From: an uncultured Lentibacter sp.
GTDB lineage: Bacteria > Pseudomonadota > Alphaproteobacteria > Rhodobacterales > Rhodobacteraceae
Reading direction: 5' to 3'
Length of the DNA: 64,000 bases
NCBI GenBank assembly: GCA_947497495.1
Contig: CANMGT010000003.1
Span: forward strand, 124,001 to 188,000
The stretch's first letter is position 1. Each line of letters starts with the position of its first letter. The position numbers and the translations under genes were made by a program. Below the pieces are notes generated by a model. The model searched no databases. It was given only the letters and a program-made list of their open reading frames with translations, and had not been told where the DNA came from. Positions 1 to 64,000 of the stretch are shown here, in pieces.

Positions 1-2
1 GG

Positions 3-1237
3 GCGGTGCAGCCGAGGGCGACTATTCGCTCGCAGCCCAGATCGTGCGTCACGGCGTGACCCATTTGCAATGCACCCCTTCGCTTGCACGGATGCTGAGC
101 ATCAACGAAGAAAGCCGCATGGCCTTGTCGCGGGTCAAACACCTGATGATTGGCGGCGAAGCATTGCCCGGTAACCTTGTCACGGACCTTATCGCTCTGA
201 CCGAGGCCAATATTGAAAACATGTATGGGCCGACAGAAACGACGATCTGGTCAACGACGGAAACAGCCCGAAAACCGGAAGATACGGTGAACATAGGCCG
301 CCCGATCTCGAACACACAGACCTATGTTTTGAACGAACTGGGCGAGCCTTGCCTCATTGGACAGCCAGGAGAGTTGTTCATTGGTGGTGCCGGCGTGACG
401 CGTGGCTATTGGCAACGCGATGATCTCACCAGCGAGCGCTTTCGGCCAAATCCTTTTCACGCGGGCCGGATGTATTGTACGGGCGACTTGGTGCGCTGGC
501 GTGATGACGGCCGTCTGGACTTCCTCGGACGGGCTGACAATCAAGTTAAATTGCGGGGCTATCGTATCGAACTTGGAGAAATTGAAGCGCGTTTGCACGA
601 GCAGCCGTCTATTAGGCAAGCCGTTGTTATGGCACGGGAAGACACGCCGGGAGACTTGCGGCTTGTGGCCTATGTGGTGTCTGATAAGACGCCAGATGAA
701 ACGGGTTTACGCAGCGCGCTAGCGCGTGATTTGCCGGAGTTTATGTTGCCCCAGCACTTTGTTCGCTTGGAAGCGTTTCCACTGACGCCCAACAAAAAGG
801 TTGATCGCAAAGCATTGCCGCAGCCGCAAGCTGCCAAGCCCGCTGCGGCCAACGAAGGCACAATAGGTGCATTCAAATCCGATGATGCTGTTGAAGCCGA
901 GATCATGCGCGTTTGGACCCATGTCTTGGGTGTGCAGAGCATCTCTTCGCGCGACAGCTTTTTTGATCTTGGCGGGCATTCGCTGCTTGCCGTGCAGGCG
1001 CACCGTGAAATTCGGGAAAGCTGTACGGTTCCTAGGCTTTCGATAACCGATATCTTCCGCTTCCCGACGCTATCAGCTCTGGCTGGTAGGGTGCGTGACT
1101 TGGGAGCAACCGTTGCTGGCAAGAAGGCTGAACCCGCCGCAGCGGCTTCATTGCCTACGCCCCCCGTGGTTGTTGATGAAACGATGTCGCGGCGTCGCCA
1201 AATGCGGGCTCGGCGCGAAACGGCCCGCGCGTCGTGA
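3..1237 (+). CDS. Amino-acid adenylation domain + peptidyl carrier protein (NRPS-like), 5' truncated by window edge
   Basis: Adenylation motifs NMYGPTETTIW, YCTGDLVRWRDDGRLDFLGRADNQVKLRGYRIELGEIE and C-terminal PCP motif DSFFDLGGHSLLAV; the reading frame runs to the window start. Confidence 0.9.
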   Translation, partial: GAAEGDYSLAAQIVRHGVTHLQCTPSLARMLSINEESRMALSRVKHLMIGGEALPGNLVTDLIALTEANIENMYGPTETTIWSTTETARKPEDTVNIGRPISNTQTYVLNELGEPCLIGQPGELFIGGAGVTRGYWQRDDLTSERFRPNPFHAGRMYCTGDLVRWRDDGRLDFLGRADNQVKLRGYRIELGEIEARLHEQPSIRQAVVMAREDTPGDLRLVAYVVSDKTPDETGLRSALARDLPEFMLPQHFVRLEAFPLTPNKKVDRKALPQPQAAKPAAANEGTIGAFKSDDAVEAEIMRVWTHVLGVQSISSRDSFFDLGGHSLLAVQAHREIRESCTVPRLSITDIFRFPTLSALAGRVRDLGATVAGKKAEPAAAASLPTPPVVVDETMSRRRQMRARRETARAS

Positions 1238-1896
1238 GCTTGAAGGCGCTCTCAGATGCACTGTCACAGGGGCTTCCCGCGGGTATCGGCTTTGCGATAG
1301 AAGATCCGAGAGTTTCTGAAGAAGGGTTGCATTCCCTCGAGTTGGCATCCGTAGAGCGGGCAGTTCCCAAGCGCAGGCGTGAGTTTGCAGCCGGTCGCCG
1401 TGCTGCGCGTGCTGCATTTGCAAGAGTAGGGCTTCCCGAACGTCCAATTCCTGCTGGCCAGGACAGAGCTCCGGTCTGGCCTGAAGGCACAATCGGAAGC
1501 ATCAGTCATTGCGATGACGCTTGCGTGGCAATATGCGCAAAAAACATTTTTTATCAATCCCTTGGTATAGATGTCGAAGCCAAGACAGAACTGGCAGCAG
1601 AACTTGTCGATGAAATTTGCACGTCACACGAACTTGAGGCCCTAAAGGCAGGAACGATGCCCGTTTTGTGCGCTGCAAAGCGGCTGTTTTCTGCAAAGGA
1701 GGCTGCGTTTAAGGCGCAGTTTGCAGTGACGGGAAAAATGCTTGGGTTTCGAGAGTTGTCCGTTAAGTTTGTCAACAACACCGAATTTATTGCGTACTTT
1801 GTAAACCCGCGGAGCGCGTTTGAGAAAACGTTTGAAGCGAAAGGTCGGTCTTGGACAACTGACGTTCACTTTATGCACATCATGATAATAGCTTAA
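1234..1896 (+). CDS. 4'-phosphopantetheinyl transferase superfamily (Sfp type)
   Basis: GSISHCDD, LGIDVE and LFSAKEAAFKAQF motifs; overlaps the NRPS-like gene by 4 nt. Confidence 0.87.
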   Translation: MSLKALSDALSQGLPAGIGFAIEDPRVSEEGLHSLELASVERAVPKRRREFAAGRRAARAAFARVGLPERPIPAGQDRAPVWPEGTIGSISHCDDACVAICAKNIFYQSLGIDVEAKTELAAELVDEICTSHELEALKAGTMPVLCAAKRLFSAKEAAFKAQFAVTGKMLGFRELSVKFVNNTEFIAYFVNPRSAFEKTFEAKGRSWTTDVHFMHIMIIA

Positions 1897-2117
1897 CTTT
1901 TTTCAGAAAACCAAGGGCCTTGTCCGCAAGAGTGAGGTTGCGAGAGTGGAAACACTGAGTTTCATCTTGATGTGTATAAATATTGGTAAAATTAAGGCAG
2001 ATAGATTATATTCAAAGTAGTGAGGCCAATTGCATCTGGGGCAATCTGGAACCCGCTGTTTTTCTAGCAAAATTCCTGCGGGGGCAGGGGATGGCGCCTT
2101 GTTAGTGGAGTTGGACA

Positions 2118-3419
2118 ATGGGCCAGATCCAGTCGTTTGGTGATTTTTGGAGCATGCTGCGTCGGCGCTTTTGGTTGATCGCACTCATTGTCGTTTGCGG
2201 CACATTGGTTTCGATCTATTGGGCCTTGGGTCAGAAGAAGATTTATGAAGCGACAGCTGTCGCCCAAATCGAAGCACCAACGATTGTAGATGCCGGAACG
2301 CGAGCGGGAGGCACCACGTCGATTGATAGACGCCTCAGATTGCTCGAGCAGCAACTTATGGCGCGCGACAATCTCGTCAGCATCATCAAAAAATACGGTC
2401 TCTACTCAGGTGCGGAATTGTCGCTTAACCTTAAGGTTTCTGCATTGCGCGATGCGGCTCGGATCCTTCAAATCACGGATCCCAACGCAAGTTGGGGAGC
2501 CGCAAGAACCCCGACTGGTATGGTCATTACCGTTTCGGATACAGATCCGGAGATGGCTGCGCTGCTCGCAAATGAGTTCTTGCAAAATCTTCTTGATCTC
2601 AACAATCAACGCCGTTCGGCGGCTGCGTCCGAGCAGCTTTCATTTTTCCAAGCGGAGAAAGAGCGCGTTGAAGCGGAAATAACCTTGCTTGAAACACGTA
2701 TTGCCACATTTAAAGAGCAAAACGCACCTTACTTGCCAGCAGGAATAGCCTCGCAACGTGAAGAACTCACCGAGCTTCGTTCAACCTTGTTGCAGCTTGA
2801 TCAAAGCCTGATTGAGCTGGAGGGTAGTGGTGCGCGCCAAAGGAACATCGTCAACCAGCGCGCCTTGATCAACGAACAGCGCGAGCTGATCAGCGAACGG
2901 ATTTCGGAGATCGAAGAAGCGATTACGACAGCGCCGGAAGTTGAGCGTCAGTTTAGCACGCTTGAGCGCGAACAAGAGCAGCTCAAGGGCCAGTACACCG
3001 TAATCACGCAGCGCGCGACAAGTGCCGAAATGAGCCAGGCACTTGAAAATCAAGACCAGTTTGAAAGAATAGAGGTTCTGGAGACCGCCTTGGTTCCTGA
3101 AAATCCTGTGTCTGGAAGCCGCAAGAAAAAAGTAATTCTAGGGTTTGCTGCCAGCGGTCTTATCGGCTTGGCTCTTGCGTTCCTGCTCGAGTTGGTGCGA
3201 CCAGTTATCCGCACGCGCGAGCACTTGGAACGCCAGCTCAATGTCAAAGCTGTTGTTGCGATCCCTAGAATTGAAAAGCCGAAAGGCAAGAAGAGAAAGA
3301 AAGTCATGCGTGCCGCACTTCTCGTTGGCCTGCTGGCGCTTGCAGCTATCATCTTTGGTATTTTGAGAGACGGAATCGGCGGTTTGTTGGGGCTTATTCA
3401 GCGCAAAACAATTGGCTGA
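2118..3419 (+). CDS. Wzz/GumC-like polysaccharide chain-length determinant protein
   Basis: N-terminal TM (FWLIALIVVCGTLVSIYWAL), long coiled coil, C-terminal ALVPENPVSGSRKKKVILGFAASGLIGLALAFLLE TM typical of Wzz/GumC. Confidence 0.85.
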   Translation: MGQIQSFGDFWSMLRRRFWLIALIVVCGTLVSIYWALGQKKIYEATAVAQIEAPTIVDAGTRAGGTTSIDRRLRLLEQQLMARDNLVSIIKKYGLYSGAELSLNLKVSALRDAARILQITDPNASWGAARTPTGMVITVSDTDPEMAALLANEFLQNLLDLNNQRRSAAASEQLSFFQAEKERVEAEITLLETRIATFKEQNAPYLPAGIASQREELTELRSTLLQLDQSLIELEGSGARQRNIVNQRALINEQRELISERISEIEEAITTAPEVERQFSTLEREQEQLKGQYTVITQRATSAEMSQALENQDQFERIEVLETALVPENPVSGSRKKKVILGFAASGLIGLALAFLLELVRPVIRTREHLERQLNVKAVVAIPRIEKPKGKKRKKVMRAALLVGLLALAAIIFGILRDGIGGLLGLIQRKTIG

Positions 3420-3428
3420 GCATCGCGC

Positions 3429-4787
3429 TCAATAGCCGTAGCTATAGTCACTACCGTCTTCGCCTTCGGCTTGGTTCAGCACGACGCCCAGCAACGGCGT
3501 GTCCTCACCCAAGCGACGCATAACTTCACGCACTTCTTCCGGGCTCGTGCTGCCACCGCCAACAACCATCAGAACGCCGTCAAATTGCTTGCGAAACGCG
3601 ATAACGTCGTCAAACGCAAGCGCAGGTGGCATGTCAAACAAGACAATATCAGGTGACATTTCCTGCATCATCTTGTCGAGATGAGTGCCGGTTGCCGGAT
3701 CTTGCGCGAGTTCGGCAGCATAGGGTTCGATGATCCCATTAGTGCCTATCGCAAGACTTGAGCCGATATTAAGGTTGTTCTTATCAAACTTGACCAGAAA
3801 GTCTTCGGCAGGCGTCACACCACGCAGGAAGTCGCCCATACATCCGGGGTTCGGATCACCGATGACGCCGGCAACCGAAGGGTTGCGCATGTCCATATCG
3901 AGCAGAATCGTACGGTTGGCTTCATAGCGAGACAGGGAGATCGCGAGGTTCACAGCAGTGAATGTCTTGCCGCAATTTCGCGATGGCGAGGTGATCGCAA
4001 CCCGCTTCCAGCCGTGCTCAAGCAAAGTATGAACAAGCCGTGTGCGCAGCACATCAAACGCGCCGTGCGCAGGCTCGTTGCGGCTGGCTGTGATAACAAG
4101 GTTTTCCTCCAGATGCGGCACATTTACAGGCATTACAGCCAGTTTGTTCCACAAATCTGCAGGTTCGTGTGATTGCGGGACCTGTGCTGTATTATAGGCA
4201 TCGCGCAGTTTCTTCTGCGCGGCCAAATCAGCAGCGCTTAGCCCCACCGGCGGTTCAGCCTCAAGCTCGTCTTCAACCTTTTCCATTGACGGCGCGGGCT
4301 CTGCCGGAGCGTTTTGCAAAGCCTGCGTTGGCTCGCCAAGGTGATCGCTTACTTCAGCCGGTTCAACTGTCTGCTCAAGTGATATGTCTTCAGCGAGGGG
4401 TGTAGTTTCTATTTCAGCATAAGCCATTTCGGGCTGCTGCTGTGAAGGCGCTTCGGTAGTTTCGAAGCCTTCCTCCCCCTTGATATCGTGAGAAAGCTTG
4501 AAAAGGGCTTCCTCGACAAGCGCATTGTGCTCGCGTATTTTGGCGCGGGCTTGTTCGGCTGTCTTTTCGCCACGGATATCTGACAGTTCTTCGTCGAACT
4601 CGGCATCAAGCGCATCCAGAGCCTCAAAGCTGTCTTCGAGCTTGGACTTTTGCAGGGTGGCGGCAGGTTTGGGTTTTTCGGAAACATGAGGCATATCGCC
4701 TCCCAACATATCTTCGATCAGTCGGTTGCGGTCTTCTGAACTGAGTTGTTTCCGCGCAGTCCGGCTATACGTACGTCGCTCACCCAT
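3429..4787 (-). CDS. CpsD/CapB-family tyrosine-protein kinase (BY-kinase) with long acidic N-terminal extension
   Basis: Walker-like SPSRNCGKTFTAVNLA, ILLDMDMRNPS (Walker A'), VLFDMPPAL, C-terminal Tyr cluster DYSYGY. Confidence 0.85.
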   Translation of the reverse strand: MGERRTYSRTARKQLSSEDRNRLIEDMLGGDMPHVSEKPKPAATLQKSKLEDSFEALDALDAEFDEELSDIRGEKTAEQARAKIREHNALVEEALFKLSHDIKGEEGFETTEAPSQQQPEMAYAEIETTPLAEDISLEQTVEPAEVSDHLGEPTQALQNAPAEPAPSMEKVEDELEAEPPVGLSAADLAAQKKLRDAYNTAQVPQSHEPADLWNKLAVMPVNVPHLEENLVITASRNEPAHGAFDVLRTRLVHTLLEHGWKRVAITSPSRNCGKTFTAVNLAISLSRYEANRTILLDMDMRNPSVAGVIGDPNPGCMGDFLRGVTPAEDFLVKFDKNNLNIGSSLAIGTNGIIEPYAAELAQDPATGTHLDKMMQEMSPDIVLFDMPPALAFDDVIAFRKQFDGVLMVVGGGSTSPEEVREVMRRLGEDTPLLGVVLNQAEGEDGSDYSYGY

Positions 4788-4959
4788 GACTCATACCTCC
4801 CGGTGTCGTCATGTGCATTGCAATGCAAAATCTATAATGCGCTGGCCTCAAGTGTCACCTGTAAATTCGACGCTAACGTTGTAGCATCACATAAGCTTTG
4901 AGGCTCTTAAACCAAGTGAATCGGGCGAAATTATGCCAATCTAAGGCCGAAATGCCGCG

Positions 4960-7053
4960 TTAGAAACCAAATAGCCCTGCCTCTTCAATTGCGATTTTGA
5001 CAAAGGCATCCCGTTTCTGCTCAGGCGCCCAGCCGAGAACCGTTTTGGGTTTGGCGTTGTCAAATGGCGAGAAATGTGCGCGGCTCTTCCAGTCGCGCAG
5101 GCTTGGCCTGGACAGGCCTTTCCGGCGCAGGACTTTGGTTTTCAAGAAAAACTTGACGGCGTCTGAGGCGAAGAAGGGGAAAAGTGGCCCGCTAGAGACG
5201 CGAATTTTCGCGCCGAGTGTTTTGTGAATCGCGTCAAAATAGTCGCGCGCTGTGAGCATTGGTTCACCGATCAGATTGAAACTTTCGCCAACAGCTTCCT
5301 CACGTTCAGCCATCATGATCAGCCCATCAGCGACGTCATCAATCAGAACAAACGGCAGCGTGTGCCGCCCATTGCCCCAAAGTTTCACAGCACCGGCACC
5401 GTGCCAACGTCCAATGCCCCAGTGCTGTAAAGGGCCGCCAGCCCCGACAACGATGCCGGGACGCGCGATCGACACAGGCAAGCCTTTATCTTTATGGAGT
5501 GCCATAAGCCGCTTTTCACATTCGGCTTTGGAGCGCGCGTAGATGTTGCGCTCTTCCATCGCCTCGCCAAATCCTGTGTTTTCACGGATTGTCACGTTGG
5601 GGTCAGACATATCGTATGAGGCAATCGTGCCGGTATAGACCAGCCGTTTTACGCCAGCATTGAGCGCTGCCTTGGCGATGCGTTCGGTGACGGCTACATC
5701 GTTTTCGAGCGCGTCAGCCCAAGTTTTATCGTCAGATTTTGCGAGGTCATAGACGTGTTCGATGCCTTCCATCGCGGCCTCGAGCCCTTGTGCATCGCGT
5801 AGCGATACGCCCACTGTCTCGACTTTGCTGGCAATGTCATCAAACGGGCCCGTCTTGCCGCGCGATAACACGCGCACATGTGTGCCATTGGCGACGAGTT
5901 TGCGCGTCAGGGCGCGCCCGATGAACCCTGTTCCGCCGATCACCAGAGCGGTTGGCCTTGGCCTACCACGTGGCTTGGCCGGTTTTGTTTCTGGGGGTAA
6001 AAGGGCGAGCGTCTCATCAATTGCGCGCATAACCTTTTCGGCACTCTCACCGTTAAAGCGCGCATCAACAGGGCGGCCTTCAGCAAGGGCTCCGTAGACT
6101 TCGGCGCACATGCCTCTAAAGCTCAACCCGTAGGGTGATTTCTGATTGAGAGAGCTTAGCTGGCGCAGGCCGTTCACCACACCTTCACGCAAGTGGGAAA
6201 CGCCCAAGCCAAGCGCGTTTCGCAGCGGGTTGATCACCAGATCCGAGGTGTTCACACCCGACACAACGAGCGTGTCGTTTGCATAGTCAAGCCGCGCCAT
6301 CGCAGATGAGCCTCGTAACACAACCGAGCGGTCATCGAATGTTTCAACAAGCGCAAGGTTAAGCGTAACATCAACGTTCCCAGCCCGCGCCAGAATACGC
6401 CAGCCCTGAGGGCGAGTTCCCCCGCCAGGGAGAGCGATCGGGTTGGAGGTTTGAAGATGCAGGATTTCGACATCGCCGAAGAGATCTTGCATGAAAGCAA
6501 AGAGATGCGGTCCGAGTTCCTGCAAAAGATTGCGGGTATCTCGTATCAGCCAGATGCCATATGGGCCCGAGCGCAGCGGCCCAAGCGGAAAGCACCAATT
6601 GATTTCAGCGCTGGAAACACGGCCCATCTCGCCCGATGCCACCTTGGCTTTGAGCCGCTCGTATGATGGCAAGCCCAGAAAATTGTGACCCGCGGCAAAC
6701 TGTAGGCTGCGTCCGGAAGCCGCCTTGGCCATGCTTGCTACATCCAAGGAGGAGAGCGCGACGGGTTTCTCGACAAGCACATGCAAACCGCCGTTGATAC
6801 ATTCCATGGCAACTGCATGGTGGTAATCTGGCGGCGTGAGCACATGAACTGCGTCAGCCGCCCCGGCTGCGAGCATCTCGGCTATAGAGCCAAAAGCCGC
6901 AATCCCGCGCGCTGCAGCAAAACTTTCGGCAGCCCCTAGATTGCTATCGACAACACAGGCGAGTTCGGCGCCAATTGTCGCCACGATAGCATCGGCGTGC
7001 CAATCGGCGATGTAGCCGGCCCCGATAATTCCTACACGTGTGGTTCTAGTCAT
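4960..7053 (-). CDS. Fusion: Gfo/Idh/MocA oxidoreductase (N-term) + NAD-dependent epimerase/dehydratase (C-term)
   Basis: VGIIGAGYIADWHADAI and VLVEKPVALS (Gfo/Idh/MocA), then ALVIGGTGFIGRALTRKLVANG (Rossmann GxxGxxG of extended SDR) in one 697-aa ORF. Confidence 0.88.
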   Translation of the reverse strand: MTRTTRVGIIGAGYIADWHADAIVATIGAELACVVDSNLGAAESFAAARGIAAFGSIAEMLAAGAADAVHVLTPPDYHHAVAMECINGGLHVLVEKPVALSSLDVASMAKAASGRSLQFAAGHNFLGLPSYERLKAKVASGEMGRVSSAEINWCFPLGPLRSGPYGIWLIRDTRNLLQELGPHLFAFMQDLFGDVEILHLQTSNPIALPGGGTRPQGWRILARAGNVDVTLNLALVETFDDRSVVLRGSSAMARLDYANDTLVVSGVNTSDLVINPLRNALGLGVSHLREGVVNGLRQLSSLNQKSPYGLSFRGMCAEVYGALAEGRPVDARFNGESAEKVMRAIDETLALLPPETKPAKPRGRPRPTALVIGGTGFIGRALTRKLVANGTHVRVLSRGKTGPFDDIASKVETVGVSLRDAQGLEAAMEGIEHVYDLAKSDDKTWADALENDVAVTERIAKAALNAGVKRLVYTGTIASYDMSDPNVTIRENTGFGEAMEERNIYARSKAECEKRLMALHKDKGLPVSIARPGIVVGAGGPLQHWGIGRWHGAGAVKLWGNGRHTLPFVLIDDVADGLIMMAEREEAVGESFNLIGEPMLTARDYFDAIHKTLGAKIRVSSGPLFPFFASDAVKFFLKTKVLRRKGLSRPSLRDWKSRAHFSPFDNAKPKTVLGWAPEQKRDAFVKIAIEEAGLFGF

Positions 7054-7060
7054 GTCTGGC

Positions 7061-8041
7061 TCACTTATACTCGATAATTACCATGTCAGCGCCGGTGCGC
7101 TTACGTTTGCGATAAGTTGCGGCCCCGATGATATTGGGAAACTTTGATAGAAACAGATAGAGCGCATGGTGCGCTGCCTGAAGGCGGGGCAGTCCGGCCT
7201 TTTCCAACCCACGCACAGACCGCACATAAGAAGTGGCAAACACTGCAAGAACAATTGCAAGTAGCGGCCAAGACATGACAGCCCCAACGAGGCCCAGAAA
7301 AGGCAAAGCCGCGCCGTAAACCCACATTCGCAGGCGCTCGCGTTTGAAATACGAAGGGTGCAGATCATTGACCTGCTCAAATCCGTGGCCCGTGCGCACG
7401 GCACGGCTCCACCATTGTTTGAAGGTCAGCATATTCGCATCGTGATGGGTCATCGGGATGGGAAGACGAAGCAGACGCCAGCCTTCCTTGCGCAGACGCG
7501 TGCAAAACTCGTCATCTTCAGCCGCGATCACGTGCGGGTTAAAACCCTCCACGGCTTCAAATGCGTGTGCGCGCACCATCATGTCGCCCCCGCAGGCTAT
7601 GATTTCACCCGCAGGGCGGTGCCATTCGAAGTCGCACATCGCGTTGTAGACGCTTGCGTTAGGGTCACGTTCCGCGCGCCAACCCGTGACGAGCGCTAGG
7701 CCTTTATCGCCTATGAGAGCTGCAGCGGCGTGTGTGAGGTACCCTTTCTCAAGCGTGCAGTCGCCATCCACAAACTGCACCACGTCCGGTGCGTCGGGCC
7801 GTGCCATGATGCGCTCAAAGCCCGCATTTCTGGCACGCGCAGCCGTGAAGGGAGCATCATCGTCCAGCAAAACGCAATCTGCACCGAGTGCGCGTGCGGC
7901 TTCAACCGAACCATCCGTTGAGCCGCTGTCGACATAGACAATCAGATCGACTTCGCTTTGCAAGGAGTTGAGGCAACTCACCAAGCGCTCGCCTTCGTTG
8001 CGGCCGATGACAACGGCTCCAATGTTCACAGCTTCGTTCAT
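7061..8041 (-). CDS. Glycosyltransferase family 2
   Basis: VVIGRNEGERLVSCLNSLQSEVDLIVYVDSGSTDGS, VQFVDGDCTLEKG motifs. Confidence 0.88.
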   Translation of the reverse strand: MNEAVNIGAVVIGRNEGERLVSCLNSLQSEVDLIVYVDSGSTDGSVEAARALGADCVLLDDDAPFTAARARNAGFERIMARPDAPDVVQFVDGDCTLEKGYLTHAAAALIGDKGLALVTGWRAERDPNASVYNAMCDFEWHRPAGEIIACGGDMMVRAHAFEAVEGFNPHVIAAEDDEFCTRLRKEGWRLLRLPIPMTHHDANMLTFKQWWSRAVRTGHGFEQVNDLHPSYFKRERLRMWVYGAALPFLGLVGAVMSWPLLAIVLAVFATSYVRSVRGLEKAGLPRLQAAHHALYLFLSKFPNIIGAATYRKRKRTGADMVIIEYK

Positions 8042-9288
8042 TGATGCGCATCCTTTGGGTCAGGTCGGCAGGGCAGAGCGGCTCCATGTTGGGCGGCCTC
8101 AAAAAGCGCGGCCAGCCTCGCGGCTTCGGTCCTCGCCTGAAAGCCAGCTAGAACCGCCTTTTGGCCAGCTTGACCCATGGTTTTGGCCAGCTCTGGGTCG
8201 TCTGCGATTTTGTCGATAGCCGCGGCCAAGGCTGATGCATCACCGGGCGATACGAGCAAGCCACTTACGCCACCCTCAACCAATTCGGGAATGCCGGCAA
8301 TCCGGGTTGCAATAACGGGCAGGCCTGCTGCCATGGCTTCCATCAGAACGACAGGAACGCCTTCTGCAAAACTCGGCAGCACCAGAACATCACTTTCGCC
8401 AAGCAAGTCGGCAACGTCGCTTTGTGAGCGGTACCCGAGGAAAGTAACCTGCGAGCTTAAACCGCTAGCTTCGACCACGGCTTCCAGAGTGGCGCGATCT
8501 GGCCCATCGCCCACTATAGTGAGGTGCAAGCCCTTGGTTTTGGCACTTTGCATCGCTTCAATCAGAACCGGAAGGCCTTTCACTGCGGCCAAGCGACCGA
8601 CAAACAAAAGCCGTTTGCCTGTGTTGGCGTCGCTACGCTGGCGATAGCGCTCCGGTTCAATGCCGCAGTGCACAATGTGAAGTTTTCCCCAATGCTCTGT
8701 CGCCGCAAAACTCATGGCTTGAGAGCGGCAGAAATGGCTGATGCAGGCGACAAAACTTGCCCGTGCGATCTTCTCGTCGAGCCGCCAGTGGATGGGCTCA
8801 AAGAAAATGTCAGGCCCGTGTAGCGTGAAGGAATAAGGAATGCTTGAGAGTTCGCTTGCAAGCATTGCGACGGTGCAACTTGATTTGGCAATATGGTTGT
8901 GCAGGTGTGATACGCCCTCAAGTTGCATGTGTCTGGCGAGGATCCCTGCTTCTGCAAAATAGATCATCTGATAAGCAAAGGCTTTCAGCCCGCCTGGTGC
9001 GGTTTTGGCAGCCAAACCAAGCGCAGTAAACCAGCGCTTGGGAGATCGAACCATCAGCGCGCCATGTGCTTTAAGCAAACGTATAGGCTTTAGAGCGGCG
9101 GGCAGCACATTAAAAGTCTGCGCGGCTTCTTGAACTTGCTCTGGGCCAACATGGTGCGACGCAACCGTGCGCCGAATTGAGCAAGTCAAAACGTCAAGCC
9201 CCGTGGCGCGCAGCCCTGCGACTTCGCGCTGGATAAACGTATCGGTGGCGCGCGGGTATTCGCCTGTTAGGTAGGCCAACTTGCTCAC
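8038..9288 (-). CDS. Glycosyltransferase family 4 (group 1)
   Basis: KRLLFVGRLAAVKGLPVLIEAM, SDVLVLPSFAEGVPVVLMEAMAAGLPVIAT; GTG start at 9288 (SKLAYLTGEYPRATDTF) gives a 4-nt overlap with the upstream gene; the ORF-track start at 9474 is likely too long. Confidence 0.88.
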   Translation of the reverse strand: MSKLAYLTGEYPRATDTFIQREVAGLRATGLDVLTCSIRRTVASHHVGPEQVQEAAQTFNVLPAALKPIRLLKAHGALMVRSPKRWFTALGLAAKTAPGGLKAFAYQMIYFAEAGILARHMQLEGVSHLHNHIAKSSCTVAMLASELSSIPYSFTLHGPDIFFEPIHWRLDEKIARASFVACISHFCRSQAMSFAATEHWGKLHIVHCGIEPERYRQRSDANTGKRLLFVGRLAAVKGLPVLIEAMQSAKTKGLHLTIVGDGPDRATLEAVVEASGLSSQVTFLGYRSQSDVADLLGESDVLVLPSFAEGVPVVLMEAMAAGLPVIATRIAGIPELVEGGVSGLLVSPGDASALAAAIDKIADDPELAKTMGQAGQKAVLAGFQARTEAARLAALFEAAQHGAALPCRPDPKDAHQ

Positions 9289-10208
9289 TTTACCCTCTCC
9301 GCCGAGTTGCCAAACCTTGAAACCGGCTCCCAACCGAGCCGCGTCTTTGCGCGGTGGTTTGGGTAACTTGCTGGCCTCATTCGCGCGGCCAGAACACGCG
9401 GACGCAAGAGACCAGGTGCGCGCGCGCCGAGAACGCCTTCTACCAATACGGCAAAAGGCATCAGTACTCTCCAAGAAAATGGCAGATGCGGGCCCCTATG
9501 AGCGTGTCTGATAAAGGCTGCGCGCGATGGCAGATTGTCATCAACAATGTTGAGTGCCTCAAACCTATGTTGAGGCGTGGTTTCGGCTGCCAACACAAGT
9601 GCTTCTGCGGCATTTTCAACGTGGCACAGAGGCACGCTCCCGCGACGAGACAGGCTAACCAGTACTGGGCCAAAGACTGGCCCGATGTGGGCGTTCCAGT
9701 TGCGACCCGGCCCGTAGAGCGCGCCAATCCGCAGCGCCCAAACTGGCAGATTTGCCTCTTGCGCCTGTATCTCCTGCACCAGTTTCGCGCGCATGTAGCC
9801 CTCACGCCGCGCCAGATCGGTTTCTAGAGGCGCGTCTTCGTCTATGGAGCTGCTGTCCTGCGCCCCGTAGGCGTCATAAACCGAGATCGACCCTGCGAGA
9901 ACAAGGCGTGCGGAGCCTGCATCTCGTAAGATCGCCTCTATGAGCGAAGTTGTCGCTTGTGTTGTGTCGCGTGCCAGAAACGCTGGATCATTGCTCATCG
10001 CCGCTGCGATGTGGATCACCGCATCCACGCCAATCAGAGCCTCCGCTGGAACGCCTTCGGCGAGATCGCAGTGAATAACATCAACAGCCTCAGGCAAAGC
10101 AGGTTCGTCACGGCGCACAAGGGCACGCACCCTGTGGCCATGGGCCAGAGCAGCGGCCACACAGGCTTGGCCCAGAAAGCCGTTTGCACCAGTGATCGCC
10201 AGCGTCAT
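9285..10208 (-). CDS. NAD-dependent epimerase/dehydratase
   Basis: MTLAITGANGFLGQACVAAALAHGH; extended SDR; ATGA overlap with upstream ORF places the start at 10208. Confidence 0.85.
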   Translation of the reverse strand: MTLAITGANGFLGQACVAAALAHGHRVRALVRRDEPALPEAVDVIHCDLAEGVPAEALIGVDAVIHIAAAMSNDPAFLARDTTQATTSLIEAILRDAGSARLVLAGSISVYDAYGAQDSSSIDEDAPLETDLARREGYMRAKLVQEIQAQEANLPVWALRIGALYGPGRNWNAHIGPVFGPVLVSLSRRGSVPLCHVENAAEALVLAAETTPQHRFEALNIVDDNLPSRAAFIRHAHRGPHLPFSWRVLMPFAVLVEGVLGARAPGLLRPRVLAARMRPASYPNHRAKTRLGWEPVSRFGNSAERVK

Positions 10209-11332
10209 CGTGCCCATGGCATCGACTCCATTTTGCCGCATTGGCTGATCGGGATGTAGGCGCCCCCCTCAAGGCCGGCGTTTTGAATGGCCAGCGTTAT
10301 CTCGGTGAGGTGTAGGGCAAAGGAGCCCGCTATACGGCTGGCTTCCCCAGACAGTATAGCCTCGAGCATTTCTGCGGGCCCCAAGGCAAAATTCATGGCA
10401 GCAGCGCCCTTACGGGGCAATTTTGGGTGGGTCTTGCGCGTAGGCAGTCGAAGCCGTTTTCCAAACGGGTGCTCCAGCAGGCGGCGGCGGATGCGCATAC
10501 GCCTGTAGAACGTAACCGGCGCAGCATTGTCCCACGCCTTGTTGAGAGAGAGCACACCATTATCGCCGATAATGCGCAGCCTGTGATCATGGGGGGCTGC
10601 GATCGAGCATGTCAGCCGCACCACAGGTCCGTTTTCAAATTGAAGAACCGCAACAGAAAAATCGGGCGCCGTATCAGTAACGCCGCGTTTGTCAGGCAGC
10701 ACCTCAGCCGAGCTTGCGAGCACGCGCGTCACAGATCCGAACATCGCGATCAGCCAACTGAGGTAGTAGCCAGCATGCTCTAGCGTGCATCCAACTTGAA
10801 ACTCGTCCTCATAAGGCCAAGGAGCGCCGCTTTCACTGGCCCAACATTCAAGCGGCGCTTGGGGCACGAAGCCATCATCAAGCTCGGCGTAAACCAGTCT
10901 GGGTGTTCCGCCAACGCCCTGTGAAACGGCTCGGAACAGCGTTTGCGCGGCTTCTCCCAAAACGGAAGAAGGCGCAGAGCCAAGTTGGAGGCCCTTTGCC
11001 TGGGCTAACTCACAAAGCGTTTTTGCCTCCTCAAATGAGAGCGCCAATGGCTTTTCGCAAAAAACGTGATGCCCGGCCTGAAGCACAGCCAGATTGACGG
11101 CGTAATGAGATGACGGATTTGTTAAGTTCAGAACCAAACCATCTTTCGGAAGTGCAGACAGCAGCGCTTCAAGGTTGGCGGCGGCATCCACTTTCCAATG
11201 CTTGGAAAACGCTTCCAAACGCGCCTCGGAACGATCGGTGACGCAGGCCACGCGAATGTCGGGAAACGTTTTTAAAGATCGCATGTAAAGGTCGGCAACA
11301 AAACCGCAGCCGACAATCGCAACTGTCTTCAT
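10205..11332 (-). CDS. Gfo/Idh/MocA family oxidoreductase
   Basis: VAIVGCGFVADLYMRSLKTFPDIRV, GHHVFCEKPLALSFEEA. Confidence 0.88.
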   Translation of the reverse strand: MKTVAIVGCGFVADLYMRSLKTFPDIRVACVTDRSEARLEAFSKHWKVDAAANLEALLSALPKDGLVLNLTNPSSHYAVNLAVLQAGHHVFCEKPLALSFEEAKTLCELAQAKGLQLGSAPSSVLGEAAQTLFRAVSQGVGGTPRLVYAELDDGFVPQAPLECWASESGAPWPYEDEFQVGCTLEHAGYYLSWLIAMFGSVTRVLASSAEVLPDKRGVTDTAPDFSVAVLQFENGPVVRLTCSIAAPHDHRLRIIGDNGVLSLNKAWDNAAPVTFYRRMRIRRRLLEHPFGKRLRLPTRKTHPKLPRKGAAAMNFALGPAEMLEAILSGEASRIAGSFALHLTEITLAIQNAGLEGGAYIPISQCGKMESMPWAR

Positions 11333-11531
11333 TGGGCGCCTCCACAGGCAATTCTACCGCACTTCAGTCTAATAAGGCTGGTCGGGACTGTAATTTTTTT
11401 AATTCAGCCTCATTTTGGCCGTGAAAAGTGGCAAGACTGGGGCGAATGTCAAATTTAAGGCGAATTTTGCATTTAGAAACAAAATGAGTCGCTGATTTTG
11501 GGCGGAAAAGTTTAAAAATTTGGGGTAAACA

Positions 11532-12290
11532 GTGATTTTTAAGGCAAAAGGGCAGACAATAGCCGTCAATCTCGCCAACGGAGATTCTTTGCTGGCAGCT
11601 GTCGCGCAAAGATTCGCCGACAAGCAAGGTTTTGCACTCGCAACGATCAATCTCGACCATCTGGTGAAACTGCATCGCTCGGAACGCTTTGCGCGTGACT
11701 ATGCTGAACAGGATTTTGTCGTCGCGGACGGCAACCCGATTGTCTGGTTGTCGAAAATATCACGCCGTCCAGTGGAACTTGTGCCTGGTTCTGATATGGT
11801 GCTGCCGTTGGCCAGTCTGGCCGCCGAGAAGGGCGTGAAAGTCGCGTTGTTTGGTTCGACCGAGAAAAGCCTCACCGACTCTGCCGCGATGCTGCAAGCC
11901 AAGGTGCCCATGCTTCAGATCGCGACGTGTATCGCCCCTCCGATGGGGTTTGACCCCGAAAGTGACGACGCTTTGGCCATGCTGGAAGACTTGGCAGCAT
12001 GTGGCGCCGGGCTGGTCTTCTTGGCGCTCGGCGCACCAAAGCAGGAAGCCTTCGCAGCACGTGGTCGCAAGGTCACGCCAACTCTCGGATTTGCCTCAAT
12101 CGGAGCAGGGCTTGATTTTGTTTCGGGGGCGCAGACCCGCGCGCCCAGATGGGTGCGCGCTTTGGCGATGGAGTGGGCATGGCGTATGTTCAAGTCGCCA
12201 GCACGCTTGTTGCCGCGCTATGCGCAGTGCTTTGCCATTCTGCCTTCGCTTCTTTTAGAGGCTTGGGCGCTTCGCAACGACAAGCGTTAA
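11532..12290 (+). CDS. WecG/TagA/CpsF family glycosyltransferase
   Basis: FVVADGNPIVWLSK, VALFGSTEKSL, LVFLALGAPKQEAFAA, ASIGAGLDFVSGAQTRAPRWVRALAMEWAWR. Confidence 0.9.
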   Translation: MIFKAKGQTIAVNLANGDSLLAAVAQRFADKQGFALATINLDHLVKLHRSERFARDYAEQDFVVADGNPIVWLSKISRRPVELVPGSDMVLPLASLAAEKGVKVALFGSTEKSLTDSAAMLQAKVPMLQIATCIAPPMGFDPESDDALAMLEDLAACGAGLVFLALGAPKQEAFAARGRKVTPTLGFASIGAGLDFVSGAQTRAPRWVRALAMEWAWRMFKSPARLLPRYAQCFAILPSLLLEAWALRNDKR

Positions 12291-12291
12291 C

Positions 12292-13068
12292 CTAGAGGCC
12301 AGAGAGACTGCGTGGCTTGGGCCTTTGCATCAACACCAAGTCTTTCACGCGGCGTTTGAGCGATCGGGGCGGGAGCAGCTCGGTGTTCATCTCAAAGATA
12401 CTGCCCGTCAGCGACGGATCATGCCAGAGAGCAAGTTCAGCCCCCCAAGAAGCGGCGTCAGAGGGCGAGAGGCCGTCAGGGATGCCCATTTGCGTGGCGA
12501 GCATGCCGGGAAGCCAGTCAGATATCACGATGTCGGGAAACCTGTCTGCCAAGTCAGCAACAAGAGCACGGGTCAGAATGCGTGATGCACCCTTTGAAAC
12601 GGAGTAGGCCGACGAGGCCGGCAGCGGCGCGATGTCGGCAAAGCTTGCGACATTCAAAATGCGCCCGAAGCCGGTTTGGGCCATGTCATCAAGCGCCAAA
12701 CGGGTTGCGCCGAACACACCGCCGAGATTTGTCGCGAGGGTTTCCATAAAGCTCTGGTGGCTTTCGTCAAAAACCCCGCGGTGCGGGTAAACGGCGGCAT
12801 TGTTTATGAGCAGGCTAACAGGTCCAAGCTCGCTTCTGAGCGATGTGAAAGCCTGCTCAAGCGCGCCAGGATCAGACACATCGCAGGCGAGCGGCAAGAT
12901 GTTGTCATGCTCTGCGGCCGTCTGAACGAGAGGCTCGCCTCGGCGCCCAAGAGCCACCACACGCAGGCCTCGCGCAGCAAGGGTTTGCGCCAACGCGCGG
13001 CCAAGCCCCGAACCAGCGCCTGTGATAACGGCGACACCTTCCAAAAGCCTTTGATCAGGTTTCGCCAT
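12292..13068 (-). CDS. SDR family oxidoreductase
   Basis: GVAVITGAGSGLGRALAQTLAARG, LLINNAAVYP, SAYSVSKGA; start MAKPDQ at 13068. Confidence 0.88.
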   Translation of the reverse strand: MAKPDQRLLEGVAVITGAGSGLGRALAQTLAARGLRVVALGRRGEPLVQTAAEHDNILPLACDVSDPGALEQAFTSLRSELGPVSLLINNAAVYPHRGVFDESHQSFMETLATNLGGVFGATRLALDDMAQTGFGRILNVASFADIAPLPASSAYSVSKGASRILTRALVADLADRFPDIVISDWLPGMLATQMGIPDGLSPSDAASWGAELALWHDPSLTGSIFEMNTELLPPRSLKRRVKDLVLMQRPKPRSLSGL

Positions 13069-14617
13069 GGCTTTGCCTTTCGATAATTGCATCTGCCACG
13101 CGCAGCGCTTGGGCGGCTATAGCGAGTGACGGGTTTACCCCCATCGAAGACGGCATAAAGCTGGCATCCGATACATAGAGGTTGGAAACATCATGCGCCC
13201 GTCCGTCCGCCCGCAAAACAGCGCTCGCTGCATCTTGGCCAAAGCGCATTGTGCCGCTGGGATGCCCGAAGTTTAACTCTGGCGCGTTGAGCAGGAACAT
13301 TTTGCGCTGGCCTTTGAACGCGCGTTTGATCTCGCGTTGAAACAGTTTGCGGCGCGCATATAGCTCGGGTCGCATGGAATATTCAAAGCGAATCGTGCCG
13401 TCTTGCGTTGGAATAACACGGTTGTCGTCATAGGACAGGTCTTCCATCAGGCCGAGGAATATCTTGGCGCGGCCAAGAACCTTGGCGGCAATGGCGGCAG
13501 GCAGGCGCGCCCCGTCTTGGGCAAAGCGTTTGCGGCCAAGAGTCGTGCGCGCAAGCCTCAGGCGCATATAGTGCAATATCTCGCCATAGGATGCATCAAC
13601 CCCCATTGACTGCACCATTCCGAGGCGCTGGCCGTCAACCCACATCAAGTCGCGCATCCCGAGCGCCTTGGATTGTTCGCGCCCTTTGGCACCGGGCCAT
13701 ACGGCAAACATTTCGTTGGTATGAAACATCAGTCCACGCCCAACTCTGTCATTTGTGTTGGCCACGCCGTGGGGAAAGGCTTCAGACGTGGATTGAAAGC
13801 ACAGCCGCGGTGTCCCGAAGGCGCCCGCAGCCAGCAAAATGACGGGGGCAGAGAGGCTGTGCTTTTGCCCGCCACGTTGTAGCCGGATGTGGGTGATCCG
13901 GCGGCCATCCCCGCACAGAGCAGTCACCTCGGCCATGTCCAGCAAGGCTGCATTTCCGGTTGCTAAGGCAGGTTCGACACCGGCCGAGCGCCCGTCCATC
14001 TTGCAGGGTTTCGGGCATTTGAAGCCAAAGCAGTTCAGGCAGCCCTCAACATTGCGCGTGGCGCTGTGAAGTTGGTAGGGGTGCATGCCCGTCGCTTTGA
14101 GCCTGTCAAATATGAGCTTGTCTACAGCATCCACCGCAGGCGGCGTTGCAAGCAAAGACGGATGCTCAGCGAGAGGGTCTTGCTCCCCGTGAACATGAAA
14201 CTGGCGTTCGGCTTCTGTCAGGTAAGGGGCAAACTCGCCATAGCTTATTGGCCAGCCACCCGTGGGGTGCGGGCGCGCGTTGCTGTGCTCAAGGTCGTGC
14301 ATTTCGGGGCGCTCAAGGGTTGCGGCGTAGAAAGCACTGCTGCCGCCGAGGCCAGCTCCAAGTGGAGCGTAAAAGGCCTCGTCACGCCCGTTGATGCGCC
14401 CGTGAACTTGGCTTGGCCACAGCCCCCGCGCAAGCCGCGCTTCGGGAACGAACATCTCACTGTCTAGGCGGGTTTGTTCGGCGCGAAAGCCCGCAGGGCC
14501 TTTTTCAACGAACAGCACTTTGAGGCCCGCTTCTGCCAAGCGCCGCCCCGCCGTGCCGCCGCCAATTCCGGTGCCGATCACGATCACATCCCACTTTTGG
14601 GTCAGCAGTTCACTCAT
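13055..14617 (-). CDS. GMC family oxidoreductase
   Basis: WDVIVIGTGIGGGTAGRRLAEAGLKVLFVEKG; C-terminal GHPSGTMRFG...VSNLYVSDASFMPSSMGVNPSLAIAAQALR. Confidence 0.9.
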   Translation of the reverse strand: MSELLTQKWDVIVIGTGIGGGTAGRRLAEAGLKVLFVEKGPAGFRAEQTRLDSEMFVPEARLARGLWPSQVHGRINGRDEAFYAPLGAGLGGSSAFYAATLERPEMHDLEHSNARPHPTGGWPISYGEFAPYLTEAERQFHVHGEQDPLAEHPSLLATPPAVDAVDKLIFDRLKATGMHPYQLHSATRNVEGCLNCFGFKCPKPCKMDGRSAGVEPALATGNAALLDMAEVTALCGDGRRITHIRLQRGGQKHSLSAPVILLAAGAFGTPRLCFQSTSEAFPHGVANTNDRVGRGLMFHTNEMFAVWPGAKGREQSKALGMRDLMWVDGQRLGMVQSMGVDASYGEILHYMRLRLARTTLGRKRFAQDGARLPAAIAAKVLGRAKIFLGLMEDLSYDDNRVIPTQDGTIRFEYSMRPELYARRKLFQREIKRAFKGQRKMFLLNAPELNFGHPSGTMRFGQDAASAVLRADGRAHDVSNLYVSDASFMPSSMGVNPSLAIAAQALRVADAIIERQSHGET

Positions 14618-16596
14618 TGGTTTGCCTCACCACGGAACAGCGGTTCAAACCGCTCTGATATCGCACGGGCGGCGTGGTTGACGATGTGGTTGTTATCAAA
14701 ATACCAGCTCTTACCCTCATGCAGCGCATTACAGTTGCCGTCTGCACAAACAGCGCTCCAGGTTTCGAGCGTTGGCCAATTTTCAAGTATCGCCATGGCG
14801 GCGCCTTGCCGCTCCTTGACTTGCGCCAACGGAACTGTTGCACGTTTGGCTATCTCTGCAGCATCGACGCTCTTATGGGCCAGTAACCGCGCGGCCTCGC
14901 GGCTGTCATATTTTGGAACCTCGGGCAGTTGCTGCAAAACAAGCCCTTTAAGACCGTGTTTTCGGAACTCATTCATCGTCGTTTCGAAACCACGCTTAAG
15001 AACCTCGGCAGCATTGCTTCCGCCAAGCCCGCTGATCACAATTGTGTTGCCCGCATCCAAGCCAATGCCCGCGCCCTCCGTGTAGTAAGCCCAGCGGCCC
15101 ACAAGCAACACGCGCTTCAAGCTTGGAAGGCTTGCAAGTGCGGTTCTCATTTGCGCCTTCTCAGTGCTGCAGGCCGTGTCCTGCGCTGGGGTCGCGTAGC
15201 TTTCAGTTTTTGAGACGTCAAACAAGGGGGGGCAGCCAGCATGCCAGATGATGAGTGCCGGTGTCTGCATGGCAAAGGCGGCTTCTTCGAGGCCTTCCTT
15301 GATGGCCCTGACATGGCTGTCGCCCCAGATCAGCACTTCGGGGTCGCCTTGCGGGCCAATGGGGCATAGCTCCATGCCTTCAAAGGCACCCGTGAGCGGA
15401 CGTTCGCAGCGGCTCCAGTCTTGCAAGAAATCGCCGCTTGCGTCGATGTGCGCGCGGGTCTCTGCACCAAACCTGTTGGGCAATCCGTTTTGCATGTAAA
15501 TCAGCGCGCCCGCGCCAAGTGCGAGGGCTGTCGGCACTGTTAGAACCGCCAAAACAGCGCGCCCGCTCACGGCCTCCTGACGCCGGAAAGGTGTCTCGAT
15601 AAAGCGCCACGACAGGATAGCGAGAGCAAGGCTCACCAGCATCCAGAAAACGGCCTCTGGACTGCCGGAATACCCATCGCGCCAGTTACTTGAGAGCACA
15701 TAAACAGGCCAATGCCAAAGATAGAGCGAGTAGGATATCTTGCCGAAGAAAACCGGAACGGATTTTGAAAGGCCCGCGTTAACAGGGTTGCACTGCTGCC
15801 CGTTCGCCAAAAGCAACACCGTGCCGAAGACAGGTGCGATCACTTGCCAGCCGGGGAAGCCTTTGGTTGCGTCAATGAAAACAAGCCCAGCCGATACGAG
15901 TAAAAGCCCAAGCCAGCTTGCCCATGCGCCGAGTCTCGGCAACTTGCCTTGAACAGTTGCGATCGCAAGCAAAACGCCAGCCAGAAGTTCCCATGCGCGG
16001 AAAGGAAAGAGATAGAAGGTAGCCGTTTGCGCGGTCGGCGTGAGCCAGACAGAGCCAATCAAAGAGGCCATGAACCCGACGGCCAGAAAGGCAACGAACA
16101 AGCGCCGCCAGCGCGAGAGTAAAACAAGAAACAATGGCAAGACGATGTAGAATTGCTCTTCGACAGAGAGCGACCATGTGTGCAGCAGGACTTTGCTGTC
16201 AGCGCCGATGTCAAAGTAGCCCTCACCTCGGTAAAACAAAACATTGGAGAGATAGACAGTTGCCGCAATGAGCGACTTGCCGAACTCACGGAATTCAAAC
16301 GGCAACAGGACGAACCAGCCGACAATTGTTGCTGCAAAAGCCATCGCGAAATAGGCGGGTGCCAGTCGCTTGACGCGGCGTTTGTAGAAGGACGCGAGGT
16401 TAATGCGCCCGGTTTCCTGCACTTCACGCCAGAGAAGGCCGCCGATCAGGTATCCGGATATTACAAAAAACACATCTACACCTGCGAACCCCCCGCGAAG
16501 GCCTGGCATGCCGAAATGGTAAAAGACGACTGCCAAGACAGCAATCATCCTCAGCCCGTCGATCTCGGGGCGATAGCGCAGTTGTGCTTGGGTCAT
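14614..16596 (-). CDS. OafA/YrhL-type acyltransferase (acyltransferase_3 + SGNH domain)
   Basis: YRPEIDGLRMIAVLAVVFYHFG, GVDVFFVISGYLIGGLLWRE, SLSVEEQFYIVLPLFL; C-terminal SGNH-like region WGDSHVRAIKEGLEE. Confidence 0.92.
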   Translation of the reverse strand: MTQAQLRYRPEIDGLRMIAVLAVVFYHFGMPGLRGGFAGVDVFFVISGYLIGGLLWREVQETGRINLASFYKRRVKRLAPAYFAMAFAATIVGWFVLLPFEFREFGKSLIAATVYLSNVLFYRGEGYFDIGADSKVLLHTWSLSVEEQFYIVLPLFLVLLSRWRRLFVAFLAVGFMASLIGSVWLTPTAQTATFYLFPFRAWELLAGVLLAIATVQGKLPRLGAWASWLGLLLVSAGLVFIDATKGFPGWQVIAPVFGTVLLLANGQQCNPVNAGLSKSVPVFFGKISYSLYLWHWPVYVLSSNWRDGYSGSPEAVFWMLVSLALAILSWRFIETPFRRQEAVSGRAVLAVLTVPTALALGAGALIYMQNGLPNRFGAETRAHIDASGDFLQDWSRCERPLTGAFEGMELCPIGPQGDPEVLIWGDSHVRAIKEGLEEAAFAMQTPALIIWHAGCPPLFDVSKTESYATPAQDTACSTEKAQMRTALASLPSLKRVLLVGRWAYYTEGAGIGLDAGNTIVISGLGGSNAAEVLKRGFETTMNEFRKHGLKGLVLQQLPEVPKYDSREAARLLAHKSVDAAEIAKRATVPLAQVKERQGAAMAILENWPTLETWSAVCADGNCNALHEGKSWYFDNNHIVNHAARAISERFEPLFRGEANQ

Positions 16597-16684
16597 GGGT
16601 GTCGTGCTTTTGTTACCTGCGATTTGTATTGAGTATAAACAAAAATGCGGCAGGAGTTAGGGTATTTAGTGCAATTGGTGACTG

Positions 16685-16730
16685 AATGCGTTACGAGATT
16701 CAGAAAAATTTTAAAAATTAGTAACGCATT
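16685..16730. promoter_or_regulatory. Inverted repeat AATGCGTTAC-N26-GTAACGCATT, candidate PaaX operator
   Basis: Perfect 10-bp arms at 16685-16694 and 16721-16730, 70 bp upstream of the first gene of the paa operon. Confidence 0.55.
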
Positions 16731-16798
16731 ACTTGCTTCGAATCAAAGCAAGGGTCATACTCGCGCTTGCAACAGGACTTACGAAGAAGGAACCGCAC

Positions 16799-18004
16799 GT
16801 GGCTGAAGCCTATATTTGCGATGCAACTCGCACACCCATTGGCCGTTATGGTGGCGCGCTTAGCTCGGTGCGCGCCGATGATCTGGCTGCCTTGCCAATT
16901 GCCGCCCTGAAAAGCCGCAATCCCGGTGTGGATTGGGCCAAAGTCGATGATGTTATCTTCGGCTCTGCCAATCAGGCCGGAGAAGACAACCGCAATGTCG
17001 CGCGCATGGCCGCTCTTTTGGCAGGCCTACCGACGGATGTTCCCGGAACCACGATCAACCGCCTTTGTGCCTCGGGCATGGATGCCGTTGGCATGGCAGC
17101 CCGTGCGATCAAGGCGGGGGACTATGACATGGCCATCGCTGGAGGTGTCGAAAGCATGAGCCGTGCACCTTTCGTAATGCCTAAGGCAACGAGCGCCTTC
17201 ACGCGGGCCAATGCCGTTTATGACACGACCATCGGCTGGCGTTTTGTGAACCCGAAGATGGACGCGATGTATGGCACTGAGTCGATGCCGCAGACGGCTG
17301 ACAACGTCGCCGCTGACTATAACATTTCACGTGCAGACCAAGACGCCTTCGCTGCGCGCAGCCAGGCCCGCTATGGGGCAGCGGCCGAGGCGGGGCGTTT
17401 TGACGCTGAAATCACGCCTGTCAGCGTGCCGCAACGCAAGGGTGACCCTGTGGTTGTGAGCACTGACGAGCATCCGCGCCCAGACGTGGACGCCGCCAAA
17501 CTTGCCAAGCTCAAAGGTGTCAACGGGCCAGATCTGTCGGTTACGGCAGGCAATGCCTCGGGCGTCAACGATGGCGCCGCCGCCCTGTTGCTGGCGTCTG
17601 GCGAAATGGCCAAGCAGCAAGGCCTCACGCCGATTGCCCGCATTGTGGGCATGTCAGCCGCAGGCGTTGAGCCGCGTGTGATGGGCATTGGCCCGGTGCC
17701 TGCGAGCCAGAAGGTGCTCGCGCGCGCGGGTCTAAGCATCGACGATATGGATGTGATCGAACTCAACGAAGCCTTTGCCAGCCAGGGCATCGCGACGCTG
17801 CGCGCGCTGGGTGTCGCGGATGATGCGGAGCACGTAAACCCCAATGGCGGCGCAATCGCGCTGGGCCATCCGCTGGGCATGTCGGGCGCAAGGCTGGTTA
17901 TGACAGCGGCTTACGAGCTGCAACGTCGTGGCGGGCGTTACGCGCTTTGCACAATGTGCGTTGGCGTTGGCCAAGGCGCAGCACTAATTCTGGAACGGGT
18001 CTGA
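16799..18004 (+). CDS. pcaF: Acetyl-CoA acyltransferase / 3-oxoadipyl-CoA thiolase
   Basis: [97 protein letters not shown] start at 16799; paaJ in phenylacetate nomenclature. Confidence 0.88.
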
Positions 18005-18017
18005 GGAGGGCTAGCTC

Positions 18018-19010
18018 ATGTATGCACAGATGGTAAAATCAACCGGCGAAGGCGTGAAGTCGCGCGACGAAATGAGCCCTGAAGAGGCCGCGTTTCAAGA
18101 TCGGATCGATCAGGATATTAAGATCGAGCCGAAGGACTGGATGCCTGAGGGCTACCGCAAAACGCTGATCCGCCAAATTGGCCAGCACGCGCACTCCGAG
18201 ATTGTCGGGCAACTGCCGGAAGGCAACTGGATCACTCGTGCGCCGACACTTGAGCGCAAGGCGATCTTGCTGGCCAAGGTGCAAGACGAGGCAGGGCATG
18301 GCCTCTACCTCTATTGCGCTGCCGAGACACTTGGTGTCAGCCGTGATGAGCTGACAGAAGACTTGCTCTCGGGGCGTATGAAGTATTCCTCGATCTTCAA
18401 TTACCCGACGCTCAACTGGGCGGACATGGGCGCTGTTGGCTGGCTTGTCGACGGCGCCGCGATCATGAACCAAGTGCCGCTTCAGCGCACATCCTTCGGG
18501 CCATACTCACGGGCGATGATCCGCATTTGCAAAGAAGAGAGCTTTCACCAGCGTCAGGGCTACGACATCATGATGAAGATGGCGCAGGGCACTGAAGCGC
18601 AAAAGAAAATGGCTCAAGACGCGCTGAACCGCACTTGGTATCCGGCGCTGATGATGTTCGGCCCAAGCGACAAGGACTCTGTTCACAGCGCCCAGTCACT
18701 CGCGTGGAAAATCAAGATCGACACCAACGACGAGCTGCGCCAGCGCTTTGTTGACCAGACAGTGCCGCAGGCCGAATACCTTGGCCTCACGATCCCCGAC
18801 GAGAACCTCAAATGGAACGACGAGAAGGGCGGTTACGACTTCTCCCAGCCAGACTGGGAAGAGTTTTTTGACGTCGTGCGCGGCAACGGCCCCTGCAACG
18901 TGGACCGCCTCGCCGCCCGCAACAAAGCTTGGGACGACGGAGCCTGGGTGCGTGACGGCCTTCTGGCCCACGCCGAGAAACGCGCAGCCCGCAAAACAGC
19001 TGCAGAATAA
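18018..19010 (+). CDS. paaA: 1,2-phenylacetyl-CoA epoxidase subunit PaaA
   Basis: [35 protein letters not shown]...[13 protein letters not shown]; operon order paaABCDE. Confidence 0.95.
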
Positions 19011-19021
19011 GGAAAATAGAC

Positions 19022-19306
19022 ATGTCAAAAGAATGGCCCCTCTGGGAAATCTTTATCCGCGGCCAGCATGGCCTCTCACACCGCCATGTCGGCAGCCTAC
19101 ATGCGCCGGACGCTGAAATGGCGATCAAGAACGCGCGCGATGTTTACACGCGCCGCAACGAAGGCCAGAGCATCTGGGTGGTTGAAGCCAAGCATATCTC
19201 GGCGTCAAACCCTTCAGACAAAGGGCCTATGTATGAGCCGAGCGAAAGCAAGGTTTACCGCCACCCGACGTTCTTTGATATCCCTGAAGATGTGGGTGCG
19301 ATGTGA
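19022..19306 (+). CDS. paaB: 1,2-phenylacetyl-CoA epoxidase subunit PaaB
   Basis: EWPLWEIFIRGQHGLSHRHVGSLHAPDAEMAIKNARDVYTRRNEG. Confidence 0.95.
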   Translation: MSKEWPLWEIFIRGQHGLSHRHVGSLHAPDAEMAIKNARDVYTRRNEGQSIWVVEAKHISASNPSDKGPMYEPSESKVYRHPTFFDIPEDVGAM

Positions 19307-20058
19307 TGAGCGCGCTGTTTGAATTCTGCCTGCGTATGGGCGACAACACATTGGTTTTGGGGCACCGCGTCAGCGAATGGTGCGGCCATGCACCTGTGCT
19401 CGAAGAAGACATCGCCTTGGCGAACACGGCGCTTGATCTGATCGGGCAAACGCAACTCTGGCTTGGCCTCGCGGCCGAGGTTCAGGGCGAAGGCAAATCA
19501 GCCGATGACCTGGCCTTTCTGCGTGACGCATGGGACTTTCGCAATGCGCTGCTCTGCGAGCTGCCAAACGGCGACTTTGGCCAAACTCTCATGCGCCAGT
19601 ACCTGTTTGATGAGTGGCACTGCATGATGCTGAACGCGCTGCGAAGCTCAACAGAAAAGCGCGTATCAGACATTGCGGACAAGGCCATAAAGGAAGCGAG
19701 TTATCACCTTGAGCGCTCACGCGACACTGTCATCGGGCTGGGTGATGGAACCACCGAAAGCCATGCCCGTATGCAGGCCGCGCTTGACTATCTCTACCCC
19801 TATGTGGGCGAGCTTTTTGTGGCTGATGGACATGATGAAGCGGCAACGAAGGCAGGCATAGCGCCTGACTTGGCGAGCCTACGTGACGGTTATGATGCCG
19901 CCCTGAGCGCAACAATGGCCGCAGCGATGCTGACAATTCCTGACGACAAGTTTGCCCATAAAGGCGGGCGTACAGGGCGCATGCACACCGAGCATTTGGG
20001 CCATATGCTGACCCAAATGCAGTGGCTGCAACGGGCCTATCCGGGCGCAAGTTGGTAA
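19306..20058 (+). CDS. paaC: 1,2-phenylacetyl-CoA epoxidase subunit PaaC
   Basis: GDNTLVLGHRVSEWCGHAPVLEEDIALANTALDLIGQTQLWLGLA; GRTGRMHTEHLGHMLTQMQWLQRAYPGASW. Confidence 0.95.
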   Translation: MSALFEFCLRMGDNTLVLGHRVSEWCGHAPVLEEDIALANTALDLIGQTQLWLGLAAEVQGEGKSADDLAFLRDAWDFRNALLCELPNGDFGQTLMRQYLFDEWHCMMLNALRSSTEKRVSDIADKAIKEASYHLERSRDTVIGLGDGTTESHARMQAALDYLYPYVGELFVADGHDEAATKAGIAPDLASLRDGYDAALSATMAAAMLTIPDDKFAHKGGRTGRMHTEHLGHMLTQMQWLQRAYPGASW

Positions 20059-20063
20059 GTGCA

Positions 20064-20525
20064 GTGACACAGGCTGCACCTCAGGAGATAATGCAATGGC
20101 TTGATGATGTGCCTGATCCGGAAATTCCGGTGATCAGCCTTGTTGACTTGGGCATCATCCGCCATGTCGAGTGGGTGGGCGAGACTTTGCAAGTCACTGT
20201 GACGCCAACATACTCGGGCTGCCCTGCCACCAGCGTGATCAACTTCGAGATCGAAAAAGCGCTGCGGGAGCATGGGGTTAAGAACATCATCCTCAAGCGT
20301 CAGATCAGCCCGCCCTGGACAACCGACTGGCTGAGCCAGAAGGGCCGTGCCAAGCTTGAGGAATACGGCATAGCCCCGCCTCAGCCTGCGGGTGGGCCGG
20401 CGCAATGCCCGCGCTGCCAAAGTCACGATCTCGAGAAGCTCAGCCAGTTCGGCTCAACTCCGTGTAAGGCCCAATGGCGCTGTAAAAGCTGCCTTGAGCC
20501 TTTCGATTATTTCAAATGCATCTGA
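20064..20525 (+). CDS. paaD: 1,2-phenylacetyl-CoA epoxidase subunit PaaD
   Basis: VPDPEIPVISLVDLGIIRHVE...VTPTYSGCPATSVI; Cys-rich C-terminus CPRCQSHDLEKLSQFGSTPCKAQWRCKSCLEPFDYFKCI; GTG start likely at 20064. Confidence 0.92.
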   Translation: MTQAAPQEIMQWLDDVPDPEIPVISLVDLGIIRHVEWVGETLQVTVTPTYSGCPATSVINFEIEKALREHGVKNIILKRQISPPWTTDWLSQKGRAKLEEYGIAPPQPAGGPAQCPRCQSHDLEKLSQFGSTPCKAQWRCKSCLEPFDYFKCI

Positions 20526-20534
20526 GGTGTAAAC

Positions 20535-21605
20535 ATGCCCCGATTCCACGACCTTGAAGTTACTGACATCCACAAAACCATCCGCGATGCCGTGGTTGTC
20601 ACGCTGCGCCCCGTTAACGGCGCGGCGGACGAGTTTGACTTCACCCAAGGCCAATATCTGACGTTCCGCCGTGACTTTGACGGCGAAGAGCTTCGCCGCT
20701 CCTATTCCATTTGCGCGGGCAAGAGCGACGGTGTCTTGCAAGTCGGCATCAAGCGGGTTGATGGAGGCGCCTTTTCGACTTGGGCCAACGAAGAACTGGC
20801 CGTCGGCGACAAGCTTGAAGCCATGCCGCCAATGGGGCGCTTTTTCACACCGCTCGATGCGGCCAGTGAAAAAAACTACCTCGGCTTTGCGGGCGGCTCG
20901 GGCATTACGCCGGTTCTGTCTATCATCAAAACCACGCTAAACGCCGAGCCGAATGCGAGCTTTACACTTGTTTACGCTAACAAGGGCGTCTCTAGCATTA
21001 TGTTCAGAGAAGAGCTCGAAGATCTTAAGAATATCTATATGGGGCGTTTCAACGTCATCCATATTCTAGAGCAGGACGCGCAGGACATCGAGCTGTTCAC
21101 AGGGCTGGTCAGCGAAGAGAAATGCGCCGAGCTGTTCAAATCATGGATCGACATTGCAGCTATCGACACCGCCTTTATCTGTGGCCCCGAGCCGATGATG
21201 CTGGGCATTGCCAAGGCGCTGAAAGACCATGGGCTCAGCGAGTCGCAGATCAAGTTCGAGCTTTTTGCTTCGTCCCAGCCGGGACGCTTGGCCAAAAAGG
21301 CGGCAAGCAAAGCGGCGGGGGCGGCGGCTCAAACGCAGCTCTCTGTCACACTTGATGGCGCCACACAAACCATCGAGGCCGATGGGAGCCTGTCGATCCT
21401 CGATGCGGCCCGCGAGGGGGCGATGGATGCGCCATATGCCTGTAAAGCAGGGGTTTGCTCGACGTGCCGTTGCCGCGTTATTGAGGGCGAAGTCGACATG
21501 CGCGCCAACCATGCGCTCGAAGATTACGAAGTCGAGAAGGGCTATGTGCTGTCGTGCCAGTCCTTCCCTGTGAGCGCAAAAGTTGTCGTGGATTTCGACC
21601 AGTAA
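20535..21605 (+). CDS. paaE: 1,2-phenylacetyl-CoA epoxidase subunit PaaE (reductase)
   Basis: Ferredoxin reductase domain (RRSYSICAGKSDG, AFICGPEPMMLGIAKAL) plus 2Fe-2S ferredoxin CKAGVCSTCRCRVIEGEVDM. Confidence 0.95.
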   Translation: MPRFHDLEVTDIHKTIRDAVVVTLRPVNGAADEFDFTQGQYLTFRRDFDGEELRRSYSICAGKSDGVLQVGIKRVDGGAFSTWANEELAVGDKLEAMPPMGRFFTPLDAASEKNYLGFAGGSGITPVLSIIKTTLNAEPNASFTLVYANKGVSSIMFREELEDLKNIYMGRFNVIHILEQDAQDIELFTGLVSEEKCAELFKSWIDIAAIDTAFICGPEPMMLGIAKALKDHGLSESQIKFELFASSQPGRLAKKAASKAAGAAAQTQLSVTLDGATQTIEADGSLSILDAAREGAMDAPYACKAGVCSTCRCRVIEGEVDMRANHALEDYEVEKGYVLSCQSFPVSAKVVVDFDQ

Positions 21606-21625
21606 GTTTAGAAAGCGAAGCAAGC

Positions 21626-22369
21626 ATGGACATTGATACATATCTTGAAAACGGCGGTGTTCTGAGCAACCCGTCCAACGTGCCGCCACGCTATCGGGCG
21701 GAACTGCTTAAACTGATGGCGACATTTGTTGACAGCGAGTTGGCAGGGGCCGCAGGCTTTGCAGAGACAATCAACGCAGGCCCCGGCATTAAAGAGCGGA
21801 TCGCAGCTGCGAAGATCGTGCTTGAAAAGACAAGCCACGCCGAGAAAGTGCTGAGCCTTATGGGCGAGTTTGGCGCCGACGAGCAGCGCTATGTCGAGCA
21901 CCACCCTTGGACAGCTCGCTTGCCGCGCGACGCGGATGTTGGCACCCAGCGTAGCGAGCACGACATGCGCCTCGCGCTGTTCAACTATCCGCTGCAAGGC
22001 TGGGCCGATGCGGTGACGATGAACCTGTTGATGGGCCGTGCTGTTGGCGTACAAATGCAGGGCTTTAGCGGCGTGTCCTACCAGCCTCTGGCCGAAGCCT
22101 TTCGCGAGATCGCGCCTGTTGAACAACGCCATGCCGAGCTTGCCCGCGAAGGCCTTGAACGGCTTGTCAGCCAAGGGCAGGGCGCACAGGTTGAGGCCTC
22201 TGTCGCCTATTGGATGCCGCGCGTTGCTGCGAGTTTTTCAGGCGCCAGTGGCGACAAGCTTGTACGACTGAATAAGCTGGGGTTGCGCCAGACGGACGGA
22301 GCCGACGAGCGCAAGATTTGGCAGTCGCAAGTGCTGGAAGAGCTGGAACAGATCGGCGTTAAGGCCTAA
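21626..22369 (+). CDS. Additional Phenylacetic-acid-catabolic-family (ferritin-like diiron) protein
   Basis: PaaA/PaaC-family fold signature with ExxH pairs (EKTSHAEK, APVEQRHAEL); located between paaE and paaX. Confidence 0.8.
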   Translation: MDIDTYLENGGVLSNPSNVPPRYRAELLKLMATFVDSELAGAAGFAETINAGPGIKERIAAAKIVLEKTSHAEKVLSLMGEFGADEQRYVEHHPWTARLPRDADVGTQRSEHDMRLALFNYPLQGWADAVTMNLLMGRAVGVQMQGFSGVSYQPLAEAFREIAPVEQRHAELAREGLERLVSQGQGAQVEASVAYWMPRVAASFSGASGDKLVRLNKLGLRQTDGADERKIWQSQVLEELEQIGVKA

Positions 22370-22416
22370 ACCTGACACACAGGAAACCTGCAACAACGCA
22401 CGAACCGGAGACGCCC

Positions 22417-23196
22417 ATGCCTGAGGGCCATTCGCCCCAGTTTGAAAGAGCGCTTGAAGCCCTGCAAAAGCAGGGGCCGCTCAAGACATGGTCGCTGATC
22501 GTCACGCTGTTCGGAGACCTTGCCCCGCGCCAGACGCAGGCTCTTGAAAGCCAGTTTTTGCAACACGCCTGCGTGCCCTTCGGGGTGAAGCCCGAAGCGC
22601 TCAGAGTGGCGCTGCACCGTTTGCGCAAAGACGACTGGATCAAGGCGCAAAAGCACGGGCGGCACATGTCTTACCAGCTGACCGAGCTTGGCCAGAAAGC
22701 CACCAGTGAGGCCTATGAGCGGATCTATCGCGGGGCGGCACAGGCCCCCGAAAGCTGGATGGTCACGCTTGCAGAAGACGCGCGAACCTGCGGCAACCAA
22801 GAGAGTGTTCTGGTCGCGCCGAACATCACCGCCGCGCTTGAAAGGCCCGCCTCTGACGCGGATGTTCTGACTGTCAAAACGAGTTTTGACGCGGTGCCAA
22901 CATGGATGAAATCGGCGATCGTTGACACGCAAACAGCTTCAGAGTTCGCCGAGTTCGAGGCTGTTATCCGCAAGATCACGCCGCCAGAAACAGAGGCATC
23001 AAAGCTGTGTTTGCGCCTGCTTGTTTTGCATTACTGGCGGCGGTTGCTGTTGCGTCAGGATGACCTGCCCGAGCTGTTACTTGGCCCAGATTGGCCGGGA
23101 TACGGCGCGCGGCTGCAAACGACGGGTTTGCTCGCGACGCTCAAAACGCCCGAGACCACGGCGTTGAACGTGTTTGACAGCGAGAAAATGACATAA
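22417..23196 (+). CDS. paaX: PaaX family transcriptional repressor
   Basis: GPLKTWSLIVTLFGDLAPRQ...GVKPEALRVALHRLRKDDWIKAQKHGRHMSYQLTELGQ; last gene of the paa operon. Confidence 0.87.
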   Translation: MPEGHSPQFERALEALQKQGPLKTWSLIVTLFGDLAPRQTQALESQFLQHACVPFGVKPEALRVALHRLRKDDWIKAQKHGRHMSYQLTELGQKATSEAYERIYRGAAQAPESWMVTLAEDARTCGNQESVLVAPNITAALERPASDADVLTVKTSFDAVPTWMKSAIVDTQTASEFAEFEAVIRKITPPETEASKLCLRLLVLHYWRRLLLRQDDLPELLLGPDWPGYGARLQTTGLLATLKTPETTALNVFDSEKMT

Positions 23197-23398
23197 AAAC
23201 AAGGCCATCCCCGCAGTTTACCTTAAAGAGCTTAGTCTTGGTTAAAACCACCGTTCAGAAGTGTTAACGCCGATAGTTAACCGTGAAACGAAACTGCCAA
23301 CCCTATGCAGCTATCCGTGCAGAACGCCGTGCAGCATGCGTGCATACGTATTGGCAGATTTGGGTTAACAGAAATTAACTTAACGCCGCGCGCGCTGG

Positions 23399-25264
23399 TC
23401 ACGGTTTTGCGTCGCCGCCCTTTTCAGCCAGCGCCTGCAAGTTTAGCTCAAGCTCTTTTTCAAGCTCGCGCACCCGCGCCATATAGGCGGGGTTGTCGGC
23501 GGCCGAAGTGTCGGGTTGCCAGATGTCGGCAAGCTCTTTCAGAGCCATCCTGTCATGAGAAAAAAATGCCTGCTCGGCCTCGGCGGCTTCAAACTCTGTC
23601 ATGCCGACGTTTTCAAGCACGTAGCGGCCAGCGCGCAGCGAGCTGTCAAACAATTCGCGGACAATGTCGTTAGCCCCCGCTTCATAGAGCGCGAAAACAT
23701 GGCTGCGATCGCGGGCGCGAGCGATGATGTGCAAATCAGGACGCACCTTGCGGGCATGGCGCACAAGGCGCAGCGCCGCCTCGGCACTGTCAAGCGCCAC
23801 AACCAGCACCCGCGCATCACGCAGCCCCGCCGCGCGCAGAAGTTCAGGGCGGGTCGGGTCGCCCAGAAAGGCGCGGTAGCCAAAGCTGCGCATCAGTTGG
23901 ATACGCTCCAAATTGTGGTCAAGCACCACGGTTTTGAAGCCCGAGCTTTCCACAAGCCGGTTGACGATCTGCCCGAAGCGGCCGATCCCCGCGATGATCA
24001 CAGGCCCCGAGCTGTCGATCTCGTCTGGCTCGGCGCTCGGCTTGGCCTTTTCCAGCAGCTTGGAGATAAAATCATAGGCCAGAAACAGCACAGGCGTCAT
24101 CAGCATCGACAGGGTGATGATCAGCAGGATGTCCCCGCCCAAAGCCTCGCTGAAAACGCTTTGCTGGCTGGCGAAAGAAATCAGCACAAAGCCGAACTCG
24201 CCGGCCTGCGCAAGGCTGAGCGCGAAGAGCCACAGCTCGCGGTGGCGCAGGCCAAAGCCAAAGCCCAGCACAAACAGGACGATGCCTTTGAGCGCGATAA
24301 CCGCAAAGGCCAGCCCGATCAGGCGCAGCGGCTCGGCCGTGAGGCTGACAAAGTCGATCGACGCGCCGACGGTTATGAAAAACAGGCCCAGTAGCAGGCC
24401 TTTGAACGGTTCGATGTCGCTCTCAAGCTCGTGGCGAAACTCGGAGTTGGCCAGAACGACGCCCGCAAGGAAGGCCCCAAGCGCAGGCGACAGGCCTAGC
24501 AGCGTCATCAGATAAGAGATGCCAATGACGATCAGAAGGGCAAGCGCCGTATACATTTCGCGCAGGTGGGCTGCGTGGATAAACCGGAAAATCGGCTTGG
24601 TGAGAAACACACCCGCAGCGATGATCGCCGCCACTGTGGCCAGTGTGGCCAGCGCGATGCCCCAAGCCGGCAGCCCTTCAAACAGGGTAGCGCTATGAGC
24701 AGCGTCTTTCGCCAGTTTGGTGATCGAGCCGTCTGGCGTAATGGCGACGGGCCCCGCGATGCTGAGCAGCGGTATGAGCGCCAGCAGCGGCACAACGGCG
24801 ATGTCCTGTGTGAGCAGGACCGAAAACACCGAACGCCCGCCCGGTGTTTGCACAAGGCCTTTTTCTGTGAGCGTTTGCAAGACGATAGCGGTCGAACTGA
24901 GCGAGAGCACAAGCCCGATCGCCAGGCTTGTCTGCCACGGGTAGCCCAGCAGGGAGGCCCCCGCAAAAAGTGCGAGGCACGACAGCAGGATCTGCAATCC
25001 ACCCAGCCCGACAAGCCTGTGGCGCATGTCCCAAAGCAAACCGGGGGCAAGCTCGAGGCCGACGATAAACAGCATCATCACCACGCCAAATTCCGCGAAA
25101 TGTTGCAGGGCGCGGGTTTCTTCGCCGATGCCGGGCATGAGGCCGATGACCATGCCCGCACTCAAGTAACCAAGCACCGAGCCAAGGCCAAGTCGCGCGG
25201 CCAAAGGCACAGCGATCACCGCAGCAAGCAAGTAGAGCGTGGGGAGGAAGAGGACAGAATGCAT
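23399..25264 (-). CDS. CPA2-family monovalent cation:proton antiporter (Kef type) with RCK/TrkA-N domain
   Basis: FLPTLYLLAAVIAVPLAARLGLGSVLGYLSAGMVIG; C-terminal VIIAGIGRFGQIVNRLVESSGFKTVVLDHNLERIQLMRSFGYRAFLGDPTRPELLRAAG. Confidence 0.93.
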   Translation of the reverse strand: MHSVLFLPTLYLLAAVIAVPLAARLGLGSVLGYLSAGMVIGLMPGIGEETRALQHFAEFGVVMMLFIVGLELAPGLLWDMRHRLVGLGGLQILLSCLALFAGASLLGYPWQTSLAIGLVLSLSSTAIVLQTLTEKGLVQTPGGRSVFSVLLTQDIAVVPLLALIPLLSIAGPVAITPDGSITKLAKDAAHSATLFEGLPAWGIALATLATVAAIIAAGVFLTKPIFRFIHAAHLREMYTALALLIVIGISYLMTLLGLSPALGAFLAGVVLANSEFRHELESDIEPFKGLLLGLFFITVGASIDFVSLTAEPLRLIGLAFAVIALKGIVLFVLGFGFGLRHRELWLFALSLAQAGEFGFVLISFASQQSVFSEALGGDILLIITLSMLMTPVLFLAYDFISKLLEKAKPSAEPDEIDSSGPVIIAGIGRFGQIVNRLVESSGFKTVVLDHNLERIQLMRSFGYRAFLGDPTRPELLRAAGLRDARVLVVALDSAEAALRLVRHARKVRPDLHIIARARDRSHVFALYEAGANDIVRELFDSSLRAGRYVLENVGMTEFEAAEAEQAFFSHDRMALKELADIWQPDTSAADNPAYMARVRELEKELELNLQALAEKGGDAKP

Positions 25265-25719
25265 CAGGCTGGCAACGGCGCGTCTTGTTTGATCTGGCTC
25301 ATCACGATCTGGCTGTGCACACGGCTGACGGCCCCGTGTGGCAGCAAGATGTCGTGGATCAACGCATTCAACGAAGTCAGATCGCGGGCGTAAATGCGCA
25401 GCAAGAGGTCGGCGTCGCCTGTCATCGTCCAGGCCGAGACAACTTCAGGCCGTGCTTTGATGAGTTTGTTAAAGCCATCCGAATGGGCGGGCGCGTGGGA
25501 CGTAAGCTGAACCTGCACAAAAGCCTGTACACCAAGCCCCAATTCGGCAGCGTCAAGCTGAGCACGGTAGCCTTTGATCACTCCCTGCGCTTCCAGCCGC
25601 TGACGGCGCCGCGCGGCTTGGGACGCCGACAACCCCAAGACATCGGCCAACTCCAGACTGGTCAGCTGTGCGTTTTCTTGAAGCGCTTTGATGAGTTTTG
25701 AATCGGTCGCATCTAACAT
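25264..25719 (-). CDS. Lrp/AsnC family transcriptional regulator
   Basis: LDATDSKLIKALQENAQLTSLELADVLGLSASQAARRRQRLEAQGVIKGYRAQLDAAELGL. Confidence 0.92.
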   Translation of the reverse strand: MLDATDSKLIKALQENAQLTSLELADVLGLSASQAARRRQRLEAQGVIKGYRAQLDAAELGLGVQAFVQVQLTSHAPAHSDGFNKLIKARPEVVSAWTMTGDADLLLRIYARDLTSLNALIHDILLPHGAVSRVHSQIVMSQIKQDAPLPA

Positions 25720-25814
25720 GCGTATGATTTAGCAAAACCAGAAGGTAGCTGCGAGAAAATTGCGCGAACAAAAACAGAAGTGCGCGAATACACGCGCATC
25801 TGGCTTTCATAGTG

Positions 25815-25838
25815 CTACAAATATCCTGAGGGGGGAGG
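25815..25838 (-). repeat. Short intergenic element CCTCCCCCCTCAGGATATTTGTAG
   Basis: Shares C-rich tract + CTC(A/G)GGATATTT with 50413-50442. Confidence 0.6.
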
Positions 25839-25875
25839 TTAACCCCAACCTGAGCGACGCATGTATGCGGCGCAA

Positions 25876-28527
25876 TTAGCCGCGTGGCATCTTCAGTGTC
25901 ACGCTCCGGCCGTTCTTGCGGTAGAGCAACTCGGTTTCGCCAATAGCCGAAATCTGGCCGCCATCAATCCGGTCGCCGACTTTCACTTTCTTGTAGCGCC
26001 CGTTGGCCATCCGCACCAATGCGCGGCGGCTTGAAGGTTTGCCATAAACACCAATCAGGTTGACGCGCTTGAGGTTGATCGCATTGCGCACTGTCGCCTG
26101 TTTGGCAACAGAGGCCGTTGAGGGAATACGCGGCGTCACAGTCTTGGGCGCAACTACGGCGACATTTGTCACCTGTTCCTTATTGGCCTCGGCGCGTTTC
26201 ACGATCCGCGAGAAATTGCGCGGGCGATACTTGGGCTTCACAGAGCGCGCCACCGCTTGTGGTGTTGCGTTCGGGTCAAGGTCACGGCCGGGCGTTGTGG
26301 CCACGTCAGGCAGTTTGATCGCCACAGCGCCAGGCGTCTGGGGGATCTGTTCAGGCGTCTTCACCTCGGGCACAACAGCTTCAGCTTTGGCGGCGGCGAG
26401 GTCGCGCACGGACGGTGGGCGCAGCTTCGGGCGGAGCGAGGCGAGCTCTACAAGCGAACGGCCGCCAAGCGTGGCGCGTTCGTTGTTTTCGGCCAGCGTA
26501 GCGGGGCGCAGCTTGGGGCGGAAAGCCGCAAGGCGGGCCATCGCGGCATCCGGCACAGCGTTGGCCGCCGCGGCGCGTGTTTCGCGGTCAGGCAAGCTGC
26601 GCGGCACATAGGGCGGCTTGCCAAGAAAGACGCGGTGCCCGTCAGGCGACAGAGCGCCTTCGCGGGTCGCGATCACCAAGCCGCGCGCATCCAGAGCAAA
26701 CTTTACACCGCGCTCTGAGGGGTTGGCTTGCTGGCCCATGCCACGGTCTGACAGGTCAAAGTCAAGCGCGGGCAAGGCGAGCGCGTCGTTGCTGCCAACG
26801 TCGCGGTCGATGGAGGCGACATAGAGGTCGTCCTCGCCCGTCGGCAGGGGCATATCGGGGGCGGCGGGTGGCATCACCCAGATGCCGGTGACCGCATATT
26901 TCATGCGGGCCTCTTCTTCGGTGATCGGGTCAATCGGTTTGGGCTGAAGCTGTGGCTGCACGCGGGTTTCGGTGTCAGGGTCGAGCGAGGCCAGTTCTAT
27001 GGTGCCTTCGGGCAGGCCGGCCTCTTCGCCCTCAATCAGTGTCTCGTCGGGGGCGTCGGGCATGGCGGCAAAATCGGTGTCGCTGCGCTTGAAAAAGCGC
27101 GAGAGGCCGTCGTCTACAAAGATCGAGGCCCAAGCGGCGACGCCAACCAGAAAGACAAGCAGCACGGCTGTCAGGATCAGCCCCAAAAAGCGCGGCTTGC
27201 CGCCGATCGCGCGTACATTTGCGGGCTTCTCGGCCTTGCGCGCCCCAAAGACTGTCAGGCGTTGCTTTTCGCTTGCAGCCGGAGGCACGAGGTTAGGCGG
27301 CGGCATCTGCGTCTGGCGCGGCTCGGGGCTGCGGCGCAGGTTTTGCAGGCTGAAGTTGGAGGTTGCCTTGGCGGTGTCTTCACGCGGCTCGGCCTGTGCC
27401 TGTTTCTCGGAAGCAGGCTTGGCGCTGCGGCGGCTGAAGAATGACATGCCCTCGGCTTCGGGCGCAGGCAGCGGGCGCGGAGGCGGCGTGCTGGCTTCGC
27501 TCAGATCGGAGGTGTCTATCGGTATGGACGCCGCGACAACATCCGGCTCGGCGCGGGTGACGCCTGCCAGTTTCGGCGCGCTGCCTTCGCCGCTCGCGTT
27601 ACTCTCGCTGCGGCGCGATGTGAAGGCGGTGGGGGCGTCGTCAGATGCGACAAGCGACGCCGTGTCAGGCTTGCTCGGCGTGCCGATGATCGCGGGGGCC
27701 ACAGGTGGATGAGCAGGTGCGCCAGCAGGTTCACCGACAGGTTCTTCGGCGGGCGCTTCGCTGGTGTTGGACGTGTCTTTTGTGACGTCTTCTGGCGCAT
27801 CAGAACTCTCTGCGCGCACAAACATCGGCGCAGGGGCGTCTTCAGGTTCGGATTCTGCGTCACCTTCGGCCCCGATTTCGGCGTCTGGCGCGATCTCTGG
27901 TTCAGCTTGGACAACGACTTCTGGCACGACTTCTGGCGGACGAGCGATGCCGACGATTTTGACCGCTTCAAAGTCAGGCTCAAGGGCGCTTGCGGAGCCG
28001 TCCGTTTGAACAAAACTCTGAGTGAAATATTGTGTTGGGCCGAAGAACGGCTCTTTGCTGAAGCGGCCCTGTTTGGGCATCGCGGCAAAGTAAAGCGGCT
28101 CGAACCCGTGATCGGCGGCAAAGCTTTCCGCCTCGGCGAGGGTTTCGTGGGCCACGGCGGCGATGTGCAGCATCTGGCCATCAACCGTCCAGTCATAGGC
28201 CAGCTCGTCAAGCGTGTAGGGTGTGGCCCCGTCAAGCGCGTGGCGCACGGCCTCGGCCTGAACGTTTTCGCCGCCCTGCGGGTCTACGATTGTGAGGTAT
28301 TTGATTTGCTCGTCAGGCAAGATCAGCTTGGTTTGCAGCGCGCCTGAGCCAAGCTCGTCGGCGGAGCGCTTGAGCACACCCAGAGCCGCTGGCAAGTCGG
28401 GCACGTCGAGCGGCACTTCGCCAACACGCTCCCATCCTGCGGAGGCCTCGTTTTTCGCGCCGGTTTGTGCACGGCGCAACAGGCCTATCCCGTCAAAGGA
28501 AAGCGTAAGAGCAAAATTTGGCTTCAT
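25876..28527 (-). CDS. Bitopic PilM/GspL-like (N-term) and PilP/GspC-like (C-term) protein of unknown function
   Basis: 883 aa; single TM FLGLILTAVLLVFLVGVAAWASIFV; C-term GVYGKPSSRRALVRMANGRYKKVKVGDRIDGGQISAIGETELLYRKNGRSVTLKMPRG resembles the PilP/GspC HR domain; N-term resembles PilM/GspL. Confidence 0.6.
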   Translation of the reverse strand: MKPNFALTLSFDGIGLLRRAQTGAKNEASAGWERVGEVPLDVPDLPAALGVLKRSADELGSGALQTKLILPDEQIKYLTIVDPQGGENVQAEAVRHALDGATPYTLDELAYDWTVDGQMLHIAAVAHETLAEAESFAADHGFEPLYFAAMPKQGRFSKEPFFGPTQYFTQSFVQTDGSASALEPDFEAVKIVGIARPPEVVPEVVVQAEPEIAPDAEIGAEGDAESEPEDAPAPMFVRAESSDAPEDVTKDTSNTSEAPAEEPVGEPAGAPAHPPVAPAIIGTPSKPDTASLVASDDAPTAFTSRRSESNASGEGSAPKLAGVTRAEPDVVAASIPIDTSDLSEASTPPPRPLPAPEAEGMSFFSRRSAKPASEKQAQAEPREDTAKATSNFSLQNLRRSPEPRQTQMPPPNLVPPAASEKQRLTVFGARKAEKPANVRAIGGKPRFLGLILTAVLLVFLVGVAAWASIFVDDGLSRFFKRSDTDFAAMPDAPDETLIEGEEAGLPEGTIELASLDPDTETRVQPQLQPKPIDPITEEEARMKYAVTGIWVMPPAAPDMPLPTGEDDLYVASIDRDVGSNDALALPALDFDLSDRGMGQQANPSERGVKFALDARGLVIATREGALSPDGHRVFLGKPPYVPRSLPDRETRAAAANAVPDAAMARLAAFRPKLRPATLAENNERATLGGRSLVELASLRPKLRPPSVRDLAAAKAEAVVPEVKTPEQIPQTPGAVAIKLPDVATTPGRDLDPNATPQAVARSVKPKYRPRNFSRIVKRAEANKEQVTNVAVVAPKTVTPRIPSTASVAKQATVRNAINLKRVNLIGVYGKPSSRRALVRMANGRYKKVKVGDRIDGGQISAIGETELLYRKNGRSVTLKMPRG

Positions 28528-28698
28528 CCGGCAGGCCCTAACCCGTTGGAAGTGTCAACTATGTCTCTATTATATCAAGGAACTTGCCAAGAAAACAGAG
28601 GTTTGCCCGATGCAGCTGTCTGCGCATCGGGCCTCTCTCTATCTTGCGGAGCTTACCGGTCAAAACAAGGGGAAAACCCTTGTTTTTAAACCCTCAAA

Positions 28699-29979
28699 TC
28701 AGCTTGAGGCCGCTTTGAGCGCTTGGTCGAGGTCTGCGATCAGATCGGCTGCGTCTTCGATGCCGATCGAAATGCGCACCACATTGGGGCCTGCACCGGC
28801 AGCTTCTTGCTGCTCGGGGCTGAGCTGACGGTGGGTTGTGGAGGCCGAGTGAATCACCAGTGAGCGTGTGTCACCAAGGTTGGCGACGTGGCTGAAGATC
28901 TCGAGGTTGTCGACAAACTTGATGCAGGCATCATAGCCGCCTTTGAGCGCGATGGTGAACAGGCCACCAGCGCCTTTGGGGCAGATACGCTCGACACGAC
29001 CGTTGTAGGGCGAGGACTTGAGGCCTGCGTATGTGACGTAGTCAACCGCGTCATGGCCCTCAAGCCAGCCAGCGATTTCTTCGGCGTTCTGCACGTGGCG
29101 CTCCATGCGGAGTGACAGCGTTTCGATGCCCATCAGTGTGTAGTGCGCCGCCTGCGGGTTCATCGTCATGCCCAAGTCGCGCAGGCCAATGGCGATACCG
29201 TGGAACGTGTAGGCCAGCGCGCCGAATGTCTCGTGGAACTTGAGGCCGTGGTAGGCTGGCTCGGGCTGTGACAGCGAGGGGAACTTGTCAGAGGCTGACC
29301 AGTCAAACTTGCCGCTGTCAACCACGCAGCCGCCTGTGACGGTGCCGTTGCCTGTGAGGTATTTCGTGGTTGAGTGCACAACCAGCGTTGCGCCATGCTC
29401 GATCGGGTTGCAGAGGTAGGGCGTGGCCGAGGTGTTGTCTACGATCAGGGGGATGCCCGCCGCATCGGAAATCGCGGAGATCGCATCAAGGTCGGTGATA
29501 TAGCCGCCCGGATTGGCGATGCTTTCGCAGAACACAGCGCGCGTGTCGTCGTTGATCGCGGCTTTGACGGCGTCCAGATCATCAAAGTCAACGAAAGTTG
29601 CCGACCAGCCAAAGCGTTTGATGGTTTGGCTGAACTGCGTAATTGTCCCGCCGTAGAGGCGCGTTGAGGCGACAACGTTTTTGCCCGGGCTCATCAGCGG
29701 GAAGAGCGCCATCAGCTGTGCTGCGTGGCCAGACGAGCAGCAGACAGCACCTTGGCCGCCTTCGAGTGTGGCGATGCGCTCGGCAAGCACGGCAACTGTC
29801 GGGTTGGTCAAACGCGAGTAGATGTAGCCGACTTCTTGCAGGTTGAAGAGGGCTGCTGCGTGGTCTGCGTCGCGAAAGACATAGGCCGTCGTCTGATAAA
29901 TCGGCGTGTTGCGCGCGCCTGTTGTTGGGTCAGGCGCTGCGCCCGCGTGAATTTGAAGTGTGTTGAAACCGTATGCCAT
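28699..29979 (-). CDS. metY: O-acetylhomoserine aminocarboxypropyltransferase/cysteine synthase (PLP)
   Basis: GFNTLQIHAGAAPDPTTGARNTPIYQTTAYVF, STTKYLTGNGTVTGG, SPYNGRVERICPKGAGGLFTIALKGG. Confidence 0.92.
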   Translation of the reverse strand: MAYGFNTLQIHAGAAPDPTTGARNTPIYQTTAYVFRDADHAAALFNLQEVGYIYSRLTNPTVAVLAERIATLEGGQGAVCCSSGHAAQLMALFPLMSPGKNVVASTRLYGGTITQFSQTIKRFGWSATFVDFDDLDAVKAAINDDTRAVFCESIANPGGYITDLDAISAISDAAGIPLIVDNTSATPYLCNPIEHGATLVVHSTTKYLTGNGTVTGGCVVDSGKFDWSASDKFPSLSQPEPAYHGLKFHETFGALAYTFHGIAIGLRDLGMTMNPQAAHYTLMGIETLSLRMERHVQNAEEIAGWLEGHDAVDYVTYAGLKSSPYNGRVERICPKGAGGLFTIALKGGYDACIKFVDNLEIFSHVANLGDTRSLVIHSASTTHRQLSPEQQEAAGAGPNVVRISIGIEDAADLIADLDQALKAASS

Positions 29980-30157
29980 GACTGATGCTCCCAATGTCTG
30001 TGTCGGGCGGCACGTTAGGCGAGATGTTCTGCAGCGGCAACGGGCAAGGCGCATATGAGCGCTTTTACAGCGGAAATTCAGGCACCGCCAAGGTCACTGG
30101 GAAAATGGACTGAAAATCAGCATTGGTTTGGAACAGGTGTTTGGGCCGCCTCAAAGC

Positions 30158-30817
30158 TCAGCGTGGCTTGCGGGTGAAGACCATTTTTTGTTCGCGGAGC
30201 TTTTCACGGCTGCCATGCCATGCGTAAAACAGCAGGGCAGGGTTGTTGTCGCCAACGGTGATGCGGTGCAAATGCTCGGGCGGGTTGAAGATAAGCGAGC
30301 CCGGGGCGTAGACGCCTTGGTCATTTTCGCTCACAGCCCCCGAGAGGCAAACATAGCTTTCGGTGATCCCGTCATGGGCATGAGCCGGGTAGGTGCAGCT
30401 TGGAGCAAAAAGCACGAGGCCGAGGATGACGTCATCGGTCAGCACAGGTCCCGTGGGGCCGGCAAGCTCGGCATAGGCGTATTTTTTCTCCAGCCCACGG
30501 GGGACTTTCTCGTAGCCAAATTGCCATGTGAGACGGTGTTGGATGGCCTCGATGGCGCGGATGAACGGCGCGTGGCGCTCAAGGCGTCCGTTGTTGAGCG
30601 CGCGGGTGAGGTGGCTGACCACGGGCTTTGTGGCGGGTTCGGGAAAGCGCAGCTCGGCGTTGGCTTTGATCACCCGACTGATGCCTTCACGTACGGCGCG
30701 CTGATGCGAACGAATCTTGGGGCTGCCACCGGCCGACTGGCGGCGGTAGAGGTCATAACTGTCGCGCAAAAGATAAGACCAATCGGGCTGATCTGTAAGG
30801 CGGATTGTTTCTGTCAT
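30158..30817 (-). CDS. dddL: Dimethylsulfoniopropionate (DMSP) lyase DddL, cupin family
   Basis: PDWSYLLRDSYDLYRRQSAGGSPKIRSH; KKYAYAELAGPTGPVLTDDVILGLVLFAPSCTYPAHAHDGITESYVCLSGAVSEN...APGSLIFNPPEHLHRITVGDNNPALLFYAW: DddL-type cupin motif with HxH/E/Y/H ligands. Confidence 0.9.
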   Translation of the reverse strand: MTETIRLTDQPDWSYLLRDSYDLYRRQSAGGSPKIRSHQRAVREGISRVIKANAELRFPEPATKPVVSHLTRALNNGRLERHAPFIRAIEAIQHRLTWQFGYEKVPRGLEKKYAYAELAGPTGPVLTDDVILGLVLFAPSCTYPAHAHDGITESYVCLSGAVSENDQGVYAPGSLIFNPPEHLHRITVGDNNPALLFYAWHGSREKLREQKMVFTRKPR

Positions 30818-30908
30818 GAGGCACCTAATGGGCGATTCTGAATTATCAGACTTTTGCAGAATTTGTTCCGATTGCAATCAGAGCTTTAGGCTGCATCGCT
30901 TGATATGC

Positions 30909-31913
30909 TCACCGCATCCAAAACCCTTCGCGTTTGATGCGGTTGCGGATTGCTTGCTCTTTGCGCGGCAGATCGTCCTGATCAAACAGATCGCGCACTT
31001 TGTGGCCGCGGCCTTGGTAAACCATGCGCTTGATCGGATCGTAGTTTTTCAGCGCTTTCTTGATCTTGTTGGGCGCGCTGACCTCTTCGAGCACTTCGAC
31101 AACCTTGTCGCTTTCGCGCGCATAGAGCAGCGGGAACAGGCGGTAATGGCAGCTGACGGCATCGTCCAGATAGCCCTCGGGCAGGGTGTTTAGCCCGCCA
31201 CCCAAGGCGTGAATCACAAGCGGCAGTGCGACTTGATCAAGCCATGGGTCAAGCGTCTGGCAGACCAGCTCGTAGGGGGCGTCGTCGCGGATCGCCAATG
31301 CGTATTCAAGGAATTTTTCGCCAAAGGCATGCGGGCATTTGTAAAAGAAAAAGCCGGCGTTGAAGTAGAGGTAGCGCTTCCAGTATTCATCGGGCTGGGA
31401 GAGGTCGAGCGAGCTTTCGTAGTCAAGCCCGAACTTGTCATAGAGCGACTTCCAGATTTGCCCATAGCCCGGCCCATAAAGCTCAAGCGTGGGCCAAGTG
31501 CCGGTGCGTTTGAGCGAGGCTGTCGGCTTGTCAAAGTCAAACGGCACATCGCAGAGTTCGCCGGTGATCAACGTGTCGGTGTCAAAAAACACGAACGGCT
31601 CGCCTTCGGGCAGGGCCGTGAGCGCCTCGATTTTGTTGCCGTAAGCGTAGGCTTGGCCGAAGTGCTTGCTTTCAAACGGGATGATTTCGACGTCAAGCTC
31701 TTCTAAAGCCTCTAGCACCATGCTGTCGTTCATCCGCGGATCGCGCTGCCACAGAGGCCCCGGCTGGGGCTCGGCCACGATCAGGCGGCCTTTGAAATCA
31801 GGGCTGTTCTGGCGCAGGGAGGCGGCGAAAAGCAGGGCCTCATATTGCAGCCGGCCGGATTGGCCGATCACGAAAACATTGAAATTTTCGGTTTTCTTGG
31901 GTTTTCTGGCCAT
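30909..31913 (-). CDS. Putative glycosyltransferase-like protein (DxD-type)
   Basis: EPFVFFDTDTLITGEL (DxD); start MARKPKKTENFNVFVIGQSGRL at 31913. Confidence 0.55.
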   Translation of the reverse strand: MARKPKKTENFNVFVIGQSGRLQYEALLFAASLRQNSPDFKGRLIVAEPQPGPLWQRDPRMNDSMVLEALEELDVEIIPFESKHFGQAYAYGNKIEALTALPEGEPFVFFDTDTLITGELCDVPFDFDKPTASLKRTGTWPTLELYGPGYGQIWKSLYDKFGLDYESSLDLSQPDEYWKRYLYFNAGFFFYKCPHAFGEKFLEYALAIRDDAPYELVCQTLDPWLDQVALPLVIHALGGGLNTLPEGYLDDAVSCHYRLFPLLYARESDKVVEVLEEVSAPNKIKKALKNYDPIKRMVYQGRGHKVRDLFDQDDLPRKEQAIRNRIKREGFWMR

Positions 31914-32005
31914 AGGGTGCTGCTCGGTCTGCGTATTATTGTTGCTAGTATAGATACAATCGCAGGGGGCGTCCAAGGGCAATGCTTAAAAGAGGAAACA
32001 AAGTT

Positions 32006-32443
32006 ATGAAATACCTAGCATTCATCGCGGCATTGGCGGGGACGCCTGCATGGGCCGAGTTTGTCGCGCAGGACCAAACCCCGACTGGCAAGTTCACCAC
32101 GGCTGCCGAAGTGAAGCAGATCATGGAGGTGACCAAGCCCAACTGGGTGGCGGTGCGCGCCTATGAAGGGCAGGACTGGGTCTATCTGACGCAACTGCTG
32201 AGCTGGCGCTGCGGGCTACATGAAGTCAGGTTTTCTGTAAACGACGGCGAGATGCAGGTCTGGGAGATGCCAACCTGCCAGATGGACACCTCAACGCCGA
32301 ACGCCTTTCCTGACGACCAGTCTTTGATGATCTTGAAGACCTATGCACTGGACTCTGTGCAAACGATGCAGGTCGAGGTGCTTTTGGATGACATGAGCGA
32401 AATGAGTGCAAGCTATGAGCGCAAGGATGTGTTGATCCCTTAA
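32006..32443 (+). CDS. Secreted hypothetical protein
   Basis: Signal peptide MKYLAFIAALAGTPAWA; compact conserved-looking ORF with upstream AAGAGGAAA. Confidence 0.65.
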   Translation: MKYLAFIAALAGTPAWAEFVAQDQTPTGKFTTAAEVKQIMEVTKPNWVAVRAYEGQDWVYLTQLLSWRCGLHEVRFSVNDGEMQVWEMPTCQMDTSTPNAFPDDQSLMILKTYALDSVQTMQVEVLLDDMSEMSASYERKDVLIP

Positions 32444-32469
32444 GGGAGTACATTGCAAAGCTGGGTGCT

Positions 32470-32497
32470 GAAAGTGGTCGGCGCCCCTGGAATCGAA
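32470..32497 (-). repeat. Degenerate tRNA-Tyr 3'-end-like repeat (candidate att site of mini-island)
   Basis: GAAAGTGGTCGGCGCCCCTGGAATCGAA matches GAAAGTGGGGGGCGACCCTGGAATCGAA at 34875-34902 at 25/28 positions without gaps. Confidence 0.65.
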
Positions 32498-32697
32498 TTT
32501 AGCATGATTTTTAAAGATGCATCTTATCTCATAAAATCAAATTACTAGCGTTATTGTTGTCTTGCTGAACATCCGTATTGTATCGAAAAATAGTCAAGAT
32601 GTATCGAAGCCACTACTTCCAATCTTCACCTCGATCCGCGAGTGCGCCCAACTAAGGCGACCTCGGGGTCGAAGGTTGGAATCCGACATGTAGTTCG

Positions 32698-33570
32698 CTA
32701 CGCTTCTTTTGAGCTAGCTTGGGCAAGCAAGGTACTCGCGGCCAATCTTCCGAAATCATTGGCTGCTTGTGGGCTTGCACCGGTGATCAAGCGGCGGTCA
32801 ATGTGGCACGAATTATCTGCCTTTTTGTTGATGATTTGTGCGTCCAAAGCGTTCAGTTTCTCGCAAACCCACCACGGCATTGGGCCGGGCAGATACCCGA
32901 TCATTGGGGTTTGTTTGTCCACTGAATCAGGAAAGACGGTCATTTTGTAGCCCGAGTACAAGAAGCCATCTTCATTTTTTGCCGCCAGCAAGGCTGATGG
33001 TCCGTGGCAAAGTGCGAGTGTGTACAAGCCCTGACTATGCGCCCAATGCAGCACTTTGCCGACATCGGCATTGTCCGGCAACCCAAGCATGGCACCATGG
33101 CCACCCGGAATATAAACAGCGGCGTAGGGCGCATTATCGGTCATTTTGTTGGCAACGAAATCGGCAAGACTACCGGGGTTTGCAAACGCATCCGCATAGT
33201 CGCAGTATAGTTTTTGGACATCTGCGTCGTCGCTGGGCATTGCCCACATCTCGATTGCGACGGGTGCGCCTGTCGGCGTCACTATTTCAATTTCGAATCC
33301 GGCGTTGATGAGGTGCAACATGGGCAAACCCATTTCGACGGGATGATTACCCGTCGAGAATTTCTTGCCGTTCGCCATCGTCATGTTTCGCTCTTCGGTG
33401 CAGATCATCAGCACCTTTGATTTGTCGCCTTTGTATTTGGAAGCGTACACGCCGCCATCATAGTCCGTGGTGGACGATGTGCCCAGCCTTATCGCTAGGG
33501 GTGACGGGCTAAATGCGCCATCTGATGTTGGCGTTGGCGAGGCACGAAAAAGTTTGCGAAGAATGCTCAT
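32698..33570 (-). CDS. DJ-1/PfpI family protein (Hsp31/HchA-like type 1 glutamine amidotransferase)
   Basis: KVLMICTEERNMTMANGKKFSTGNHPVEMGLPMLHLINAGFEIEIVTPTG, VYIPGGHGAMLGLPDN, LYTLALCHGPSALLAAKNEDGFLYSGYKMTVFPDSVDKQTPMIGYLPG. Confidence 0.9.
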   Translation of the reverse strand: MSILRKLFRASPTPTSDGAFSPSPLAIRLGTSSTTDYDGGVYASKYKGDKSKVLMICTEERNMTMANGKKFSTGNHPVEMGLPMLHLINAGFEIEIVTPTGAPVAIEMWAMPSDDADVQKLYCDYADAFANPGSLADFVANKMTDNAPYAAVYIPGGHGAMLGLPDNADVGKVLHWAHSQGLYTLALCHGPSALLAAKNEDGFLYSGYKMTVFPDSVDKQTPMIGYLPGPMPWWVCEKLNALDAQIINKKADNSCHIDRRLITGASPQAANDFGRLAASTLLAQASSKEA

Positions 33571-33571
33571 A

Positions 33572-34213
33572 TCAGTTGACCTCTGTGACGATGGTGTCGC
33601 GGGATTTGCGCACTTTTCCCATTGGTAGCAACCAATCGCCGCTTTCGTCACGATACCCCAAAGGCAGCAGGACAACAGAGCGTAGGCCTCGTTCTCTCAA
33701 GCCTAAAATGTCGTCGACTTGGGCAGGGTCAAACCCTTCCATCGGTGTGCTGTCGACTTCTTGTTCTGCGGCAGCAACGAGGGCCACTCCCAATGCGATA
33801 TAGGCTTGGCGGGCTGCATGTGCGTAGTTCACCTCGGCGTCACGAGGAACATAATTGCTTTTCAGATTGTCGTAATAGGCGTGTAGCATTGGCAGGTCAC
33901 CACGTGCTTGAACGTTGAGATCGACAACTTCGTCGATCCGATCCGATGTATAGTTATCCCAAGTCGCAAAAACCAAAAGGTGAGAACCCTCCGTAATTTG
34001 GGCCTGATCGCCTGCGGCCTTTTGGATTCTTTCCAACACGTCCTTGTTGGTCACAACGACCACTTCAAAGGGCTGGGTGCCGCTTGATGTAGGGGCCATG
34101 CGGATAGTCTCGATGATCGTATCCAACTTCTCTTGTGGTACAGATTTGCTGGGGTCCATTTTTTTGGTCGCATAGCGCCAATTCAACTGTTCGATAAGGG
34201 TACTTTTAGTCAT
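33572..34213 (-). CDS. Nitroreductase family NAD(P)H-dependent oxidoreductase (NfsB-like)
   Basis: LIEQLNWRYATKKMDPSKSVPQEKLDTIIETIRMAPTSSGTQPFEVVVVTN; AAEQEVDSTPMEGFDPAQVDDILGL. Confidence 0.92.
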   Translation of the reverse strand: MTKSTLIEQLNWRYATKKMDPSKSVPQEKLDTIIETIRMAPTSSGTQPFEVVVVTNKDVLERIQKAAGDQAQITEGSHLLVFATWDNYTSDRIDEVVDLNVQARGDLPMLHAYYDNLKSNYVPRDAEVNYAHAARQAYIALGVALVAAAEQEVDSTPMEGFDPAQVDDILGLRERGLRSVVLLPLGYRDESGDWLLPMGKVRKSRDTIVTEVN

Positions 34214-34308
34214 GGGAACGTTCCTATTGCTGGTATTTATTTGGTGAGGTATACTTTTGTTACCGACTATGTATTCAGAACCTAAGAGCGCCACAAGAAG
34301 GCACAAAA

Positions 34309-34704
34309 ATGACCCTCGGTCACACAAAGGGAACCAACATGCTTGACGCAGAGCGATGTCCTGATTGCAAACGTATCAACGAAGTACTCTCGCGTGTCGG
34401 TGATCGTTGGAGTGTTCTCGTCATCATATCGCTGGCCGAGTACGGAACGCTTCGTTTTAATGAATTGAAGCGAAACCTGGGCATATCACAGCGCATGCTG
34501 AGCCTCACCTTGAAGGAGCTTGAGCGAGACGGTCTGGTCAATCGCACCTACCACTCGACGATCCCGCCAAAAGTTGAGTACAATCTAACGCCTTTGGGAG
34601 AGTCATTCCGTGAACCAGTTGTCGCATTGGGTCACTGGGCGCTTGGTAATCTTTCGACCATCGACACCGCACGTGCGAATTATGATGAAGCCTCAGGCAA
34701 CTAA
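34309..34704 (+). CDS. HxlR family transcriptional regulator
   Basis: RCPDCKRINEVLSRVGDRWSVLVIISLAEYGTLRFNELKRNLGISQRMLSLTLKELERDGLVNRTYHSTIPPKVEYNLTPLG; start may be the Met at 34339. Confidence 0.93.
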   Translation: MTLGHTKGTNMLDAERCPDCKRINEVLSRVGDRWSVLVIISLAEYGTLRFNELKRNLGISQRMLSLTLKELERDGLVNRTYHSTIPPKVEYNLTPLGESFREPVVALGHWALGNLSTIDTARANYDEASGN

Positions 34705-34874
34705 AAGCCCGTGAGAGCAACAGCGATGTGTGAATACGTGGATAATGCGGGTAATTTATTGTAATTATTACGAAATATCCGAACGTCTCTTGAGAAAAGA
34801 AATTGTTGCCCATGCGTGATCGATACATTCGTGTTGGGGTGTAGATGTTTTTACTGTTAACTTTCAAGCGCTTA

Positions 34875-34927
34875 GAAAGTGGGGGGCGACCCTGGAATCG
34901 AACCAGGCGTGCGTCTCCGCGAGGGAG
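34875..34927 (-). repeat. Duplicated 3' half of tRNA-Tyr
   Basis: 34884-34927 (44 bp GGGCGACCCTGGAATCGAACCAGGCGTGCGTCTCCGCGAGGGAG) is identical to 35022-35065+ of the intact tRNA-Tyr; diverges at the anticodon loop. Confidence 0.9.
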
Positions 34928-34962
34928 CCTCAGGCGGCCGTTGCCACAGCTTGCACCGCGTA

Positions 34963-34980
34963 GGAAACGCATGCGTTTCC
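34963..34980. repeat. 18-bp perfect palindrome GGAAACGCATGCGTTTCC
   Basis: Self-complementary; flanked by ACCGCG/CGCGGT that extend the hairpin; lies between the tRNA-Tyr fragment and the intact tRNA-Tyr. Confidence 0.9.
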
Positions 34981-35017
34981 CGCGGTTGGTGTGTGTTTTG
35001 GGTGTGCTTGGGATAAG

Positions 35018-35101
35018 TGGTGGGCGACCCTGGAATCGAACCAGGCGTGCGTCTCCGCGAGGGAGTTACAGTCCCCTGCCACACCTTGCGGCCTGTCGCC
35101 C
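35018..35101 (-). tRNA. tRNA-Tyr(GTA), CCA encoded
   Basis: Reverse complement GGGCGACAGGCC...GGGGACTGTAACTCCC...CCTGGTTCGATTCCAGGGTCGCCCACCA: 7-bp acceptor, GTA anticodon, long variable arm, T-loop TTCGATT. Confidence 0.93.
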
Positions 35102-35209
35102 ACTGAGGGCGGTGATTACTTGCCTCTCCAAGGGTCGTCAACCGCAAATTGACGTGTTAAGCGGCTGAGCAATAAGTTTGTTTGAAATTACGCAAAGCAG
35201 GGTGCTCGC

Positions 35210-35995
35210 ATGAAGAAGCCAAAGTGGGTTGTTAAGAAAGAACAAGGCGAGAAGCGCGAGGGCAAAGAGACGGTTTGGCTCTTTGGCTTACATGCTGTGC
35301 GCGACGCGCTGAGCAACCCTGCGCGCAAGAAGCTACGGCTTGTTTTGACCAAGAATGCGGCGGACAGGCTGGCGGATGTGCTGCCAACTGCGGGCATTGA
35401 GCCGGAAATGTGCGAGCCGCGCCGCTTTTCTGCCCCGCTTGACCCGAACTCGGTGCACCAAGGGGCTGCGCTTGAAGTGATGCCGCTGGATTGGGGCAAT
35501 GTCAGCGAAGTGTGCATTGGCGGCGGTGACGAGCGGCCAGCGCGCGTGATGCTGCTGGATCGCGTGACCGACCCGCATAATGTCGGCGCGATTCTGCGCT
35601 CGGCTGAAGTGTTCGGAGCGCGGGCTGTGATAGGCACCAAGCACCACAGCGCGCCGGAGACGGGCGCATTGGCGAAAACGGCCAGCGGCGCGCTGGAGCG
35701 CCAGCCTTACCTGAGAGTCGTGAACCTTGGTCGCGCGATTGAAGAGCTGAAAAAGGCCGGATACTTCGTGATCGGGCTTGATGGCGAGGCGGAAAGCGTG
35801 ATGGAAACCCACTTTGAGGAGCTTGGCACACGCCCGATCGCGCTTGTCTTGGGCGCCGAAGGGCCGGGCTTGCGCGAGAAAACCAAAGAACTCTGCGATG
35901 TTTTGGCCAAGATCGAATATGCAGGCGCTTTTGGCTCGCTCAACGTGTCAAACGCGGCGGCTGTAGCGCTTTACGCGGCGACGCGAGCGAAATAA
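35210..35995 (+). CDS. rlmB: 23S rRNA (guanosine-2'-O)-methyltransferase RlmB (SpoU family)
   Basis: VWLFGLHAVRDALSNPARKKLRLVLT; LLDRVTDPHNVGAILRSAEVFGARAVI; ALVLGAEGPGLREKTKELCD; SLNVSNAAAVALYAA. Confidence 0.93.
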   Translation: MKKPKWVVKKEQGEKREGKETVWLFGLHAVRDALSNPARKKLRLVLTKNAADRLADVLPTAGIEPEMCEPRRFSAPLDPNSVHQGAALEVMPLDWGNVSEVCIGGGDERPARVMLLDRVTDPHNVGAILRSAEVFGARAVIGTKHHSAPETGALAKTASGALERQPYLRVVNLGRAIEELKKAGYFVIGLDGEAESVMETHFEELGTRPIALVLGAEGPGLREKTKELCDVLAKIEYAGAFGSLNVSNAAAVALYAATRAK

Positions 35996-36022
35996 CGCGC
36001 ATCATCGGCGGAAAGTGACCTG

Positions 36023-36166
36023 TTGTTCACAGGTTCTTTACAAACCCTTCATAACCTCAGTTTCGTACCTACATCATGTTGGGAAGCAGGCCGGAACACC
36101 TGCTTTCAGTACACTGTCCCTCGTTCCGTAACTGCGCCCAGCCTCTTGGCTTGGGCGCTTTTTTTT
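36023..36166 (+). ncRNA. Candidate intergenic small RNA ending in a Rho-independent terminator
   Basis: Hairpin AAGCAGG-CCGGAACA-CCTGCTT (~36083-36105) followed by GCGCCCAGCC-TCTT-GGCTTGGGCGC + T8 (36134-36166); 170-nt gap after rlmB. The 5' end is a guess. Confidence 0.4.
36134..36166 (+). terminator. Rho-independent terminator
   Basis: GCGCCCAGCCTCTTGGCTTGGGCGCTTTTTTTT: about 10-bp stem with one bulge, then 8 T. Confidence 0.9.
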
Positions 36167-36195
36167 GGCACTGATGGACAAAAGGGAGCCAGTGG

Positions 36196-36669
36196 ATGTC
36201 AGAAACCTATACAGACGCTTTTTTGAAACGTGTTTTGAAGCGCGCGAAGGTGCTGGGCGTTGTGGGGTTGTCATCAAAAACAACGCGGCCGAGCTTTTTC
36301 GTGGGGCGCTATATGAAACTGCGCGGCTACCGGATTGTGCCGGTGAACCCGGCTTATGTCGGGCAGGACTTCATGGGCGTACCTTATGTGGGCGCACTGA
36401 CGGAGCTGCCGGAAGAGACGGATTTTCTCGATCTTTTTCGCCGCTCTGAAGATGTTTTGCCGATTGTGGAAGAAGCGCTTGAAGGCCTGCCGAACTTGCA
36501 GACGATCTGGATGCAGATCGGGGTTGTCAACCAGGAGGCCGCGGCTCTGGCGCGTGCGCGCGGTGTTGACGTTGTGATGAACCGGTGCCCTAAAATTGAA
36601 CACCAGCGGCTCTTTGGCGAGTTGCGCAAAGGCGGGTTCAATACTGGCGTGATTTCTTCCAAGCTTTAA
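36196..36669 (+). CDS. CoA-binding domain protein (YccU/succinyl-CoA synthetase-alpha-like)
   Basis: AKVLGVVGLSSKTTRPSFFVGRYMKLRGYRIVPVNPAYVGQDFMGVPYVGALTELPEETDFLDLFRRSEDVLPIVEEAL...VVMNRCPKIEHQRL. Confidence 0.9.
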   Translation: MSETYTDAFLKRVLKRAKVLGVVGLSSKTTRPSFFVGRYMKLRGYRIVPVNPAYVGQDFMGVPYVGALTELPEETDFLDLFRRSEDVLPIVEEALEGLPNLQTIWMQIGVVNQEAAALARARGVDVVMNRCPKIEHQRLFGELRKGGFNTGVISSKL

Positions 36670-36811
36670 GTGCGTTGCGCCGCTTACGCGTCGCGGTGGG
36701 GCGATGCCGAAGGCAGCGCAAACCTGACACAGAACGACTTGCCGGGACTTAAAACAGCGGCTTGGGTTTGCTGCGCCTGTTGGGTTAGATATTCACAGCG
36801 ATAAGAAAAGC

Positions 36812-37117
36812 TTAGCGGGACGCTTTTTCGGCGAGGCCGGATTGGGACTGGCGGCGTTCGAGCTCTGATAGGACGTCACGAATATGCACGTCGTTGGCGT
36901 GAAGCGTGACGAGCAGGTGATAGAGCAGGTCAGCGGCCTCTGATGTGAGGCCCGCTTTGTTGCCTTTGACCGCTTCGATCACCGTTTCGATGGCTTCTTC
37001 CCCGAGCTTTTCGGCGACTTTGTCGCTGCCCTTCGCGAGCAGTTTGGCTGTCCAGCTTTCGTCGGGCGAGGCGGCGGCACGGGTGGCGATGATGTCTTGG
37101 AGCTCTTCGAGGGTCAT
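36812..37117 (-). CDS. hisE: Phosphoribosyl-ATP diphosphatase
   Basis: [57 protein letters not shown]; adjacent to hisF. Confidence 0.94.
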
Positions 37118-37127
37118 GTCTTGATCC

Positions 37128-37892
37128 TTAATTTTCGATCCGCATCGGGATGCCAGCGGCTTGCATGTAGTCTTTGGCCTGCGCGATTGTGTAGGTTCCG
37201 AAGTGAAAGATCGACGCGGCCAAGACGGCGGAGGCGTGGCCTTCGCGCACGCCTTCAACGAGGTGGTCAAGCGTTCCCACGCCGCCCGAGGCTATGACAG
37301 GCACGCTCACTGCGTCGGCGATGGCGCGGGTGAGGGGCAGGTTGTAGCCGGCTTTGGTGCCGTCGCGATCCATCGAGGTCAGCAGGATTTCACCAGCGCC
37401 GTTTTTAGCAACCAGTTTGGCGAACTCCACGGCGTCGATGCCTGTGGGTTTGCGGCCGCCGTGGGTGAAGATTTCCCACTTGCCCGGGGCAACGGTTTTG
37501 GCATCGATCGCGACGACGATGCATTGGGAGCCAAAGTGGGTAGAGGCCTCACCGACGACATCGGGATTGGCGACAGCGGCCGAGTTGAAGCTGACTTTGT
37601 CCGCCCCCGCGAGGAGCAGGTCGCGCACGTCTTGCACAGTGCGCACGCCGCCACCGACTGTGAGCGGGATGTAGCACTGTTCGGCGGTGCGTGTGACCAT
37701 GTCAAACATGGTGCCGCGGTTCTCGTGTGTGGCGTGAATGTCGAGAAAGCAAAGCTCGTCGGCGCCTGCAGCGTCATAGGCTTTGGCCGCGTCAACCGGA
37801 TCACCCGCGTCGCGCAAGCCAACGAAGTTGACGCCTTTGACGACGCGCCCGTCGGCGACGTCGAGGCAGGGGATGATGCGGGTTTTGAGCAT
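37128..37892 (-). CDS. hisF: Imidazole glycerol phosphate synthase subunit HisF
   Basis: [82 protein letters not shown]. Confidence 0.97.
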
Positions 37893-37997
37893 GGCTGTGC
37901 CTCTAGCAGGAGCAGTGCTTGGGGCCGGCCACTGCGCTATTGAGTATTTGGGTCAAGAAAAAGCTTACGTGGGGTTTAGCGGGGAAGGGGCGCGAGA

Positions 37998-38357
37998 TCA
38001 ATTCGCTTTGTTTTTGCGGGCGCGTTTTAGAAGCGCGGCAAGGATGAAGCCTGACCCGATCAGCACTGTCGGTGGCGTGCTGAGAAGTCCGATCCAAGAG
38101 GCTGCGAAGAGGGCTTCACCGTAGGCCTCCATGGTCTGCTTGCAACCAAGAAAGACGGTTCCGCCTGTGCAATCGGTTCCGGCGAAAAGCGTTGAGGAGA
38201 TTAAGAACAGGGTTGCGGGGAAAACCGCGCTCGCAAGTGTGAGCCACATCCAGCGTTTGAAGCGGGGGTGGCTCTTGCTCGCGGGGGTGGCTGAGGCCAA
38301 AGCGAGGACGCCGAAAACCAGAGCTGGAAGGGTTGGCAGGGCGATGAGGAAACCCAC
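37998..38357 (-). CDS. Small membrane protein of unknown function in the his cluster
   Basis: Three hydrophobic segments; same strand as and between hisF and hisA. Confidence 0.6.
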   Translation of the reverse strand: MGFLIALPTLPALVFGVLALASATPASKSHPRFKRWMWLTLASAVFPATLFLISSTLFAGTDCTGGTVFLGCKQTMEAYGEALFAASWIGLLSTPPTVLIGSGFILAALLKRARKNKAN

Positions 38358-38374
38358 TGTTCTCTTTGGCCTCG

Positions 38375-39097
38375 TTAAGACCGCAGCAGCGCGAGGGCTT
38401 CTTTGAGATCAATCGCGCCGTCATAGAGCGCGCGGCCTGAGATGGCGCCGTTGAGGGGCGCGCCGCAGGTTTTGAGTGCCTGCAAGTCGGCGAGGGACGA
38501 GACACCGCCCGAGGCGATAACGGGGATGGAGACGGCGTTGCCGAGGGCGGCTGTCTCGGCCACGTTGGGGCCTTTCATCGCGCCATCGCGGTTGATGTCG
38601 GTGTAGATGATGGCGCTAACGCCTGCGTCTTCAAAGGATTTGGCGAGGTCGGTTGCGTTGACGTTTGTCTCTTCCGCCCAGCCTTTGGTTGCGACCATGC
38701 CTTTGCGGGCATCAATGCCGACGGCGACTTTGCCAGGAAATTCGCGCGCCGCGTCACGCACCAGTTGCGGATTTTCGACGGCCACTGTGCCAAGGATCAC
38801 GCGGGCGAGGCCACGGGTGATCCAGCGCTCGATGGTGGCCATGTCGCGGATGCCGCCGCCGAGTTGGGCGGGCACATTTGTTTGCGCAAGGATCTCCTCG
38901 ACGGGGCGGGCATTGACGGGTTCGCCCGCAAAAGCGCCGTTAAGATCAACCAGATGCAGCCACTCGCAGCCCGCAGCGACAAATTCGAGCGCTTGGGCGG
39001 CGGGGTTCTCGTTGAACACGGTTTCCTGGTCCATTTCGCCGTGCACAAGGCGCACAGCGCGGCCATCTTTGAGGTCAATCGCGGGGTAGAGGATCAT
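38375..39097 (-). CDS. hisA: Phosphoribosylformimino-5-aminoimidazole carboxamide ribotide isomerase
   Basis: [65 protein letters not shown]. Confidence 0.97.
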
Positions 39098-39227
39098 CTT
39101 GGTATTCCTGCTTTCAGAGAGTTGAGAGCTTTATGCACGGGCGGGCGCGAAATGCAATGTAACCTCAAGTCAAGCTTGATTGGAATCGCCATCAAGGCGC
39201 AAGATAGAGCCAATAGGGAGAGAGACT

Positions 39228-39614
39228 ATGAAAAAGACACTGATATTGGCAGCTTGCGGTTTTTTTGCGGCGGGGGCAGCTTTTGCTGATCCGGCCCTTG
39301 GAACGTGGAAAACCGAAGTGGATGACGGGGCCTATGCCCATGTAAACATGGCGCCTTGCGGCTCAAATGTCTGCGGCACCATTGTCAAAACGTTCAAGGG
39401 CGGCTCTGAGTATAACTCGCCAAACAAGGGCAAACAGATCGTGCGGGGGATGAAACCTGCGGGCGGCGGCTCCTATGCTGGCAAAGTCTGGCGGCCCTCT
39501 AACGACAAAATATATGTCGGCAAAATGCAGGTAAGCGGCAAGAAGTTGACACTCAAAGGATGCGTCGCTGGCGGCCTTATCTGCGCAAGCCAGAAATGGA
39601 CGAAACTTAACTAA
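39228..39614 (+). CDS. DUF2147 domain secreted protein (copy 1)
   Basis: Signal peptide MKKTLILAACGFFAAGAAFA; DPALGTWKTEVDDGAYAHVNMAPCGSNVCGTIVKTF. Confidence 0.87.
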   Translation: MKKTLILAACGFFAAGAAFADPALGTWKTEVDDGAYAHVNMAPCGSNVCGTIVKTFKGGSEYNSPNKGKQIVRGMKPAGGGSYAGKVWRPSNDKIYVGKMQVSGKKLTLKGCVAGGLICASQKWTKLN

Positions 39615-39737
39615 GCCAAAAAGCGCTTATGCGCGGCTTGCTCTGAAAAGAATGAGTCGCGTTTAGCGCAATTGGGCGTATAGCCAGCGTTGAAGTCCGG
39701 CTGCGTGGTGCAGCTGGCCCTGTGTTGGAGATACGAC

Positions 39738-40127
39738 GTGGGCAAACCATTTTTTGTTGCATTGATGCTGGCCGTTGCCGCCCCTGAAATGTCCTTTGCG
39801 GACAGTCCGCGCGGGCTTTGGAAAACCGAACCTGACGACAAGGGTCAGATTGGCATTGTCAGCGTCGCGCCCTGCGGCAAGGCGCTTTGCGGCACGATCA
39901 CGAAAGCCTATGACAAGCAGTCAAAGCCTGTGAGCACGCCCAATGTCGGCAAGCGCATTCTGTTTGATATGGTCGAAACCAAGCCCGGTTTTTACGAGGG
40001 CCGCGTGTTGATCCCCAAATTCAACCGCACGCTTGAAGGCAAGATGCTGGTGCAGGGCGCCAAGATGAAGCTCAGCGGCTGCGTCAAAGCGGTTTGCGGC
40101 AAGCAAACGTGGACGCGCACGAACTAG
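39738..40127 (+). CDS. DUF2147 domain secreted protein (copy 2)
   Basis: PRGLWKTEPDDKGQIGIVSVAPCGKALCGTITKAYDKQSKPVSTPNVGKRILFDM; paralog of preceding gene; GTG start with signal peptide likely at 39738. Confidence 0.83.
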   Translation: MGKPFFVALMLAVAAPEMSFADSPRGLWKTEPDDKGQIGIVSVAPCGKALCGTITKAYDKQSKPVSTPNVGKRILFDMVETKPGFYEGRVLIPKFNRTLEGKMLVQGAKMKLSGCVKAVCGKQTWTRTN

Positions 40128-40765
40128 CTTGGCTGCCAGCTCAAGAAGTTGGAGATCATCCGCAGGCCTGTTTCCTGACTTTTTTCGGGGTGAAACTGCA
40201 CCCCGACGATGTTGTCCCGCCCGACAACGGCGGTAATCGCTCCGCCGTGATCTGTACTGGCGAGGCGCTCGGCGGGGTTGGCGACAACGAAGTGGTAGGA
40301 GTGCACGAAGTAGCAGTGCTTGCCTTGTTCAATGCCGTCAAACAGCGCGTGCGGCTGCTCGATGTTCAGTGCGTTCCAGCCCATATGCGGCACGCGAAAC
40401 TCAGTGCCTGAAGGCTCGATGTGCTTCACCTCGCCTTTGATCCAGTCAAAGCCGGGTGTTTCCCGATACTCCAGCCCGCGGGTGGCAAGCATTTGCATGC
40501 CGATGCAGATACCCATGAAGGGGCGTTCTTTGCGGATCACGACCTCTTCGATGGCTTCAAAGATGCCTTTATGGTCAAACAGGGCCGCGTGACAGGCGGG
40601 GTAGGCGCCGTCACCGGGCAGCACAATGCGGTCAGCCTTGAGCACCACTTTCGGATCAGAGGTGACGACTACCTCGCCACTGCCTGTTTCATTGGCCATC
40701 CTCTCAAACGCCTTTTGGGCCGAGTGCAGGTTGCCGCTGTCGTAGTCGACGATGACCGTCAGCAT
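40124..40765 (-). CDS. hisH: Imidazole glycerol phosphate synthase subunit HisH
   Basis: VIVDYDSGNLHSAQKAFERM; RPFMGICIGMQMLATRGLE; VVGRDNIVGVQFHPEKSQETGLRMISNFLSW. Confidence 0.96.
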   Translation of the reverse strand: MLTVIVDYDSGNLHSAQKAFERMANETGSGEVVVTSDPKVVLKADRIVLPGDGAYPACHAALFDHKGIFEAIEEVVIRKERPFMGICIGMQMLATRGLEYRETPGFDWIKGEVKHIEPSGTEFRVPHMGWNALNIEQPHALFDGIEQGKHCYFVHSYHFVVANPAERLASTDHGGAITAVVGRDNIVGVQFHPEKSQETGLRMISNFLSWQPS

Positions 40766-40822
40766 AGAGTGTTCCTTTCGCGCCTCTTATCCGAAAACCG
40801 GCATCCAATTACGGGGATGCGC

Positions 40823-41410
40823 TCAGAGCGTGCCTTTGGTTGACGGGATCGCGCCAGCAGCGCGCGGGTCGGCCTCAAGGGCCACGCGCAAGGCACGGGC
40901 AACCGCCTTGAAGGCCGCTTCCGCGATGTGGTGCGAATTGAAACCGTGCAGCGCGTCAACGTGCAGCGTGAGGCCGCCATGTGTTGAGAAGGCCTGAAAG
41001 AATTCGCGCACCAGCTCGGTGTCGAACGTGCCGATCTTGGGAGTTGGCAGATCAAGGTTCCAGACAAGGAAGGGGCGGCCTGAAATATCGAGGGCAGCGC
41101 GCACAAGCGCGTCATCCATCGGCAACAGGCAAGACCCGTAGCGGTTGATGCCCGCCTTGTCGCCAACGGCCTTCGCAAGCGCTTGGCCAAGGGCGATGCC
41201 CACGTCTTCAACTGTGTGGTGATCGTCAATGTGCAAGTCGCCTTCGCAACGCACAACCATGTCCATCATCGCGTGGCGCGCCAGCTGATCCAGCATGTGG
41301 TCAAAAAAGCCAACGCCTGTCTGGTTGTCGTATTTGCCCGTGCCATCAAGCGTAAGCTCGACGCTGATTTTGGTTTCGTTGGTGTTGCGGGTGATGACTG
41401 CTTTGCGCAT
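40823..41410 (-). CDS. hisB: Imidazoleglycerol-phosphate dehydratase
   Basis: [86 protein letters not shown]; start at 41410. Confidence 0.96.
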
Positions 41411-41542
41411 GGCGTATTCCTTTGTTCTGAGCTGCTTATAGGGTGGCAGAGCGGGCGCGCCAAGGGGGCAGCCACAAGAGCCGTTGCGCCTGTTGCGCGG
41501 GCGTGGCACTGTTTGGCGAAGATAGCTTGAGGAGTGCGCCAA

Positions 41543-41782
41543 ATGGCCGATTGTGTGTTTATTCAACTGCGCTGCAAACCGGGAACGACTTATAAGGTCG
41601 CCGAGGCGATTGTGCTGAAAGAGTTGCACTCCGAGTTGTTCTCAACCAGTGGCGAGTGGGACTTGCTTTTGAAGGTTTATGTGCCCGAGGGCGCGGATGT
41701 GGGCATGTTCATCAACGAGCACCTCCTGGACATCGAAGGCATCGAACGCTCACTGACAACGCTGACGTTCAAGGCTTTCTAG
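41543..41782 (+). CDS. Stand-alone Lrp/AsnC ligand-binding (RAM) domain protein
   Basis: [78 protein letters not shown]. Confidence 0.8.
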
Positions 41783-41902
41783 CCTGCCGTGTTTCGACGA
41801 GATATGGGCGATTGTCCGCTCTGCGGACTTTGCTGCCATTGACCTGTGCTTCCGCATTCAGTTAGCTGTCAGACCATGCAAAATGATTCTTAGGTATCGC
41901 AA

Positions 41903-42511
41903 TTGGGTTCAACGAACGGCATGGCCGAAGCAAATGCATCAAGCGGTGCTTCAGGCTTTCCCGAAATTCTTTCGACACTGCTGGAACTCGTTCAGCACAG
42001 TGACAATGATCTATCTTGGAAAGTCAGTTTAGCTCTGAAATTTTTCCTCGAAAGGGAGTGTATCTCTGGCGATGCTGAGTGGTTAAGCACTGTCGAGGCC
42101 TTTCTTGCATTCGAAGACAACCTTGCCGTCACAGTGGGCTCTCGATCAATAAAGGAACTTCGTATCAGTCCGAAAGAACGCGACAATTTTGCTTACGAGA
42201 TATTCAGTAGAATTGAACGGAAAGCGACTAATGCTTGGCGTCATGCTTACATATTGAAACAGGCGATCTGCGTGCCCGGATTGCAAGATGATGTCGTAGA
42301 TTATTTACACGCCAATTGGAGTGTCGACGAAGAAGTAACATCGCATCTGCTCTATGTGGTTTGGGCCGTTGAAAAGTCAGTAAATTTCAACGCAACACTA
42401 AATGATATTAGCGAAAATGCCATGTCTCAGGAACTCAGGGAGCAGGCGGCTCAAACGCTACGGGTGAGACGAGAAGTAGAGGCTTGGCAGGCGCAAAACC
42501 TAGAACAGTAA
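41903..42511 (+). CDS. Hypothetical protein
   Basis: 202-aa uninterrupted ORF with a codon profile more AT-rich than neighbours; no recognised motif; start may be the Met at 41921. Confidence 0.5.
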   Translation: MGSTNGMAEANASSGASGFPEILSTLLELVQHSDNDLSWKVSLALKFFLERECISGDAEWLSTVEAFLAFEDNLAVTVGSRSIKELRISPKERDNFAYEIFSRIERKATNAWRHAYILKQAICVPGLQDDVVDYLHANWSVDEEVTSHLLYVVWAVEKSVNFNATLNDISENAMSQELREQAAQTLRVRREVEAWQAQNLEQ

Positions 42512-42655
42512 TCGACCGATTGGGCTCAAAGCAGACATCTACGCAGCACGCCGAGTGTTTCAGTTTGAGCCAACAGACGTGTGCTGCCCGAAACGACGAA
42601 GGGCCGCCCGAGGGCGACCCTTAGTTCGTTTGTCACTTGGGGTAAGTGACCCAAT

Positions 42656-42730
42656 TGGAGCGGGCGAGGCGATTCGAACGCCCGACCCTAACCTTGGCAA
42701 GGTTATGCTCTACCCCTGAGCTACGCCCGC
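42656..42730 (-). tRNA. tRNA-Gly(GCC), CCA encoded
   Basis: Reverse complement GCGGGCGTAGCTCAGGGGTAGAGCATAACCTTGCCAAGGTTAGGGTCGGGCGTTCGAATCGCCTCGCCCGCTCCA; anticodon GCC. Confidence 0.97.
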
Positions 42731-42827
42731 TTCCTTTGGTAGGCGTGATCTAATTAATGCGGCGCGGTGCTGCAAGAGGAAAAGTGCAAGAACTTGCGAT
42801 TTTTTTGGTGCGACCAGTTTGCGGGCG

Positions 42828-43211
42828 TTAAAACGCCAGTGCAATGTTGCTGACTGCGCTTAGGAGAAGGGCTGCGAATGTCAGATACATCCCGTTTTTG
42901 CGCAGCAAAACGATTTGCGGCGTGCGCCCGAAGCCGTAAGCGTGAAGGCTGCGGCCAATCAGGATCAGCGCGCCGAGCAGGTGAACAAGCCACGCGGGGC
43001 CGCCCTGAAGCTCGGCCATGGCGACGAGCAGCAGGGTGATCGGGGCGTATTCTGCGCAGTTTGCCTGCGCGCGCATGGCTTTGATGACGTCTTGTGAGCC
43101 GCCATCGCCAACAGAAACACGGTGTTTGAAGCGCATACGGACAACATTCGCACTCAGGCCGAGAAACAAAAGCCCGATAAGAGCGGCATAAACAGGGGTA
43201 ATGGAAAGCAT
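42828..43211 (-). CDS. MAPEG family membrane protein
   Basis: TPVYAALIGLLFLGLSANVVRMRFKHRVSVGDGGSQDVIKAMRAQANCAEYAPITLLLVAMAELQG...LIGRSLHAYGFGR. Confidence 0.9.
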   Translation of the reverse strand: MLSITPVYAALIGLLFLGLSANVVRMRFKHRVSVGDGGSQDVIKAMRAQANCAEYAPITLLLVAMAELQGGPAWLVHLLGALILIGRSLHAYGFGRTPQIVLLRKNGMYLTFAALLLSAVSNIALAF

Positions 43212-43222
43212 GGAGAAGCCTT

Positions 43223-43798
43223 TCAGGGGTGAACTTTGAGCGACAAGCCGTTGAGCAGCTCTTCTATGGTGGGGGGGTTTCCGTTGTCTTCTGCAACCTT
43301 CAGGCTTTCGCCAAGTTGCAGTGTAGCGAGCCCATGCACCAGCGACCAGACAAGAACTTCAGTGGCGTTCGGGTGCTCTGTAACAGGCAGATATGGCGCG
43401 CAGGCGTCGTGCAGTAGGCCGTAAGCCCGCGCCGAGGTGGCTGCGAACTCTGGGTCCGTTTTGTCTATTTCGCCGCTGGTGTTGAACATCAGTGCAAACA
43501 GGGCGGGGTGCTCTTTGGAAAAGCGCATGTAACCGGTGCAGATGCCCGTGACTTGGCCGAGAGGCGTTGGCGGAGCTGCCTTGCGGTCTTCCTCCATCGT
43601 GTCGGCAAACTGGGTAAACCCTTTGGCGATGATTCCCGTGATCAGCCCTGACAGCCCCGAAAAGTGGTGTGCAGGGGCCGCATGGCTGACGCCGACGCGG
43701 GCGGCACATGCCCTGAGCGTGAGGGCGTTCAGCCCGTTTTCTTGAAGGATTTCAAGGCCAGCCGTGATGAGCCGCGTGCGCAATGTGTCTTGTGTCAT
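43223..43798 (-). CDS. TetR/AcrR family transcriptional regulator
   Basis: RTRLITAGLEILQENGLNALTLRACAARVGVSHAAPAHHFSGLSGLITGI (HTH); C-terminal WHG-type domain. Confidence 0.92.
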   Translation of the reverse strand: MTQDTLRTRLITAGLEILQENGLNALTLRACAARVGVSHAAPAHHFSGLSGLITGIIAKGFTQFADTMEEDRKAAPPTPLGQVTGICTGYMRFSKEHPALFALMFNTSGEIDKTDPEFAATSARAYGLLHDACAPYLPVTEHPNATEVLVWSLVHGLATLQLGESLKVAEDNGNPPTIEELLNGLSLKVHP

Positions 43799-43818
43799 GG
43801 GGGTATCTTGACTTTTGA

Positions 43819-43856
43819 CTTGACACTGTCAAGCGGTCTGGCTTTACACTGTCAAG
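43819..43856. promoter_or_regulatory. Paired operator-like palindromes CTTGACACTGTCAAG and CTTTACACTGTCAAG
   Basis: 15-bp perfect palindrome (7-1-7) at 43819-43833; near-copy at 43842-43856; in the divergent tetR/DUF2306 intergenic region. Confidence 0.8.
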
Positions 43857-43885
43857 TAAGCGCAGGCCCAAGTAAGCGCAGGCCC
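43854..43885 (+). repeat. 16-bp tandem duplication (AAGTAAGCGCAGGCCC x2)
   Basis: Exact adjacent copies at 43854-43869 and 43870-43885. Confidence 0.9.
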
Positions 43886-43910
43886 AAGGAAACACGCCCG
43901 AGGAGATGCC

Positions 43911-44528
43911 ATGACACACGCAAGGCCCCACAACTGGATCATACTGGCCTTTTCAGCCGCTATTGCCCTTTTGAGCTACCGCTTTCTGGCGCTTGGGCTT
44001 GATGTGGCGTTTGAAAGCATCCCCGAGCATTTGTCGGAGCGGCGAAACTGGTTTGGCCTGCACATCAGCGCCGCACCTGTGGCTTTGCTGCTTGGCGCGG
44101 TGCAGTTTTTCCCGAGGCTGCGGGGCATGTTCCCGACGGCGCATGTCTGGATCGGGCGCACGTATTTTGCCGCGATCCTTCTGGCGGGTGTTGCGGGCCT
44201 TGTGCTTGCAATGGGCGCCACCGAGCGGCCCATGGCGGTGTTGGGCTTCGTGCTTTTGAGCGGGCTTTGGATCGTGTTCACGACACGTGCCGTCAGGCAC
44301 GCCATACGCGGTGAAGTGGCCGCGCATCGCCGCTGGATGACGCGCTCTTTCGCACTGACCTTTGCAGCGGTGACATTGCGTGTCGAGATCCCGCTTCTCA
44401 TGGTGCTCGGCTATGAGAACTACGCGCAAATGTCACCGGTTCTGGCGTGGGCCTGCTGGGTGCCGAACTTGCTGCTGGCCGAGTGGATCATCCGCCGCGC
44501 GCAACGCGCCGCCGAGGCCAAAGCGTGA
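43911..44528 (+). CDS. DUF2306 domain-containing membrane protein
   Basis: SERRNWFGLHISAAPVALLLGAVQFFPRLRGMFPTAHVWIGRTYFAAILLAGVAGLVLA...HRRWMTRSFALTFAAVTLRV. Confidence 0.85.
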   Translation: MTHARPHNWIILAFSAAIALLSYRFLALGLDVAFESIPEHLSERRNWFGLHISAAPVALLLGAVQFFPRLRGMFPTAHVWIGRTYFAAILLAGVAGLVLAMGATERPMAVLGFVLLSGLWIVFTTRAVRHAIRGEVAAHRRWMTRSFALTFAAVTLRVEIPLLMVLGYENYAQMSPVLAWACWVPNLLLAEWIIRRAQRAAEAKA

Positions 44529-45031
44529 TGCGCCGCTTATACCTCGGGCTCTTGCTGGCCTTGAGCGCCACCTACCTGACCATGCTCCTCTGGTCGCTGC
44601 CCCATCTTAGCAGGCTCGCAAGCGACGCTCTAATGTTTGATTTGCGGCCAATGGGGTATAGCTTTAAAGCCGCTGATGAGCTGATTGCCGATCTCGGCGA
44701 GGCGGGGCGGCACTTTTACCTCACCACACAGCACAGGCTCGACACTCTCTTTCCGGCCTTGGAGCTGATCGTGCTCATCATGTCGTATTTTCGGCTGTAT
44801 TCCCCAAGGGTGGCTTGGCTTGTCGCTCCACTGGCGGCGGCAGGCGTGGCTTTTGATTTTCTCGAGAACGCGGCAGTGGGTGTGATGCTGCGCGCGGGGG
44901 AGGGGCTCACGCCAGAAATGGTCTTGACGGCAAGCCGCTATACGCAGCTTAAGTCGGTTTTTGTCAGCGTCGCTCTGACAGTGCTTCTGTTTGGCGCCCT
45001 GCGCCTGTTGTGGCGCAGGGTGAAGGCTTGA
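44528..45031 (+). CDS. Hypothetical membrane protein
   Basis: Four predicted hydrophobic segments; starts in the stop of the preceding gene (ATGA-type overlap). Confidence 0.7.
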   Translation: MRRLYLGLLLALSATYLTMLLWSLPHLSRLASDALMFDLRPMGYSFKAADELIADLGEAGRHFYLTTQHRLDTLFPALELIVLIMSYFRLYSPRVAWLVAPLAAAGVAFDFLENAAVGVMLRAGEGLTPEMVLTASRYTQLKSVFVSVALTVLLFGALRLLWRRVKA

Positions 45032-45040
45032 GGCGCTGCC

Positions 45041-48000
45041 TCAGTCGCTCTCCAGCTCGATCATCAAGTCTTTTGCGTCGATCTGCCCGCCAGCCTGAAC
45101 GTGCACGGCTTTGACCGTTGCCTCGCGCTCGGCGTGGATGCCGGTTTCCATTTTCATGGCTTCGATCGTGAGCAGCATGTCGCCCTCTTTGACTTTTTGG
45201 CCCACGCTCACAGCGACAGTCGCGACAACACCGGGCATGGGCGCGCCGATGTGGTTCGGGTTGCCTTCTTCTGCCTTGGGGCGCTGGGCGGTGGTTGATT
45301 TCACCAAACGGTTCGGCACGCGGATGGTGCGCGGCTGGCCGTTGAGCTCAAAAAACACCTTCACTTCGCCGTTCGCGTCTGTCTCACCAAGGGCGGAGAG
45401 GCGGATTTCAAGAGTTTTACCTGGGTCGATTTCGGCGGTGATCTCTTCTCCCGGTTCCATGCCGTAAAAGAAGGTGCGAGTGGGCAGCGTGCGCACAGGC
45501 CCATAGGCGCGGTGGCGGCCCATGTAGTCCATGAAGACTTTGGGATACATCAGATAACCGTTCAGGTCTTCATTGTCGATTTTCAGGCCTTCCAGCTCAT
45601 CCGTCAGCCGGGCACGGGTGGCTTCCAGGTCGACAGGCTCAAGGTGCGCGCCGGGGCGGGCGGTGTTGGGGGCTTCGTCTTTGAGCACTTTTGTGACGAT
45701 CGCCTGAGGGAAGCCGCCGGGAGGCTGGCCGAGGTTGCCGCGCATCATGTCGATGACGCTGTCTGGGAAGGCGACATCTTTGCTCGGGTCTTCCACTTCT
45801 GCGCGGGTGAGGCCTTGGGACACCATCATCAGCGCCATATCGCCAACGACTTTCGAAGACGGCGTGACTTTGACAATGTCGCCGAACATTTTGTTCACAT
45901 CCGCATAGGTTTTGGCGACCTCATGCCAGCGCTCTTCAAGGCCAAGCGAGCGCGCCTGTGCCTTGAGGTTGGTAAACTGGCCGCCGGGCATTTCGTGCAG
46001 GTAGACTTCCGAAGCCGGCGCGGGGATGCCTGACTCAAACGCAACATACTGCGCGCGCACCTGCTCCCAGTAGCCCGAGATTTCGCGGACGCTTTCAGGG
46101 GCAATGCCCGTGTCGCGCTCGGTGTGGCGCAGGGCTTCCACGATAGAGCCGAGGCAGGGCTGGGATGTGCCGCCCGAGAAGGCGTCCATCGCCGCATCAA
46201 CCGCGTCAACGCCCGCTGCGGAGGCTGCAAGGATCGTCGCGCCAGCAATGCCCGAAGTGTCGTGGGTGTGAAAGTGCACAGGGATGCTGACTTCGTCTTT
46301 GAGGGCCTTCACAAGCTGCGTGGCGGAGGCGGGTTTAAGAAGCCCCGCCATGTCTTTGAGGCCAAGCACATGCGCGCCTGCCGCTTCCAGCTCTTTGGCC
46401 ATGCCGACGTAGTATTTCAGGTCATACTTGGCGCGGTCAGGGTCAAGGATGTCGCCAGTGTAGCAGATCGTCCCTTCGCAGACTTTGCCATTTTCCTGCA
46501 CCGCATCCATGGCGACGCGCATGTTTTCAACCCAGTTGAGGCTGTCAAACACGCGGAACACGTCAACGCCCGTCTCGGCGGCTTGGCGGACAAACTCCTG
46601 CACCACGTTGTCAGGGTAGTTGGTGTAACCAACCCCGTTTGAGGCGCGCAGCAGCATTTGCGTCATGACGTTGGGCATGGCGACACGCAGGTCGCGCAAA
46701 CGCTGCCACGGGCACTCCTGCAAGAAGCGGTAGGCGACATCGAATGTCGCGCCGCCCCAGCACTCGACGGAGAGAAGCTGCGGCAGGTTGGTCGCGTAGG
46801 CGGGCGCGACTTTGATCATGTCGATACTGCGCATGCGGGTGGCCAGAAGCGACTGGTGCCCGTCGCGCATTGTGGTGTCGGTCAGCAGCAGTTGCTTTTG
46901 CGCCAGCATCCAGTCGGCGACGGCTTTGGGGCCTTTCGCCTCAAGCAGGTTGCGCGTGCCTTGGGCAGGCTCGGCAACGTGTCGCGCGGGCGGGCGCGGG
47001 TCTTTCAGATCAGTCGCGGGGGCGGGCCTGTCTGTTGTCTCGGGGTGGCCGTTGACAGTTATGTCGGCGATATAGGTTAGCACCTTTGTGCCACGGTCAC
47101 GGCGCTTCTTGAAGTTGAAGAGATCGGGCGTCTCGTCAATGAATTTGGTGGTGTACTCATTGCTCAGGAACGTCGGGTGCTTGAGCAGGTTCTCCACAAA
47201 GGCGATGTTGGTGGATACGCCCCTGATGCGGAACTCGCGCAGGGCACGGTCCATCCGCGCGATGGCCGCTTCCGGCGTTTGCGCGTGGGCTGTGACCTTA
47301 ACCAGCAAGCTGTCGTAGTAGCGCGTGATGACGCCGCCCGAATAGGCGGTGCCACCGTCAAGGCGGATGCCCATGCCCGTGGCGCTGCGGTAGGCGGTGA
47401 TGCGGCCATAGTCGGGGATGAAGTTGTTTTGCGGGTCTTCTGTGGTGATCCGCGTTTGCAGGGCGTGGCCGTTCAAGTGAATGTCGGCCTGTGAGGCTTT
47501 GCCAGTGGCCTCTGAAAGCGTTTTGCCCTCGGCGATCTTGATCTGGGCTTGGACGATGTCGATGCCGGTGACTTCTTCTGTCACGGTGTGCTCGACTTGC
47601 ACGCGCGGATTCACCTCGATGAAGTGGAAGGTGCCGGTGTCCATATCCATCAGGAATTCGACGGTGCCGGCGCACTCGTAGTTTACATGCGCACAAATCT
47701 TACGGCCCAGCTCGCAAACTTCTGCGCGCTGCTCTTCGGTGAGGTAGGGCGCAGGGGCGCGCTCGACAACTTTTTGGTTACGCCGTTGCACCGAGCAGTC
47801 GCGCTCATAGAGGTGATAGATGTCGCCGTGGGTGTCGCCCAGGATTTGCACTTCGACATGACGCGCCCGCACGATCATCTTCTCGAGGTAGCCTTCCCCA
47901 TTGCCAAAGGCGGCTTCGGCCTCGCGACGGCCTTCCATGACTTTCTCGGGCAGCTCTTTGGCGTTGAAAATCGGGCGCATACCACGCCCGCCGCCGCCCC

Positions 48001-48490
48001 AGCTTGCCTTGAGCATCAGCGGGAAGCCGACAGCTTCGGCTTCTTTGATGATAGTGTCCATATCATCGCCCAGCACTTCGGTTGCGGGAATAACCGGCAC
48101 GCCTGCTTCAAGCGCCACACGTCGCGCGCTGGCCTTGTCGCCGAGCGCGCGCATCGTGGCAGCCTTCGGGCCGATAAATGTTATGCCGCTGGCTTCGCAG
48201 GCATCCACGAGTTCGGGGTTCTCGGAGAGCAGCCCGTAGCCTGGGTGTATCGCGTCGGCGCCAGACTGCTTGGCGACGCGGATGATCTCGTCGATAGAGA
48301 GATAGGCCGCAACCGGCCCCATGCCTTCGCCAATGCGGTAGGCTTCGTCCGCTTTAAAGCGGTGCAGGCCTAGCTTGTCTTCCTCGGCGTAGACAGCCAC
48401 CGTCTTTTTGCCCATTTCGTTGGCCGCGCGCATGATGCGAATGGCGATTTCACCACGGTTGGCGATCAGGATTTTCTTGAAATCTGGCAC
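45041..48490 (-). CDS. pyc: Pyruvate carboxylase
   Basis: 1149 aa: biotin carboxylase (FKKILIANRGEIAIRIMRAANEMGKKTVAVYAEED), carboxyltransferase (LLTDTTMRDGHQSLLATRMRS), biotinyl domain (LLTIEAMKMETGIHAE). Confidence 0.97.
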   Translation of the reverse strand: MPDFKKILIANRGEIAIRIMRAANEMGKKTVAVYAEEDKLGLHRFKADEAYRIGEGMGPVAAYLSIDEIIRVAKQSGADAIHPGYGLLSENPELVDACEASGITFIGPKAATMRALGDKASARRVALEAGVPVIPATEVLGDDMDTIIKEAEAVGFPLMLKASWGGGGRGMRPIFNAKELPEKVMEGRREAEAAFGNGEGYLEKMIVRARHVEVQILGDTHGDIYHLYERDCSVQRRNQKVVERAPAPYLTEEQRAEVCELGRKICAHVNYECAGTVEFLMDMDTGTFHFIEVNPRVQVEHTVTEEVTGIDIVQAQIKIAEGKTLSEATGKASQADIHLNGHALQTRITTEDPQNNFIPDYGRITAYRSATGMGIRLDGGTAYSGGVITRYYDSLLVKVTAHAQTPEAAIARMDRALREFRIRGVSTNIAFVENLLKHPTFLSNEYTTKFIDETPDLFNFKKRRDRGTKVLTYIADITVNGHPETTDRPAPATDLKDPRPPARHVAEPAQGTRNLLEAKGPKAVADWMLAQKQLLLTDTTMRDGHQSLLATRMRSIDMIKVAPAYATNLPQLLSVECWGGATFDVAYRFLQECPWQRLRDLRVAMPNVMTQMLLRASNGVGYTNYPDNVVQEFVRQAAETGVDVFRVFDSLNWVENMRVAMDAVQENGKVCEGTICYTGDILDPDRAKYDLKYYVGMAKELEAAGAHVLGLKDMAGLLKPASATQLVKALKDEVSIPVHFHTHDTSGIAGATILAASAAGVDAVDAAMDAFSGGTSQPCLGSIVEALRHTERDTGIAPESVREISGYWEQVRAQYVAFESGIPAPASEVYLHEMPGGQFTNLKAQARSLGLEERWHEVAKTYADVNKMFGDIVKVTPSSKVVGDMALMMVSQGLTRAEVEDPSKDVAFPDSVIDMMRGNLGQPPGGFPQAIVTKVLKDEAPNTARPGAHLEPVDLEATRARLTDELEGLKIDNEDLNGYLMYPKVFMDYMGRHRAYGPVRTLPTRTFFYGMEPGEEITAEIDPGKTLEIRLSALGETDANGEVKVFFELNGQPRTIRVPNRLVKSTTAQRPKAEEGNPNHIGAPMPGVVATVAVSVGQKVKEGDMLLTIEAMKMETGIHAEREATVKAVHVQAGGQIDAKDLMIELESD

Positions 48491-48664
48491 GAGAGGGCTC
48501 CTTGAGCTGATGGGCTGGATCGATTCTTGGCTATTGGTAACATTTTCTTACCAATTGAGGCTAGGCCTCATTCATATTCGCGTGAGGATCGTGATTTGTC
48601 CTTCAAAATACGGTGAAATTTGCCGTAAACACGACGAAACGAACCCGACAACTGGAAGCGCCCC

Positions 48665-49132
48665 TTGATCCACTTAACAAGACGTCTGTTTGTACTCCTT
48701 TTGGCCGCCACGTGTTTTGCGACAGTTGTGCAGGCCGAGCCGAAAGTCATGTCAGCGAAAGAGGCGTCTCGCGCAGTTGCGGCGGGCGAGATCGTGCTGA
48801 TCGACATTCGTACGCCCAAGGAGTGGGCCGAGAGCGGCGTTGCCAAGGGCGCTTGGCCGATCGATATGGTCTCAAGGGACTTCGGCACGCGCATTCAGGC
48901 GCTTTTGAAGGCCGAGGCGAACAAGCCGATTGCGATTATCTGCGCGACGGGCGGGCGGACGTTGTTTTTACAAAACATCATTTCGCAAAACGGTTTGGGC
49001 GAAGTCTGGGATGTCGGCGAGGGCATGTATGGCTCGCGACACGGACAGGGCTGGCTGAAAGAGAAGCTGCCTCTGGTCAGCGCAGAGGAAGCTTTGGAGG
49101 GGCTGCCTGCGGCCTACCTCTCGGCTTATTGA
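48665..49132 (+). CDS. Rhodanese-like domain protein, exported
   Basis: Signal-like N-term RRLFVLLLAATCFATVVQA; AAGEIVLIDIRTPKEWAESGVAKGAWPIDM; active-site loop CATGGRT. Confidence 0.8.
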   Translation: MIHLTRRLFVLLLAATCFATVVQAEPKVMSAKEASRAVAAGEIVLIDIRTPKEWAESGVAKGAWPIDMVSRDFGTRIQALLKAEANKPIAIICATGGRTLFLQNIISQNGLGEVWDVGEGMYGSRHGQGWLKEKLPLVSAEEALEGLPAAYLSAY

Positions 49133-50262
49133 GCGACCAGCCGCGCGGGAAGATCGGCGAGGTGTTCAACTCCGATCTGGCCGAGGTTGGAGATGATATC
49201 TTTTGTGAACATATCTGTTAGATGCGCTGGGCCTTTCTCGCCCAAGGCCCCCAAGGCATAGTGCCAAGCACGGCCCATCATCACGAAATCGGCGCCAAGA
49301 GCGAGGGCGCGCAACACGTCAAGCCCGCCGCCGATGCCGGAATCAAAGATCAGCGGCAGCGAGGTCGCGGCGCGAATCTGTGGCAGGGCATCTATGCTGG
49401 CTGGGGCCCCGTCAAACTGGCGGCCGGCGTGGTTGGAGACCCAGAGCGCATCAATGCCTTCCTCCTCAAGGCCGCTGATCTGGCGCGCGTCCATCACGCC
49501 TTTGAGGATCAGCGGGCCATCCCAGGCGTCACGCACGCGCCGCACATAAGATATGTCGGGGGATGTGCGCAAAAGATAGCCGATGTGCTCGGTTGAGGGC
49601 AGGTTGCGCATGTCTTTGATATAGTTGTCTAGCAGACGCATCCGAGGCTGGCCTTCGCGGGCGATGCCCAGGGCCCACGCGGGGCGCAGGGCGGTTTGCG
49701 CGAGTATGCGCGGGGTAAACCGCGGCGGTTGGGTGAGGCCGGAGCGTGTCTGGCGTTCGCGGCGCGAGGCGACAGGAACATCAACCGTCAGCGCGAGCGC
49801 TTTGAAGCCCGCGGCCTTCACCCGCTTGACGATGTCTTTCAGCACGGCTTCGTCTTTAGGCGGGTAAAGCTGAAACCAGGCGTTGTCGCCCAAGACAGGC
49901 GCGACATGCTCGGGGGTTTGGCTGGCAACGGTCGAAAGGCAAAAGGGGATATTTGCGCGCGCAGCTTCGGCCGCGAGGAGCCGTTCGGCATTGGGCCAGA
50001 TCAGGCCGGACATGCCAACGGGGGCGATGCCAAAGGGCAGGGCGTAGTCAAGGCCGAGCAGCGATGTTGTGAGGTCTGGTGTTTGGGGGCCATGCAGGAT
50101 CGACGGGTGAAACTGCACCTCTTGGAGTTTTGTAGCGTTGCGGTGGGTTGTGGCCTCAAGGCCTGTGCCACTGTCAAGATATTCGAAGACAAAACGCGGG
50201 ATACGCTGTTCGGCGCGTTTGCGCAGGTCATCTAGGCCGGGGTAGCGAGTGTGTAAATCCAT
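49126..50262 (-). CDS. Alpha-hydroxy-acid oxidizing protein (LldD-type FMN enzyme)
   Basis: MDLHTRYPGLDDLRKRAEQRIPRFVFEYLDSGTGLEATTHRN; LILKGVMDARQISGLEEEGIDALWVSNHAGRQFDGAPASIDALPQI; start at 50262, the ORF-track upstream extension is spurious. Confidence 0.9.
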   Translation of the reverse strand: MDLHTRYPGLDDLRKRAEQRIPRFVFEYLDSGTGLEATTHRNATKLQEVQFHPSILHGPQTPDLTTSLLGLDYALPFGIAPVGMSGLIWPNAERLLAAEAARANIPFCLSTVASQTPEHVAPVLGDNAWFQLYPPKDEAVLKDIVKRVKAAGFKALALTVDVPVASRRERQTRSGLTQPPRFTPRILAQTALRPAWALGIAREGQPRMRLLDNYIKDMRNLPSTEHIGYLLRTSPDISYVRRVRDAWDGPLILKGVMDARQISGLEEEGIDALWVSNHAGRQFDGAPASIDALPQIRAATSLPLIFDSGIGGGLDVLRALALGADFVMMGRAWHYALGALGEKGPAHLTDMFTKDIISNLGQIGVEHLADLPARLVAQ

Positions 50263-50393
50263 GTTGGCTATAGAGCGAAGTGGTGCGGGATTTGTCCAGA
50301 GCGAAGTTTGGCGCCGTGCTTGCGCACGCCGTGGTGGTGGGCTGTGCCTACTTGAAGGCTCATGTGGGGGCCAGCCCCTACACACAGGCCTAA

Positions 50394-50442
50394 GTGTGGG
50401 CAAGCCCCCACACCCCTCGGGATATTTAAAGCGAAAAGAAAG
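50394..50442 (+). repeat. Short intergenic element: GTGTGGG-CAAGCC-CCCACAC hairpin followed by CCTCGGGATATTTAAAGCGAAAAGAAAG
   Basis: Inverted repeat plus conserved GGATATTT core and A/G-rich tail. Confidence 0.6.
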
Positions 50443-50521
50443 GGAAAAGAGGCGCGTTGGCGGGAACACAAGGCGAACATTGCTTTGACACGCGGCGCGA
50501 AATTGGTAGGAAGGGGGCCAA

Positions 50522-52888
50522 GTGAGGCGCAACAAGAGAAGTGGCAGAAACGTGGTATCCCTATCTGAGAGAGCGCTCGCGCAACGGCCGACACCGTATC
50601 TGGACGAGTTGAACCCTGCGCAGCGCGAAGCTGTCGAGACGCTGGACGGGCCTGTCTTGATGCTCGCGGGGGCTGGCACGGGCAAGACCAAGGCGCTGAC
50701 CACGCGGATTGTGCACTTGCTGAACACGGGTCGTGCGCAGCCCAACGAGATTTTGGCGGTAACCTTTACCAACAAGGCGGCGCGAGAGATGAAGCTCAGG
50801 GTGGCGCGCCTGATGCAGCGCGACGTTGAGGGCATGCCTTGGATGGGCACATTTCACTCGATCTGCGTGAAGATATTGCGCCGCCACGCCGAGCTTGCGG
50901 GTCTGAAGAGCAATTTCACCATTCTGGATACGGATGACCAGCTGCGGCTTTTAAAGCAACTGGTGCAGGCCGAGCAGATTGACGACAAGCGCTGGCCTGC
51001 GCGGATGCTGGCGGGGATCATCGACAGTTGGAAGAACCGCGCGTGGACGCCTGAAAACCTGCCTGCGGGCGAAGGCAGCGCCTATAACGGGCGCGGGGCA
51101 GAGCTTTATGCGCAATACCAGCGGCGCTTGCTTGAGTTGAACGCTGTTGATTTTGGCGACTTGCTTTTGCATGTCGTGACGGTTTTCCAGAAGAACGACG
51201 ACATTTTGCAGCAATATCAACGCTGGTTCAAATACGTGCTGGTGGACGAGTATCAAGACACCAACGTGGCGCAGTATTTGTGGCTGAGGCTGCTCGCGGG
51301 CGGGCATAAGAACATCTGTTGTGTAGGCGATGATGACCAGTCGATCTATGGCTGGCGCGGTGCGGAGGTGGGCAACATCCTGAGGTTTGAAAAGGATTTT
51401 CCGGGAGCGAAAGTTGTTCGGCTGGAGCAGAACTACCGCTCGACGCCGCATATCCTGGCGGCCGCGTCGGGCGTGATCGCGGGCAACGAAAACCGGCTTG
51501 GCAAGGAGCTTTGGACCCAATCTGAAGGCGGCGAGAAAGTGCGGCTTATCGGCCATTGGGACGGCGAGGAAGAAGCGCGCTGGGTTGGCGAGGAAATCGA
51601 GGCGATGCAGCGTGGCACCCGCGGGCTTGAGAAACTGGGGCTGGACAGTATGGCCATTCTGGTGCGCGCCTCCCATCAGATGCGCGCCTTTGAAGACAGG
51701 TTTCTCACCATCGGCATGCCTTACCGCGTGATTGGCGGGCCGCGGTTTTATGAGCGGCTCGAGATTCGCGATGCCATGGCCTATTTCCGGTTGGTTGTAA
51801 GCCCCGAAGACGACCTTGCCTTTGAGCGAGTGGTCAACACGCCCAAGCGTGGGCTTGGCGATGTAGCGCAAAAGAAGATGCAAGTCGCAGCGCGCGAGAA
51901 TTTTCTGCCGCTCACTGGAGGCGCACGGCATTTGCTCGAGGCAAAGGGGCTTGGCGGAAAGGGCGCTGTGGAACTGGCGCGATTTTTGGACAACCTCGAG
52001 CGCTGGCGGGCGCTGGCGAGCCAGCCACAAGCCAGCCATGTCGAGCTGGCCGAGATCATCCTTGATGAAAGCGGCTACACCGAGATGTGGCAGAACGACA
52101 AGTCGCCAGAGGCCCCCGGACGGCTGGAAAACCTCAAGGAGCTTGTGAAAGCTCTGGAGCAGTTTGAGAACTTGCAAGGGTTTCTCGAGCACGTCAGCCT
52201 GATCATGGACAATGAACAGGGCGAAGACGAAGAGAAAGTGAGCATCATGACGCTGCACGCTGCCAAGGGTCTCGAGTTTCCGGCGGTGTTCTTGCCCGGT
52301 TGGGAGGAGGGGCTGTTCCCCTCGCAACGCTCGATGGACGAAAGCGGCATCAAGGGCCTCGAGGAAGAGCGCCGGCTGGCCTATGTGGGCATCACCCGCG
52401 CTGAAGAAATCTGCACGATATCTTTTGCCGGCAACCGGCTTGTCTATGGGCAGTGGCAAAGCCAGATGCCGAGCCGCTTTATTGACGAGCTGCCCGAGGC
52501 GCATGTTGATGTACTGACACCACCCGGCCTATACGGCGGCAACTATGGCGCTGCGCAGCCGTCTGCACAGTTTACGGGGCCCTCAAACCTTGAGACAGCG
52601 GTTTCAGAGGCAAACGTCTACAACTCTCCGGGGTGGCGGCGCATGCAAGCCAATGCGGCCCAACGCGGGGCGAGCCAGCCGAAAGCAAAGAGCAATCTCG
52701 TGATCGACGCGGTGGCCGTCTCTGCGTTTACGGAGGGCGAGCGCGTGTTTCACACCAAGTTCGGCTACGGCGAGATCATCGCAGTCGAGGGCGACAAACT
52801 TGAGATCGCCTTTGACAAGGCGGGCACCAAGAAAGTTGTCTCGCGCTTCATTGTTGCGGCAGCGGATGCGGGCAACATACCGTTCTAA
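50522..52888 (+). CDS. uvrD: UvrD/PcrA-type ATP-dependent DNA helicase
   Basis: LNPAQREAVETLDGPVLMLAGAGTGKTKALTTRIVHLL; VLVDEYQDTNVAQYLWL; CCVGDDDQSIYGWRGAEVGNIL; VSIMTLHAAKGLEFPAVFLPGWEEGLFPSQRS; exact start uncertain. Confidence 0.94.
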   Translation: MRRNKRSGRNVVSLSERALAQRPTPYLDELNPAQREAVETLDGPVLMLAGAGTGKTKALTTRIVHLLNTGRAQPNEILAVTFTNKAAREMKLRVARLMQRDVEGMPWMGTFHSICVKILRRHAELAGLKSNFTILDTDDQLRLLKQLVQAEQIDDKRWPARMLAGIIDSWKNRAWTPENLPAGEGSAYNGRGAELYAQYQRRLLELNAVDFGDLLLHVVTVFQKNDDILQQYQRWFKYVLVDEYQDTNVAQYLWLRLLAGGHKNICCVGDDDQSIYGWRGAEVGNILRFEKDFPGAKVVRLEQNYRSTPHILAAASGVIAGNENRLGKELWTQSEGGEKVRLIGHWDGEEEARWVGEEIEAMQRGTRGLEKLGLDSMAILVRASHQMRAFEDRFLTIGMPYRVIGGPRFYERLEIRDAMAYFRLVVSPEDDLAFERVVNTPKRGLGDVAQKKMQVAARENFLPLTGGARHLLEAKGLGGKGAVELARFLDNLERWRALASQPQASHVELAEIILDESGYTEMWQNDKSPEAPGRLENLKELVKALEQFENLQGFLEHVSLIMDNEQGEDEEKVSIMTLHAAKGLEFPAVFLPGWEEGLFPSQRSMDESGIKGLEEERRLAYVGITRAEEICTISFAGNRLVYGQWQSQMPSRFIDELPEAHVDVLTPPGLYGGNYGAAQPSAQFTGPSNLETAVSEANVYNSPGWRRMQANAAQRGASQPKAKSNLVIDAVAVSAFTEGERVFHTKFGYGEIIAVEGDKLEIAFDKAGTKKVVSRFIVAAADAGNIPF

Positions 52889-52901
52889 ACTTGGGCGTTA
52901 G

Positions 52902-52945
52902 ACAAAAAATGGCGGCGAACCTAAAGGGAGGAGAGGTTCGCCGCC
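52902..52945 (-). ncRNA. CcsR-type sRNA hairpin 3 (terminator-proximal)
   Basis: Reverse complement GGCGGCGAACCTCTCCTCCCTTTAGGTTCGCCGCC + ATTTTTTGT: 12-bp stem, CUCCUCCC loop, U-tract. Confidence 0.85.
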
Positions 52946-52952
52946 GTATAAT

Positions 52953-52982
52953 GTACCGGTAAAAGGGAGGAGAAACCGGCAC
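52953..52982 (-). ncRNA. CcsR-type sRNA hairpin 2
   Basis: Reverse complement GTGCCGGTTTCTCCTCCCTTTTACCGGTAC: stem with CUCCUCCC loop. Confidence 0.83.
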
Positions 52983-52990
52983 AAATTTTT

Positions 52991-53020
52991 GCGTGGACAA
53001 AAGGGAGGAGAAACCCACGC
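52991..53020 (-). ncRNA. CcsR-type sRNA hairpin 1
   Basis: Reverse complement GCGTGGGTTTCTCCTCCCTTTTGTCCACGC: stem with CUCCUCCC loop; 17 bp after the DUF1127 stop codon. Confidence 0.83.
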
Positions 53021-53037
53021 AATCTCGGAAAGTCGTG

Positions 53038-53265
53038 TTAGCCGTAGACGGCCATGTAAGCTGTGGCGCGGATGGCTGAACGTGTGAGGCCCAGATCAGC
53101 CAGCTCGTGTGAGCTCAGCGCTGACAGCTCGGAAACTGTTTTGCGATACTGGCGGTTCAGTTTGACTGTCTCACCAACATTCATTGTCGCCGAAACGGCT
53201 TTGCCGATGGTTGAGGCAATTGCCATACCAACTGCGCCGGATGTGTTTGTTAAAACGTAGTTCAT
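53038..53265 (-). CDS. DUF1127 domain protein (CcaA-like, host gene of CcsR sRNAs)
   Basis: YRKTVSELSALSSHELADLGLTRSAIRATAYMAVYG; followed by CCUCCUCCC hairpins as at the R. sphaeroides ccaA-ccsR locus. Confidence 0.88.
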   Translation of the reverse strand: MNYVLTNTSGAVGMAIASTIGKAVSATMNVGETVKLNRQYRKTVSELSALSSHELADLGLTRSAIRATAYMAVYG

Positions 53266-53362
53266 ATCTCGTTACTCACTTGTGTGACTAAGTTTGTGTC
53301 TGTGTTGAGTGTTATTTAGGGGAATGCTGCAGGTGCGAAAAGGGGGCGAATGTGCAATGCCG

Positions 53363-53381
53363 CTATGCAGCATTTGCATAG
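53363..53381. promoter_or_regulatory. Inverted repeat CTATGCA-GCATT-TGCATAG between DUF1127 and mrp genes
   Basis: 7-bp perfect arms, 5-nt spacer. Confidence 0.55.
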
Positions 53382-53485
53382 TTGACCTTGAGTAAGTTGT
53401 TGAAGACATTACGCCTTAAAGATGTTTCTCCTTGTAATCTTTGGCCCAAGGCGCACCTATGCTGCGAAGAATAAGGAAGAAAACT

Positions 53486-54541
53486 ATGGCGACAAAAGAA
53501 GATGTGCTGGCCGAACTGGGCCGATTGCAACTGCCTGACGGGCGCGACCTTGTTTCAGCGGGCATGGTGCGCGCGCTGGCGGTTGAAGGGGCGGTTGCGC
53601 GCTTCGTCATCGAGGCCGCAAGCCCAGAAGACGCACGCCAGATGGAGCCGATCCGGCAAGCGGCTGTAGAACTTGTGCAAAAGCTTGACGGTATCAGCGA
53701 AGTTTCGGCTGTGCTGACGGCGCATGAGGCAAAGCCTGCGGCTAAAGCCCCGCCCAAGCTTTCCGTTGGCGGGCATCCCGATCCGAAACGCAAAGACATT
53801 CGGCCCAAAGACGTGCAGCGCGTCATCGCTGTCGGCTCGGGGAAGGGCGGTGTCGGCAAGTCAACCGTCAGCGTTAACCTCGCGGTGGCGCTTGCCCGAG
53901 AGGGGCTGAAGGTTGGCTTGCTTGATGCCGACTTTTACGGCCCCAGCCAGCCGCGCATGTTGGGGGTGAACAAACGGCCCGGCCAAAGCCCTGACGGGCT
54001 GATCGATCCGCCCGAGGCATTTGGCATCAAGATGATGTCGATCGGCCTGATGGTTGATGAAAAGCAGGCACTTGTCTGGCGCGGGCCAATGCTTATGGGC
54101 GCGATCCAGCAGATGCTGGGCGACGTGGACTGGGGCACACTTGATGTGCTGATCCTTGATCTGCCGCCGGGCACAGGCGATGTGCAACTCACTCTGGGCC
54201 AGCAAAAAGTGCTCGACGGGGCTGTTATTGTCTCAACCCCGCAGGACGTGGCGCTGATAGATGCGCGCAAAGCGATAGATATGTTCGAGAAGCTCAGCAT
54301 TCCGGTGCTGGGGCTGGTTGAGAACATGTCGCTCTATATATGCCCCGCGTGTGGGCATGAGGCGCATCTGTTTGGTCATGGCGGCGTTGGCGCGGAAGCC
54401 AAGACCATGGGCGTGCCGCTTCTGGCGCAACTGCCGATAGACTTGGACACCCGCCTTGGTGGCGACGCAGGCACACCCGTCGCGGCGGGCGAGGGGGCTG
54501 CGGCCGATCTTTACCGTGAATTGGCGCGAAAACTGGTCTAG
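53486..54541 (+). CDS. apbC: Mrp/NBP35 family Fe-S carrier ATPase
   Basis: VIAVGSGKGGVGKSTVSVNLAVALAREGLKVGLLDADFYGPSQPRMLG; NMSLYICPACGHEAHLFGHGG (CxxC). Confidence 0.93.
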   Translation: MATKEDVLAELGRLQLPDGRDLVSAGMVRALAVEGAVARFVIEAASPEDARQMEPIRQAAVELVQKLDGISEVSAVLTAHEAKPAAKAPPKLSVGGHPDPKRKDIRPKDVQRVIAVGSGKGGVGKSTVSVNLAVALAREGLKVGLLDADFYGPSQPRMLGVNKRPGQSPDGLIDPPEAFGIKMMSIGLMVDEKQALVWRGPMLMGAIQQMLGDVDWGTLDVLILDLPPGTGDVQLTLGQQKVLDGAVIVSTPQDVALIDARKAIDMFEKLSIPVLGLVENMSLYICPACGHEAHLFGHGGVGAEAKTMGVPLLAQLPIDLDTRLGGDAGTPVAAGEGAAADLYRELARKLV

Positions 54542-54732
54542 GCTAGAGCAAAACAGCAAAATGCTGGGAAAGCATGGGAGCGCGCATGGGAAACCATGGG
54601 CGCTCTTTGTTTTTTGGCGCTCAAAAAAGCGAATCAAAGCGCCTCCAGCTGGTGGAATTGGTGGTATTCTCGAAATTTTCGCCTGTTCGGGGTCGGCTTT
54701 TGAGCCTGACTTACATGTGATGGCAAAATAAA

Positions 54733-54756
54733 TGGGATTTTGTGGGCGCTTTGGCA
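54733..54756 (+). promoter_or_regulatory. Candidate MraZ-box array (TGGGN direct repeats)
   Basis: TGGGATTTTGTGGGCGCTTTGGCA: TGGGA at 54733, TGGGC at 54743 (5-nt spacer), degenerate TGGCA at 54752. Confidence 0.45.
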
Positions 54757-54939
54757 GTGGCGCATCTGGGCACTACATTTAGTAGTAAGTGGGCGGGCTT
54801 CCGCCACAATTGGTGAGAAATTGGCTCGAACTCTCTACTACATCTAGTTTTTCAGGGAGCTGAAAGCTATATGATGTAGGATATCCCAAATTTTTCTATT
54901 GATTACCATGTAATCCCATCGTATCCCTAGTTCACAAGA

Positions 54940-55149
54940 TGAGGTTGGAGACAAAGGGGCGCTAAACGACCCCGAACATAAAAACTCCAAGTCAGGTTTC
55001 ATACAGGCACCGACTTCATCAGAACGAAGAGATCCGGCGCGCGGGCGAGCAGACATCCCCCCAGGTGGCGCGCGCAGCTGGACACCCCGCAACGCGGGAC
55101 GAGGGCGGCGGTTGATCAGTGGCAGCAGATCAACCGCCGTTTCCTTTTC
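54940..55149 (+). ncRNA. UpsM-like sRNA / mraZ 5' leader with intrinsic terminator
   Basis: Structured leader upstream of mraZ, same synteny as R. sphaeroides UpsM; ends in a 12-bp hairpin and T-rich tail. 5' end estimated. Confidence 0.65.
55106..55149 (+). terminator. Intrinsic terminator/attenuator in mraZ leader
   Basis: CGGCGGTTGATC-AGTGGCAGCA-GATCAACCGCCG followed by TTTCCTTTTC. Confidence 0.88.
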
Positions 55150-55191
55150 AAAGGCACGAATTTTGGGGAAACGATAGAGAGGCGGCCCACA

Positions 55192-55710
55192 GTGGTTGTT
55201 AGATTTCGCGGCGAAAGCCACCATAAGGTGGATGCGAAGGGGCGGGTGTCAATCCCAGCCTCTTTTCGGCGTGTTCTCGAAGCCTCTGATCCGAATTTTC
55301 GCGAAGGCGACACGCCCGAGCTGGTGATTGTTTACGGTGATCACCGCCGCGCTTTTCTGGAATGCTATACTGTCGAGGCTATCAACGAAGTTGACGAGAA
55401 GATCGCTTCTCTCCCGCGGGGCAGCACCGAACGCAAAATCTTGCAACGCCTCTTTCAGGGCCAAAGCTTGCCAACAAGCGTAGACGAGACGGGCCGCCTT
55501 GTGCTGCCGCTCAAGCTGCGCGAGAAAATCGGCCTTGATAAGGAAGCCTTTTTCATAGCTGCCGGGGATACCTTTCAGATCTGGAAGCCGGAGACCTATG
55601 AGAAAGAAGAACTGGCGAAGACCGAAGAGTTCCTTGATGAGCTGCCAGACGATTTTGATCCGCTAATTTACCTTGACCAAGCAGCGGATAAGGCGAGCAG
55701 AGAGGGCTAG
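55192..55710 (+). CDS. mraZ: Division/cell wall cluster transcriptional repressor MraZ
   Basis: [28 protein letters not shown]...[43 protein letters not shown] start. Confidence 0.95.
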
Positions 55711-55715
55711 AGACG

Positions 55716-56705
55716 ATGACAGCTGCCGCTTCAGACCGCCCTCACATTCCTGTCTTACTTGACGCCATTTTGCAGCGTGTCGCCCCCGTTGGCGGCATCT
55801 GGATTGATGGCACCATGGGAGCTGGCGGCTACACGCGCGGGTTTCTTGAAGCGGGTGCCGACAAGGTAATCGGGATCGACCGCGACCCGCTGGCGCATGA
55901 AATGGCGCGCGACTGGGGCGCCGTCTATGGCGACAGGCTTGAACTCGCGCAAACCGTTTTCTCAAAACTTGATGACGTGGCGCAGGGTGTTGACGGCGTC
56001 GTGCTCGATTTGGGCGTAAGCTCCATGCAGCTAGACCGCGCCGAGCGGGGCTTTTCGTTTATGAAAGACGGCCCTCTGGACATGCGGATGAGCCAGCAAG
56101 GCCGCTCTGCCCGCGACATTGTCAACGAAGACAGTGAAGAGCAAATTGCTGATATTCTTTATCTTTTCGGTGAAGAACGTGCCTCTCGCCGTATCGCACG
56201 TGCGATTGGCAAAGCGCGCGAAGCTGCGCCGATAGAAACGACAGCTCAGCTCGTCGAGATCATCGAAAGCGTGATGCCGCGCAACAAGAAACCGGGCCAA
56301 AGCCATGTCGCGACGCGCAGCTTTCAAGCGCTGCGCATTGCTGTGAACAACGAATTTGACGAGCTTGTCGAAGGCCTGCAAGCCGCTGAGCGCGCGTTAA
56401 AGCCGGGCGGCATTCTCGCGGTTGTATCGTTTCACTCGTCCGAAGACCGCGTTGTAAAGCGCTTCTTGCGCGAACGCGCTGGCCTTGCGGGCGGGGGCAG
56501 CCGCCACGCACCCGTGCAAGACGTGGCTGAACCGACATTTAAACTGAGTACCAAGAAGGCCATCGGGCCTGACGCCGACGAGCTTGCGCAAAACCCGCGC
56601 AGCCGCAGCGCGCTGTTGCGCTTGGCGAGCAGAACAGAGGCGCCTGCACGGGCGGCGACAGCGTCAGAACTTGGCGCGCCGGAATTGGAAAGGCGGGGGG
56701 CATGA
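55716..56705 (+). CDS. rsmH: 16S rRNA (cytosine1402-N4)-methyltransferase
   Basis: [80 protein letters not shown]. Confidence 0.97.
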
Positions 56706-57055
56706 GAACAATTATCGTATTGATAACAGCACTTTGTGTGATCGGAAGCGCCTTCTGGGCCTATCACGAAAATTACAAAACGCAGGAAGCCTACAGCCAG
56801 TCTGACCGCTTGCAACGTGACATCGGGGAGGCCCGCGCACGGCTTGCCGTTCTGAAAGCTGAATGGGCCTATCTCAACCGTCCGGACCGACTGCGCGAAT
56901 TGGCCGAACTCAACTTCGAGCGCATCGGCCTTTTACCCCTTGCCCCTGAGCACTTCGGGGCGATCGACGAAGTGGACTACCCCGCAGCCGTTGACGAGCT
57001 GGAGTATGATCTGGACGGCTCGGTTGCTGTTTCAAGCGATGGAGCCGACCAATGA
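56702..57055 (+). CDS. ftsL: Cell division protein FtsL
   Basis: Short bitopic protein between rsmH and fts[25 protein letters not shown] + coiled coil [19 protein letters not shown]. Confidence 0.87.
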
Positions 57056-58833
57056 CACGCATCCCCCTGCGCCCCCTCGCGACCATTCTGGACGCCCGCA
57101 AGAAGGGCTCAGACCCCGACGCAATCGAGCGCCGCAACACCAGCCAGCGCCATAGCGTGATGCAAACCGAAATGCGCGGAAAAGCAGAAGGCCGCTTGCT
57201 GGTTCTTGGGGTGATTTTTCTTTGTGCCTTCACGGTCATTGGAGCGCGGATGGGGCTTCTGGCAAGCTCACAAGCCGCCGAGCCGCGCTTGGCCGCTGGT
57301 GGCCACGACATTCTGGCGCAGCGCGCCGATATCGTTGACCGCGAGGGCCGCGTGCTGGCGACAAACATCGAAACCCACTCGCTTTATGCGCAGCCTCAAG
57401 AGATGATCGACCCTGAGCGCGCGGCCGCCGAACTGGTGAAGATTTTCCCTGATCTTGAACTGGCACGCCTCAACAAAGACTTTGGCGGAAAGCGTAAGTT
57501 CTTGTGGATCAAAAAGAAAATCAGCCCCGAACAGATGCAGCTGGTGCATGACATCGGCGAGCCGGGCCTGCTTTTTGGCCCACGTGAAGCGCGGCTTTAT
57601 CCGAACGGGAAAATGGCCAGCCACGTTATGGGCGGCACGAGTTTTGGCCGCGAGGGCGTACATGCCGCCGAGGTGATCGGCATTGCGGGCGTGGAAAAGA
57701 CGTTTGACACCTATCTGCGAGACCCTGCCAACGGCAGTAAGCCGCTGGAGTTGTCAATTGACATGTCGGTGCAAACCGCCGCCGAACGTGTGCTGTATGG
57801 CGGTATGAAACTGATGAATGCCAAGGGGGCTGCGAGCATTCTGATGGATGTTCACACCGGTGAAGTCATCTCGGTTGTGAGCCTGCCAGACTTTGACCCC
57901 AACAACCGCCCTGTTGCGCCAACGGAAGGCAGCCCTGACGACAGCCCGCTGTTCAACCGCGCCTTGCAGGGGGTTTACGAGCTTGGTTCAACCTTCAAGG
58001 TTTTCACCATCGCGCAGGCGATCGACTTGCGTCTGGTCAACCAGAACACCATGATCAACACCCGTGGCCCGCTCAAGTGGGGCAAGCACAAAATCAGAGA
58101 TTTTCACAACTACGGCAACGAGTTAGACGTTGAAACCGTTTTGACCAAAAGCTCCAATATCGGCACAGCGCGGATCGCGCAGATGATCGGGGCCAAGCGT
58201 CAGAAAGAGTTCCTTGGCGCGCTCGGGATGCTTGACATGACCGCGATCGAGATGCCCGAAGCTTCTGGCGGCAAGCCTTTGACCCCGAAGAATTGGTCGG
58301 AGATTTCGACAATGACGATCTCGTATGGCCACGGGCTTTCGGCCACGCCCATGCACCTCGCGGCAGCCTACGCGACCATTGCCAATGGCGGCCACAAGAT
58401 TATGCCGACGCTGGTGAAACAGTCGGCGCCGCAATACGGCCCGCAGGTTTTGTCGCCGCAGGTGGCCAAGCTGATGAACGGTATGATGCGCAAGGTCGTC
58501 ACAGACGGCACAGCAAGCTTTGGCGATGTGGCAGGCTATTCAGTGGGCGGCAAAACAGGCACCGCCGACAAGCCCAAGCCGCGCGGCGGCTATTACAAAG
58601 ACAAGGTTATCTCGACATTCGCCAGCGTTTTCCCGACAGACAAGCCGCGCTATGTTCTGATCGTAACGCTTGATGAGCCCGAGGTGTTTACCTATGGCGA
58701 AAAGCGCCGGAGCGCGGGTTGGACGGCGGTTCCCGTCGCCGCCGAGCTTATCAACCGTGTTGCGCCCCTGCTGGGATTGCGTCCAGAGATTGAACAGGGT
58801 GAATTGGCTGGTATAACGCTCACATCAAACTAG
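57052..58833 (+). CDS. ftsI: Peptidoglycan D,D-transpeptidase FtsI (PBP3)
   Basis: YELGSTFKVFTIAQAID (SxxK), SSN (TKSSNIGT), VGGKTGTADK (KTG). Confidence 0.96.
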   Translation: MTRIPLRPLATILDARKKGSDPDAIERRNTSQRHSVMQTEMRGKAEGRLLVLGVIFLCAFTVIGARMGLLASSQAAEPRLAAGGHDILAQRADIVDREGRVLATNIETHSLYAQPQEMIDPERAAAELVKIFPDLELARLNKDFGGKRKFLWIKKKISPEQMQLVHDIGEPGLLFGPREARLYPNGKMASHVMGGTSFGREGVHAAEVIGIAGVEKTFDTYLRDPANGSKPLELSIDMSVQTAAERVLYGGMKLMNAKGAASILMDVHTGEVISVVSLPDFDPNNRPVAPTEGSPDDSPLFNRALQGVYELGSTFKVFTIAQAIDLRLVNQNTMINTRGPLKWGKHKIRDFHNYGNELDVETVLTKSSNIGTARIAQMIGAKRQKEFLGALGMLDMTAIEMPEASGGKPLTPKNWSEISTMTISYGHGLSATPMHLAAAYATIANGGHKIMPTLVKQSAPQYGPQVLSPQVAKLMNGMMRKVVTDGTASFGDVAGYSVGGKTGTADKPKPRGGYYKDKVISTFASVFPTDKPRYVLIVTLDEPEVFTYGEKRRSAGWTAVPVAAELINRVAPLLGLRPEIEQGELAGITLTSN

Positions 58834-58851
58834 TCAAAACGCGAGGCACCG

Positions 58852-60324
58852 GTGGGGCAAATGAAACTGAGTGAGCTGGGGCTAACGGCCCTGAGCGGCG
58901 ATGTCAGCATCACAGGGCTTGCGGTTGACAGCCGACAGGTGAAAGAGGGCTTTCTCTTTGCGGCCCTGCCCGGAACACAGGTTCATGGCGGCGAATTTAT
59001 CCAGTATGCCCTGCGCATGGGGGCGGCGGCCATCTTGACAGATACCGAAGGTGCCGAGATCGCAAAAGCCGAGCTGGCCAGCTCTGACGCCAAGCTGATC
59101 CTGTCCCAAAACCCGCGCCAGACATTGGCCTACACTGCGGCTTTGTGGTTTGGCGCACAGCCTGACGTGATGATCGCAGTGACAGGCACCAACGGCAAGA
59201 CAAGCGTCAGCACATTTGCGCGCATGATCTGGCAGGAAATGGGCAAATGCGCCGTCAACCTTGGCACAACAGGTGTTGAGGGCGACTGGAGCGCGCCGCT
59301 TGCGCACACCACGCCCGAGCCGATTACGCTGCACCGCACCTTGGCCGAAGCTGCCGAGGCAGGGGTGACACATGCCGCGATGGAAGCCTCCTCGCATGGT
59401 CTGGCGCAGTATCGCCTTGACGGGGTGCGCCTCAAGGCCGCCGGTTTTACCAACTTCACCCAAGACCACCTCGACTTTCACCACACCTTTGAGGAATATT
59501 TCGCCGCCAAGGCTGGCCTGTTCGGGCGCGTTTTGAGCGACGAAGGCGTTGCGGTCATCAATATCGACGATCCACGCGGGCCCGAGATGGTCATGGTCGC
59601 GCAAGACCGTGACATCAAGGTGCTGACAGTCGGGCGTATGGACGGCGCCGACATTCAGCTTACCGCGCAGCGCACTCACGCCACGGGGCAGGAAGTTTTC
59701 TTCAAGCATGAAGGCAAAGGCTACCGCGCCGACTTGAAGCTCATCGGCGGTTTTCAGGCCGAGAACGTGCTGCTGGCGGCGGGGCTGGTTATGGCCTGTG
59801 GTGAAGAGCCTGCGCGTGTATTTGAAACGCTTGACCACATGAGCACAGTGCGCGGTCGCATGCAGCTTGCCGCAACACGCGACAACGGTGCGGCGGTGTT
59901 TGTTGACTATGCCCATACGCCTGACGCTGTGGCGACGGCGCTCAAGGCGATGCGTCCACATGTCATGGGGCGCATCATTGCCATTGTCGGCGCGGGCGGG
60001 GACCGTGACGTTGGCAAGCGCCCTCTTATGGGGGCCGCTGCTGCGCAATACGCCGATGTTGTGATCGTCACCGACGACAACCCGCGCAGCGAAGAACCGG
60101 CCAGCATTCGCGCAGCGGTTATGGCGGGCTGCCCCGAGGCCAACGAAGTGGGCGACCGTGCAGAAGCCATCCTGCGCGGCGTTGACTTGCTGGAGCCAGG
60201 AGACGCTTTGCTGATCGCGGGCAAGGGCCATGAAAGCGGGCAGATCGTCGGGGACGATGTGCTGCCATTTGACGATGTCGAGCAGGCCAGCGTGGCTGTT
60301 GATGCTCTGGAGGGCCGGATATGA
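58852..60324 (+). CDS. murE: UDP-N-acetylmuramoyl-L-alanyl-D-glutamate--2,6-diaminopimelate ligase
   Basis: MIAVTGTNGKTSVSTFARMIWQEMG; FVDYAHTPDAVATAL; VIVTDDNPRSEEP (DNPR motif). Confidence 0.96.
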   Translation: MGQMKLSELGLTALSGDVSITGLAVDSRQVKEGFLFAALPGTQVHGGEFIQYALRMGAAAILTDTEGAEIAKAELASSDAKLILSQNPRQTLAYTAALWFGAQPDVMIAVTGTNGKTSVSTFARMIWQEMGKCAVNLGTTGVEGDWSAPLAHTTPEPITLHRTLAEAAEAGVTHAAMEASSHGLAQYRLDGVRLKAAGFTNFTQDHLDFHHTFEEYFAAKAGLFGRVLSDEGVAVINIDDPRGPEMVMVAQDRDIKVLTVGRMDGADIQLTAQRTHATGQEVFFKHEGKGYRADLKLIGGFQAENVLLAAGLVMACGEEPARVFETLDHMSTVRGRMQLAATRDNGAAVFVDYAHTPDAVATALKAMRPHVMGRIIAIVGAGGDRDVGKRPLMGAAAAQYADVVIVTDDNPRSEEPASIRAAVMAGCPEANEVGDRAEAILRGVDLLEPGDALLIAGKGHESGQIVGDDVLPFDDVEQASVAVDALEGRI

Positions 60325-61751
60325 CACCACTTTGGACGGGCGCCGAGGCGGCTACGGCGACAGGCGGGCAGGTCCGCTCCGACTGGGAGGCAACGGGCGT
60401 TTCTATCGATACGCGCACTCTGGCGAAGGGCGACTTGTTTGTCGCATTGAAAGCCGCGCGTGACGGCCACGAGTTTGTTGCGCAGGCGCTTGAACAGGGG
60501 GCTGCAGCGGCTCTGGTGAGCCATGTTCCTGAAGGACTGGAAGACAGCGCGCAGCTTTTGTTGGTCAAGGATGTTCTGCAAGGTTTGGAAGCGCTCGGCG
60601 TGGCCGCTCGGGCGCGCACAGCGGCCAAGATCATCGGCGTGACAGGCAGCGCGGGGAAAACCTCGACGAAAGAGATGTTGCGCGAAATACTGGGCCGCCA
60701 AGGCCTCTGCCACGCAGCGGAAGCGAGTTATAACAACCATTGGGGCGTTCCCCTGACGCTGGCGCGGATGCCGCGTGAGGCCGAGTTTGCCGTGATCGAG
60801 ATCGGCATGAGTAACCCCGGTGAGATCGGTCCTCTGGCCAGAATGGCGCGTCCGCATGTGGCCCTGATCACAACGGTCGCAGCGGCGCATATGGCGGCTT
60901 TTGAAAGCCTTGAAGGGATTGCCCGCGAGAAAGCCGCTATCATGGAGGGGCTCGAGCCGGACGGAACTGCTATCTGGAATGCCGATATTTCCACGGCTCA
61001 AGTGTTGGCCGATGCTGCGAAGCGTCTGGCCGCGAAACCTATGGATTACGGCGTTAAATCAAGTGATTACACGCTCGTCTCGACCAAACTTCACGGGGAT
61101 ATGACTGTCGCGGAAGCGCGCATCAACGCCGAGCCGCTGGTGTTTAAGGTGGGTGCCGCTGGCCAGCACTTTGCGATGAACGGCCTTGGCGCGATTGCCG
61201 CCTGTGAAGCCGTCGGAGTTGCACGCGCTGTCGCCGCCGCTGACCTTGCCTACTGGGCGCCGCCAGCGGGTCGTGGCAAGCGCGAACTTCTCAAGCTTGA
61301 TGACATCGAAGACGATACGATCGAGCTGATCGACGACGCTTTCAACGCCAACCCCGCGTCGATGGCGGCGTCCCTGCAAGTGCTTGCCGACATCCCGCAA
61401 AGCAAGGGCCGCAAGATTGCAATAATCGGGGATATGCTGGAGCTGGGTCAGGAGGAAGCGCAGTTGCATGCACAGGTCGCGCGCTTGCCTAGTGTTGAGG
61501 CGCTCGACACGGTTCACTGCGTCGGCCCTCTCATGCAGAACGCTTTTGCGGCCCTGCCTGCCGACAAGCAGGGCGAATGGTTTGAAACTGCTGACGAGTT
61601 GGCGCATAAGGTGCGCCATTACCTGCGCGCTGGTGATATCGTTTTGGTCAAGGGATCAAAGGGCATCGCCGTCAGCCGCGTTGTTACGGCGATCCGCTCT
61701 GCGATGCGCCCAAAAGCTCTTAAAAGAGAGCCAGAAACGAGGAAAGAGTAG
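60321..61751 (+). CDS. murF: UDP-N-acetylmuramoyl-tripeptide--D-alanyl-D-alanine ligase
   Basis: IIGVTGSAGKTSTKEMLREILG; LIDDAFNANPASMAASLQVL; IAIIGDMLELG. Confidence 0.96.
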   Translation: MTPLWTGAEAATATGGQVRSDWEATGVSIDTRTLAKGDLFVALKAARDGHEFVAQALEQGAAAALVSHVPEGLEDSAQLLLVKDVLQGLEALGVAARARTAAKIIGVTGSAGKTSTKEMLREILGRQGLCHAAEASYNNHWGVPLTLARMPREAEFAVIEIGMSNPGEIGPLARMARPHVALITTVAAAHMAAFESLEGIAREKAAIMEGLEPDGTAIWNADISTAQVLADAAKRLAAKPMDYGVKSSDYTLVSTKLHGDMTVAEARINAEPLVFKVGAAGQHFAMNGLGAIAACEAVGVARAVAAADLAYWAPPAGRGKRELLKLDDIEDDTIELIDDAFNANPASMAASLQVLADIPQSKGRKIAIIGDMLELGQEEAQLHAQVARLPSVEALDTVHCVGPLMQNAFAALPADKQGEWFETADELAHKVRHYLRAGDIVLVKGSKGIAVSRVVTAIRSAMRPKALKREPETRKE

Positions 61752-62834
61752 ATGCTTTATTGGTTAACCCTGCTGTCTGACGGTGGTGATTTCTTCAACC
61801 TTTTCAGGTATATTACGTTCCGCGCTGGTGGGGCTTTTTTGACGTCTCTACTGTTTGGCTTCATTTTTGGCCCCCCCCTGATCAACGTGTTGCGCCGCCG
61901 CCAAGGCAAGGGCCAGCCTATCCGCGATGACGGCCCTGAAAGCCATCTGGCGAAAGCGGGCACGCCAACCATGGGCGGCTTGCTGATTGTCGGGGCGCTT
62001 TTGACATCTACACTCCTTTGGGCGCGGCTTGATAACCCCTTTGTATGGTTGGTTTTATTCGTCACCATGAGCTTCGCAGCCATCGGCTTTGCGGATGACT
62101 ACGCAAAGGTATCCAAACAAACGTCAGCGGGGGTTTCGGGCCGTGTGCGCATGCTCTTGGGGCTGCTGATCAGTGCGATCGCGGGCTACTGGGCCGCCTG
62201 TTATCACCCCGATGCGCTACAATTCAAACTGGCGATGCCGGTGTTTAAAGACACGCTGATCAACCTTGGCTATCTCTTCGTTCCCTTCGCGATGATCGTC
62301 ATCGTCGGTGCCGCGAATGCTGTGAACCTGACAGACGGCCTTGACGGCCTCGCCATCATGCCTGTCATGATCGCGGCAGGCACTCTGGGCGTGATCGCCT
62401 ATGCTGTCGGCCGTGTCGACTTCACCGAATATCTTGACGTGCATTATGTGCCAGGTACGGGCGAGATACTGATCTTTACAGCGGGTATCTTCGGCGGAGG
62501 CCTTGGCTTTTTGTGGTATAATGCCCCTCCCGCAGCCGTCTTCATGGGCGACACCGGTTCGCTCGCTCTGGGCGGGGCCTTGGGCGCAATCGCCGTGTCG
62601 ACCAAGCACGAGATCGTGCTGGCGATCGTCGGTGGTTTGTTCGTTGTGGAAGCGCTCAGCGTGATCATTCAGGTGCTCTATTTCAAGCGCACGGGCAAGC
62701 GTGTTTTCCTGATGGCGCCTATCCACCACCACTATGAAAAGAAGGGCTGGGCCGAGCCGCAGATCGTGATCCGCTTCTGGATTATCTCGCTCATTCTGGC
62801 CATGATCGGGCTTGCGACCCTCAAACTTCGCTAG
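61752..62834 (+). CDS. mraY: Phospho-N-acetylmuramoyl-pentapeptide-transferase
   Basis: [79 protein letters not shown]. Confidence 0.97.
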
Positions 62835-62849
62835 GCTAGGAGCGCGCGA

Positions 62850-64000
62850 ATGATCCCTGTTGTTGGCTATGATGGCCTGAAAGTTGGCGTGCTGGGGCTG
62901 GGGCGCAGCGGGCTCTCGGCCGCGCGGGCATTGCGGGCAGGCGGTGCCACCCCACTGTGTTGGGATGACAACCCCGACGCGCGCGCAACAGCCGAACGCG
63001 AAGGCTTTGAGTGCCGCGATCTGGGACGGGAAATGGAGGGGCTTTCGCTGCTTATGGTCAGCCCCGGGATCCCGCATCTTTACCCTGAGCCAAACCACGT
63101 GATCGCAGCGGCTTACGCGGCCTCTGTGCCTGTCGACAACGACGTCGGGCTTTTCTTCCGCTCGATCGGGAGCGATGAGTGGATGTCGCTGGATGTGCCG
63201 CCTCGTGTGGTTGCTGTGACGGGTTCTAACGGCAAGTCAACAACGTCAGCGCTGATTGCACACCTCATTGAAAGTGCAGGCAAACCTGCGCAACTTGCCG
63301 GCAATATCGGCCGTGGTGTTCTGGACCTTGAAGAGCCGCATTCCGGCGAGGTGATCGTGCTGGAACTGTCGTCGTATCAGACAGAACTTGCGCGCAACCT
63401 GACGCCTGACATTGCCGTGTTTACCAATCTTAGCCCTGACCATCTTGACCGCCACGGCGGCATTGGGGGTTACTTCGCGGCCAAGCGACGGCTGTTTGCT
63501 GAGGGCGGGCCAGACCGGGCGGTGATTGGCGTGGATGAGGCAGAGGGACGGTTTCTGGAGAACCAACTCAGCCAGGGGGCGGGTGACGACCGGGTTATTC
63601 GCGTGTCTGTGGAGCACAAGCTGTCGGGCATTGGTTGGAACGTTTTTGCCAAGAAGGGCTTCCTTGCAGAGTGGCGCAAGGGGCGGCAGGTGGCGTCGAT
63701 TGATTTGCGCTCGGTGCCGGGGTTGCCTGGCGCGCATAACCACCAGAATGCCTGTGCGGCTTACGCTGTTTGTCGCGCTTTGGGCATTGCGCCTCGCGAG
63801 ATCGAGAAGGGGTTTCACAGCTTTAAGGGCTTGCCGCACCGCTCGCAGCTTATTGCCGAAAAGGACGGTGTGCGCTTTGTGAATGACAGCAAGGCGACGA
63901 ATGTGGATGCGGCGGATAAGGCTCTGAAAGCATTTAAAAATATCCGCTGGATTTGCGGCGGTCTGGAGAAGGAAGGCGGGCTTGACGGGCTTGCTGAGGG
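62850..64000 (+). CDS. murD: UDP-N-acetylmuramoylalanine--D-glutamate ligase, 3' truncated by window edge
   Basis: Translation [32 protein letters not shown]..., [25 protein letters not shown]; follows mraY in the dcw order. Confidence 0.93.

Follow-up and report, generated by a model that had tools for sequence, protein, structure and literature searches.

The 64-kb window analysed here, a contiguous stretch of 64,000 nucleotides from an uncultured Lentibacter sp., carries at its tRNA-Tyr/rlmB locus three genes set between copies of the 3′-end of tRNA-Tyr. The features are listed with window coordinates; L032 and L112 are loci of two other genera in which the same cassette was found.

31982..32443, plus strand: host gene flanking the cassette distally, conserved but without a Pfam match; the neighbourhood recurs in G004, G002 and G194 (~50% aa)
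32475..32497, plus strand: distal attachment core, a copy of the tRNA-Tyr 3′-end (TGGTCGGCGCCCCTGGAATCGAA) with 2 mismatches, from the core scan; exactly the point where L032 and L112 become homologous
32579..32607, plus strand: direct pair of putative arm-type sites, TGTATCGA-N13-TGTATCGA, 104 bp from the core start; same geometry in 10 elements
32698..33570, minus strand: HchA, glyoxalase III/DJ-1 family, 290 aa (NF003168)
33572..34213, minus strand: NfsB-like FMN nitroreductase, 213 aa (PF00881; NfsB-type structures)
34214..34338, no strand: divergent promoter/operator region with a conserved GGTATA-ATTTGT-ACC block and a CAAGAAGGCACA element
34339..34704, plus strand: HxlR/DUF24 regulator with N-terminal CPxC (PF01638)
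34820..34827, minus strand: single inverted putative arm motif, TCGATACA; the proximal core is 60 bp away
34880..34902, plus strand: proximal attachment core and cassette end, 1 mismatch, from the core scan
34880..34961 (end at ~34961), minus strand: pseudo-tRNA-Tyr, 3′ part exact, 5′-half decayed; ARAGORN makes no call
34962..35017, no strand: spacer between pseudo-tRNA and functional tRNA-Tyr, outside the cassette
35018..35101, minus strand: functional tRNA-Tyr (GTA), the integration target (ARAGORN)
35210..35995, plus strand: rlmB (TIGR00186), host gene flanking the locus proximally, conserved in 7 of 7 congeners

Boundaries and contents of the cassette

Three copies of the tRNA-Tyr 3′-end had been pointed out in the first-pass annotation, namely the intact gene at 35018-35101 (minus strand), an exact 44-bp copy at 34884-34927 and a distal copy at 32470-32497, and all three lie where it placed them; the distal copy indeed agrees with 34875-34902 at 25 of 28 positions. 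The middle copy, described there as a 3′-half, has these 44 bp intact but extends further, with a blastn alignment to the tRNA region over 75 positions (86%). It is a pseudo-tRNA, decayed in its 5′-half but intact in the 3′-terminal 44 bp, and it aligns with the functional tRNA adjoining the cassette in L032 and L112. The 23-bp core corresponds to the 23-nt 3′-end of tRNA-Tyr (TGGTGGGCGACCCTGGAATCGAA) and is found with no mismatch at 35018, one at 34880 and two at 32475. A scan of the whole 64 kb gave, beyond these three copies, no match with up to 6 mismatches, and three shuffled windows used as a control gave none with up to 5 and one with 6, which sets the repeats far beyond random T-arm matches. 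The cassette occupies positions 32475-34902 and is a discrete 2.4-kb unit bounded by 23-bp tRNA-Tyr cores. The segment of ~2.4 kb bracketed by tRNA ends, as first described, is confirmed except on the proximal side, where it ends at the pseudo-tRNA (34880) instead of reaching the intact gene; the 138-bp offset up to the intact tRNA-Tyr is outside the cassette. Pseudo-tRNA and offset may best be put down to something that happened later at this tRNA, either a duplication or the insertion and loss of another element. Blastn matches to the congeners begin only at ~35006-35015, near the right end of the spacer, and an 18-bp perfect palindrome (GGAAACGCATGCGTTTCC) lies in this spacer at 34963-34980, before the functional tRNA-Tyr. 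The AT-richness remarked on at first pass is borne out by composition, in which the cassette is the most atypical segment of its length in the window: its GC content of 0.499 (window average 0.578, sd 0.026) is below that of all 309 windows of equal size, and its tetranucleotide deviation is the highest among segments of the same length.

The cargo consists of three complete genes, as annotated earlier, for an HxlR regulator (PF01638), a nitroreductase (PF00881) and a DJ-1-family protein. The last, initially labelled DJ-1/PfpI, belongs to the DJ-1 family but is specifically HchA/glyoxalase III, scoring 365.7 bits with NF003168 (cut-off 365) and matching HchA/Hsp31 structures at E ~1e-73 (best chain 3.7e-77). 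Pfam and further profiles match only these three genes in the cassette, and the reported absence of an integrase stands. The HxlR gene probably starts at 34339 rather than 34309, because the upstream ATG is not conserved among relatives. The N-terminal CPxC of HxlR is kept in 67 of 71 relatives, and the divergent HxlR/nitroreductase promoter (GGTATA..ATTTGT.ACC and CAAGAAGGCACA) is strongly conserved in an alignment of ~48 loci. Judging from the families, the HxlR/DUF24 regulator would sense an electrophile through its N-terminal cysteines and then derepress the divergent nitroreductase-HchA pair, which would detoxify quinones or nitro compounds and glyoxals. The conserved promoter and CPxC are what one would expect if the regulator were a thiol-based sensor of electrophiles with quinone/nitro and glyoxal detoxification under its control. 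HxlR-nitroreductase pairs are common as residents in the family; the source genome has a second one outside the window (G000:C1:482765-483838), 70% identical in nucleotides to that of the cassette.

The cassette and a sister element in related genomes

The right flank of the locus (tRNA-Tyr, rlmB) is conserved in 7 of 7 congeners and the left flank in 6 of 7, G007 differing, and between the conserved flanks each congener carries something different: ~130 bp in G005, 565 bp in G004 (the nearest relative), ImuB-DnaE2 in G001, RND efflux genes with ImuB-DnaE2 in G002, and FMO/SBF/dehydrogenase genes in G003. The ImuB-DnaE2 mutagenesis genes of G001 and G002 lie at L017 6484-11414 and L013 2155-6890. 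HchA, nitroreductase and HxlR are found there in none of the seven congeners, and the module is thus not syntenic at tRNA-Tyr in most relatives. A distal core was not detected within 6 mismatches in the islands of G001, G002 and G003, which supports a variable locus but not the action of an integrase. Comparison of the outer flank of the distal copy with the downstream flanks of congener tRNAs, tried as evidence for an empty site, was set aside since the similarity is not significant. G006 carries a textbook tRNA-targeting defence island at tRNA-Tyr, 16 kb long with an exact 27-bp tRNA repeat at its far end (L016, about 1.7-17.5 kb). Next to the tRNA it encodes a tyrosine integrase of 564 aa; its cargo is DarTG and a type I restriction-modification system, and a resolvase is present too.

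Among 298 family genomes, drawn essentially one per genus, 12 have an HchA of the cassette type, and the cassette itself is also present at tRNA-Tyr in two other genera, in a MAG labelled Planktomarina (L032) and in G194 (L112). Nucleotide homology extends over 32475-34961 with L032 (85%) and over 32475-34954 with L112 (89%), beginning at the distal core and running into the tRNA on the other side; flanking rlmB is only about 68% identical to theirs. Broken down by segment, identity is 89-94% in the genes and 66-80% in the non-coding ends. The far ends of both units, which measure ~2.39-2.40 kb, have the exact 23-bp core, and exact tRNA-Tyr 3′-end repeats of 23-27 bp bound the elements in L032, L112 and G006. 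In trees the three tRNA-Tyr copies of the cassette form supported clades (HchA 96/88, nitroreductase 99/99), and other carriers of the module have only the coding part in common with it. These comparisons show the cassette moving between genera as one unit, always at tRNA-Tyr. It might be supposed that these are ordinary resident genes with T-arm-like repeats arisen by chance, given that HxlR-nitroreductase pairs are so common in the family and one lies elsewhere in the source genome. This is hardly credible, as core matches of such quality are not found by chance, the congeners are without the module here, no other segment of this length in the window deviates as much in composition, and the homology of the whole cassette to L032 and L112 refutes it.

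In G194 the cassette is adjoined by a second, diverged nitroreductase-HxlR pair (L112 10041-11173, 79% nucleotide identity), accompanied by an ornithine cyclodeaminase-family gene, and the core scan found no third core near the cassette and this pair. L066 (Loktanella), with HxlR-nitroreductase beside tRNA-Tyr, was rejected as a member because it has neither a second core nor arms, and in a Loktanella MAG such a pair lies beside two identical tRNA-Asp genes (L076 5209-5468). A search of plasmids with the cassette matched only coding parts, at 65-75%.

A sister element was found in the genus of G194, where an empty site (G312) can be compared with an occupied one (G310). The two are 95% identical and their similarity ends at nucleotide 23 from the tRNA 3′-end, which places the insertion point exactly at the tRNA-Tyr core; the pair concerns the copper element, not the detox cassette. 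The element of G310, ~6.15 kb in length, carries MerR, DoxX/MauE, cytochrome c, CopC, CopD, multicopper oxidase and Crp-like genes and has no integrase match; the contig ends overlap through the tRNA, so that the element abuts tRNA-Tyr. At its far end the core is followed by TTTAGCAT, which is also the arrangement in the cassette and G194; the element holds a different cargo, copper resistance, in the same kind of ends. Beside the copper element of G307, the 3′ part of tRNA-Tyr is found as a 65-bp match (L169 11854-11918) that breaks off within the anticodon region; this tRNA may thus undergo insertion of a second kind. It could also be thought that the cassette spread when the tRNA-Tyr region recombined homologously, not by site-specific integration, as on one side the tRNA gives homology that is nearly perfect, and gene transfer agents are a known feature of Rhodobacterales. 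Such an origin is very improbable: the distal side offers only the 23-bp core for pairing, the distal homology begins at this core, and G312 and G310 diverge exactly there.

Putative arm sites and candidate helper integrases

All three occurrences of the motif TGTA[TC]CGA in the 64 kb fall inside the cassette, two as a direct pair with a 21-bp period at 32579/32600 (TGTAYCGA-N13-TGTAYCGA) and one inverted at 34820. Counted from where the distal core begins, the pair lies at 103-104 bp in the cassette, G194, MAG-163, G310, G307, G006, G379, G431 and G565, and 105 bp in G571; the geometry of distal core and putative arm sites is the same in the cassette and in integrase-bearing islands. The arm pair alone matched 4 genomes among the 298 of the family, three of the matches being at tRNA-Tyr, and the control gave 3; the composite of core, spacer and arm pair matched 6 of 395 order genomes, with spacings within a 2-bp range, against none in the control. 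Viral contigs contained no arm sites. At the proximal end, on the tRNA side of the element, the autonomous islands of G006, G379, G070, G571 and G431 have a direct arm pair at -93/-72 from the core, instead of which the integrase-less cassettes have a single inverted TCGRTACA at -48 to -60; besides the cassette described here these are G194, with the motif at 60 bp, MAG-163, at 53 bp, and the copper cassette of G310, at 48 bp and in the form TCGGTACA. A pattern search for the inverted proximal arm gave no match, with a gap range that ended one base below the cassette's own spacing (55).

Relatives of the G006 integrase occur at tRNA-Tyr/rlmB in G379, G431, G070, G571, G314 and G163 besides G006 itself, those of G379 and G431 being 69-70% identical to it and the other four more distant or partial. 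The integrase island of G379 at tRNA-Tyr (L183) contains an NgoMIV-type restriction system, DndB-like and resolvase genes. No close homologue of the G006 integrase was found in the source genome (best match 26 bits) and no relative in viral contigs; plasmids and phages have only distant generic integrases, and no genome with helper integrase and cassette side by side was found. The integrase partner of the cassette is likely one that is specific to tRNA-Tyr and encoded by relatives, not by the source genome.

The reading preferred here, at a probability of roughly 0.78, is that of an integrase-less mobile cassette of the CIME (cis-mobilizable element) type, mobilised by an integrase supplied in trans. 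With its order of core, paired arm-type site, three cargo genes, inverted arm site and second core, the cassette would contribute DNA sites only. A tyrosine integrase from other islands targeting the same tRNA-Tyr would bind the arm sites, act in trans and recombine the cassette core with the tRNA 3′-end; tRNA-Tyr would be restored by integration, and the DNA would travel between cells. The proximal end, with one inverted motif, is unlike that of the autonomous islands, so that recognition by exactly this integrase is not assured and the true helper may be a related, unsampled one. The two distal-core mutations and the pseudo-tRNA suggest that the copy in the source genome is old and perhaps immobile.

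Of the alternatives raised at first pass, a remnant or a non-autonomous cassette, recurrence in two other genera and the G312/G310 site favour the latter, spreading as such. As a deletion remnant, the cassette would derive from an integrase-bearing tRNA-Tyr island that lost all but its ends and cargo, and would never have moved in integrase-less form. Such remnants do exist, G571 having kept ~1 kb in which both arm pairs remain and the integrase is truncated, and CIMEs are usually described as decayed elements (PMC5704250). For the cassette this origin is nevertheless improbable, since a compact unit with the same two junctions in three genera implies that the same deletion happened three times, or that it happened once and the shortened form then moved, and two unrelated cargos (detox, copper) have a common integrase-less end design with the inverted proximal arm. 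It is suggested more tentatively, at somewhat less than even odds, that a dedicated class of such cargo cassettes parasitises the tRNA-Tyr defence-island integrase across Rhodobacterales, having a metric core-arm site and a proximal end of its own (one inverted arm) and spreading between genera as units.

Relation to known elements and significance

CIMEs, defined with reference to ICESt1-related elements of Streptococcus, keep attachment sites at both ends and have lost integration and transfer genes (PMC5704250). The cassette likewise has putative attachment sites at both ends, the cores at 32475 and 34880 coinciding with the homology limits, and contains only HchA, nitroreductase and HxlR, without integration or transfer genes. 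They are presented there as decayed ICEs/IMEs that tandem accretion allows to be mobilised in cis (PMC5704250). The cassette is compared with them on both points. As to descent from an ICE/IME by module loss, the distal arm site of the cassette is common with integrase islands and the proximal end differs; as to accretion, no helper adjoins the cassette, and the second nitroreductase-HxlR pair of L112 comes without a third core. Unlike CIMEs, the cassette is compact, recurs across genera, has arm sites in common with integrase islands and shows no tandem helper.

With tRNA-targeting islands the cassette shares the bounding tRNA 3′-end repeat and a repeat-less empty site, the latter from the sister pair G312/G310, but not an integrase of its own. 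Like the cassette, ssrA islands of Dehalococcoides insert near the T-loop of a tRNA-like gene with a ~20-bp direct repeat, and many integrase-less cargo islands lie beside integrase-bearing ones (PMC3146451); there a serine recombinase acts at tmRNA, whereas here a tyrosine integrase and tRNA-Tyr are concerned, and the cassette is of small size and found across genera. Additive flexible genomic islands of Alteromonas (PMC4119200) and Methylophilaceae (PMC10872708) have a conserved tRNA target, interchangeable cassettes and tRNA 3′-end repeats, for Methylophilaceae from 330 bp upwards; as far as the text of these reports goes, the cassettes are not tied to an integrase through arm sites, unlike the case here. 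Tycheposons (Prochlorococcus, Methylophilaceae) are also cargo elements that marine bacteria carry in linkage with a tRNA, but they have a tyrosine recombinase of their own and a size of 4-200 kb (PMC10872708), whereas the cassette is 2.4 kb and has none. Among the papers listed by searches of open-access literature there is none on this tRNA-Tyr system, which is not proof of novelty. Beyond the known kinds, arm sites here provide a link to an integrase family that can be named, one end design holds two different cargos, and the compact form has spread between genera.

Integrase-less islands are usually dismissed as decayed remnants. Here the core, arm sites, spacing, three copies in three genera, a sister cassette, an empty site and candidate helper integrases can all be named, which makes movement of integrase-less cassettes in trans directly testable and provides a search pattern for more of them. 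If the dedicated class proves true, it would be the site-specific-integrase counterpart of non-autonomous transposons.

Follow-up and report, generated by a model that had tools for sequence, protein, structure and literature searches.

What do three tandem hairpins with a common loop do behind a small DUF1127 gene, and what switches them on? Both questions are raised by a locus of an uncultured Lentibacter sp. that lies within a 64-kb window, by which we mean the whole stretch of DNA analyzed; positions are those of the window unless a contig or locus is named. RNAs of the cuckoo family have, by definition, 2-4 hairpins in which the loop is conserved and the helices are not (PMC4504443), and a locus that combines a DUF1127 gene with CcsR-like RNAs is known as CIN1 (PMC10253847). 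In Rhodobacter (Cereibacter) sphaeroides, ccaF1 and CcsR1-4 are co-transcribed, and their maturation involves RNase E as well as CcaF1 (PMC10253847), the latter being the correct name of the Rhodobacter DUF1127 protein that an earlier, sequence-only reading of this DNA had called CcaA. We infer function throughout from sequence comparison, and consider it probable that the locus is a CIN1-type operon whose loops would mask GGGAGG-type sites under the control of an LsrB/VtlR-type activator, perhaps together with RpoH.

Results

The DUF1127 gene and its three hairpins

The first gene of the predicted operon is a CcaF-like DUF1127 gene (53038..53265, minus strand), a 75-aa ORF whose match to PF06568 (E 9.8e-12) reaches 44.9 bits against a Pfam cut-off of 23.3 and which has orthologs in 8/8 Lentibacter genomes. 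Upstream of it lies a divergent Mrp/ApbC-type ATPase gene, and a convergent uvrD/pcrA gene ends at 52888, just before the hairpins; both names were read from the translations. About 15 nt, rather than the 17 bp given previously, separate the DUF1127 stop codon from the first stem. The cuckoo/CcsR-like hairpins follow on the minus strand as hairpin 1 (52989..53022, with loop UUUCUCCUCCCUUUU and loop motif at 53011-53000), hairpin 2 (52952..52983, fold z -4.3, loop motif at 52973-52962) and hairpin 3 (52911..52945, fold z -7.0, loop motif at 52934-52923). The 12-bp stem of hairpin 3 has an energy of -24.2 kcal/mol and is directly followed on its 3' side by the U-tract AUUUUUU (52904..52910, minus strand), the predicted intrinsic terminator of the operon, while no T-run was found on the plus-strand side of this hairpin.

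All three hairpins present the same 12-nt loop, UCUCCUCCCUUU, on unlike stems of the window's minus strand. The motif TCTCCTCCCTTT occurs exactly 3 times within the 64-kb window, always on the minus strand and always at the three loop positions given above; with up to one mismatch allowed, 0.12 copies would be expected, and three copies were present in no shuffle. Folding of the 138-nt tail (53037-52900) yielded three separate hairpins at -50.1 kcal/mol (z -7.4), with 0/200 shuffles as stable. The sequence-only reading had described three minus-strand hairpins with a common loop behind a DUF1127 gene, the last of them with a 12-bp stem and a U-tract, and the exact motif count, the folds and the PF06568 match bear this out. 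Its literal loop sequence, CCUCCUCCC, is absent from the three loops, and the sole CCTCCTCCC of the window lies elsewhere, outside these loops. CCUCCUCCC is the loop of the cuckoo family, with which the UCUCCUCCC found in all three loops here agrees at 8/9 letters, the first C being replaced by U; the core UCCUCCC is exact in each. The arrangement of a DUF1127 gene followed by 2-5 cuckoo hairpins recurs in 8/8 Lentibacter genomes, among which 4/11 counted pairs of hairpin 3 have changed on both sides with 100% of cells paired.

Family membership

The best Rfam matches of the locus are ar14 (RF02344; 43.3 bits, E 1.1e-6, with an alignment that spans the three hairpins) and CcsR1 (RF02791; 24.5 bits, E 0.001), both of which fall below the curated gathering cut-offs of 58.8 and 65.3 bits, respectively. 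Formally, such sub-threshold covariance scores are a result that the sequence-only reading had itself counted against its assignment. The CcsR1 model scores 94-106 bits, above its cut-off, at three other loci of the family (L143, L160 and L163), so the model works there and the Lentibacter sequences have diverged. Moreover, the stems of the cuckoo family are by definition not conserved in sequence. Gene order, folds and the best Rfam matches support the cluster of CcsR-like/cuckoo sRNAs that had been proposed downstream of the DUF1127 gene, and by these features the locus is a true, ordinary member of the cuckoo/CcsR CIN1 family with three copies.

A conserved dyad upstream of the operon

Conservation and a match to the VtlR motif point to an LsrB/VtlR-type operator upstream of the DUF1127 gene (distal site TATGCAAATGCTGCATAGCGGCATTG, 53355..53380, minus strand). 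This predicted operator is nearly unchanged in 7/8 Lentibacter and weaker in L012; the exact sequence TGCATNGCNGCATTG occurs once in the genome. It agrees with the Brucella VtlR motif (PMC12595884) at 13/15 positions here and at 14/15 in L006 and L010. A predicted proximal site, CGCACCTGCAGCAT (53324..53337, minus strand), overlaps the -35 region and is conserved in Lentibacter in the form TTTTCGCA-NN-YGCAGCA. Alignment suggests a putative -10 element CTAAAT (53314..53319, minus strand), which is CTATAT in several relatives; in 33/80 family promoters a CCTATAT-type element stands 57-59 nt after the start of the box. Transcription would then start at about 53307, placing the operator at about -71 to -50 and its 15-bp part at about -64 to -50. 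In Sinorhizobium meliloti, the LsrB site of PabcR1 is found at -61 to -49 (PMC8844928), and the predicted position of the dyad here fits those of the Rhizobiales LsrB/VtlR sites closely.

The family survey of Rhodobacteraceae covered 150 genera, each represented by a single genome; 110 of these had a DUF1127 hit, and 90 loci were read. The pattern ATGC-N7-GCAT was present within 450 nt upstream in 67/77 loci that carry two or more hairpins versus 3/13 other DUF1127 loci (Fisher p 6e-6, a value not corrected for phylogeny in loci that are related by descent), with a chance expectation of about 0.7% per locus at equal base frequencies. Strong conservation extends to RGCRGCATTG after the dyad core, although it lies outside the search pattern. 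Compared with the Brucella VtlR motif CAATGCAGCCATGCA in reverse complement, 60/80 boxes agree at 13 or 14 of 15 positions. It counts against the assignment that the GCAT-AGC-GG-CAT-T seen here departs in one fixed base from the Rhizobiales VtlR box GCAT-N3-TG-N3-T. The shorter pattern TGCA-N6-GCAT was dropped as evidence by itself: with 155 sites in the genome it is too common, and we relied solely on the longer motif and on its conservation within the family. This family-wide dyad looks new, though the core cuckoo/CcsR/CcaF1 literature may already mention it.

The most serious rival explanation keeps the operon and its sRNAs but has them switched mainly by RpoH in response to heat and singlet oxygen, with the dyad serving another regulator or fine-tuning. 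We regard it as a tentative alternative, with perhaps one chance in three of being correct. It draws on the RpoHI/RpoHII promoter of ccaF1-CcsR in R. sphaeroides (PMC10253847) and on the S. meliloti RpoH1 consensus, CTTGAA-N16-CCTATAT (PMC8844928), the -10 part of which is fitted by the Lentibacter promoters as CCTATAT and, at this locus, as CCTAAAT. The -35 element TTTTCG, in contrast, matches CTTGAA poorly, so that of the RpoH-type promoter sought upstream of 53265 one half stands and the other does not. At the three loci that exceed the CcsR1 gathering cut-off, TTGTGC lies upstream of an RpoH-like CCCCATGTT, but these loci carry the dyad as well, so joint control is possible. Across the family, conservation of the dyad far exceeds that of the core promoter, which counts against this rival.

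An LsrB/VtlR ortholog without cysteine

Elsewhere in the same genome (G000:C2:75334-74432) is an LsrB/VtlR ortholog that matches Agrobacterium tumefaciens LsrB (PDB 9HH1; PMC11975290) over its full length with E 9e-73, the next structure reaching 115 bits; 47/64 residues of the DNA-binding domain are identical. When the trxB-adjacent LysR-type transcriptional regulator (LTTR) of another alphaproteobacterium (locus L054) was used as the query, one protein per Lentibacter genome scored 185-200 bits and others at most 121 bits, with two places at 185-200 bits in genome G007. Orthologs were found in 86/147 alphaproteobacterial genomes, and in 24/33 alphaproteobacterial genomes the gene immediately follows trxB, as lsrB/vtlR does. 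A regulator beside trxB is ruled out for the genome under study, in which trxB sits between lrp and ilvD. Orthology is based on scores and gene order, the tree having been built without second-best LTTRs and hence without a paralog outgroup. LsrB has been stated to be unique to Rhizobiales (PMC11975290); the orthologs outside that order contradict this statement and agree with the class-wide trxB-vtlR gene order (PMC7486931). Downstream of distant LsrB orthologs, ATGC-N7-GCAT was present in 15/30 loci, mostly at odd distances, which makes the dyad weak evidence outside Rhodobacteraceae.

In Brucella, VtlR is an activator of AbcR2 and of three DUF1127 genes (PMC12595884). A. tumefaciens LsrB, which has a thiol switch, needs C273; the Lentibacter regulator has no cysteine in its sequence, so it cannot sense oxidants in this way.

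Further putative members of the regulon

Directly behind the regulator gene (G000:C2:74432-75334 and downstream, minus strand; 3749-4835 of locus L083) lies a SorX-like sRNA that scores 50.4 bits with RF02784, over the cut-off of 46.6. The dyad is found upstream of it in 9/9 loci, with invariant ATGC and GCAT half-sites and a variable 7-nt spacer, and is followed in most of the nine by TGCA-NN-TGCGGCAT; the proximal site appears there as TGCACCTGCGGCAT. A second cuckoo locus, present in 7/8 Lentibacter, is situated between leuS and a small gene (G000:C1:630590-630720; 1484-1620 of locus L001; also L257) and consists of three hairpins, two of them anti-Shine-Dalgarno (anti-SD) hairpins and the third a G+C hairpin. 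Upstream of this sRNA, most members have YGCANNYGCAGCAT and the proximal site takes the same form as at the DUF1127 operon, while a clear distal dyad was not found upstream of the leuS locus in the Lentibacter members. The conserved operator, the leuS locus and the SorX-like sRNA with the same operator all go beyond what had been read from the window.

The leuS-locus sRNA contains a conserved GTCCAACAGGG, which varies in two members and could base-pair with CCCTGTTGGAC, an invariant and complementary sequence of the SorX-like sRNA. The energy of the duplex is no better than that of shuffles (27/300 as good) because both RNAs are strongly self-folding, and the one link that remains between them is a conserved complementarity of 9-11 nt. 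It is possible that the leuS-locus cuckoo sRNA acts as a sponge of the SorX-like sRNA.

Hairpins across the family and their functional strand

The survey collected 573 hairpins, 2-14 per locus, with an invariant loop and 433 distinct 5' arms. As had been claimed from the three copies here, stems differ and the loop is conserved: information content over 557 hairpins is about 2 bits per position in the loop and below 0.4 bits at most stem positions. Stems of at least 7 bp form at 74% of motif sites versus 9% with shuffled flanks.

Might the hairpins do no more than protect the 3' end of the DUF1127 mRNA and terminate its transcription, with no activity in trans? The last hairpin does fold into a good intrinsic terminator, but termination needs one hairpin and no particular loop sequence, whereas the family has 2-14 copies with one invariant loop, and related RNAs act in trans (PMC10746234), as CcsR does on flhR (PMC8307010); we consider this explanation improbable. 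Less probable still is a plus-strand function, in which AAGGGAGGAG loops in the uvrD/pcrA 3' UTR would form a CsrA/Rsm-type sponge with GGA loops: the plus strand does expose GGGAGGAG in the loops just behind uvrD/pcrA, but it is the minus strand that has the U-tract and the conserved promoter, hairpins stand behind DUF1127 genes across the family, and we rejected the sponge on the asymmetry of single mismatches within stems as read on the DUF1127-sense strand (G·U 172 vs A·C 20, p 2e-31). The functional RNA is thus the DUF1127-sense strand.

Arrays of 14 tandem cuckoo hairpins behind a DUF1127 gene were observed at each of four loci (L122, L138, L163 and L179). Units are repeated near-identically at L139 and L163, which suggests that the arrays expand through tandem duplication.

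Candidate targets

Candidate targets were taken from one pattern search, GGGAGGA-N4-12-ATG, which returned 49 sites in the genome versus 7 in the reversed control. Four of these sites precede four genes of a single 3.4-kb CO-dehydrogenase-type cluster (G000:C1:997759-1001168; L244-L247) encoding CoxG, 2Fe-2S, large-subunit and FAD-binding domains, and the loops might repress these genes jointly. Further sites lie ahead of genes for periplasmic binding proteins, for a DctP protein and for a PHA regulator. The prominence of one C1-type cluster fits the effect of CcsR on C1 metabolism but may be due to chance, and GGGAGGA could be no more than a strong ribosome-binding site that is widespread in this genome. 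Elsewhere in the window, an Rfam search of the long intergenic region upstream of mraZ (54545-55190), where the sRNA UpsM is located in R. sphaeroides, gave no match.

Discussion

In the mechanism that we propose, one promoter would drive the DUF1127 gene together with a 3' tail of three cuckoo hairpins, RNase E would cut the transcript, and the hairpins would be released as sRNAs. The DUF1127 protein would probably bind RNA and assist maturation, as CcaF1 does, although another DUF1127 protein, YjiS of Salmonella, shows no RNA binding (PMC12501420), which counts against this step. Each loop is predicted to expose CUCCUCCC, an anti-SD sequence, and could pair with GGGAGG-type ribosome-binding sites and so repress some of the mRNAs at the level of translation, the candidates being those of the CO-dehydrogenase-type cluster, transporter solute-binding proteins and the PHA regulator. 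There are precedents in the repression of ntrBC by the ar14 RNA NfeR1 through its anti-SD motifs (PMC10746234) and in flhR as a CcsR target (PMC8307010). The predicted trigger is the LysR-type LsrB/VtlR ortholog bound to the dyad, possibly acting together with an RpoH-type sigma factor.

A broader proposal, for and against which we see about equal chances, is that an LsrB/VtlR ortholog with few or no cysteines is a master activator of anti-SD sRNAs in Rhodobacterales, in which case control of sRNAs and DUF1127 proteins would be the old core of this alphaproteobacterial regulon and the thiol redox switch of Agrobacterium a later addition. Its targets would be the DUF1127-cuckoo operon, the SorX-like sRNA and perhaps the leuS cuckoo sRNA, whose GUCCAACAGGG is complementary to SorX. 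If true, the regulator would explain what switches on tandem anti-SD RNAs, and its lack of cysteines means that the signal must differ from that of the A. tumefaciens thiol switch. The ccaF1-CcsR operon of R. sphaeroides, a culturable relative, has so far been described as controlled by RpoHI/RpoHII, so an LsrB-like regulator may play a secondary part, or none, in that species. While the locus itself is ordinary, the family-wide LsrB/VtlR-type operator and the cysteine-free regulator are worth following.

Among known systems, the cuckoo/CIN1 loci of Reinkensmeier and Giegerich (2015) likewise have tandem hairpins behind a short DUF1127 gene; the 2-4 hairpins of the definition contrast with other family loci, which reach 14. 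The CcaF1-CcsR1-4 operon of R. sphaeroides shares the DUF1127 gene, the tandem UCCUCCC-loop hairpins and the terminator on the last hairpin. It differs from the present locus, which has three hairpins, a loop reading UCUCCUCCCUUU in place of CCUCCUCCC, a CcsR1 score of only 24.5 bits, and a promoter that carries an LsrB/VtlR-type dyad and lacks a clear RpoH -35 element. Sinorhizobium ar14/NfeR1 (RF02344) likewise has three hairpins with an anti-SD loop in each, and its promoter contains a TGCA-N6-GCAT box at -72 to -60 that is similar to the dyad here (PMC10746234); NfeR1, however, is described as an sRNA that acts in trans and has an RpoD-type promoter of its own, whereas the Lentibacter hairpins are the 3' tail of a DUF1127 gene. 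Unlike its counterparts in the VtlR/LsrB regulon of Rhizobiales, the Lentibacter LTTR is located away from trxB, lacks cysteine and adjoins an sRNA that matches SorX. What the two have in common is an orthologous LTTR, a similar 15-bp motif and the same types of target, namely a DUF1127 gene and an sRNA adjoining the LTTR gene.
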